This document shows, piece after piece, positions 1 to 33,024 of a stretch of 33,024 nt of DNA. The stretch covers positions 1 to 33,024 of the forward strand of contig JAFSVU010000052.1 in the NCBI GenBank assembly GCA_017444825.1, read 5' to 3'. The position numbers and the translations under genes are program-made. Position 1 is the stretch's first letter, and every line of letters begins with the position of its first letter. The notes beneath the pieces were generated by a model. It had not been told where the DNA came from, did no database searches, and saw only the letters and a program-made list of their open reading frames with translations. Source of the stretch: Clostridia bacterium (GTDB lineage Bacteria > Bacillota > Clostridia > UBA1212).

Positions 1-113
1 AAAGCAAGAAATCAACCAAAAAGAAGATCGTTGATTTTATGATGGATGTGGATCTCTTTAAAAAGTTGATTTATGAAACACTTCCTTCTGCCAAATTGAG
101 TGAGCTAAAGTGA
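1..113 (+). CDS. 3' end of an unidentified protein gene (truncated by window edge)
   Basis: From base 3 to a TGA at 111-113 one frame stays open and codes for about 36 residues, Lys-rich at the start and ending in ...LPSAKLSELK. The segment lies just before a well-formed promoter, as expected for the end of an upstream gene. There is no recognisable domain in so short a piece. It could be a chance open frame, so this is a tentative call resting on the open frame and its position only. Confidence 0.4.
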   Translation, partial: SKKSTKKKIVDFMMDVDLFKKLIYETLPSAKLSELK

Positions 114-151
114 GACCTAATACATTAAGCGATTGCCCTGAATGTAAGCCC

Positions 152-180
152 TTGCCTATTTACACCTCCTGCTATATAAT
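152..180 (+). promoter_or_regulatory. sigma-A-type promoter of the diguanylate cyclase gene
   Basis: A TTGCCT box at 152-157 and a perfect TATAAT at 175-180 are separated by 17 bp. Transcription would start near 187 and leave a 5' leader of about 75 bases before the coding region. Confidence 0.7.
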
Positions 181-264
181 ATTACGTTACTAAGTGTAGC
201 ATCCGGCTTTCACGTCGATTCCGGTGCATAACATAACAGGACATAAATACCCGGGGTGTTTTTA

Positions 265-1695
265 ATGATTTTTTCACTGAGCAAGAAAACCATTCTGCTG
301 ATCGTGTGCATTGCCGTTGTGATCAGCGTTCTCGCCGTTGCCATTTACAGCAAAGGCATCAGTGACGTTATCAGAACTCAATACGAGGGCCGGTCGATCG
401 ACATTGTCAGCGCGCTTGCGGTGTATATCGATCCTGAAACGCTGACCAACGTCAGGGACGCTGTCTGTGAGATATACGATCGAGCTGAAAACAAGGTCAA
501 GAGCGACCAGTGGGGAACCCCGGAATTTGACGAGTATATTGCTCAGTACTCTTCCATTGAGGAGATGGAGGATTTTAAGAAACTTGTTGCCGATCTGCGT
601 AAAATGCAGGATGTGCTGGATGTGGACTGCCTCTACACCATGTGGGTGGACGTTCCGAATGAGTGCTATGTCTATCTGGCAGACGCGTCATATGAAGAGG
701 CCTGTCCGCCAGGCTGCATCGATCCGGTTTTCTTTGACAATCCAGCCGAAGAGCTGAAAGACCTTGCAAATGCTTTTCGGCCAAACATAACCAATACTCC
801 CGAATACGGATGGATCTGCGCGACGGCAATGCCTGTTTTCGACAGTGAAGGCGAAATTATTGCCATGGCCTGTGTGGACATCTCAATGAACGAGATCATG
901 ACCATACAGCGCACGTTCATCCTTTACGTTGTTGCGGCATTCCTTATCTTAACGCTCGCCGTATGTATTGTCGCTATCATCGTCGTCAACCGTGTGATCG
1001 TAAAGCCGGTCAATAAGCTTTCGAACGCGGCTTCGCAGTACAAGCACAACAAGAAGGTGTTCGCCGAGCTGAATGTAAAGAGACGGGACGAGATCGGCAC
1101 TCTTACAAAGTCCATGGTCCAGATGGAAGAGGATATAGACGGCTATATCAACAACCTGGAACAGACGACGAAAGACCTTCTGACCGCACGCGAACATGCC
1201 GAGCAGATGGACCGCGCCGCAAATATCGATGCTCTGACCAAGGTCCGCAATAAGAGGGCATATGACATCTATATAGGAAATCTGAACGGAAGCAATCGTC
1301 CTTACGGAATCGTTATGATCGATCTGAACGGTCTGAAGATGATCAATGACACATACGGACATGAAAAGGGCGACGTCAGTATAAACAACCTTTGCCGGAT
1401 CATTTGCCGTGTATTCAAGCATTCTCCGGTTTACCGTGTGGGCGGAGATGAGTTCGTGGTAATTCTCGAAAACGATGACTATGAAGAACGGGATCAGCTC
1501 ATCCAATCGATACGAGATATATTCCTGAAAAATATTAAGGATGATTCAAGTCAGCCATGGGAATGTGTGACTGCGGCAGTTGGATGCGCAGTATTTGACC
1601 CTGAAACGGATAAAAATGCAGACAGCGTTCTCGCCCGCGCGGATGAGGCCATGTACGAGAACAAAAAATCCCTGAAAAACTCAATGAACAAATAA
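265..1695 (+). CDS. Membrane-bound diguanylate cyclase (sensor-HAMP-GGDEF)
   Basis: Predicted to make cyclic di-GMP from two GTP at the inner face of the membrane in response to an extracellular signal. A first membrane helix spans about residues 8-29 and is followed by an extracytoplasmic sensor region to about 218. A second helix (about 220-242), a HAMP-like linker (about 243-297) and a GGDEF domain with an intact GGDEF signature at residues 393-397 follow. I see no RxxD inhibitory site in the usual place just before the signature, so product inhibition may be absent. The start is chosen at ATG 265, where GGGGTG lies six bases upstream; an in-frame GTG at 256 is the alternative. The gene stands alone behind its own promoter. 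The ligand cannot be told from sequence. Confidence 0.88.
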   Translation: MIFSLSKKTILLIVCIAVVISVLAVAIYSKGISDVIRTQYEGRSIDIVSALAVYIDPETLTNVRDAVCEIYDRAENKVKSDQWGTPEFDEYIAQYSSIEEMEDFKKLVADLRKMQDVLDVDCLYTMWVDVPNECYVYLADASYEEACPPGCIDPVFFDNPAEELKDLANAFRPNITNTPEYGWICATAMPVFDSEGEIIAMACVDISMNEIMTIQRTFILYVVAAFLILTLAVCIVAIIVVNRVIVKPVNKLSNAASQYKHNKKVFAELNVKRRDEIGTLTKSMVQMEEDIDGYINNLEQTTKDLLTAREHAEQMDRAANIDALTKVRNKRAYDIYIGNLNGSNRPYGIVMIDLNGLKMINDTYGHEKGDVSINNLCRIICRVFKHSPVYRVGGDEFVVILENDDYEERDQLIQSIRDIFLKNIKDDSSQPWECVTAAVGCAVFDPETDKNADSVLARADEAMYENKKSLKNSMNK

Positions 1696-1709
1696 ACTGC
1701 AAGTATCAG

Positions 1710-2028
1710 CACCCCTTAAATTATTACTTAGTACCTTTTACTTCTTACCTATTACCTTGGGCGGCACCCCTTAAATTATTACTTCTTACCTATTACCTTG
1801 GGCGGCACCCCTTAAACTATTACCTCTTACCTATTACCTTGGGCGGCACCCCTTTAACTATTACCTATTACCTTTTACTTATTACCTTGTCCGGCACCGC
1901 TCGCGTCTCGCACCTTGCATCTCGTCACTTGGCTTCACTTCGTGAAGAATCGCTCCTCGATGAAACGTGGTCGACGTTGGCCTTAGTACCTTTTACTTCT
2001 TACCTATTACCTTGGGCGGCACCCCTTA
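1710..2028 (-). repeat. Composite intergenic repeat array (heptamers plus GC-rich spacers) after tadA
   Basis: Read on the minus strand, blocks of GGTAATA-like heptamers alternate with a spacer of the form AAGGGGTGCCGCCCAA. The block-plus-spacer unit recurs about five times with small changes. A 96-bp non-heptamer module lies inside at 1887-1982. The TAA stop of tadA (2026-2028) falls inside the last spacer copy, whereas the diguanylate cyclase gene on the other side ends about 15 bp before the array. No protein gene is supported in this stretch; open frames here only translate the repeats. Confidence 0.85.
1887..1982. repeat. 96-bp intergenic repeat module, copy 1
   Basis: This segment is identical to 11976-12071 except for one base (G or A in GCTCCTCRATG). 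It is not built of heptamers, contains a small inverted repeat CTTCACTTCGTGAAG, and is embedded between heptamer blocks in both places. Confidence 0.9.
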
Positions 2029-2493
2029 AACTCCTCTTTTTTTAGCAAAAAACCCGCTCACCAACTCCCCGCATTCCTTCTCCATGATCCCCCTGTAGCA
2101 CTCATACGGAAGGCTGGAGGGCAGAACCTTTATAACGTCGGGCCTCGCGCCGGGGAAAACCGCCGGAGCACCGAAATAAACTGCGTCTATGCCCGAAGCG
2201 GCAATGGCCGCAGCGCACATCGGACAGGGCTCCAGAGTAACGAAAAGGGCCAGGCCGGAGAGGTTCAGAGAACCTGTGGCGGCAGCCGCGGAATTGATGG
2301 CATTGATCTCGGCGTGGCCGTGGATGGAAAGGGAGGACTCCCTCGTGTTGCGGCTGCGGGCGATGATACGCGCGGACGTATCAGCTATGACGCATCCAAC
2401 GGGGACCTCGTCTTCTTCAAGGGCCCTGCCCGCTTCAAGAAGGGCTTCCTTCATAAGGCTTTCTGCCTCTGTGATGCTGAACATTGGTTTCAT
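2026..2493 (-). CDS. tadA: tRNA-specific adenosine deaminase TadA
   Basis: Deaminates adenosine 34 to inosine in the tRNA-Arg(ACG) anticodon so that it can read several codons. The 155-residue protein has the zinc and catalytic signature of the cytidine/deoxycytidylate deaminase fold: HAE at residues 60-62 (H60 zinc ligand, E62 proton shuttle) and PCPMC with C90 and C93. Length is normal for the family. The start at 2493 is supported by AGAGGT eight bases upstream. It is a single minus-strand gene divergent from mazG. Its TAA stop lies inside a member of the intergenic repeat family, so the last codons border repeat DNA. Confidence 0.95.
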   Translation of the reverse strand: MKPMFSITEAESLMKEALLEAGRALEEDEVPVGCVIADTSARIIARSRNTRESSLSIHGHAEINAINSAAAATGSLNLSGLALFVTLEPCPMCAAAIAASGIDAVYFGAPAVFPGARPDVIKVLPSSLPYECYRGIMEKECGELVSGFFAKKRGV

Positions 2494-2613
2494 TCGCGGG
2501 ACCTCTTTTGCATTTTTTAAGCCTTTTCGGGGATAATGGATCCGTATACAGCAATGATGGCGTTTTTGCGCCTTCAGCCGCTCACGGAGACTGCGGATGG
2601 ATCTGAAAAGGCT

Positions 2614-2641
2614 TTAACGTATTATGAAAAGGTGGTATAAT
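2614..2641 (+). promoter_or_regulatory. Probable promoter of the mazG-rqcP run
   Basis: TTAACG at 2614-2619 and a perfect TATAAT at 2636-2641 are 16 bp apart, about 70 bp ahead of the mazG start. Confidence 0.5.
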
Positions 2642-2711
2642 AAAAACGTGTTTTGTGCGGTTTTTTGCCGCGTAAATCCACTTGATTATAGCACAGATGC
2701 GGAGAATTGCA

Positions 2712-3398
2712 ATGCCTGAGGCACCTAAGAGACGGGAAAACGGTAAATATAAGGTGGAGGATCTGCTTAGGGTCGTCGAGGAACTGAGAGGACCGGAGGG
2801 GTGTCCGTGGGACAGGGCTCAGAACCATGTCACCATGGAAAAACCAATGATCGAAGAGGCCTACGAGGTCGTCGACGCCATTGAGAAGAACGACCGTGAC
2901 AAGATGGTCGAGGAACTTGGCGATGTGCTTCTCCAGGTGCTTTTCCACTCGGTCATAGGCCGGGAGGATGGCGAGTTTGACATTGATGATGTTGCGACCC
3001 GCTGCACCGAGAAGATGATAACAAGGCATCCCCACATCTTCGGAAACGTTGATGCAGACGATCCCGAAAAGGCACTTGCCAGCTGGGAGGCAGCCAAAGC
3101 AAAAGAAAAAGGCTTTGGGTCTCTTGCGGAGGACCTTGAGGATATTCCGGCATGTTTCCCTGCCCTTATGAGGGCCCAAAAGGTTTCAAAGAAGATCGCA
3201 AAAGCCGGAAAAGACGGCGGAGAGCATTGGTTTCGTGAGCTTGACGGGATCGATCTTTCGGATGAAAAGACGGTCGGAAAACTTCTCTATGAGATATGCA
3301 GACGGGCGACAGGAAAAGGTGTCGAGTGCGAGCTGGCTCTTAAGAGAGTGACTGAGGCAGTTATCCGGGAACAGAAGGAAAAACAGGAAGCTTTATGA
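2712..3398 (+). CDS. mazG: Nucleoside triphosphate pyrophosphohydrolase MazG
   Basis: Hydrolyses (deoxy)nucleoside triphosphates to monophosphate and pyrophosphate, cleaning the nucleotide pool. The all-alpha MazG signature is clear: GCPWDRAQNH near the start, then EEAYEVVDAI and EELGDVLLQVLFH, whose acidic residues bind magnesium. The family's second, C-terminal helical region is also present. Start ATG 2712 is preferred because GCGGAG lies just upstream; upstream in-frame TTG 2682 and ATG 2697 have no comparable site. The last four bases overlap the start of rqcP (ATGA), so the two are probably co-translated. The same neighbour pair (yabN-yabO) occurs in Bacillus, which supports both calls. 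Confidence 0.93.
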   Translation: MPEAPKRRENGKYKVEDLLRVVEELRGPEGCPWDRAQNHVTMEKPMIEEAYEVVDAIEKNDRDKMVEELGDVLLQVLFHSVIGREDGEFDIDDVATRCTEKMITRHPHIFGNVDADDPEKALASWEAAKAKEKGFGSLAEDLEDIPACFPALMRAQKVSKKIAKAGKDGGEHWFRELDGIDLSDEKTVGKLLYEICRRATGKGVECELALKRVTEAVIREQKEKQEAL

Positions 3399-3634
3399 GA
3401 ATCGACAAGTTTTTAAAGGTATCACGGGTCATCAAGAGAAGGACCGTTGCGAATGATGCTGCGGACGCAGGAAGAGTGACGGTGAACGGCAGGGTCGTGA
3501 AGGCAAGCTACGACGTAAAGGTCGGAGACGTGGTTGAAGTCGGCTTTGCTCAGGGCGCTGTTAAATTCCGGGTGAAGAGCGTGCAGGAGACCGTGAAAAA
3601 GAACGATGCGGGCGAGATGTACGAATTGCTGTAA
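3395..3634 (+). CDS. rqcP: S4-domain RNA-binding protein RqcP (YabO/Hsp15 family)
   Basis: The 79-residue protein is almost entirely an S4 RNA-binding domain (MRIDKFLKVSRVIKRR... with VNGRVVKASYDVKVGD). In Bacillus the homologue acts with RqcH and the 50S subunit in ribosome-associated quality control, driving addition of alanine tails to stalled peptides. Size, sequence and its position directly after mazG match the Bacillus arrangement. Whether rqcH is present elsewhere in this genome cannot be seen here. Confidence 0.9.
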   Translation: MRIDKFLKVSRVIKRRTVANDAADAGRVTVNGRVVKASYDVKVGDVVEVGFAQGAVKFRVKSVQETVKKNDAGEMYELL

Positions 3635-3694
3635 AAAAGGTTGGCGGGGCCCGGAAAAGGGTTTTTTGCCGGCAGAAAATAAGTGAGGTTTCAT

Positions 3695-5143
3695 ATGAAA
3701 AAATTTAGAAATGTACTTGCAATAGTTATTGCGGCGGTAATGACATTGGTTTTTGCAGTGTCATGCACACCGGTGGCAGATCCGGACAACCAGGCGACAG
3801 ATGCCCCTGCTACTTCCACAGCTGTACCGGATGCGGATGAATCCACGGTCGTTATCGCATATGCCGGCACCGAACCGATATATGACAGCGATTTTTCGTA
3901 TTTTCTCAACCGGGCGATAATGGAGATATACTATAAAGCGGAAGGCGTTTACGCCCCGGATGCCACAGACGACGAGAACCTGGCGAAAATGAGAGAATTC
4001 ATGCGTTCCACGGACGAGAACGGCATTTCAAATCTCCAGCGTGCGGTGGACAGGACTCTTGAAATTACTCAGGGGTTTAAGATCGCATACCGCGAAGGAA
4101 AAGCGCTTGCCGATCAGGAGGGCGCAAAATATACTGTGGATCAGGCGGAACTCGAACAGGCCCTTTCATACATTGACAGCGAGGCCGACTACGGCGCGGC
4201 GACGTACGGAGCTTCAAGAGACGAGTATTTTTACTACGTTTACGGCATGAAGGTAAACGACGCCAAGCGATACCAGAAGCAGCAGCTTTACGCCGAGCTT
4301 CATGAAAAATACTGGGCCGACGAGAACGGATATGTGATCGGCATGGAAGAGCCGGAAGCGCCTGTGGAACCTACAAAGCCCTCGGATCTTGCGGATGAGG
4401 CGTCGGATGAGGAAAAAACCAAATATGCTGCTGACATCGAGGAATATAACACCTTGAAGGCCAAATACGACGAGGACCTTGAAAAGTACAATGCGGATCT
4501 TGCAAAATACAACGAGCTTAAGAATGCATATTTTGAGAAATTCAGGGAAGAATACAATGAAAATGAGAAGATCTACGGCGTGAGGACCGTCCGTTCGCTG
4601 TTCCTTTCAAAAACGGATGACGACGGAGAGCCTCTCAGCGAGGATGCGATAGCGGCAAAGCGCGCTGAACTTGAAAAAAATATTGAACTGGTCAAAGAGG
4701 GCCTCAGCTTCGCAGGTCTTGTGAAGGGATTCTCGGAAGCCCAGAATGCAACCACCAATTCGGGACTTACCGATATCTGCGCTTACGAGGGAACCACGGG
4801 AGACCTTCCCCAGGAAGTCATCGACAGAGCCTTTGAAATAAATGAGGTAACCGATATACCGGAGATCATTGAGACCGATGACGGGTTATACCTTTTCAGA
4901 GTTGAGGGCATTGTCAATTATGACGAGCAGATCGGTATAGTGGCCGATTCCACCACGTCAAACCCGGATAAAATCAGATCAAACGTTGAGTATTCAAAGC
5001 TCGCATCCCTTTACAACGAATACGTTGAAGGGTTTATGGAAAAAGACGAATACAAACTGAAGGATATCCAGAACGAAGCGGCTCTTAAGCTTGTGAACGA
5101 TTTTATCGATTTCACGATGGAGGGTACGGGCGTTGGTTATTGA
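3695..5143 (+). CDS. PrsA/SurA-like peptidyl-prolyl isomerase lipoprotein
   Basis: Predicted extracytoplasmic lipoprotein that helps exported proteins fold. A basic N-terminus and hydrophobic stretch end in AVSC, which fits a lipobox, so the mature protein would be lipid-anchored at that Cys. A Thr/Ala/Asp-rich linker follows, then a SurA_N-like helical region broken by a Glu/Lys/Tyr coiled segment (roughly residues 215-285). A rotamase (PpiC-type) domain follows, from RTVRSLFLSK to GDLPQEVIDRAF and DGLYLFRVEGI. Start ATG 3695 follows GTGAGG; an in-frame GTG at 3683 is less likely because it would precede the signal peptide needlessly. The stop overlaps the next gene's start. Isomerase activity is inferred from the family only. 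Confidence 0.82.
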   Translation: MKKFRNVLAIVIAAVMTLVFAVSCTPVADPDNQATDAPATSTAVPDADESTVVIAYAGTEPIYDSDFSYFLNRAIMEIYYKAEGVYAPDATDDENLAKMREFMRSTDENGISNLQRAVDRTLEITQGFKIAYREGKALADQEGAKYTVDQAELEQALSYIDSEADYGAATYGASRDEYFYYVYGMKVNDAKRYQKQQLYAELHEKYWADENGYVIGMEEPEAPVEPTKPSDLADEASDEEKTKYAADIEEYNTLKAKYDEDLEKYNADLAKYNELKNAYFEKFREEYNENEKIYGVRTVRSLFLSKTDDDGEPLSEDAIAAKRAELEKNIELVKEGLSFAGLVKGFSEAQNATTNSGLTDICAYEGTTGDLPQEVIDRAFEINEVTDIPEIIETDDGLYLFRVEGIVNYDEQIGIVADSTTSNPDKIRSNVEYSKLASLYNEYVEGFMEKDEYKLKDIQNEAALKLVNDFIDFTMEGTGVGY

Positions 5144-5921
5144 CGACAATGCCGAATCAAATATCACACTTACGGAAGATGTATTAAAGGCCCGGGAAAA
5201 GGCGCGCAAAAACGCCATGCGCCATATGCTAAGCCTTGTGAGAAAGGCCGTGCAGGACTACGATATGATCGCCGAGGGGGACTCGGTGTGCGTCGGTATT
5301 TCCGGCGGCAAGGACAGCATGGCTCTTCTGACGGTATTGGCGGCGCTGAGAAGGTTTTACCCGAAAAAATTCGACCTGAAAGCCGTCACCATATCGATGG
5401 GCTTTGAAAACATGGATTTTTCGGCCGTCGCGGATTATTGCAAAAAGCTCGGCGTTGAGTACGAGATCTGCGAGACAAAGATCAAGGAGATCGTGTTCGA
5501 CATAAGACAGGAGAAAAATCCCTGCGCTCTTTGCGCAAATCTTCGCCGTGGAGCGCTCAACGACTACGCCAAACAGATCGGCTGCAATGTGGTCGCCCTC
5601 GGACACCACAGAAACGATGTGATCGAGACCGCTTTTCTCAGCCTTTCATACGAAGCCAGGTTCTACTGTTTTGATCCCAAGACATACCTGGACCGTTGCG
5701 GAGTAACGGTCATAAGGCCCATGATATACGTCGAGGAGAGCGAGATCAGAGGGCTCATGAATGCCGAGGAATATCCGGTGGTGACGAGCCCCTGCCCCAT
5801 GGATAAAACGTCCAAACGGGCTGAAATAAAGAAAACTCTCGCCGGGCTCAATCGTGAAAACCACAATTTCAGAGAAAACGTCTTCGGGGCAGTTAAACGG
5901 GGCATCTGGGACAAAGAATAA
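5133..5921 (+). CDS. TtcA-family tRNA 2-thiolation enzyme (PP-loop, iron-sulfur)
   Basis: Predicted to adenylate and thiolate a tRNA base; TtcA of E. coli makes 2-thiocytidine at position 32. The PP-loop SGGKDS is at residues 57-62. CALC supplies C131 and C134, and a third Cys (C221, in SPCPMD) matches the three-cysteine pattern that holds the 4Fe-4S cluster in TtcA. GHHRNDVIET follows the PP-loop fold. The start is taken as TTG 5133 with GGAGGG about ten bases upstream, giving an 11-base overlap with the foldase gene; ATG 5217 is an alternative that would drop 28 residues. The exact tRNA target is not certain, because TtcA and TtuA/TilS relatives share motifs. Confidence 0.85.
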   Translation: MVIDDNAESNITLTEDVLKAREKARKNAMRHMLSLVRKAVQDYDMIAEGDSVCVGISGGKDSMALLTVLAALRRFYPKKFDLKAVTISMGFENMDFSAVADYCKKLGVEYEICETKIKEIVFDIRQEKNPCALCANLRRGALNDYAKQIGCNVVALGHHRNDVIETAFLSLSYEARFYCFDPKTYLDRCGVTVIRPMIYVEESEIRGLMNAEEYPVVTSPCPMDKTSKRAEIKKTLAGLNRENHNFRENVFGAVKRGIWDKE

Positions 5922-5931
5922 ACCATAACCA

Positions 5932-7770
5932 ATGACAGGAAAGATATACGGCAATACGTCCACAGTCAGGAAAAACCTGCTGGAATACCTTGACGGATTC
6001 ATCGGGAACGTGTATTCCCCGGGTGAATTTTTGCCTGTTGAAATAAGGGACGCATTGGTTTTGGCCACGTCGTCTTCGGGCACCGAATTTGCGGCGCTTG
6101 TCGACAGAAAAAACCGTGTGGAGGCGATCTGCGTCGGCAGTGCGGAGAGCGTGTCTCTTGAAGGGTTGCTGGATCTGAGGCGCGGAGAGAAGAGACTGTC
6201 CGGCATAAGACTCTGGCACACCCACCCCAACGGCTCGTCAATGCCATCCGAAGTGGATATAGCGACTCTTAAGGCGCTGAGACTTGACGGCTGCGGTGTT
6301 ATAGGGGTAAACCTTGACGAGGAAAGGGCTACAGGCATTTCCGTGACGGTCTTAAGAAGAGACCAAGACGGCCTTTTCAGCGACTATGAGACCTTCGGAC
6401 CCGAGCCGGTCTGGAAGGCAAAGGAGTTTAACAGGCTTTTTGACGAGCTTGTAAGGATCGATGCCGAAGCCGGAGATATATCGTCGGAGAGCCTTGAGGA
6501 AGAGGCTGAGAAGGCTATAGTCTGCGGTGTACTTCTTCCGCCCGACGAGAAAAAGACCACCCCTGAGAATGCGCTGGCGGAGCTGAAGGAATTGACGCGT
6601 ACCGCGGGAGCGGAGGTTGTGGCGGAATATGTGCAGAGAAGACCGTCTCCCGATGCGAGATATTACATCGGAAAAGGTCTTGCAAAGGATATTTCCCTGA
6701 AAGCCCAGGCCACCTCGGCCACGCTTCTTATCGCGGACGACGAGCTTTCCGCAGGCACGGTGAGAAACCTTGAGGACGCCACGGGCCTTCGGGTAATCGA
6801 CAGGACCACGCTGATCCTTGATATATTTGCCGCAAGGGCGAGGTCCCGGGAGGGCAGACTCCAGGTGGAGATGGCCCAGCAGAAATACAGACTGACGAGG
6901 CTCGCCGGAAAGGGCGTGGCTCTTTCAAGACTGGGCGGCGGCATCGGAACGAGAGGTCCCGGCGAAAGCAAACTCACTGCCGACAGAAACTACATAAAGA
7001 GAAGGATATCATTCCTGGAAACGGTGCTTGAGAAGGTTTCCGCGGTCCGCGACACTTTAAGAAAAGAGCGCAAAAAGAACGAAATTCCACAGGTTGCTGT
7101 GGTGGGTTACACCAATGCGGGCAAGTCCAGCCTGCTCAATGCGCTGTGCGACGGCGACGTTCTGGCAGAAAACAAGCTGTTTGCCACATTGGACCCGTCT
7201 GTGAGAAGACTTGTCACCGATGACAACAGGGACTTCCTGATAATAGATACCGTTGGTTTTATTAAAAAGCTGCCCCACGAGCTGGTGGAGGCGTTCAAGT
7301 CGACTCTTGAGGAACTTAAGTATGCCGACCTTCTGCTGCACGTGGTGGACGGAAGCAATCCCGATGCCGCAAACCAGATCGAAGTGGTGGAGGAGATCAT
7401 TAAGGAACTTGGCGCAGGGGGAAAGCCCTGCTACACCGTGGTAAACAAAGTGGATCTTCTGCCCCAAAGAGAGCTCGCATCGGACAACACGGGACCCATC
7501 AGCGGGAAATGCTTCTATATCAGTGCAAAGACAGGGGAGGGCGTGGAAGAACTGAAGGAGGCCGTAATTGGTTTCTTCAATGCGGCGTCAGTTGATTTCT
7601 TCCTTGAGGTTCCCTATTCCGACGGAAAAACTCTTTCCTACCTCCATGACAGGGGAACAGTCGAGTATGAGGATTATACCGGAAGCGGCGTTAGGGTGAA
7701 GGGAAAGATAGACTCAAAATACTGGAAAAACGATTTTAAACGATACGAGGCAAAGGATGAACAAGACTAA
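5932..7770 (+). CDS. hflX: Ribosome-associated GTPase HflX with N-terminal JAMM-like domain
   Basis: HflX binds and splits stalled or hibernating 70S ribosomes using GTP. At 612 residues it is longer than the roughly 430-residue E. coli protein. The canonical parts are the HflX domain with GTRGPGESKL, then the GTPase with GYTNAGKSS (G1, near residue 393), DTVGFIKKLPHE (G3) and NKVD (G4). The extra N-terminal 150 or so residues show E52, then HTHP at 96-99, S106 and D109, a complete JAMM (MPN) metalloprotease-type signature. Long HflX forms of this kind are familiar from Clostridia; the motif reading is mine. The ATG start sits within TAACCAATG with no good ribosome binding site. It overlaps ddl by 14 bases. 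Confidence 0.92.
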   Translation: MTGKIYGNTSTVRKNLLEYLDGFIGNVYSPGEFLPVEIRDALVLATSSSGTEFAALVDRKNRVEAICVGSAESVSLEGLLDLRRGEKRLSGIRLWHTHPNGSSMPSEVDIATLKALRLDGCGVIGVNLDEERATGISVTVLRRDQDGLFSDYETFGPEPVWKAKEFNRLFDELVRIDAEAGDISSESLEEEAEKAIVCGVLLPPDEKKTTPENALAELKELTRTAGAEVVAEYVQRRPSPDARYYIGKGLAKDISLKAQATSATLLIADDELSAGTVRNLEDATGLRVIDRTTLILDIFAARARSREGRLQVEMAQQKYRLTRLAGKGVALSRLGGGIGTRGPGESKLTADRNYIKRRISFLETVLEKVSAVRDTLRKERKKNEIPQVAVVGYTNAGKSSLLNALCDGDVLAENKLFATLDPSVRRLVTDDNRDFLIIDTVGFIKKLPHELVEAFKSTLEELKYADLLLHVVDGSNPDAANQIEVVEEIIKELGAGGKPCYTVVNKVDLLPQRELASDNTGPISGKCFYISAKTGEGVEELKEAVIGFFNAASVDFFLEVPYSDGKTLSYLHDRGTVEYEDYTGSGVRVKGKIDSKYWKNDFKRYEAKDEQD

Positions 7771-8821
7771 ACTGCTGGTCCTTTTCGGGGGCCAGTCCAC
7801 TGAACACGAAATATCCTGCATCTCAGCCGGAGCGGTTCTTAGGAACATAGACCTTGAACTCTTTACGGTCAGGGCCTGCGGCATTACAAAAGAGGGCGAC
7901 TGGATCGAGATCGAAGGCAAGGACGGATCGATAGACGTTGACCGCATAGTGAGCGGCGAATGGGCGAAGGCTCCTGACACCAAGGGGCAGGGCATAAAGC
8001 CTGCTATCGACCTCATATACGGATGCGACGCGGTGTTCCCTGTGATGCACGGCATCATGGCAGAGGATGGCTCCATCCAGGGACTTCTTTCGGTGCTGGG
8101 AAAGCCTTTTGTGGGAGCGGGCATTTTTTCATCCGCTCTTTGCATGGACAAGGTGTACACTAAGGCCGTGCTCCGTGAGGCGGGGATCCCTGTGGTTCCC
8201 GAGGTGATCGTGGAGAGAGATGACCTTGATTCATTTGATAAAGTGGCTTCTGTTGTGGAGCGGGAGATCGGTTTCCCCTGCTTTGTGAAGCCTTCGAATT
8301 CCGGATCCAGCGTCGGGGCATATAAGGTGATGACCGGAGACGATCTTTTCGCCAAGGTCATTGACGCCGCAAAATACGACAGAAAGGTCCTTGTTGAGAA
8401 ATATATCCCCGCGAGGGAGGTCGAGTGCGCGGTCCTCGGAAACAGAAGACCGGTCGCCGCCACGCCGGGAGAGATAGTGTCCACCGGGGAGTTTTACGAT
8501 TATGACGATAAATACATCAACGGCACAAGCTACACAAGAATACCCGCGGACATCCCGGAGGAGGACCTCAAGACGATAAAAGACATGGCGGTTAAAGCAT
8601 TTCTCGCTCTTGACTGCGCCGGTCTTGCAAGAGTGGACTTTTTCAAGGACAAAGAGGCAGGCAAAATATACCTCAACGAGGTCAATACGATCCCAGGCTT
8701 TACATCCATCAGTATGTACCCCAAAATGTGGGAGTACGAGGGACTTTCCCAGAAGGATCTCATCACAAAGCTGGTGGAGCTCGCCATCCAAAACGCGGCG
8801 GAGAACAAAAGAACGTTATAA
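7757..8821 (+). CDS. ddl: D-alanine--D-alanine ligase
   Basis: Joins two D-alanines with ATP to make the dipeptide that ends the peptidoglycan stem. The 354-residue protein shows the ATP-grasp layout: FGGQSTEHEIS near the start, the GSSVGAYKV loop, EVECAVLG, and NEVNTIPGFTSISMYPKMW at the end. The omega-loop segment FYDYDDKYI carries the Tyr typical of D-Ala-D-Ala ligases rather than the sequence of VanA-type D-Ala-D-Lac ligases, so I expect a vancomycin-susceptible product. The gene begins inside the end of hflX and is followed nine bases later by murI, another peptidoglycan precursor gene. Confidence 0.95.
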   Translation: MNKTKLLVLFGGQSTEHEISCISAGAVLRNIDLELFTVRACGITKEGDWIEIEGKDGSIDVDRIVSGEWAKAPDTKGQGIKPAIDLIYGCDAVFPVMHGIMAEDGSIQGLLSVLGKPFVGAGIFSSALCMDKVYTKAVLREAGIPVVPEVIVERDDLDSFDKVASVVEREIGFPCFVKPSNSGSSVGAYKVMTGDDLFAKVIDAAKYDRKVLVEKYIPAREVECAVLGNRRPVAATPGEIVSTGEFYDYDDKYINGTSYTRIPADIPEEDLKTIKDMAVKAFLALDCAGLARVDFFKDKEAGKIYLNEVNTIPGFTSISMYPKMWEYEGLSQKDLITKLVELAIQNAAENKRTL

Positions 8822-8830
8822 GAAACCGGT

Positions 8831-9640
8831 ATGAAAAATGACAGTTCAAAACCAATAGGCATATTCGACTCGGGCCTCGGCGGCCTCACTGTTCTGAAGG
8901 AGATCAGAAATCTGCTTCCGGATGAGAGCCTCATATATTTCGGCGACAGCGGAAGGGCTCCCTACGGAACCAAGTCCTTTGAAACGGTCAGGGCATACAC
9001 CAAGGAGGATATTTCATTTCTCCTCTCAAAGGGTGTAAAGGCGGTGGTGGTGGCGTGCAACACTGCCGCGGCCTGCGCGGGGAGGGAGCTTTTGGACTCC
9101 TTCGGCGTTCCCGTTGTTGAGGTCATCGGCGCGGGCTCGGAGGCGGCGGTAAAGGTTACGACTTCCGGAAAAATAGGTGTTATCGGCACCACTGCCACCA
9201 TAAAGAGCGGCGTTTACGAAAGAGCTGTGAAAGCGCTTCTCCCGGATTGCGGTTTCTATGCCAAGGCCTGCCCGCTTTTTGTGCCCCTTGTGGAAGAGGG
9301 TTGGTGGGATGATGAGATCACCTGCAGCGTTGCAAAGCGCTACCTTTCGGACATTGGCGATATCGACACTCTGATCCTCGGCTGCACCCACTACCCTTAT
9401 CTTGAAAAGGTGATAGGAGACGTGACTGGCGGAAAGGTAAAGCTGGTCAACTCCGCAAAAGCCGTTGCCGCAAAGCTCGATACGATCCTTGAACGGGACG
9501 GCCTTAAGAATAAAAACGCCAATGCCGTCACCGAATATTATACAAGCGACAGTGTGGAGAAGTTTGCCTCTCTCGGGGAGCTTTTCCTTGGAGAACTTGG
9601 CGGCGACGTGTTCCGCGCCGACACGGAGGCATTTTCATGA
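8831..9640 (+). CDS. murI: Glutamate racemase
   Basis: Interconverts L- and D-glutamate, supplying D-Glu for peptidoglycan. The family signatures are intact: GIFDSGLGGLTV at residues 10-21, the first catalytic cysteine in VACNTAA (C76), and the second in LGCTHYPY (C185, followed by H187). Length of 269 residues is normal. The stop overlaps the next gene's start (ATGA), suggesting translational coupling in a ddl-murI cell-wall pair inside the longer operon. Confidence 0.95.
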   Translation: MKNDSSKPIGIFDSGLGGLTVLKEIRNLLPDESLIYFGDSGRAPYGTKSFETVRAYTKEDISFLLSKGVKAVVVACNTAAACAGRELLDSFGVPVVEVIGAGSEAAVKVTTSGKIGVIGTTATIKSGVYERAVKALLPDCGFYAKACPLFVPLVEEGWWDDEITCSVAKRYLSDIGDIDTLILGCTHYPYLEKVIGDVTGGKVKLVNSAKAVAAKLDTILERDGLKNKNANAVTEYYTSDSVEKFASLGELFLGELGGDVFRADTEAFS

Positions 9641-10305
9641 TCTCTCACAGGGTGGAGCTGACTATACCGGGACGTTTCCTCGGAAACGGCGCTCTTAAGA
9701 ATGCCGGAAACCTGCCGGCACCGGACCTTGTCATGAACCTTTCGGGCCGCGGCGACAAGGCGGCCTTCGGCGCTTTTCTCTCAGGCCGCGGGTCTATTTC
9801 GACACCCGCTTTCAGGGCCGTTGCAGAGAATTACAGCGCTCTTTTTTTCCTTTCGGACAGTTTTCTTGAAGGTTTGATTGCAGAGCTTTCAGACATCATA
9901 AAAAAGTTCGGGATATCGCCGTTTACAGAGCTGCCTGAGGGCCGCGTGGAAAGGGTCAAAAGATCATCCAAAGATGATTTTTACATATTTTATTCTCTTG
10001 GCCGCGCGGATGTTTACGCAGAAAAGGATGACGAAGCGGGGTCTCTTGAGAATCTGATTCGGTCGGATATTGGCGCCAGGGCGCTTTCACTGATAATGCT
10101 TTCCGGCATATATAATATTTATGATCTTGAGGCGGATGGCATTGGTTTTGAATTTTATATCAAAAGCGGTAATTTTGCCCGGCTCGCGGCAGAGCTCTTC
10201 TGCAGTTTAGAGAAAAACACAGGCGGCAATGTTCCGGGAAGCCTGGCGAGGGTCTTTACGGCATATGTGAGAAAGGGAACGGAGGACGTCTCTGATGAAG
10301 CTTGA
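9637..10305 (+). CDS. Unknown protein encoded between murI and nadE
   Basis: A 222-residue soluble-looking protein that I do not recognise. It overlaps murI by four bases and nadE by eleven, and GGAGG lies eight bases before its ATG, so it is a genuine, translationally coupled member of the operon. No signal peptide, membrane helix or catalytic motif stands out. It mixes charged and hydrophobic segments (a strand-rich start MISHRVELTIPGRF, a helical middle around residues 75-95, then FYIFYSLGRADVYAEKDD). Context suggests housekeeping rather than accessory function, but nothing more specific can be claimed. Confidence 0.8.
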   Translation: MISHRVELTIPGRFLGNGALKNAGNLPAPDLVMNLSGRGDKAAFGAFLSGRGSISTPAFRAVAENYSALFFLSDSFLEGLIAELSDIIKKFGISPFTELPEGRVERVKRSSKDDFYIFYSLGRADVYAEKDDEAGSLENLIRSDIGARALSLIMLSGIYNIYDLEADGIGFEFYIKSGNFARLAAELFCSLEKNTGGNVPGSLARVFTAYVRKGTEDVSDEA

Positions 10306-11047
10306 TATTTCAAAAGTAAAAGAAGAACTGGTTTTTTGGATACGTAGATTTTTCGAAGAAAACGGCAAAGGCTGCAAGGCGGTGGTGGGCATTTCCGGCG
10401 GCAAAGACTCATCCGTCACAGCGGCAATATGCGTCGAAGCCCTGGGCCGCGAGAATGTTGTGGGTGTGCTGATGCCCTGCGGAGAGCAGAGCGATATTGA
10501 CGCGGCATATATGCTGGTAAACCACCTGGGAATAGAGCATTACGTGGTCAATATCGGAAACGCAGTGGAGGCGCTCAAGGCTGCGGTGCCGGAAGAAGTC
10601 AAGGTCACAAAGCAGGCCTCCGTAAATCTCTCGCCAAGGATCCGTATGAGCACGCTTTACTACGTTTCCCAGTGCGTGAACGGCAGGGTGGTGAACACCT
10701 GCAATCTTTCCGAGGACTGGGTGGGCTATTCCACCCGCTACGGCGATTCCGTTGGCGATTTCAGCCCGCTCTCAAATCTCACGGTGAGCGAGGTACGTGA
10801 GCTCGGCACGCTTCTCGGCCTCCCGAAGGAACTGGTCTTCAAGGCTCCCTCCGACGGCCTCACCGGAAAAACGGACGAGGACAACCTTGGTTTCACATAC
10901 GAGACCCTTGACAGGTACATCAGAACGGGAGTCTGCGAAAACAGCGCCGACCGGGAACGGATCGACATGCTCCACGCGAAAAATCTGTTCAAACTGGAGC
11001 TCATGCCTTCCTATAAGCCCACAGAAAACACCTATATAACCGTATAA
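10295..11047 (+). CDS. nadE: Ammonia-dependent NAD+ synthetase
   Basis: Catalyses the last step of NAD synthesis, amidating nicotinate adenine dinucleotide with ATP. The PP-loop SGGKDS is at residues 34-39. Characteristic later segments are NLSPRIRMSTLY, NTCNLSEDWVGYSTRYGDSVGDFSP split around the ammonia site, and PSDGLTGKTDEDNLGFTYE. At 250 residues it lacks the N-terminal glutaminase domain of larger NadE proteins, so it should use free ammonia. GGAGG lies about nine bases before the ATG, inside the previous gene. Confidence 0.94.
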   Translation: MKLDISKVKEELVFWIRRFFEENGKGCKAVVGISGGKDSSVTAAICVEALGRENVVGVLMPCGEQSDIDAAYMLVNHLGIEHYVVNIGNAVEALKAAVPEEVKVTKQASVNLSPRIRMSTLYYVSQCVNGRVVNTCNLSEDWVGYSTRYGDSVGDFSPLSNLTVSEVRELGTLLGLPKELVFKAPSDGLTGKTDEDNLGFTYETLDRYIRTGVCENSADRERIDMLHAKNLFKLELMPSYKPTENTYITV

Positions 11048-11059
11048 AAGGAAACCGCC

Positions 11060-11662
11060 ATGCCTGAAGAAACAATCAAAAACGAACCAATGCCGGAAGA
11101 GGAGAAGACCCCGGAAGAGCGTCCTTACGCGATCAACTTTACTTTTGTGACGCCCAAAACCAATGCGGAAGCCTCCTCGTTCATACTTCGCGGCCCCACT
11201 GTGACGTCGATTCTACTGGCTCTCTCTGGATTGTTTTCATTGGCGCTTATATTTGTGATCGGCTATATCGCAAAAACCGATCTCGGCTCCGTAACCAATG
11301 TAACAATGATGATAATCGCCGGGCTCCTTATCGTGATCGGGCTCTTTTCTCTTTTCCGGAATCTGCGCCTCCAAAAGGCCTATTCAGCAGGCGGCGAAAA
11401 CGATGCCTTCCGCAGAGTAACGCTCTTTTATGAGGACAGATTGTTTGTTGAAGCGGGCGTGGAAGATAAGACCGAATTTGTGGACGTCTCCGGGTTCGTA
11501 CGGAGCGCGGAGACAAAAAACCTCTACCTGCTCCTTTTCAAGGGCGAGAACAACACCGAGGTCTTTTATCTTTCAAAAGACGGTTTTGAATCTGAAGAGC
11601 AGAAGGAAGAATTCCTGAGACGCTTTTACCCGAAAAAGAAATTGGCCAAAGCGGACAGGTGA
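11060..11662 (+). CDS. Two-helix membrane protein with YcxB-like C-terminal domain
   Basis: A 200-residue protein of unknown function. An acidic N-terminal tail (about 40 residues) leads to a pleckstrin-like or YcxB-like pattern: two adjacent membrane helices (about residues 52-77 and 84-104) flanked by a short strand-rich segment before and a domain of about 80 residues after (VTLFYEDRLFVEA...FYLSKDGFESEEQKEEFLRRF). I infer YcxB similarity from this layout; it is not firmly recognised. AAAGGA precedes the ATG. It is the last gene of the plus-strand run. Its TGA stop is the last three bases of the first heptamer of the following tandem array. Confidence 0.75.
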   Translation: MPEETIKNEPMPEEEKTPEERPYAINFTFVTPKTNAEASSFILRGPTVTSILLALSGLFSLALIFVIGYIAKTDLGSVTNVTMMIIAGLLIVIGLFSLFRNLRLQKAYSAGGENDAFRRVTLFYEDRLFVEAGVEDKTEFVDVSGFVRSAETKNLYLLLFKGENNTEVFYLSKDGFESEEQKEEFLRRFYPKKKLAKADR

Positions 11663-11788
11663 CAGGCAACAGGTAATAGGTGATAGATAACAGGTAATAG
11701 GTAACAGGTAACAGGTAATAGGTAGCAGGTAATAGGTGTTAGGTGTTAGGTAATAGGTAATAGGTATCAGGTAATAGGTACCGGGTGT
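11656..11788 (+). repeat. Tandem heptamer array, 19 units of consensus YAGGTAA
   Basis: The stretch divides without a gap into 19 seven-base units. Most are CAGGTAA or TAGGTAA, with single-base variants such as TAGGTGT, CAGGCAA and TAGATAA. The first unit (CAGGTGA) contains the TGA stop of the preceding gene. A seven-base unit carrying TAA and TAG shifts frame each time, so stop codons appear in all three frames within a few units. Confidence 0.95.
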
Positions 11789-11801
11789 TGGAAATCAAGA
11801 A

Positions 11802-11855
11802 AAAAATGAGGTATTGTGGCATCATAAGAGATCCGCAAATACCTCATTTTTCTTT
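11802..11855. terminator. Bidirectional intrinsic terminator between convergent operons
   Basis: AAAAATGAGGTATT at 11802-11815 pairs with AAATACCTCATTTTT at 11837-11851. The stem is flanked by A-rich and T-rich ends on both strands, so it can stop transcription from nadE's side and from apgM's side. Confidence 0.85.
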
Positions 11856-11867
11856 ATTCGGCCTTGC

Positions 11868-12166
11868 ACCTATTACTTCTTACCTTTTACCTTGTGCGGC
11901 ACTCCCTCAAACTTTTACTTATTACCTTGAGCGGCACTCCCTTGCGCCAGCACCTCTTACCTTTTACTTATTACTTTGTCCGGCACCGCTCGCGTCTCGC
12001 ACCTTGCATCTCGTCACTTGGCTTCACTTCGTGAAGAATCGCTCCTCAATGAAACGTGGTCGACGTTGGCCCCTTTTACTTCTTACCTGTTACTTATTAC
12101 TTAGAGCGGCACTCCCTTGCGCCAGCACCTCTTACCTTTTACTTATTACCTTGAGCGGCACTCCCT
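11868..12166 (-). repeat. Composite heptamer/spacer repeat array after apgM
   Basis: On the minus strand this is the same repeat family: runs of GGTAATAAGTAAAAGGTAAG-like heptamers separated by AAGGGAGTGCCGCTCAA spacers, with the second copy of the 96-bp module at 11976-12071. The first spacer and heptamer encode the last residues and the stop codon of apgM (TAA at 12139-12141). No other gene is supported here. Confidence 0.85.
11976..12071. repeat. 96-bp intergenic repeat module, copy 2
   Basis: Matches 1887-1982 with one mismatch across 96 bp, in the same orientation and again embedded between heptamer blocks at a convergent gene boundary. Confidence 0.9.
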
Positions 12167-13380
12167 TTAACAAATCTCTCCATCAGCTTATCCCCTTTAG
12201 CCTGGTAAACACCTGTGGCTTTGGCAAATCTCTCGTCGTATTTCGCGCCTGGGTTTAACGGATACCTGGTGCGGCTGTCATATATGATGTACGGCACCGC
12301 ATCGTGGGTATGGGTACGGAGCACGAGAGGAGTGGGGTGGTCGGGAAGGACCAGCATCCTGAAATCCTCGCCCGCATCCTCAAGCATTTTGCAGAGGGGA
12401 CCTACGACGCGGCGGTCGATGTACTCGATGGCGAGGACTTTTTCTTTAACCTCATGTCTGTGGCCGCACTCGTCCGGCGCCTCCATGTGAATGTAAACGA
12501 AATCTCCTTCGTTTTTGAGGAAATCGAAAGCGGCCTTTGCTTTGCCTTCGAAATTGGTTTTGTAGGTTCCTGTGGCGCCTTCCACCTCAAGTACCTTCAT
12601 GCCTGCGCAGAGGCCTATGCCTTTTATAAGGTCCACGGCGGACACTACTGCGCCTTTAATGCCGAATTTCTCGGTAAAATTCGAAAGATAGGGCTTGCGT
12701 CCCTCGCCCCAGGGCCAGATGGAATTGGCGGGTCTCAGACCTTTTTCTCTGCGCTTGACGTTTACGGGGTGGTCGGAGAGAAGCTCGTAGCTCTTTTTCA
12801 TAAGGGCCAGGAGCTCGTCGTGCATGTAGCCTTTCGGAAGATGGTCGGTGATGGATTTACCCGAGATGTCGTGGGGCGGTGTGCAAAGGAGCTTTACGGT
12901 GCCCTCTGCTTTCATTACGAGGCAATGTCTGTAGCTGACGCCGGGGTAGAACCTGAGAATGTCGTTTCCCAGCTTTTCGTTAATGAAAAGCATAAGCTCG
13001 CGGGCTTCCTCAGTCGAGATCTCATCGGAGCTGTAGTCCTCCATGGTCAGGGTCTCGTAGGAGCCGCTGCCGCCGAGGGTCACGAGGTTGCATCTTATGG
13101 CAAGTTCATCGGGCTGAAGCTCTATGCCCATGCTCACGGCTTCCAAGGGGGACCTGCCGGTGTAAAACTCATCGGGGTCGTACCCGAGGACGGACATATT
13201 GGCGATGTCGCTTCCCGGAGGGTTCAGATGGTCCGGTACCGTTTTAACAAGGCCCAGCTCTCCGTATTCGCAGAGGCGGTCGATGTTTGGCTTGTTTGCC
13301 GTCATAAGCGGCGTTTTCCCGTCAAGCTCAGGCACCGGATAATCCGCCATGCCGTCGCCGAGAATAACAACGTATTTCAT
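12139..13380 (-). CDS. apgM: Cofactor-independent phosphoglycerate mutase, archaeal type
   Basis: Predicted to interconvert 3- and 2-phosphoglycerate in glycolysis. The alkaline-phosphatase-fold signatures of the ApgM branch are present: VILGDGMADYP at the start (D9 metal ligand), GSDIANMSVLGYDP with Ser57 as the probable phosphorylated residue, EAPDECGHRHE, and DHPTPLVLRTHTHDAVP as further metal-binding segments. At 413 residues its length fits. The start at 13380 lies two bases after the stop of the MutS-like gene. The final nine residues, KGSAAQGNK, are encoded by a unit of the intergenic repeat, so this tail is not native to the family. Confidence 0.93.
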   Translation of the reverse strand: MKYVVILGDGMADYPVPELDGKTPLMTANKPNIDRLCEYGELGLVKTVPDHLNPPGSDIANMSVLGYDPDEFYTGRSPLEAVSMGIELQPDELAIRCNLVTLGGSGSYETLTMEDYSSDEISTEEARELMLFINEKLGNDILRFYPGVSYRHCLVMKAEGTVKLLCTPPHDISGKSITDHLPKGYMHDELLALMKKSYELLSDHPVNVKRREKGLRPANSIWPWGEGRKPYLSNFTEKFGIKGAVVSAVDLIKGIGLCAGMKVLEVEGATGTYKTNFEGKAKAAFDFLKNEGDFVYIHMEAPDECGHRHEVKEKVLAIEYIDRRVVGPLCKMLEDAGEDFRMLVLPDHPTPLVLRTHTHDAVPYIIYDSRTRYPLNPGAKYDERFAKATGVYQAKGDKLMERFVKGSAAQGNK

Positions 13381-13382
13381 TT

Positions 13383-15116
13383 TTAATTTGTTTCCTTACT
13401 ATGTGAATTCATCAGCTGATCGTAGCTGATACCGTATGTGCGCGCTATGTCAAGCGCAAAGCTTCTGCCCTGAGGAGGCATTCTTGTGATTTTGTATGTT
13501 CTCTTGCTGCCGGTCTGGAATTTCTTGATACCGTCCTCGGTCATGACTTCGAGACCGCTGGACTCGTCAATACCGGCAACGAGACTCATCATATTTGAGA
13601 GGCCCGGCTCCTTGTTGAGTTCCGGTATGTTTTCCGCAAGCTCGTGGATGTGGGTCGCGAAGAGGGCCCTTGCTCCGATGGTGCGGAGGTATCTCATGAT
13701 TTCGGTGGCGATAAACAGACATTCCTGGTGGGAGGTGCTGGACAATGACTCGTTCATCAGGATCATGCTGTACTTCGTAAGCTTCGGCAGGATCTGTTCG
13801 AGCCTCACACACTCTTCGCCGAGACGTCCCTCGCTGACCGAATTCTTCTCAAGCTCCGGGAAGTGGGTGTAGATATTATCGCAGGGACTGATGGAACCTG
13901 AGGTGCCGGCCACAGGGAGACCCGCCTGGAACATGAGCTGACAAAGACCCAGCGCTCTTGTGATGGTGGTCTTGCCGCCCTGGTTTGCGCCTGTAAGCAC
14001 GCCAATGCGTCCCTCTTCCTCGCCAAGGACAAAATCATTGGTTACGATGACGTTGTCCAGCTTATTGATGCCCGTGTCCGCCATAACTCTGATGGCGAAG
14101 CTCACGTCGTAGATATCTTTAACGTCGAATCTCCTGTCATCCATCGGAAGGGGAGTGGGGAAGCATATCGGGAGGCTGGCGCCCTTAAGTTTGTTTACAA
14201 GGTGAACGCCGCCGATGTAGAACGAGATCTCCGGCATCAGTTCAAACAGGAATGCGGACTCCACGTTTTCAAAACGTCTGAGAGAATCAGAGAGGTGCTT
14301 GAAGGTGTCCTTCATCACGGAGTAGAGATCTCTGATTATGGCCGCGTCAAGTGTGCCGGCGCTGTTGTCGCGGAGTATTGAGTAGAAGGTGCCTATGCCG
14401 AAATACCTGTCTTCATTGGTTTTTGTGCTGAAGAGCTTCGAAAGCACGCCGCGCTTCTTTATGGGCTTCTCGCTCACCGACAGGAGCACGGATTCCACGG
14501 GGTGAAGCTCATTGTCAAGGTTGATTCCGAGAGTCACGCTCTGGATCCCCTTTATATCGTCGCTCAGGGTGGGCAGAAGCGCCACCAGCTCGTGGTATGT
14601 CTCGCTGTTTACGATGGACGTGATCAGCTCGCGAAGCTTAAGAAGTCCCTCTGACTCGAAGGTTCTCCCGGTGCTGCAGAATATCTTGTCAAGAGCCGTC
14701 ACGCATTGCACGTAAACTTTGAGAAGCTCCATTCTCCAGACCGTTTTTCTCACGTCGTCGTCGTGGGTGAGATTGGTTTTTTCCATCCGGTCCAGCTGCA
14801 ATATGAGAGGAAGAAGGTCGGTATTTGCGAGTATCTCGATCTCGGGGTACTTCAGAAAATCTTTGAGAACTTCCTGGCGGTAGACAATGGTATCGCTGTC
14901 CGTGACCATGTCGCTGATTCTCGCCAATATGTACTCCTTTCCCTCGGTGCGCACATCCATGCCGCGGAATATCATGTTTGCGTTGATGTCCCGCTCCATA
15001 ATGTCCTGATTGAAAAGGCGTCCGCTGCCGTCTTTGGATGCCAGCTCTTTCTCTCTGCCTTCCTCGTAATGAGGCCACAGCAGGCTGAAATGGTGTTTCT
15101 GGTAAAGAGGATCCAT
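13383..15116 (-). CDS. MutS-like ATPase (MutS domain V protein without mismatch domain)
   Basis: A 577-residue relative of the MutS/MSH ATPases. It lacks the N-terminal mismatch-recognition domain; the first 330 residues are helical lever-like sequence. The ATPase has Walker A GANQGGKTT near residue 378, SEGRLGEECVRLEQIL, a Walker B-position segment MILMNESLSST near residue 449 in which Asn replaces the usual Asp, and an ATHIHEL segment near residue 488. A role in mismatch repair is therefore unlikely; DNA-structure or recombination functions are known for other lever-only MutS relatives, but the function here is open. A ribosome site AAGGAG precedes the start. It lies between tcdA and apgM on one strand. 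Confidence 0.85.
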   Translation of the reverse strand: MDPLYQKHHFSLLWPHYEEGREKELASKDGSGRLFNQDIMERDINANMIFRGMDVRTEGKEYILARISDMVTDSDTIVYRQEVLKDFLKYPEIEILANTDLLPLILQLDRMEKTNLTHDDDVRKTVWRMELLKVYVQCVTALDKIFCSTGRTFESEGLLKLRELITSIVNSETYHELVALLPTLSDDIKGIQSVTLGINLDNELHPVESVLLSVSEKPIKKRGVLSKLFSTKTNEDRYFGIGTFYSILRDNSAGTLDAAIIRDLYSVMKDTFKHLSDSLRRFENVESAFLFELMPEISFYIGGVHLVNKLKGASLPICFPTPLPMDDRRFDVKDIYDVSFAIRVMADTGINKLDNVIVTNDFVLGEEEGRIGVLTGANQGGKTTITRALGLCQLMFQAGLPVAGTSGSISPCDNIYTHFPELEKNSVSEGRLGEECVRLEQILPKLTKYSMILMNESLSSTSHQECLFIATEIMRYLRTIGARALFATHIHELAENIPELNKEPGLSNMMSLVAGIDESSGLEVMTEDGIKKFQTGSKRTYKITRMPPQGRSFALDIARTYGISYDQLMNSHSKETN

Positions 15117-15156
15117 TATTTGAGTTCTCCTTTTCTGAATTAAAGATCTATCTGTC

Positions 15157-15181
15157 CCGGGACATGACCAATGAGTCCCGG
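15157..15181 (-). other. Hairpin between tcdA and the MutS-like gene
   Basis: CCGGGAC at 15157-15163 and GTCCCGG at 15175-15181 form a perfect 7-bp stem whose 11-base loop contains the over-represented CCAATG word. There is no T-run, so it is more likely an RNA-processing or attenuation hairpin than a terminator. Confidence 0.45.
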
Positions 15182-15188
15182 CTTCATT

Positions 15189-15947
15189 CTAAATCTGCCC
15201 CAATATCTTTCTCACGGTGTAGGATGCGATGATAAGGCCCGCTGTCGGAGGCACGAATGATATGCTCCCCGGTGTCCTGGCCCCGGTCTTCACGGGCTGC
15301 TCGGTAGAGTAAAGTACAGTGAGTTTTGCGACGCCCGCCTCTTTAAGGAGCTTTCTCATGGACCTTGCGAGGGGACACACGGACGTCTTATAAATGTCTG
15401 CGATCTTGAAGGCCAGCGGATCGAACTTGTTCCCGGTACCCATGGAGCTGATGATATTTATCCCCCGCTCCTCCGCGATCTTTGCCAGCAGTATTTTTGA
15501 ACTCACCGAATCGATGCAGTCACATACATAACCAATGCTGTCCCAGGGGATCTCATCCTTCGTCGTCTCATTAAAAAACAGATCGAGAGCCGTGACTTCG
15601 CAATACGGATTGACCTTTCCAATACGCTCTTTTGCGGCCGCGGTCTTCCTCAAACCAATGGTATCTGAAGTCGCAAATATCTGCCTGTTCAGGTTTGAAG
15701 GAGCGAAGGAGTCGTTATCCACAAGGACAAGTCTTCCCACGCCGGCTCTCGCAAGGGCTTCCGCCGCGCTTCCGCCCACACCGCCGAGGCCGAAAACTGC
15801 GACACATGCGTTTTTAAGCTTATCAAGGCCCTCTTTTCCCACCAGCATCTCCTCTCTTGAGAAGATATCGCCGTACGAAAAAGCAGAAGCGTTATCGGCG
15901 CTTTCTTCGGGGGATCCGCTTTGTTTGAGGTTTTCGGGAGCGTCCAT
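15189..15947 (-). CDS. tcdA: tRNA threonylcarbamoyladenosine dehydratase
   Basis: E1-like (ThiF/HesA) enzyme that uses ATP to cyclise t6A at tRNA position 37. The nucleotide-binding GLGGVGG is at residues 53-59, followed by LVDNDSFAPSNLNRQ, the segment that contacts ATP and magnesium. CDCIDSVSSK and SMGTGNKFDP are characteristic of the TcdA/CsdL branch rather than MoeB or ThiF. The C-terminus (VPPTAGLIIASYTVRKILG) fits the family's membrane-leaning helix. AAGGATG sits about nine bases upstream of the ATG. It is the first gene of a three-gene minus-strand unit. Confidence 0.9.
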   Translation of the reverse strand: MDAPENLKQSGSPEESADNASAFSYGDIFSREEMLVGKEGLDKLKNACVAVFGLGGVGGSAAEALARAGVGRLVLVDNDSFAPSNLNRQIFATSDTIGLRKTAAAKERIGKVNPYCEVTALDLFFNETTKDEIPWDSIGYVCDCIDSVSSKILLAKIAEERGINIISSMGTGNKFDPLAFKIADIYKTSVCPLARSMRKLLKEAGVAKLTVLYSTEQPVKTGARTPGSISFVPPTAGLIIASYTVRKILGQI

Positions 15948-15971
15948 AAAGTGTCCATCCTTCCGCCGTAA

Positions 15972-16000
15972 ATGATACCATTGACGGCATTCAAAATCAA
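15972..16000 (-). promoter_or_regulatory. Promoter of the tcdA operon
   Basis: On the minus strand TTGATT (15995-16000) and TATCAT (15972-15977) are 17 bp apart, about 25 bp before the tcdA start. Confidence 0.6.
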
Positions 16001-16070
16001 TAAAAAAATGACCCGTGAGGCCTTATCAACTCTATTTTCAGCCTTCATGCAGAGCGCTAAAAGCACCTCC

Positions 16071-16110
16071 GATATTTCCCGATATTTTCCGGAAATATCC
16101 GTATTTCCGG
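16071..16110. promoter_or_regulatory. Cluster of inverted GGAAATATC boxes (candidate operator)
   Basis: Four copies of a GATATTTCC/GGAAATATC box in alternating orientation lie at 16071-16079, 16081-16090, 16091-16099 and 16101-16110. The central pair makes a near-palindrome GATATTTTCCGGAAATATC. The cluster sits immediately upstream of the -35 box of the kinase gene promoter, where an activator or repressor would act. Confidence 0.5.
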
Positions 16111-16125
16111 ATTATAATTTTTTCC

Positions 16126-16155
16126 TTGACAGGACAGCCCGGAAGGGTTTATCAT
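16126..16155 (+). promoter_or_regulatory. Strong promoter of the kinase-ParA-like gene
   Basis: A perfect TTGACA at 16126-16131 and TATCAT at 16150-16155 are 18 bp apart. The -10 box covers the ATG at 16154, so that ATG would lie upstream of the transcript start and cannot be the start codon. Confidence 0.65.
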
Positions 16156-16237
16156 GCTTCTTGCTGACAGTCAAAACCGCCATATTTTAACAAGAGGCGC
16201 CGGGGGTCTCGTTCCGCCGGGGCCGGGGGAGGTTTGC

Positions 16238-18064
16238 TTGTACTATTATTTTAACGGAAAATATGCTTCGGACGGTGAAACGCTGTCACCCGGCGGCGCA
16301 GCGGTCTTTAAAGGGATCAGGCGCTCAGACAAAAAGCCGGTGCTGGTCAAAACCTGGGACAGGGACGCGCCGGAAGGCCGTTTGGAAGCGGAGATCTGGG
16401 AAAAAGTGTTTCCCGACATTTACCTTGAATCAAGAAACGAAGGACAGCGTTTTGTGCTGGTGAGAAGCTGGATAGAAGGCACGGACCTTGAACGTTACAT
16501 CGAAGATAACGGCCCCATGGAGGAAAGCTTCGCGGTCGCAGTCTGTCTTTCCGTTGCGCTGAGGCTCAGACGGTTTTATGCCAGGACGGGCATGTACTTT
16601 GGGGACCTCAGACCCGGAAACGTGATTCTGGGTGATAACAGGGTGTGTTTTGTTGACTTCGAATCGGCAGGGACAGAGGAAAATGAACCGGGAAAAAGGT
16701 CTTTTAAGGCAAGGACCCTAAGGTTCGTATCACGGGGGTTTTCCGCGCCGGAGGTGGTACTCGGGAGGCCCTGCTGCGGGTCCGATTTTTATTCCGTTGG
16801 CGTGCTTCTCGGTTTTCTTCTTACTGGGGAGGTGCCGGGAGAGGGAAGCAATGCGTTCAGCGGGAGGATCGCCGCGTTTATAGGGAAATGCACTGCGCCT
16901 GAGGTCTCCGGGAGATTCATGAGTATCGACGCATTGGCGGAGGAGCTTGGCGCCATACTTCGTGAGCTCGGGGGAAAGCCGTTCGGAACCCTGGAGGACG
17001 AGATATCCTTCTATATCGAAAACGGCCTTGAGACTTTGGTAAAGGAGGGCAGACCGGAACTGACGCCGGGGGCCGGAGAGGACGGGGAAAACGGAGATGC
17101 TCCTTTAGAAGATATGCCTGAAAACAGCCCGGATGAAGAGGATTCTCCGCAGGATTCCGCCATCCTTTTTCCCCATTACGAGAAGGGGTACAGAAGGCTT
17201 ATGATCTATGTGCCGGGAAATGCCGGATTTGCGGCGGAGCTTGGTTATGTTTTTGCGTCCTGCTTCGGGCTTGAGACTCTCGTGTACGAGTTTTGCGATT
17301 ATGCGGAGCCTGTACTCTCTTACTATCTTACCGTCTCAAAGTCAAAGGCGTCGGAGGTCTTTGCCGGGTCTGCCGCGGATCTTCTGCCCACGGGGACTGA
17401 CGATTATTCATACGAGTCTTATGCGTCGGAGGACGGCCCCGTATACGGAATGAAGAGCGGTAATATTGAGGATGATCCGGACGGACTTTTTTCGGTGCAG
17501 AGGTTTTACTGTGACCAATGCAGTCCCGAGGCGCCTCTCATCGAGGCTGTGAAGACTGATGAGTGCGGTAAACTGAGCTTCGGAGCGGGCACTTTCGAGG
17601 GCCTTGACAAGGCGGACGACGATCTCATGAGAGCTTTTATGAACGACGCCTACACGGACTACGACATCACGATAATTTGCGACGATATGTTTGAAAGACG
17701 GGCGGACAGCGTTCAGCTCATGAGGTACTGCGACTGCATCCTTCTCCCATTGGCGGATGATATAGACCGCATTGAAGCGGAGGTATCAAGATTTTCGAGA
17801 CTTTTGGGCGAAAACCGCATATCGCGGGGAAGACTGAAGCTGGTGTGCTGGGAAAAGAGCGATGCCGGAGCGGGCGATGCGATATTCTCCCCGGAGGGAA
17901 GCCGGTTTGACTTTATCGGGAGCATTAGTTATGACAGGGACAGACACTACGTTAAAAATGCGGAGGGAGATATTTACTGCAAAAGGATGAAAAAGCAGAC
18001 CGTTGACGAGTACTGCGGCATCGCGTCCAGGCTCACTTTCGGCGAAAGGCGGGACAGACGTTGA
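16238..18064 (+). CDS. Serine/threonine protein kinase fused to a degenerate ParA/TadZ-like domain
   Basis: The N-terminal half is a Hanks-type protein kinase. Lys38 lies in VLVKTW and GDLRPGN carries catalytic Asp123 in place of HRD. DFE at about 140 replaces DFG, APE is at 170-172, and SDFYSVGVLL supplies the helix-F Asp. The glycine-rich loop is weak. An acidic linker (about residues 285-320) leads to a domain with the MinD/ParA pattern: MIYVPGNAGFAAELGYVFAS where the P-loop should be but without its lysines, then DYDITIICDD and CDCILLPLADD. That matches the atypical TadZ/CpaE type. Start TTG 16238 is chosen because GGGGGAGG lies five bases upstream and the promoter overlaps the earlier ATG. 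It probably phosphorylates an unknown partner; no transmembrane helix is seen. Confidence 0.75.
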   Translation: MYYYFNGKYASDGETLSPGGAAVFKGIRRSDKKPVLVKTWDRDAPEGRLEAEIWEKVFPDIYLESRNEGQRFVLVRSWIEGTDLERYIEDNGPMEESFAVAVCLSVALRLRRFYARTGMYFGDLRPGNVILGDNRVCFVDFESAGTEENEPGKRSFKARTLRFVSRGFSAPEVVLGRPCCGSDFYSVGVLLGFLLTGEVPGEGSNAFSGRIAAFIGKCTAPEVSGRFMSIDALAEELGAILRELGGKPFGTLEDEISFYIENGLETLVKEGRPELTPGAGEDGENGDAPLEDMPENSPDEEDSPQDSAILFPHYEKGYRRLMIYVPGNAGFAAELGYVFASCFGLETLVYEFCDYAEPVLSYYLTVSKSKASEVFAGSAADLLPTGTDDYSYESYASEDGPVYGMKSGNIEDDPDGLFSVQRFYCDQCSPEAPLIEAVKTDECGKLSFGAGTFEGLDKADDDLMRAFMNDAYTDYDITIICDDMFERRADSVQLMRYCDCILLPLADDIDRIEAEVSRFSRLLGENRISRGRLKLVCWEKSDAGAGDAIFSPEGSRFDFIGSISYDRDRHYVKNAEGDIYCKRMKKQTVDEYCGIASRLTFGERRDRR

Positions 18065-18101
18065 ACGAGGTTGAAAGACTCTGAACGGACAGGCGCCTGT
18101 A

Positions 18102-18130
18102 TTGAAAAAATCGTAAAAATCGAATATAAT
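18102..18130 (+). promoter_or_regulatory. Promoter upstream of the unknown 18166 gene
   Basis: TTGAAA at 18102-18107 and a perfect TATAAT at 18125-18130 are exactly 17 bp apart. Transcription would begin about 28 bp before the ATG at 18166 and could run through ricT. Confidence 0.75.
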
Positions 18131-18165
18131 GACCCGGTATTCCGACAACTTACAGGCGGGGTGTT

Positions 18166-18759
18166 ATGCGGGTCTATACTGTTCAGAACAAACAAACATT
18201 CTCCGGGCTCCTGCTGGAGGGTCTGAAACTGTCAGAAAAACCTTCTTTTGCCGAAACGGCGCCCTGGGACGGCGATCTGACTGTTTTGAGATGCCTGGCA
18301 AATTTTCCGGGAAAATACGATAAGAGCGAAGCTACGGTCGTAAGGATGGAAGTGAATGCCGAAGATGTGTTTGTGCTGGAAGGCGCTTTCGAAGGGCTGA
18401 AGGCGGAGGAGGGATCCATGTTTCCGGATTCGAAGGTCTCCGCAAAGGACTATACCCTCGGGAAATATATCAAACCCGTTTATTTCATCTCCCGGAACGT
18501 GGAGCCGGAAAACATATTCCCTCAGGAGGACCGGGAGGGGGACATCAGATTTTTTGAGAGCGAGGAGCGGTTTTACATTGACTGTGTTTCCGCGGAGCTT
18601 GAGGAAAAATATGATGAGTTCAAACTGTTTTCGGCGAGGAGCCTCTTTGAATCGCTCACTGCCGCGGGCAGGATGACAAAGATCGAAAACGGCGATTACA
18701 TCATCTTCAAAGACGGTGAAGGAAATGTCTATCCGGTCTGCCGCCACTTTCACAATTGA
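18166..18759 (+). CDS. Unknown protein next to the kinase
   Basis: A 197-residue, acidic, soluble-looking protein that I do not recognise. No signal peptide or membrane helix is present. Recurrent strand-like segments (VRMEVNAEDVFVLEG, VYFISRNVEPENIF, KIENGDYIIFKDGEG) suggest a mixed alpha/beta fold. It has its own promoter and a purine-rich GGCGGGG before the ATG. Being next to an orphan kinase makes it a candidate substrate or effector, but that is an inference from position only. Confidence 0.75.
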   Translation: MRVYTVQNKQTFSGLLLEGLKLSEKPSFAETAPWDGDLTVLRCLANFPGKYDKSEATVVRMEVNAEDVFVLEGAFEGLKAEEGSMFPDSKVSAKDYTLGKYIKPVYFISRNVEPENIFPQEDREGDIRFFESEERFYIDCVSAELEEKYDEFKLFSARSLFESLTAAGRMTKIENGDYIIFKDGEGNVYPVCRHFHN

Positions 18760-18773
18760 TCAACGGAGGAAAA

Positions 18774-19064
18774 ATGGAAGGCGAAAATAATCGTAACGAA
18801 AAAAACGGCGGCGGAAACCGCCAGCGCTTTCACAACAGACCCCAAAGGTTTAGAAACGACAAGCGGGGTGAAAAACGGGAGCAGAATGAAGGTCAGAAGA
18901 ACCAAAACAGGGAAAACCGCAGACCACAGCGCCCGCCTCGCCAGAACGTGAACAGAGGGGAACCCACGGCCGAGGAGATCGCAGCCGAGACAAAGAGCAT
19001 CGAGGCTGAGATCAAAATGGAGATCGAGGAACTGAAAGCATTAAAATCCAAGTTCGGCATATGA
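18774..19064 (+). CDS. Small low-complexity Asn/Arg/Gln-rich protein with helical C-terminus
   Basis: A 96-residue protein. Residues 1-60 are almost only Asn, Arg, Gln, Gly, Lys and Glu and must be disordered and strongly basic, as in RNA-binding tails. Residues 62-95 (PTAEEIAAETKSIEAEIKMEIEELKALKSKF, here split as PTAEEIAAETKSIEAEI then KMEIEELKALKSKF) look like one amphipathic helix or coiled coil. Start ATG 18774 has a near-perfect GGAGG six bases upstream; an in-frame TTG at 18756 does not. The stop overlaps the next start (ATGA). A nucleic-acid role is plausible but unproven. Confidence 0.7.
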   Translation: MEGENNRNEKNGGGNRQRFHNRPQRFRNDKRGEKREQNEGQKNQNRENRRPQRPPRQNVNRGEPTAEEIAAETKSIEAEIKMEIEELKALKSKFGI

Positions 19065-19993
19065 GAAGCTTTGAGATCCCCGGAACGGGCGTCATGACCT
19101 CCGAGATATGCATAGGCACCGATTACTACGGTAAAACGATACCTGAAGCGGATGCCGAAAGACTGCTTGACATGTTCGTGGATGCCGGAGGCATTACGAT
19201 CGACACAGCCCACGTTTATGCAGACTATCTCCCGGGGGAGAAGCACTCCAGCGAGAAGACGATAGGAAAATGGCTCAGAAGCCGGGGCGTGAGGGATAAG
19301 GTGACCGTTGCCACAAAGGGCGGCTTTCCGGATCTTGACGACAGGACCGTTTCAAGGCTCAGCAGGCGGGAAATAAGAGAAGATCTAACCGGAAGCCTGA
19401 GGTGTCTCGGAGTGGAATACGTGGATCTGTACTGGCTGCACAGGGATGATGAGACGAAGCCCATTGGCGAGCTTATCGACATACTGGAGGATGTGCGCCG
19501 TGAGGGCCTTGTGAGATGCTGGGGCCTTTCAAATTACAGTCCCGAAAGAATGGCCGAAGCCCGTGAAGTGCTTGTTAAAGCACAAAAACCAATGCCGCCT
19601 GCCCAGATAAAATGGGGCCTGGCTCTCACAGCAAAGGGCGCAGAATATGATTCCACCCTTCAGGAGATGAGCGACGGATACTACGATTTTCTGCGGCGGA
19701 CCGGAACGGCACTTTTTGCATACGGCGCCCAGGCAAAGGGATTTTTTTCAAAACTTGGTTTTGACGAAAATGGAGATCCGGTGATGGCTCCCGGAAAATG
19801 CAGGGACAGATACTTCTGCAGGGAAAATATTGAGCTGTATTTGAGTTTAAAAGCCGAAGGAGAACGACTTGGTTTGAATCCGGCAGCGCTTGCTTTGAGA
19901 AAAATGCTGGAGTCGCCTTTCCCGGTGGCACTGATCTGCGGAAACAGGACCGAGGAACAGATGAGGCAGACGCTTAAAGCGGTAGATTTTTAA
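19061..19993 (+). CDS. Aldo/keto reductase
   Basis: NADPH-dependent reductase of the AKR superfamily, 310 residues, TIM-barrel type. The catalytic tetrad is complete: D48 and Y53 in DTAHVY, K86 in ATKGG, and H127 in YWLHRDD. The substrate cannot be predicted. Later segments (GLSNYSPERM, LICGNRTEEQM) fit strands of the barrel and the cofactor-binding end. It overlaps the small protein gene by four bases and is followed after 18 bases by malic enzyme. Confidence 0.88.
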   Translation: MRSFEIPGTGVMTSEICIGTDYYGKTIPEADAERLLDMFVDAGGITIDTAHVYADYLPGEKHSSEKTIGKWLRSRGVRDKVTVATKGGFPDLDDRTVSRLSRREIREDLTGSLRCLGVEYVDLYWLHRDDETKPIGELIDILEDVRREGLVRCWGLSNYSPERMAEAREVLVKAQKPMPPAQIKWGLALTAKGAEYDSTLQEMSDGYYDFLRRTGTALFAYGAQAKGFFSKLGFDENGDPVMAPGKCRDRYFCRENIELYLSLKAEGERLGLNPAALALRKMLESPFPVALICGNRTEEQMRQTLKAVDF

Positions 19994-20011
19994 CGGAGAC
20001 AGGTAAAAAAT

Positions 20012-21202
20012 ATGGAGATTATTGAGGAAGAAAGCCTTCCGATAGCTATGCACAAGGAGTGGCGCGGTAAGATCGAGACCGCGGTGAGAGCTCCGCTTGA
20101 GAATTCTTATGATCTGGCGCTTGCCTACACCCCGGGTGTGGCGGAGCCCTGTATTGAAATAAAGGCTGATGAAAGAAAGTCTTTTGAACTCACCCGCAGG
20201 TGGAATACTGTGGCAGTCGTGACCAACGGCACGGCGGTGCTGGGTCTCGGAGATATCGGCCCTGCGGCGGGTCTTCCGGTGATGGAGGGCAAGGCGGCTC
20301 TTTTCAAAGCCTTCGGCGGAGTGGATGCGGTACCGATCTGCATCAATTCCAAGGACCCGAAAACAGTGATAGAGACGGTGGCGCTTCTCGAATCGAATTT
20401 CGGAGGCATAAACCTTGAAGACATAGCGGCTCCTGCCTGCTTTGAGATCGAATCGGAGCTCAAGAAAAGGCTTTCCATACCCGTCATGCACGACGATCAG
20501 CACGGAACAGCCACCGTGGTGCTGGCGGCTCTGAAAAATGCGCTTAAACTCGCCAACAAAAAGATCGGCAGAGTGTCGATAGTGATCAACGGCTGCGGTG
20601 CTGCGGGAAGTGCCATCGCAAAGCTTTTGATCAAAGCAGGCGCAAAGAAGATCCTTATGTGCGACAGAATCGGCATCCTCACAGAAGCGGGCACCGAAGA
20701 GGGAACCGCTAAGAGAGAGCTTGCCCTCATTACAAACACGAAGAATGTAAAAGGAAAGCTTCAGAACGCTCTTAAGAAGGCGGACGTGTTTATCGGCGTA
20801 TCCGCGGCGAACGTGGTAAAGGCTGAGGACGTGGCCGCCATGAACGACAAGCCCATCATATTTGCCATGGCAAATCCCATCCCCGAGATACTTCCAGAGG
20901 TTGCTCAGAAAGCCGGCGCATTCATAATGGGTACGGGAAGAAGCGACTACCCCAACCAGATAAACAACGTGCTCGCGTTCCCGGGTATATTCAGAGGCGC
21001 TCTTGACGCAGAGGCTGAGGATATTACAGACGACATGCTTGTGGCGGCGGCTGACGCAATTGCGGGCCTTGTGGGTGACGATGAGCTTTCACCGGAGAAG
21101 ATAGTCCCGGATGCATTTGACCCGAGAGTTGCGGAGACTGTGGCAAAAGCGGTCAGAGCAGTGGCGGAAAAGAGCGGCATCGCGAGAAAAAAGGCCGATT
21201 GA
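20012..21202 (+). CDS. Malic enzyme (oxidative decarboxylation of malate)
   Basis: Converts malate to pyruvate and CO2 with reduction of NAD or NADP. The 396-residue short bacterial form lacks the phosphotransacetylase domain of MaeB. Signatures are [28 protein letters not shown] (metal and malate site), HDDQHGTA, the nucleotide fold [15 protein letters not shown], and [10 protein letters not shown]. Cofactor choice is not clear from sequence, so no gene symbol is given. A purine-rich GGAGACAGG precedes the ATG. It is preceded by an aldo/keto reductase and followed by replication and signalling genes. Confidence 0.92.
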
Positions 21203-21261
21203 CGCCGGAACTTACCGGCCGTGCCGGATGTTTTAAGTGACCGTTTGCGGAGGGCATTGGT

Positions 21262-22269
21262 TTGGCATTTGAAAAGCTTTTAGGACAGAATGACGTGAAG
21301 GACAGACTGAACCGGGCCCTCGGATCCGGAAAGCTGAGTCACGCGTATATATTCGCCGGCGAGAGGGGAATCGGAAAGAAGACCTTCGCCCGGGAGTTCC
21401 TGACTGCTGCGATGTGTACGGCCCCCGAGGGATCCTGTGCCTGCGGAAAGTGCAGATCATGCGTTTACCTGAAAAACGGGAACAACCCCGACCTTCTCAC
21501 CGTGACTGCTGATGAGGGAAAGACGATCATCTCCGTGGACAAAATCAGAGACGACATAAGAGAGGCCATTGCGAAGGCTCCGAATTTCTCCGCGAAGCGG
21601 GTGATCGTGGTGGAGAACGCGGACACCATGAACGAGGCAGCCCAGAATGCGCTCCTTAAGACTTTCGAGGAACCTCCGGAGTATGCGATGATAATCCTCC
21701 TCTGCGACAGTCTGCTGACCATGCTTGAGACGGTGAAATCGAGGGCGGTTATCATTGAGTTTAAAAGGAACACCGACGGGGAGATCCTTGAAAAATACAG
21801 GATGCTGAGCGGAGAACCGGCGGGCTCTGACGACGTCACGGAGGAGCTTGTGGCTGCTTACGCGGACGGTGTCATGGGGCGCATCGATGAGATATCCGGC
21901 AGCGGTGACGCCAATGAAAAACGAAAGAGGCTTACAGAGCTTCTTCCGGGTCTGTTTGAGGGCAGCATCGAGGCCAAAAACAAGATAAAAGAAATGATCG
22001 ACGTCAGAAATAAACAATATGATTTTGTTTTCTTTTCGATGATGTCCGCCATAAGGGATGCCATGCTGCTTACCAGGTTCGGCATGAAGACGAAGATAAT
22101 CAACGCGGATCTCCGGGAGCCCCTTTTTGAACTTGGAAACGGCGCAGGCTACTACAGACTTAAGAGCGCGCTGGAGATCATTGACGAATGCTACAAAAAG
22201 CTGGGAAGAAACGCGGCGGCGGAGCTTGCGGTCGATGATATGTTGATAAAGATCGGCGGAGGCTTTTAA
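21262..22269 (+). CDS. holB: DNA polymerase III clamp-loader subunit delta prime
   Basis: AAA+ subunit of the clamp loader that opens the sliding clamp. The N-terminus has AFEKLLGQNDVKDRL, the ATP-fold segment GERGIGKKTFAREF and a zinc module with four closely spaced cysteines (CACGKCRSC and the preceding Cys). NEAAQNALLKTFEEPPEYA and the SRA sensor segment (KSRAVIIEF) follow. The start is TTG 21262 with GGAGGG seven bases upstream; the codon lies in the flank of a CATTGGTTT word. As in Bacillus, ricT follows directly. Confidence 0.9.
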   Translation: MAFEKLLGQNDVKDRLNRALGSGKLSHAYIFAGERGIGKKTFAREFLTAAMCTAPEGSCACGKCRSCVYLKNGNNPDLLTVTADEGKTIISVDKIRDDIREAIAKAPNFSAKRVIVVENADTMNEAAQNALLKTFEEPPEYAMIILLCDSLLTMLETVKSRAVIIEFKRNTDGEILEKYRMLSGEPAGSDDVTEELVAAYADGVMGRIDEISGSGDANEKRKRLTELLPGLFEGSIEAKNKIKEMIDVRNKQYDFVFFSMMSAIRDAMLLTRFGMKTKIINADLREPLFELGNGAGYYRLKSALEIIDECYKKLGRNAAAELAVDDMLIKIGGGF

Positions 22270-22315
22270 AACGGAGCCCGGAAATAACTGCCGTTGATAC
22301 GGAATAGGAGAAGAT

Positions 22316-23533
22316 ATGGTTGATGTTTGCGGCGTAAGATTATCGCCAAACGGAAAGATATATTGGTTCGCCCCGGGTGACACAGGGGTGGAGGAAGGTG
22401 ACCTCGTAGTGGTTGAGACTGCCCACGGCAATCTCCTTGGCGAAGTCGTCCATCCGGTAAAACAGCTTGAAAAGTCGCCTGACGGGAGCGAACTGAAGCA
22501 AGTTTTAAGGATCGCGAGGGACGACGACCTCACAAGGGCCGCCGAAAACGAGGAACTGGCGAAGAAGGCCTTTGATATTTGCAGGGAGCTCATTGCCAAG
22601 CAGGGCCTCGAAATGAAGCTCTTCAAAACCGAATACAATCTGGAGAGATCGAAGGCTGTTTTTTACTACGTTTCCGAGCAGCGCGTGGATTTCAGAAACC
22701 TTGTGAAGGAACTGGCGCCCAGGATCAAGATCCGCATCGAGATGGTGCAGGTGGGCCCCAGAGAACACGCCAAGGCCATCGGAGGCATCGGCCTCTGCGG
22801 CAGGCAGTTCTGCTGTCAGGGCTTTATGACTACGTTCGGGCCGGTAACTATTAAGATGGCAAAGGATCAGGGCCTCACCAGCAACCCCACCAAGTATTCG
22901 GGCAGCTGCGGTAAGCTTCTTTGCTGCATAAGGCACGAGGAAGCCGCTTATGAATATGCCCACGGCATAATGCCCAAAAACGGCACGTTGATCATGACCG
23001 AGGACGGCCCCGGAAAGATCGTGGTCGTGAACATGCTCAAGGAGACCTGCACCGTTAAAGTGGGTCTTGAGCAGAATTTTGAGATCAAATCCTACGGAGT
23101 TGACCAGATAAGGGCTCTTACCGATACCGAAAAGGCCGAATACATGGCTCTTCGCAAGAAGGAAAAGGAAGAGATGGAGGCCGCCGAGGCCCAGCGCCGC
23201 GCAAGCAGAAACGATGATGAACGACCCCACTCTTCAGAACCCCGCGAGAACCGCGCCGAAAGGTCCGGTGACGAATCCGAAGTACAGGGAGAAAGAGGCC
23301 CGCGAACCCAAACGTCAGGCGAGGGCAGAAACCGCTCCGGCTCAAAAAGGCACAAAAGCGGAAAGAAGTCCGGCCAGAAGCAGGGCGCTCCAAGGCAGGA
23401 AACGCCAAGGGCTGACGCCGACCAGAACTCACAGCCGGGAGGCTCACGCCCGTCAGGCAAGAAACCGAACCGGAAGATCGGCCACGGGGGAAAAGGGCAG
23501 AGAGGGAACGGCAAAACCGAAGGTAAGAGTTAA
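22316..23533 (+). CDS. ricT: RicT (YaaT/PSP1) iron-sulfur regulator with long disordered tail
   Basis: The homologue in Bacillus joins RicA and RicF in an iron-sulfur complex that activates RNase Y cleavage and affects phosphorelay, sporulation and competence. Two cysteine clusters, GLCGRQFCC and GSCGKLLCC, match the conserved ligands. The protein is 405 residues against roughly 275 in Bacillus; the extra 120 residues after about 285 are Arg/Lys/Gly/Ser/Gln-rich and disordered (RNRSGSKRHKSGKKSGQ). Start ATG 22316 follows AGGAG. The last three codons and the stop (GGT AAG AGT TAA) already belong to the intergenic repeat. The holB-ricT order is conserved across Bacillota. Confidence 0.92.
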   Translation: MVDVCGVRLSPNGKIYWFAPGDTGVEEGDLVVVETAHGNLLGEVVHPVKQLEKSPDGSELKQVLRIARDDDLTRAAENEELAKKAFDICRELIAKQGLEMKLFKTEYNLERSKAVFYYVSEQRVDFRNLVKELAPRIKIRIEMVQVGPREHAKAIGGIGLCGRQFCCQGFMTTFGPVTIKMAKDQGLTSNPTKYSGSCGKLLCCIRHEEAAYEYAHGIMPKNGTLIMTEDGPGKIVVVNMLKETCTVKVGLEQNFEIKSYGVDQIRALTDTEKAEYMALRKKEKEEMEAAEAQRRASRNDDERPHSSEPRENRAERSGDESEVQGERGPRTQTSGEGRNRSGSKRHKSGKKSGQKQGAPRQETPRADADQNSQPGGSRPSGKKPNRKIGHGGKGQRGNGKTEGKS

Positions 23534-23854
23534 AGGGAGTGCCGCATATGTTTAAGCGGTGCCGGACAAGGTAATAAGTAAAAGGTAAGAGCTAAAGGGG
23601 GTGCCGCTCAGGTAATAGGTAATGGTTTGAGGGGTGCCGCCCAAGGTAACAGGTAATATGTAAGAAGTAAAAGGTAAGAGTTAAAGGGAGTGCCGCTCAG
23701 GTATGAGGGAGTGCCCCCAAGGTAACAGGTAATAAGTAAGAAGTAAAAGATAAAAAGTAAGAGGCGCCGAGGGGTGCCGCTCAGGTAATAGATAATGGTT
23801 TGAGGGGTGCCGCCCAGGTAATAAGTAATAGGTAAAAAAGTAAAAGGTTATAGG
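23521..23854 (+). repeat. Composite heptamer/spacer repeat array after ricT
   Basis: Plus-strand heptamers such as GGTAATAGGTAAAAG alternate with spacers of the type AAAGGGAGTGCCGCTCA and GAGGGGTGCCGCCCA. The array begins in the last codons of ricT. From 23855 to the promoter near 23950 I see no gene or further repeat. Confidence 0.85.
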
Positions 23855-23935
23855 AAAAAGTGACTTAGTCTTGGGTACCGCTATTATCAGCAGGTGCCCC
23901 TTGTTGTTCAGAAAACGTCTCACGATCTTGGGAAA

Positions 23936-23948
23936 TGACAATTTGTCA
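23936..23948. promoter_or_regulatory. Palindrome TGACAATTTGTCA, possible operator
   Basis: A perfect inverted repeat with 6-bp arms and one central base, lying just before the candidate promoter of the lipoprotein gene. A repressor site is possible; no regulator can be named. Confidence 0.35.
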
Positions 23949-23949
23949 C

Positions 23950-23978
23950 TTTATTTACATGCATTTGTCCTATATAAT
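23950..23978 (+). promoter_or_regulatory. Candidate promoter of the small lipoprotein gene
   Basis: A perfect TATAAT at 23973-23978 has only a weak TTTATT 17 bp upstream (23950-23955). Transcription would leave a leader of about 155 bases. Confidence 0.4.
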
Positions 23979-24142
23979 AGTTGGCGGAGACATTTATAAC
24001 CTAAACGGTGACAAAAAGATCAAATATTATTTAATCGAGGTAACGCTGACAAACAACAATTCGGGCTAAGTGTTTCAAAGTGGTACGTGAAACTGATGGA
24101 AACGGAGGAGCTCGCAAAAGGGCAAGTGTACGATTGGAAGTT

Positions 24143-24550
24143 ATGAATAACAATTCTCGTTTTTTCAATATGAAATTAAAGACGTTTGCTTTATTCCTTG
24201 TATTTGTGGTACTGGTTGTTTCGGCCTGTCGGGCGGATAACATTAATTATGGAAGTTTCACATCAGAACGGACCGAAAGCTACGATCGCAAATACTTTGC
24301 CGATCAAACAGTTTCGGATTCAAGTGTTACAGTAACCGTTTATGACCACGAAACAAAAAATGAGGTGTTTTCTTTTGCTCCGGCAAGATCACGTGATTTT
24401 TGGGGCATTTGTTGGGAAAGCGATTCATATAATATTTGGGTTCAATCCGGTGATATCGGTGTGGTTTGCTACCAATATGATAATGGGACGTGGATCCTGA
24501 ACGAGGAAGCTCAAAGACCGGCCGAAATTGTTTCGAAATACGATTCATAG
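24143..24550 (+). CDS. Small putative lipoprotein of unknown function
   Basis: A 135-residue predicted lipoprotein. After MNNNSRFFNMKLKT a hydrophobic segment (FALFLVFVVLVV) ends in VSAC, a good lipobox with the Cys at about residue 29. The mature part is about 105 residues, rich in Tyr, Trp, Ser and Asp (DFWGICWESDSYNIW, VQSGDIGVVCYQY), and looks strand-rich. I do not recognise the family. Start ATG 24143 is chosen for the signal peptide; ATG 24170 is an alternative and no strong ribosome binding site fits either. Its base composition is more A+T-rich than its neighbours and it is isolated between two repeat arrays, which hints at acquisition. Confidence 0.65.
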   Translation: MNNNSRFFNMKLKTFALFLVFVVLVVSACRADNINYGSFTSERTESYDRKYFADQTVSDSSVTVTVYDHETKNEVFSFAPARSRDFWGICWESDSYNIWVQSGDIGVVCYQYDNGTWILNEEAQRPAEIVSKYDS

Positions 24551-24582
24551 GTTTTCAACGATATCCACAACATAAAGGAAAA

Positions 24583-24652
24583 TACCTATTACCTGTTACT
24601 TAATACCTATTACCTGTTACCTATTACCCTTTAGCTTTTACCTGACACCTTC
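24583..24652 (-). repeat. Tandem heptamer array, 10 units, abutting amidase stop codon
   Basis: Ten seven-base units (TACCTAT, TACCTGT, TACTTAA and variants on the plus strand) fill 24583-24652 exactly. The last unit overlaps the first base of the TAG stop of the amidase gene read from the minus strand. Confidence 0.92.
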
Positions 24653-26247
24653 TATTTTTTCCCCGTTTTCTTTTTCGGTTTGACGAACAGCATCAGTCCC
24701 ATGACGCCGAATATCAGGAACAGCGACGCGACGATTATTATTGCTATTGTGATCTCATTGGCTTTGTTGCCCTGATAGACAGGGTCGGGAGTTGCGTTCT
24801 GCTTTCCGGGCTCCTCGGATTCGGAGATGGACGGCGTTTCTGCTGAAGGCTCTTCGGTTTCGGGAGCTGTGGTGTCTTCAGGCGTTGCTGTCTCCGCCTG
24901 CTCAGGGGTAGGCTCGGGTGTTTCGGTGGGAGCTTCCGTTGGTGCCGGTGTGGGCGTGGGCGTCTCCTCCGGGGTGGGGGAGGGCGTGGGCGTGCTTGTG
25001 GGGGCAGGCGTTTGAGGCGCTGTGTTTGGCGCAATGCCTCCTTCGACTTCGCCGGCCTTGAAGGTTATCTCGTCTATGGAGAGGTCGCCGTCGTCCAGCA
25101 TGTCAAACTGGAAATAGTTGAATGCGCGCTTCCAGGTGGGGAGCTTTGTGAAGTCGAGGGTGTATTCCCGGTATTCTTCGCTTAAAACCACGTTGTAGCT
25201 GTATTCGAGCTCATTGGTTATGACGTCGTCGTTCGCGGTGTAAATGCGGAGGGTTGAGCCTTCCTTAGAGCCCTTCAGCCTTAGGATCACGTGTGTGAAG
25301 TCCTTGGTGTTTACGGCCATGCCCATGTAGTCGAGATAAACGGACGTTTTGCCGGATTTATTGGTGAAATTCGCATCGGTTGTGCCGGATATTTCGGTGC
25401 CTGAAAGGGGATAGAAAAGGGCCCTCAGATGGGGCTGTTCGAACTTGAGCGAGCGGGCGTCAATGGGTATCCTCACGGGGGCGTCATACGGTGTCTCCTT
25501 CGAAAGTCCGTAATATGCGGCTATGCCCTCGGCGATCTGCTTGCCCAAAGTGTCGAGCTTTTCGTCGGTGGAGAGGTAGTCCCTGACGTCGTCGGCATTG
25601 CTGATGAACACGCACTCGACCACGATGCCCGGAACGCCGGACCTGATGGAACGCATTACGATGCCGTAGTAGTCCTGAAGGGAGCCGTCTGGGTAGTAGG
25701 TGGTGTAGGTGGGCTGGTTTGCCATGGTGAGGAGAAGGCCGCGGTTCTTAAGGCCTATCTTCTGAAGGCTTGAAAGGATCGAGTTTCCCAGGTCCTGGGT
25801 GGCCTTGGTCAACTGAGGTCTGAATTTGCTGTTGGCGGCGCATATAAGGGAGCCCCTGATATCGGGTTCCGAAGCGTTGTTGTGGATGGAGACCACCACG
25901 TGGGCGCCGTTCCTTGTGGCAAACGAGACGCGCTGCGCAAGAGTCAGTTCCTCGTCTACAGTCTCTCTGGTCATGACGACCTGAACACCGGCGTATTCCA
26001 GCAGGTATTTTCTCGCAGCCTTGGCGATCTTTAGGTTGATGGGGTTTTCGTAATAAGCAATGCCGTCTACCGTGCTGCCTGCGCCGGAATCATTGCCGCC
26101 GTGCCCCGGGTCGAGGCATATCACAAGGTCCTGAGCGTTTGACTCTATAACCAATGCCACCGTGCCGAGCGCCAGAACACAGACCAATGCGATCAGAAAA
26201 GACGCGAGTTTTGCAGAAAATATCCGATTTTTGAGAGACCGTTTCAT
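24652..26247 (-). CDS. Membrane-anchored N-acetylmuramoyl-L-alanine amidase (Amidase_3), copy 1
   Basis: Zinc hydrolase that cuts the bond between MurNAc and the peptide stem. An N-terminal hydrophobic signal or anchor (about residues 14-35) precedes the amidase_3 domain: DPGHGG with H49, E67, SIHNNAS with H122, and catalytic E211 in VVECVFIS. A further strand-rich domain of about 150 residues (to about 405) could bind wall or sugar. A Pro/Thr/Glu-rich linker (about 410-475) and a C-terminal membrane helix with a KKKTGKK tail end the protein, so it is probably tethered at its C-terminus. AAAGGA precedes the ATG. It is a tandem paralogue of the next gene, each with its own promoter. Confidence 0.9.
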   Translation of the reverse strand: MKRSLKNRIFSAKLASFLIALVCVLALGTVALVIESNAQDLVICLDPGHGGNDSGAGSTVDGIAYYENPINLKIAKAARKYLLEYAGVQVVMTRETVDEELTLAQRVSFATRNGAHVVVSIHNNASEPDIRGSLICAANSKFRPQLTKATQDLGNSILSSLQKIGLKNRGLLLTMANQPTYTTYYPDGSLQDYYGIVMRSIRSGVPGIVVECVFISNADDVRDYLSTDEKLDTLGKQIAEGIAAYYGLSKETPYDAPVRIPIDARSLKFEQPHLRALFYPLSGTEISGTTDANFTNKSGKTSVYLDYMGMAVNTKDFTHVILRLKGSKEGSTLRIYTANDDVITNELEYSYNVVLSEEYREYTLDFTKLPTWKRAFNYFQFDMLDDGDLSIDEITFKAGEVEGGIAPNTAPQTPAPTSTPTPSPTPEETPTPTPAPTEAPTETPEPTPEQAETATPEDTTAPETEEPSAETPSISESEEPGKQNATPDPVYQGNKANEITIAIIIVASLFLIFGVMGLMLFVKPKKKTGKK

Positions 26248-26309
26248 ATATAAATCCTTTATAAATCCTTTCCCGGAAGCTCCGGACAGGGTCGTTTTTC
26301 CGATTAGTT

Positions 26310-26338
26310 ATTCTACCTCAAAAACAATTTTTAGACAA
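26310..26338 (-). promoter_or_regulatory. Promoter of amidase copy 1
   Basis: On the minus strand TTGTCT (26333-26338) and TAGAAT (26310-26315) are 17 bp apart, about 60 bp before the start codon. Confidence 0.6.
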
Positions 26339-26375
26339 GTCATCAAGACTTGCCAATGACCGCCGATGACAGCCA

Positions 26376-26415
26376 AAGGCCGAAAAGACAAAGCCGCCCG
26401 AGGAAGGACGGCTTG
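26376..26415 (-). terminator. Intrinsic terminator after amidase copy 2
   Basis: On the minus strand AAGCCGTCC, a short loop and GGGCGGCTT are followed by TGTCTTTT. A second small hairpin, TTGCCC/GGGCAA at 26424-26442, lies between it and the stop codon. Together they separate the two amidase genes into independent units. Confidence 0.7.
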
Positions 26416-26452
26416 CCGATGGTTTGCCCGAAGTGTGGGCAATTAAGCCTGA

Positions 26453-28120
26453 TCAGCTCTTGCGGTCAGGATTATTGTTATTGTCGTAACCGTCAAGGTT
26501 GTGGCCGGTGTAGCTGTAATCGGAGAAGTTGTTTCCGCCCTGGTTATAGCCGTTATTGTAGCCCTGGGGCGTGACGGGAGGCCTTGTGTTGTTATCCTCG
26601 GGAGGAGGCGCGGCCTTTTTCTTCTTTAGCACTACGATCAGGATCACGACACCTGCGCCGACGAGGAGGAGAACTGCCACGATGACGACAATGGGTATCA
26701 GAAGCGCGAGAAGGGTCGCATTGCCGGGTGTAGGCTCATGTTCCGGGATCGGTTCGGGTGTCCAAGTGTTTTCCGGAACGGCTGTAGGCTCGGGGGTAAT
26801 CACTATCTCTTCCGTGGGCTCTGGCGTGGGCGCCTCAGTTGGCTCAGGTGTGGGCGTCGGGGTCGGCTCAGGCGTCGGGGTGGTGTAGTCGGGGTTCGGG
26901 GCTATGCCGTTTACGACATTGCCGCTTTTGAAGGTCAAATCCTCGATCGTGAAGTCGGTGCCGCTCAGCACGTCAAACTGGAAATAGTTGAATGCGCCTT
27001 TCCAGGTGGGGAGCTTTGAAAGATCCAGCACATAGTCCTGATATTCCTCCGAAAGGAGCATGTCATAGCTGTAGACGACGTTATTGGTTATTACGTTGTC
27101 ATTGGCGGTGTAGATGCGGAGCCTTGTGCCGTATTTTGAACTCTTCATCCGCAGGACCACGTGGGAATAATCGCTTGTTTCGACGGACATTCCGAAATAG
27201 TCAAGGAAGACCGAGGGCATATTGCCGCTTGTATTGGAGATGACTGCCTCATTTTCGCCGGTAACCGTGGTGCCGTTGTAGGGGTAGAAAAGATCTCTTA
27301 TGTCCTGTCTGTTAAAGACCAGGTGGCTGGAATCGATGGGAAGCTTCTCCGGCGCGTCGTATGCGTAATAATACGAGAGCTTGTAGTAGTTTGCGATGCC
27401 TTCTGCGATCCGCTTGCCCATCTGGTCGAGCTTGTAATCAGAGGAGAGGTAGTTCCTGCAATCGTCGGGATTCGTTATGAAGGAGCATTCGCAAATTACA
27501 CCCGGAATGCCCGCACGTTTACTGCGCATTACGATGCCGTAGTAGTCCTGAAGAGATCCGTCCGGATAGTAGGCTGTGTAGTTCGGAAGCTTTGCCATGG
27601 TTCCGAGAAAGCCCCGGTTCTGAAGGCCCAGTTTTGAAAGTGCTTCCAAAAGGCAGTTTCCGAGAGCGTGCGTCTCTTTTGTGAGCTGAGGTCTGTAGTC
27701 GCTGTTTGCGGTGCATATGATGGTGCCGCTGTACTCCGGATCGGAGGCGTTATTGTGTATCGAAACAAGGCAATGGGCGCCGTTCTTTGTCGCAAATGAC
27801 ACTCTCTCGGCAAGGGAAGGGTTCTCCGCCGTGGTCTCCCTCGTCATGATGACCTTGACGCCGGGATATTCAAGCAGATATTTTCTGCACGCCAATGCGA
27901 TCTTCAGGTTCAGCGGATTTTCATAATACTCGACGCCGTCCACCCAGTTTGAAGCTCCTTTTTCATCTCCGCCGTGGCCCGGATCGAGGCAGATCACCAG
28001 CTCCTGAGCATTGGATCTTACGACCAGCGAGAACATGCTCACAAACAATACACAAACCAATGCGATGCAAAAAGCGCCGAGCTTATGCCGCCCGACCGGC
28101 TTGTTGGAAGCCTTTTTCAT
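26453..28120 (-). CDS. Membrane-anchored N-acetylmuramoyl-L-alanine amidase (Amidase_3), copy 2
   Basis: Paralogue of the preceding amidase, collinear with it: H49, E67, H122 and E211 fall at identical positions. It has the same N-terminal hydrophobic segment, the same middle domain and a Pro/Thr/Glu linker. A longer C-terminal membrane helix (about residues 475-500) follows. It differs by a cytoplasmic tail of about 50 residues rich in Asn, Gly, Tyr and Pro (PQGYNNGYNQGGNNFSDY), absent from copy 1. AAAGGA precedes the ATG. Duplicated cell-wall amidases may divide labour between division and remodelling; this is an inference. It has its own promoter and terminator. Confidence 0.9.
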   Translation of the reverse strand: MKKASNKPVGRHKLGAFCIALVCVLFVSMFSLVVRSNAQELVICLDPGHGGDEKGASNWVDGVEYYENPLNLKIALACRKYLLEYPGVKVIMTRETTAENPSLAERVSFATKNGAHCLVSIHNNASDPEYSGTIICTANSDYRPQLTKETHALGNCLLEALSKLGLQNRGFLGTMAKLPNYTAYYPDGSLQDYYGIVMRSKRAGIPGVICECSFITNPDDCRNYLSSDYKLDQMGKRIAEGIANYYKLSYYYAYDAPEKLPIDSSHLVFNRQDIRDLFYPYNGTTVTGENEAVISNTSGNMPSVFLDYFGMSVETSDYSHVVLRMKSSKYGTRLRIYTANDNVITNNVVYSYDMLLSEEYQDYVLDLSKLPTWKGAFNYFQFDVLSGTDFTIEDLTFKSGNVVNGIAPNPDYTTPTPEPTPTPTPEPTEAPTPEPTEEIVITPEPTAVPENTWTPEPIPEHEPTPGNATLLALLIPIVVIVAVLLLVGAGVVILIVVLKKKKAAPPPEDNNTRPPVTPQGYNNGYNQGGNNFSDYSYTGHNLDGYDNNNNPDRKS

Positions 28121-28195
28121 AATACAATTCCTTTCAGTAAAAGATTTTAATGTGTCGTATATTTATGGGAAATACTTTCTTTTTTAGCTTTTTCT

Positions 28196-28224
28196 ATTGT
28201 ACTCTAATTCCGACGCCAAAACAA
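28196..28224 (-). promoter_or_regulatory. Promoter of amidase copy 2
   Basis: On the minus strand TTGTTT (28219-28224) and TACAAT (28196-28201) are exactly 17 bp apart, divergent from the proC promoter. Confidence 0.55.
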
Positions 28225-28283
28225 GGCAAAACTTCATAAATCTTAATGAAACCTTCAATTCGGGAGCGCGCATCCCGTTTTTC

Positions 28284-28312
28284 TTTACTTTGATTCGGGG
28301 TGGTTGTATAAT
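28284..28312 (+). promoter_or_regulatory. Promoter of proC
   Basis: TTTACT at 28284-28289 and a perfect TATAAT at 28307-28312 are 17 bp apart, about 55 bp before the proC start. Confidence 0.6.
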
Positions 28313-28367
28313 GAAAGTGTATTGCCGCCGGCAAGCCGGCACTATTTGAGGCAATGCGGAGGGTATT

Positions 28368-29183
28368 ATGAAGATTTCATTTATAGGCTGCGGCGCCATG
28401 GGAGGCGCATTGGCGGAGGCTGCACTCATCCACGGAGCTTCTGAGGGAAAAGACGTTTTTCTGTTCGATATGGACAGCGCAAAGACAGCTGCCATCGCTT
28501 CGAAGTACGGATGCAACGTCTGCTCCGGCGAGCTTGACGCGGCGGAGAAGAGCGACGTTGTGTTCATATGCGTAAAACCTCAGGTGACCGGAACTGTTGC
28601 GGAAAAGATCAGACCCGAGATCGAAAAGGGCAAGGCCGTGGTATCCATTGCCGCAGGAGTTACGATAAGATCATATCTCGATATACTCGGCGAAGGAACA
28701 AAGATCGTCAGAATGATCCCGAACCTTCCGGCAAAGGCGGGCCTGGGCATAACCGGCGCTTATTTCTACAACTTCGGTGAGCAGGACGGTGAGCTCCGCG
28801 AGGCGATCCTCAACATTGTTTCGAAAACGGGCAAAGTCGTTCCTGTTAGATCGGAAAAAATGATAGACGAGATGATAGCGGTGACGTCAAGCAGCCCCGC
28901 ATATTTCTGCATGATGATCGAGACCATGGCGGACTTTGGCGTCAAGGCAGGTTTTACCAGGAGTGAAGCCCTCATGATGGCGGAACAGGCCATGTTCGGA
29001 ACCGCGGGATATCTGCTTGAGTCCGGCATGCACCCGGCAAAGCTTAAAGACGACGTCTGCTCACCCGGCGGAACCACTATCGCTGCGGTGACTGCTCTTG
29101 ACGAGGCGGGCTTCAGAAAGGCGATCCTCGAGGGCATGGACGCTTGCAGGAAAAAATCGGTCAAAACGGAGGGGTATTCTTGA
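28368..29183 (+). CDS. proC: Pyrroline-5-carboxylate reductase
   Basis: Reduces pyrroline-5-carboxylate to proline with NAD(P)H. The Rossmann start KISFIGCGAMGGAL is followed by VFICVKPQ, RMIPNLPAKAGLG and the C-terminal signature SPGGTTIAAVTALDEAGFRKAI. At 271 residues the length is normal. GGAGGG lies five bases before the ATG. The stop overlaps the TTG start of rnhA by four bases. Confidence 0.95.
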   Translation: MKISFIGCGAMGGALAEAALIHGASEGKDVFLFDMDSAKTAAIASKYGCNVCSGELDAAEKSDVVFICVKPQVTGTVAEKIRPEIEKGKAVVSIAAGVTIRSYLDILGEGTKIVRMIPNLPAKAGLGITGAYFYNFGEQDGELREAILNIVSKTGKVVPVRSEKMIDEMIAVTSSSPAYFCMMIETMADFGVKAGFTRSEALMMAEQAMFGTAGYLLESGMHPAKLKDDVCSPGGTTIAAVTALDEAGFRKAILEGMDACRKKSVKTEGYS

Positions 29184-29665
29184 AGACAGTGGTCATCTAC
29201 ACCGACGGTGCCTGCTCCGGAAATCCCGGTCCCGGGGGCTACGGCGCGGTGCTCATCTACGGGCAGAACTATAAAAAGATCTACGGCGGGGAACCCGATA
29301 CCACCAACAACCGCATGGAGCTGAGAGGTCCCATAGAGGCGCTGAAGTCCCTCAAGGAGCCCTGTTCCGTAAGGATCTATTCGGACAGCAGCTACGTGGT
29401 AAACACTTTCACCCTGGGATGGGTGGAAAAATGGCAGCAGACCGGCTTCAAGGGCAAAGCCAACGTGGACCTCATAAAGGAACTGCTTGAGCTTTCGAAG
29501 ATCCACAGGATCGACTGGATCAAGGTCAAAGGCCATGCGGACAACGAATTCAACAACGAGTGCGACAGGCTGGCAGTGAAATACACGGCAATGATAGCAG
29601 ACGGCACGGCCCCCGACATGACGGGAAAGCCGGTCGTTGCGGAATCGGGTGTATTCGATAGCTGA
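29180..29665 (+). CDS. rnhA: Ribonuclease HI
   Basis: Cleaves the RNA strand of RNA-DNA hybrids. The four metal-binding acids are visible: D9 in YTDGACSGNPGPGG, E47 in NNRMELRG, D69 in IYSDSSY and D129 in NECDRLAV; H119 in KGHADNEF is the catalytic helper. The start is TTG 29180, with GGAGGGG about six bases upstream and a TTGA overlap with the proC stop; it yields 161 residues, the normal family length. A reading frame extended to 29144 would add residues without a ribosome site. Confidence 0.93.
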   Translation: MKTVVIYTDGACSGNPGPGGYGAVLIYGQNYKKIYGGEPDTTNNRMELRGPIEALKSLKEPCSVRIYSDSSYVVNTFTLGWVEKWQQTGFKGKANVDLIKELLELSKIHRIDWIKVKGHADNEFNNECDRLAVKYTAMIADGTAPDMTGKPVVAESGVFDS

Positions 29666-29725
29666 CGGGACGCATTGGTTTGTGGAATATATAACTTAGA
29701 TTTGATAATTACGGAGGTGATTTCA

Positions 29726-30565
29726 ATGAATTCCAAAAATGATTACAAAAGGATACTGACGGTCCAGGATATCTCCTGCGTCGGACAGTGTTCCCTCACG
29801 GTCGCTCTTCCAATCCTTTCGGCGTGCGGCGTGGAGACTGGTGTCATTCCTTCGGCTGTGCTTTCGACACATACGGCAGGCTTTAAGGGCTACACCTTCA
29901 GAGACCTTACAAGCGATATGCCCGCGATACTCGAGCACTGGATCCGGGAGGGCATAAAATTTGACGGCATGTACACCGGTTATCTCGGCAGCGAGACCCA
30001 GGTCGATTACTGTATTGAGATCGCCGAAAAAACTCTCGGGGAAGGCGCGCTTCTCGTGGTGGACCCGGCAATGGCGGACAACGGCGTGCTTTACAAGGGC
30101 TTTGACAGCGATTTCGTTCAGGCAATGAAAAAGCTTGTGGCAAAGGCCGATATCGTCCTTCCCAACCTCACTGAGGCATGCTTCCTGACCGGCAACGACT
30201 ACCGCGAGACGTATGACATTGGTTATATAAGGAAGGTCTGCGCAGATCTTATCGCTCTCGGTGCGAAGAAAGTGGTACTCACGGGCGTTGGCTTCGAGGA
30301 GGGCTTTACGGGCGTTTTCGTTTCAGACAAAACCAATGAATACTACTACAAACACGAAAAGCTTCCGGGAGGCTGCCACGGAACAGGTGACGTTTACGCA
30401 TCCGCATTCTCTGGCGCTCTCATGAGGGGAAAGACCGTCGAAGAGGCCGCAAAGATCGCAGCGGACTACACGGTGCTCTGCATCAAGAACACAGCCGGCG
30501 ACGCAAGCCACTGGTACGGCGTCAAGTTTGAACCCGTGCTCGGAAAGCTCATCGCAATGCTGTGA
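29726..30565 (+). CDS. Pyridoxine/pyridoxal/pyridoxamine kinase (PfkB/ThiD-like family)
   Basis: Predicted ATP-dependent kinase of vitamin B6 vitamers in pyridoxal phosphate salvage. The N-terminus ILTVQDISCVGQCSLTVALPIL and STHTAGFKGYTFRDLT match the PdxK/PdxY group. ADIVLPNLTEACFLTGNDY and CHGTGDVYASAFSGALM, with the catalytic Asp near residue 221, define the ribokinase-like active site. ATG 29726 follows a near-perfect GGAGGTGA, so the in-frame sequence before it is leader. Length of 279 residues is typical. A weak promoter (TTGTGG and GATAAT, 18 bp apart) may lie at 29680-29709. Confidence 0.88.
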   Translation: MNSKNDYKRILTVQDISCVGQCSLTVALPILSACGVETGVIPSAVLSTHTAGFKGYTFRDLTSDMPAILEHWIREGIKFDGMYTGYLGSETQVDYCIEIAEKTLGEGALLVVDPAMADNGVLYKGFDSDFVQAMKKLVAKADIVLPNLTEACFLTGNDYRETYDIGYIRKVCADLIALGAKKVVLTGVGFEEGFTGVFVSDKTNEYYYKHEKLPGGCHGTGDVYASAFSGALMRGKTVEEAAKIAADYTVLCIKNTAGDASHWYGVKFEPVLGKLIAML

Positions 30566-30611
30566 GAGGTTTCATTGCAATGCTGTGAAAGAACTTACCG
30601 CAATTGTGTGA
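30554..30611 (+). repeat. Three 23-bp-spaced copies of GCAATGCTGTGA at the end of the kinase gene
   Basis: GCAATGCTGTGA occurs at 30554 and 30577, and a diverged copy GCAATTGTGTGA at 30600. The first copy contains the TGA stop of the upstream gene, so the gene's 3' end has been tandemly duplicated. Confidence 0.8.
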
Positions 30612-30643
30612 AACGCACCGAACGGTTCATAAAAAAGGTTTAT

Positions 30644-30686
30644 AAAAAAAGGAGAGCAGCGCCGCGGCGGGTACTGCTCTTTTTTG
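30644..30686. terminator. Bidirectional intrinsic terminator
   Basis: AGAGCAG (30653-30659) and CTGCTCT (30674-30680) form a stem flanked by an A-run and a T-run, separating the convergent kinase and acetyltransferase genes. Confidence 0.88.
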
Positions 30687-30687
30687 A

Positions 30688-31338
30688 TTATCGTTTCGCG
30701 AACTCATCGATTTCCTTTTGCAGTAAACGGAAAACATTCGCAACCAGGTAACCGTCGGCAATCGCATGATTCATTCGGACGGTGACAGGCATCATAAACC
30801 TGCCGTTTTCTTCACGATACCTGCCCCAATTGACGATGGGCGGAAAATACAGATAACCGTCCGGCAGTTCAATGTTAAGCGAATCATAGGAAAGCCATGA
30901 AATGTAGGACGCATCAAACCAGTTCGGATACTTTTTATTGTCAAACGTATAATCGCGGCTTTTCTTTGCCTCCTCCAGATCGGCAAGCGCGTTCTTGTAA
31001 AAGGTGCTGTAATCCTCGCAGTACAGGGAGTGAACAGTTGTGCATGTTTCAGTGTCCTCATGGAACACGTAATGGCACGGATTGATAACGTCGTAGCAGA
31101 TCAACTCGTCCGAGTTATAAAGGTAATCCATCTTATAGTCGTCGCGGGAGTTAAGCACTTTTGAAAGAAGATACAAAAAATTCAAGTAAAACTTCGTATC
31201 CGTCTTTTTTGAGAAACCAATGAGCTCCGTAACATCTATCCCGGCAGTCATGGACGTCGAGCACTTGCAGTCTTCTGTGAAATGACGGTAAACCCCTTTT
31301 CTGTAATACGTTTCTTTGTCAATAATCTTGTAGTTCAT
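30688..31338 (-). CDS. CatA-family chloramphenicol O-acetyltransferase-like protein
   Basis: The 216-residue length and overall sequence match type A (trimeric) chloramphenicol acetyltransferases, which transfer acetyl from acetyl-CoA to the drug. The active-site motif HHxxxDG appears as NHAIADG: the catalytic His191 and Asp195 are kept but the first His is Asn. IVNWGRY and FHEDTETCTTVHS are also family-like. Start ATG 31338 follows GGGGGAA; the reading frame upstream of it runs through a terminator and repeat and is not coding. Many gut genomes carry such relatives that may act on other substrates, so resistance is not assured. Confidence 0.82.
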   Translation of the reverse strand: MNYKIIDKETYYRKGVYRHFTEDCKCSTSMTAGIDVTELIGFSKKTDTKFYLNFLYLLSKVLNSRDDYKMDYLYNSDELICYDVINPCHYVFHEDTETCTTVHSLYCEDYSTFYKNALADLEEAKKSRDYTFDNKKYPNWFDASYISWLSYDSLNIELPDGYLYFPPIVNWGRYREENGRFMMPVTVRMNHAIADGYLVANVFRLLQKEIDEFAKR

Positions 31339-31375
31339 AATGGTTCCCCCCGGAAGCTCACAATCTGATTGAATC

Positions 31376-31381
31376 ATTATA
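31376..31381 (-). promoter_or_regulatory. -10 box of the acetyltransferase gene
   Basis: A perfect TATAAT on the minus strand about 40 bp before the start codon; no convincing -35 box is visible. Confidence 0.45.
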
Positions 31382-31405
31382 CCATTGCCGCAGGATTTAT
31401 GCCAT

Positions 31406-31436
31406 AAAAAAAAGACCCCGTGAAGGAGTCTCTTTT
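31406..31436 (-). terminator. Intrinsic terminator after repeat copy A
   Basis: On the minus strand AGACTCC, a 5-base loop and GGGGTCT (one G-U pair) are followed by eight T. It lies a few bases beyond the CCA end of the 140-bp repeat. Confidence 0.75.
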
Positions 31437-31438
31437 CG

Positions 31439-31578
31439 TGGCGGAGATGGAGGGATTGCGTCGGCGCAAGTGCCGACGACTCCGTTTTCCAAGACATTTT
31501 TTGTCTTTTTCTTGGAAAACTCCGTTTACGTCACTGCACCTCCTTTACCCCAAAAGTGCAAGCACTTCCGGGGGCCCC
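31439..31578 (-). repeat. 140-bp tRNA-Ser-capped inverted repeat, copy A
   Basis: Identical, in inverted orientation, to 32469-32608 except for one base. Its downstream end is the 19-bp sequence AATCCCTCCATCTCCGCCA, which is the 3' end of both tRNA-Ser genes. It contains several hairpins (AAGTGC-GCACTT, TTTTCCAAGA-TCTTGGAAAA, GTCGGC-GCCGAC) and GGAGGTG, which could pair with CATCTCC like an acceptor stem. It has no D, anticodon or T arm, so it is not a working tRNA. Confidence 0.92.
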
Positions 31579-31643
31579 TCTCTTTCGCGATCTCGGCTGC
31601 AAATCATCCACCGGAGGATTTGCTTAACGCCTCGACCCTCTCG

Positions 31644-31657
31644 GGTCCGAATCCCCG
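31644..31657 (+). repeat. Inverted copy of the tRNA-Ser(GCU) T arm
   Basis: GGGTCCGAATCCC on the plus strand repeats, in opposite orientation, the T arm of the minus-strand tRNA-Ser(GCU), including its own loop variant TCCGAAT. It lies beyond the hairpin that follows the tRNA. Confidence 0.65.
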
Positions 31658-31666
31658 TTAGTTTTA

Positions 31667-31708
31667 CACAGATAAAGGGACACCGCAAATGGTGTCCCTT
31701 TATCTGTG
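31667..31708 (-). terminator. Perfect 18-bp hairpin directly after tRNA-Ser(GCU)
   Basis: CACAGATAAAGGGACACC (31667-31684) and its exact complement (31691-31708) with a six-base loop; the stem includes the CA of the tRNA's CCA. No clear T-run follows on the minus strand, so it may be a processing signal rather than a true terminator. Confidence 0.55.
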
Positions 31709-31798
31709 GCGGAGATGGAGGGATTCGGACCCTCGCGCCAGTTGCCCGACCTACACCCTTAGCAGGGGCGCCCCTTCGACCAGCTTGGGTACATCTCC
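31707..31798 (-). tRNA. tRNA-Ser (anticodon GCU)
   Basis: The acceptor stem GGAGATG pairs with CATCTCC. The anticodon stem CGCCC/GGGTG holds the loop CTGCTAA with anticodon GCT (plus-strand 31761-31763 AGC), a long variable arm follows, and the T arm is GAGGG-TCCGAAT-CCCTC. CCA is encoded. It reads AGC and AGU codons. Confidence 0.95.
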
Positions 31799-31812
31799 AA
31801 TGTCGCCCGCTA

Positions 31813-31841
31813 AATATATCAAAAAAGGCAAAATGCGTCAA
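31813..31841 (-). promoter_or_regulatory. Promoter of tRNA-Ser(GCU)
   Basis: On the minus strand TTGACG (31836-31841) and TATATT (31813-31818) are 17 bp apart, about 15 bp before the tRNA 5' end. Confidence 0.75.
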
Positions 31842-31856
31842 GCACTATTTTGGTTA

Positions 31857-31885
31857 TTGAAAGGGCCGTTGCTTTTTTGTAAAAT
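31857..31885 (+). promoter_or_regulatory. Promoter of the small 31941 gene
   Basis: TTGAAA (31857-31862) and TAAAAT (31880-31885) are 17 bp apart and diverge from the tRNA-Ser(GCU) promoter. Confidence 0.65.
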
Positions 31886-31940
31886 GACTAAAATTGCGTC
31901 GGAAGACCGATGCATATACCATTGGCGCCGGAGGTTTCCC

Positions 31941-32207
31941 GTGAAAGCTGAAGATTTCTGGAAGACATACAATTCGATTTATAAGAAGTTTGAGTATACC
32001 GGTTTCAGAGCCGTGGACAGGCCTGTGGATCCGTTGTCGAAGTATTTTGAGGAAGGGCTTTTCCAAAACGACAATGGCACCTGGTGTGTAGAGGAGACGT
32101 CCGAAAAAGGCAAGGCACCTTTCCATTGGGAATTCGGCACCGAGGATGAGGCTGTAGATACAGTGCTCCGGGAATGCGAAGGCAGAAAAAAGCTTGCGTA
32201 TCAATGA
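31941..32207 (+). CDS. Small unknown protein between divergent tRNA-Ser genes
   Basis: An 88-residue acidic protein starting at GTG with GGAGGT five bases upstream and a good promoter, so I regard it as real. It starts VKAEDFWKTYNSIYKKFEY and is rich in aromatic residues; residues 55-75 (GKAPFHWEFGTEDEAVDTVL) suggest a strand-helix end. I do not recognise the family. Small size, solitary position and repeat-rich flanks resemble orphan immunity or accessory genes, but this is only an impression. Confidence 0.7.
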   Translation: MKAEDFWKTYNSIYKKFEYTGFRAVDRPVDPLSKYFEEGLFQNDNGTWCVEETSEKGKAPFHWEFGTEDEAVDTVLRECEGRKKLAYQ

Positions 32208-32252
32208 GTCTGTGAATTCTCCCCAAATGCTCAAGTGTAACCAAAAAACCGC

Positions 32253-32281
32253 TTGAAAACAAAACGCCAATGTGTTATCAT
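32253..32281 (+). promoter_or_regulatory. Promoter of tRNA-Ser(GGA)
   Basis: TTGAAA (32253-32258) and TATCAT (32276-32281) are exactly 17 bp apart, about 25 bp before the tRNA. The spacer contains an ACGCCAATG word. Confidence 0.75.
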
Positions 32282-32305
32282 CACTTCTGCGTTATTTTAA
32301 CGCTT

Positions 32306-32397
32306 GGAGATGTCGCCTAGTTGGTCGAGGGCGCGCGACTGGAAATCGCGTAAACCACACCATGGTTTCGAGAGTTCGAATCCCTCCATCTCCGCCA
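32306..32397 (+). tRNA. tRNA-Ser (anticodon GGA)
   Basis: The acceptor stem GGAGATG/CATCTCC, an anticodon loop CTGGAAA with anticodon GGA (32340-32342) and a long variable arm are present. The T arm GAGAG-TTCGAAT-CCCTC has one A-C mismatch. CCA is encoded. It reads UCC and UCU codons. Confidence 0.95.
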
Positions 32398-32437
32398 CGA
32401 ATAACGGGACGGTCTTTTCAGACCGTCCCGTTATTCG
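32398..32437 (+). terminator. Perfect 17-bp hairpin directly after tRNA-Ser(GGA)
   Basis: CGAATAACGGGACGGTC (32398-32414) and its exact complement (32421-32437), then TTTCCC. It is the counterpart of the hairpin after tRNA-Ser(GCU), with unrelated stem sequence. Confidence 0.65.
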
Positions 32438-32448
32438 TTTCCCTTCAG

Positions 32449-32467
32449 GATGGAGGGATTCGAACTC
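32449..32467 (-). repeat. Inverted copy of the tRNA-Ser(GGA) 3' region
   Basis: On the minus strand GAGTTCGAATCCCTCCATC repeats 32372-32390 of the upstream tRNA perfectly over 19 bp, in opposite orientation, with the same T-loop variant TTCGAAT. Confidence 0.85.
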
Positions 32468-32468
32468 G

Positions 32469-32608
32469 GGGGCCCCCGGAAGTGCTTGCACTTTTGGGGT
32501 AAAGGAGGTGCAGTGACGTAAACGGAGTTTTTCAAGAAAAAGACAAAAAATGTCTTGGAAAACGGAGTCGTCGGCACTTGCGCCGACGCAATCCCTCCAT
32601 CTCCGCCA
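32469..32608 (+). repeat. 140-bp tRNA-Ser-capped inverted repeat, copy B
   Basis: Inverted copy of 31439-31578 with one mismatch. It ends in AATCCCTCCATCTCCGCCA (32590-32608), a direct repeat of the last 19 bp of tRNA-Ser(GGA) 211 bp upstream. No open reading frame in it looks like a gene. Confidence 0.92.
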
Positions 32609-32614
32609 TCAAAG

Positions 32615-32656
32615 AAGCCTCTTTTGTCTACTAAGGCAGGAGAGGTACTTTTTTAT
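32615..32656 (+). terminator. Probable terminator after repeat copy B
   Basis: CCTCT and AGAGG can pair around an 18-base loop that itself holds GCCT/AGGC-type complementarity, followed by TACTTTTTT. Confidence 0.45.
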
Positions 32657-32668
32657 GCACGTTTCTGC

Positions 32669-32674
32669 TATAAT
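32669..32674 (+). promoter_or_regulatory. Extended -10 promoter of the nucleotidyltransferase gene
   Basis: TGCTATAAT fits the extended -10 form (TG, one base, TATAAT); no good -35 box is seen, as is usual for this class. Confidence 0.55.
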
Positions 32675-32727
32675 GAACATGTAAATGCAACTACAAACTG
32701 GTACTTGCGGAGGTGAAACAGAATACA

Positions 32728-33024
32728 ATGCTTGATATTGAGGACTATTTACAAAAGCTACTCGGCGAATGTAAATACGCTTTCGGTGGACGTCTTCTGT
32801 ATGTTGGACTTCAAGGCAGTTATATGCGTGGTGAAGCGACCGATAAAAGCGATATAGACATTATGATCATTCTGGATGATTTTTCCGTCGCGGATATGGA
32901 CGTCTACCGGGAAATCCTGAAAAAAATCGGGCATTATGAAAAGTCCTGCGGGTTCATTTGCGGCAAATACGAAATCACACGGTGGAATCCTCTTGAAGTT
33001 TGCCAGTTACTGCACACTACCAAA
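32728..33024 (+). CDS. Nucleotidyltransferase-domain protein (truncated by window edge)
   Basis: The first 99 residues of a polymerase-beta-fold nucleotidyltransferase. GSYMRGEATDKSDIDIMIIL at residues 30-49 carries the GS motif and the DxD metal site (D42, D44). Such domains occur in aminoglycoside adenylyltransferases, MNT-type antitoxins and small nucleotide-transfer enzymes; the C-terminal part that would tell them apart is missing. The start is ATG 32728 with GGAGGTGA about eleven bases upstream. Confidence 0.8.
   Translation, partial: MLDIEDYLQKLLGECKYAFGGRLLYVGLQGSYMRGEATDKSDIDIMIILDDFSVADMDVYREILKKIGHYEKSCGFICGKYEITRWNPLEVCQLLHTTK

Follow-up and report, generated by a model that had tools for sequence, protein, structure and literature searches.

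Short, noncoding, hairpin-rich repeats of the MITE, REP, REPIN and BOX kinds occur in many copies per genome and are presumably moved in trans. The units described here resemble them in being short, hairpin-rich, multicopy and free of coding sequence, with a presumed mobilisation in trans; however, the form of unit termed module A stands strictly at the 3' end of tRNA genes, has a conserved structure of several helices and forms tandem arrays, and the units are bounded by target-derived sequence, with a copy of the target at the right end and its T-arm, inverted, at the left. Islands that integrate into tRNA genes (phages, ICEs), and their satellites, share with the units the T-loop-to-CCA segment and the outcome of an intact tRNA with a distal copy of its end. 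Dissimilar from these islands, the units have no integrase gene, measure ~140-200 bp, contain a folded body with compensatory changes and occupy nearly all isotypes. Integron attC arrays are likewise tandem arrays at one anchor in which a single strand folds and structure is kept while sequence varies; in contrast, no link of the units to an integron integrase was seen, they contain no cassette genes, and their sites derive from the neighbouring tRNA. The structured RNAs of Rfam, finally, share covarying helices, a GNRA-type loop and a sense-strand bias with the units, but neither module matched Rfam 15 at gathering score, and a comparison of the window with Rfam at E up to 5 returned only tRNA and chance matches. 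Each of these nearest known kinds has a defining feature that the units lack, and we know of no family whose ends are matched to whichever tRNA adjoins. No description of the units was found in the open-access literature; subscription papers lay outside this search, so a prior description is possible.

The window (the whole stretch of DNA analysed, 33,024 nt) contains two tRNA-Ser genes predicted by ARAGORN, one on each strand, whose common 3' end is AATCCCTCCATCTCCGCCA (19 nt, exact). A first-pass annotation had reported that this segment recurs past both genes, and exact copies were indeed located there; the distances of 268 bp (GCU) and 211 bp (GGA) that it gave hold as start-to-start spacings, but not as gaps, which are 249 and 192 bp. 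Alignment confirmed that both units end in the same core, with the distal segments 31439-31578 (minus) and 32469-32608 (plus) forming a 140-bp inverted repeat with one mismatch (139/140), and that a different terminator follows each. Exact 19-mers together with near-identity over 140 bp inside 33 kb lie far beyond chance. The units, at ~140-200 bp, have no coding room, in agreement with the earlier remark that an integrase gene could not fit. Beyond these points, a hairpin directly after each CCA, inverted copies of the T-arm and a second module in the GCU unit (31579-31657) were detected. The features of the two units are as follows.

31707..31798, minus strand: tRNA-Ser(GCU), host of the first unit (ARAGORN; Rfam 49.9 bits)
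31667..31708, minus strand: perfect 18-bp hairpin straight after the CCA of tRNA-Ser(GCU), terminator-like with a weak T-run
31643..31655, minus strand: inverted T-arm copy of tRNA-Ser(GCU), GGGATTCGGACCC, the 'guide' strand of P1/P2
31579..31657, minus strand: left part of module A, with the guide, the GNRA hairpin P2 and helix P3/P4
31458..31578, minus strand: module B (the 121-bp core), with hairpin H1 and the long interrupted hairpin H2
31439..31457, minus strand: distal direct repeat of the 3' end of tRNA-Ser(GCU), from the T-loop to the CCA
31404..31438, minus strand: ordinary terminator past the distal copy, GACTCC..GGGGTC followed by T8
32306..32397, plus strand: tRNA-Ser(GGA), host of the second unit, with an A.C mismatch in the T-stem
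32397..32438, plus strand: perfect 19-bp hairpin straight after tRNA-Ser(GGA)
32449..32467, plus strand: inverted copy of the T-arm and acceptor edge of tRNA-Ser(GGA), GATGGAGGGATTCGAACTC, 19/19
32468..32589, plus strand: module B, second copy, with H1 at 32474-32499 and H2 at ~32507-32586
32590..32608, plus strand: distal direct repeat of the 3' end of tRNA-Ser(GGA)
32609..32656, plus strand: ordinary terminator

The inverted-repeat pair of the GCU unit is GGGTCCGAATCCC / GGGATTCGGACCC. Its module A part was matched by R1, the model of module A, at 31569-31657 (59 bits, E 1.9e-12) and is 94% identical to the module A query, while the remainder of module A is replaced by module B; the latter was matched by the module B model, R2, at 31459-31578 with 124.5 bits, although this copy was used in R2 training. 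A hairpin similar to the terminator at 31404..31438 follows tRNA-Ala(CGC), and terminators similar to the one at 32609..32656 stand past the last copy of the orthologous array in a same-genus genome (G003) and past a tRNA-Asn of the home genome (G000). The T-arm of the tRNA-Ser(GCU) gene in the window, GGGTCCGAATCCCTCC, is unlike that of its relatives, GAGTTCAAATCTCTTC, and the gene has its 3' end in common with tRNA-Ser(GGA), which suggests a conversion between the two tRNA-Ser genes of the home genome.

Other features of the window were also recorded. A gene with a chloramphenicol acetyltransferase-type domain (PF00302) lies directly downstream of the GCU unit at 30688-31326 (minus). Arrays built of degenerate 7-nt units (TTACCTA / AGGTAAT type) occur in both orientations at 1709-2032, 11628-12171, 23520-23857 and 24581-24679, interspersed with GGGCGGCACCCC-like palindromes, and two adjacent paralogous N-acetylmuramoyl-L-alanine amidase genes (Amidase_3) at 24652-26247 and 26453-28120 (minus) have blocks of 71-84% identical DNA in common.

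The 121-bp core, seen at first only beside the two tRNA-Ser genes, recurs in the home genome (56 contigs, 2.45 Mb) in 9 copies by BLAST and 11 by covariance model, mostly beside tRNA genes. The BLAST loci adjoin Ser, Ala-GGC, Ala-CGC, Gln-CTG, His and Met tRNAs, with the exception of a single locus without a tRNA of its own, ~1.9 kb past tRNA-Val(CAC). At that locus (L055, 840-2860, contig C45), a module A unit stops after P4, and a hairpin and module B follow ~1.8 kb on; the interval holds an HTH/sigma-70-like gene and a putative membrane protein gene. A covariance model detected 38 tRNA genes in the home genome, of which ~8 are occupied; the others are followed by an ordinary terminator or, at a short distance, by a further tRNA gene. 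Same-genus genomes carry modules at Ser, Ala, His, Val, Gln and Lys tRNAs, including the tandem array at Ser-GGA in G003. Empty sites, which an origin by insertion had led the first-pass annotation to look for, were found as well: the tRNA-Ser(GCU) gene has a unit in the home genome and a plain terminator or no unit in three relatives (G001, G003 and G009).

Alignment of module B (A5) revealed two hairpins, one containing a conserved G.U pair and the other long, interrupted and with compensatory changes, and the window copy at 32468..32589 has a fold z of -3.7. The R2 model matched 60 of the 291 class genomes compared, often in many dispersed copies, and outside the home genus module B is not confined to tRNA genes. 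At several loci of other families (L209, L211, L215, L222), a reversed module B abuts the CCA end of tmRNA, tRNA-Ala or tRNA-Met genes. We regard module B as another structured repeat, of wider dispersal than module A, which it replaces or nests inside in the home genus.

Module A proved to be widespread; the sequence inspected consisted of stretches around tRNA genes and matches. Its 132-nt query retrieved relatives across the order and the class, and R1 matched 78/391 sampled Clostridia genomes, representing 51/222 genera; outside the class, matches were present in 3 of 299 genomes drawn from the phylum, and the loci inspected were also beside tRNAs. In order, a unit comprises the tRNA, a terminator, the T-arm of that tRNA in inverted copy, a hairpin that is often of the GNRA type, a body that covaries, the 3' end of that tRNA in direct copy, and a terminator. 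Among the 91 R1 matches examined, 69 follow a same-strand tRNA or tmRNA gene at a distance of at most 600 nt, and 59 start 12-120 nt (mostly 40-60) past its end; several of the matches without a nearby tRNA are cut by a contig end or stand behind an integrated element. The host genes of module A cover nearly all isotypes as well as tmRNA (L100 in G001, L150 in G141). A unit-like element in G116 (L174, 1209-1318) lies in reversed orientation, and its end matches the 3' end of a gene that we take to be rpsI from its C-terminal sequence.

Tandem arrays of units were observed at five loci (L019, L136, L140, L142 and L179), and their ends often hold shortened remnant units, as if entry occurred at the tRNA and old units decayed. 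In three of the arrays (L140, L142 and L179), the units are near-identical. Such arrays are what one would expect of static, ancient repeats with no present mobility, whose likeness is kept by gene conversion and unequal crossing-over, and the 139/140 identity of the two window copies of module B, as recent conversion would give, and the single 3' end of the two home-genome tRNA-Ser genes, against a different T-arm in the tRNA-Ser(GCU) of relatives, fit that account also. However, presence and absence of units differ between relatives, and units with matched ends stand at unrelated tRNAs, so we regard a purely static origin as very unlikely.

An alignment of 14 module A copies (A1) was used to examine the fold. 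Helix P1 is predicted to pair the inverted T-arm with the directly repeated 3' end of the tRNA; P2, a hairpin of three pairs, has a GAGA or GTGA loop in 13/14 copies; and P3/P4, P5 and P6 were located in the body. P2 tracks the tRNA, such that a T-stem GAG (Ser-GGA, tmRNA) is accompanied by the P2 sequence CTC-GNRA-GAG. Covariation in A1 was not reached by any of 500 shuffled alignments, and all slid controls fell below it; the one exception among five measures was the number of further pair types, which was reached by 11/500 shuffles. In a larger alignment of 91 distinct sequences (A2), two-sided changes were present in 41/43 pairs, although pair counts are inflated by the fitting of A2 to the model; the covariation of A2 was 0.52, compared to 0.16 in shuffled and at most 0.064 in slid alignments. 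Compensatory base changes, as expected of a structured RNA, were above controls, and module A has a fold z of -6.0. The strict GNRA loop is kept in the home order but in only part of the distant copies (28/71, by a crude automatic call). Non-Watson-Crick cells outside the training copies were biased toward G.U (177, versus 33 A.C) and G.A (120, versus 21 C.T), and although a model-fitted alignment favours G.U somewhat, this bias indicates that the tRNA-sense strand is the folding strand. Altogether, these data suggest that the folded molecule is most likely RNA; single-stranded DNA, however, could yield the same covariation and mismatch bias.

The conserved, strand-specific structure and the position of the units close to a tRNA on the same strand also raise the question of a host function, namely a regulatory or processing RNA linked to the tRNA that tunes its maturation or stability. 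According to this explanation, a read-through transcript would fold, the inverted T-arm could pair with the T-arm of the tRNA, and the copy of the 3' end would keep the inverted T-arm occupied. It is also in favour of such a function that the match extends over the complete T-arm and so takes in the 5' T-stem strand, which lies outside the distal copy. We nevertheless consider a host RNA unlikely, as the set of occupied tRNAs varies from relative to relative and takes in tmRNA and almost every isotype, arrays decay, a terminator precedes each unit, and most tRNAs of one genome are without a unit, as the ~8/38 of the home genome illustrate. The related proposal of the first-pass annotation, a tRNA-like RNA capped with CCA, found no support in that form, because the body is not a tRNA and the distal copy lacks CCA where the tRNA encodes none (L126).

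The ends of the units were then compared with their own and with other tRNAs in 71 units. The 22-nt distal copy agreed with the adjoining tRNA at ~18.8-18.9/22 positions, compared to 11.9 for other tRNAs, and the inverted T-arm agreed at ~14/15 positions, compared to 11.6. This T-arm match spans the whole T-arm, 5' T-stem strand included, although that strand is absent from the distal copy. Bodies at different tRNAs of one genome resembled each other more closely (0.74) than did bodies from different genomes (0.63), the best pair being the Leu(gag) and Ser(gga) units of G222 at 96% identity; the 22-nt ends displayed the opposite trend, with 0.53 within a genome and 0.65 at the same tRNA in different genomes. 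Unlike that of a MITE, the terminal inverted repeat (P1) is not the element's own sequence but that of the neighbouring tRNA, and it changes with the tRNA. The duplicated segment measures ~19-22 nt, or ~65 bp including the terminator at two loci (L134 and L126). Because T-arms are alike, the guide needs few changes to suit a new tRNA, and either templating at insertion or later selection could give the match.

Two further interpretations of the ends were considered and rejected. Reading the inverted copy as a primer-binding site of the retroviral type fails because the acceptor/CCA part is usually unconserved, and an island-style replacement of the tRNA 3' end is not indicated by T-stem mismatches, which were present in 9/64 occupied and 6/80 unoccupied tRNAs (p 0.27, not significant). 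T-stem A.C mismatches were noted in occupied tRNAs at 32306-32397 of the window and at L019, L092, L004, L026, L055 and L123.

An enzyme linked to the units was sought in the positive genomes. No match to the reverse transcriptase family PF00078 was obtained in 7/16 of them, including the finished genome G400, and a reverse transcriptase is consequently not required; on the same ground, a self-splicing intron, a retron and a group II derivative were rejected. Tyrosine recombinase genes (PF00589) number only 1-2 in each of G000, G003, G384, G300 and G237, and counts this low in several positive genomes speak against a dedicated integrase; a phage-type integrase was likewise not apparent in several of them. 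G000 has two and G003 has one, with Xer-like products at L195 and L197, and the single G003 gene is Xer-like; the second G000 recombinase (L196, 283 aa) has a similar counterpart in G300 (L201). No mobility enzyme linked to the units was found, nor any excised form, junction or strict orthologous pair of filled and empty sites with conserved downstream flanks.

The T-loop-to-CCA identity is nonetheless a classic attachment core, and the units could be satellites or att remnants of tyrosine integrases, that is, tRNA-end segments that prophage or ICE integrases mobilise in trans or that departed islands left behind. At two related loci (L142 and L137), a tyrosine integrase gene ends just before a copy of the tRNA 3' end and units follow, and in a viral contig (L203) a unit lies beside an att-like end. 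The first-pass annotation had proposed a search for an integrase whose island uses the same 19 bp, and at these two related loci integrases do use such tRNA ends; the home genome has only two tyrosine-recombinase genes, one of them Xer-like. The suggestion of integrase-island remnants or satellites made in that annotation is borne out in part, by the core lying beside other tRNA genes and by the empty sites, whereas the covarying body, the tRNA-matched inverted T-arm, the arrays and a presence in ~20% of the sampled Clostridia are unexplained by remnants. The folded body covaries across the class; integrase cores are fixed to one tRNA, which leaves the spread over different tRNAs of each genome unexplained; recombinases are very few in G000, G003, G384 and G300; and the phage and plasmid collections gave no unit match for the queries tried. 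An integrase origin accordingly appears improbable to us.

The explanation that we favour, with moderate confidence and on the evidence of sequence comparison, is that the units are small non-autonomous elements of Clostridia that insert site-specifically where tRNA and tmRNA genes end (3') and act through a folded strand. Location, structure, matched ends, arrays and presence or absence are seen in the sequences themselves, whereas mobility, transcription, the order of insertion and the role of the pairing are deduced from them. An element of the proposed family comprises the ~140-bp unit and the flanking repeat, and since the tRNA segment from T-loop to CCA, often along with the terminator, stands on both sides of the unit, the tRNA remains intact. 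The arrival of a new unit at the T-loop would duplicate the 3' end of the tRNA and push outward the units already present, which would then decay. The folded strand may be an RNA made in one transcript with the tRNA when the first terminator is read through, although the terminator before each unit makes transcription uncertain. Pairing of the inverted T-arm with the tRNA T-arm presumably matters, either for target choice or for holding a structure at the site, and would account for the T-arm match being kept; the enzyme would be supplied in trans. However, it should be noted that the similarity of bodies within a genome could come from gene conversion, and that simple circle integration, in a move from one tRNA to another, would give chimeric tRNAs. 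More specifically, the units may be gene-less mobile elements whose folded RNA or single-stranded DNA finds its site by pairing, the inverted T-arm being a guide matched to the tRNA or tmRNA, with insertion or later adaptation rewriting the guide and both ends for each new tRNA; this version we put forward only tentatively, as one possibility.

An uncatalogued structured family beside tRNA genes in about one fifth of the sampled Clostridia would add a large class of sequence that is now unannotated in rumen and other Clostridia, and its matched ends allow the host tRNA to be predicted from the unit alone. If pairing guides insertion, the units would represent a new means of target finding by elements that carry no genes; if the units instead act on the tRNA, they would represent a new layer of tRNA control.
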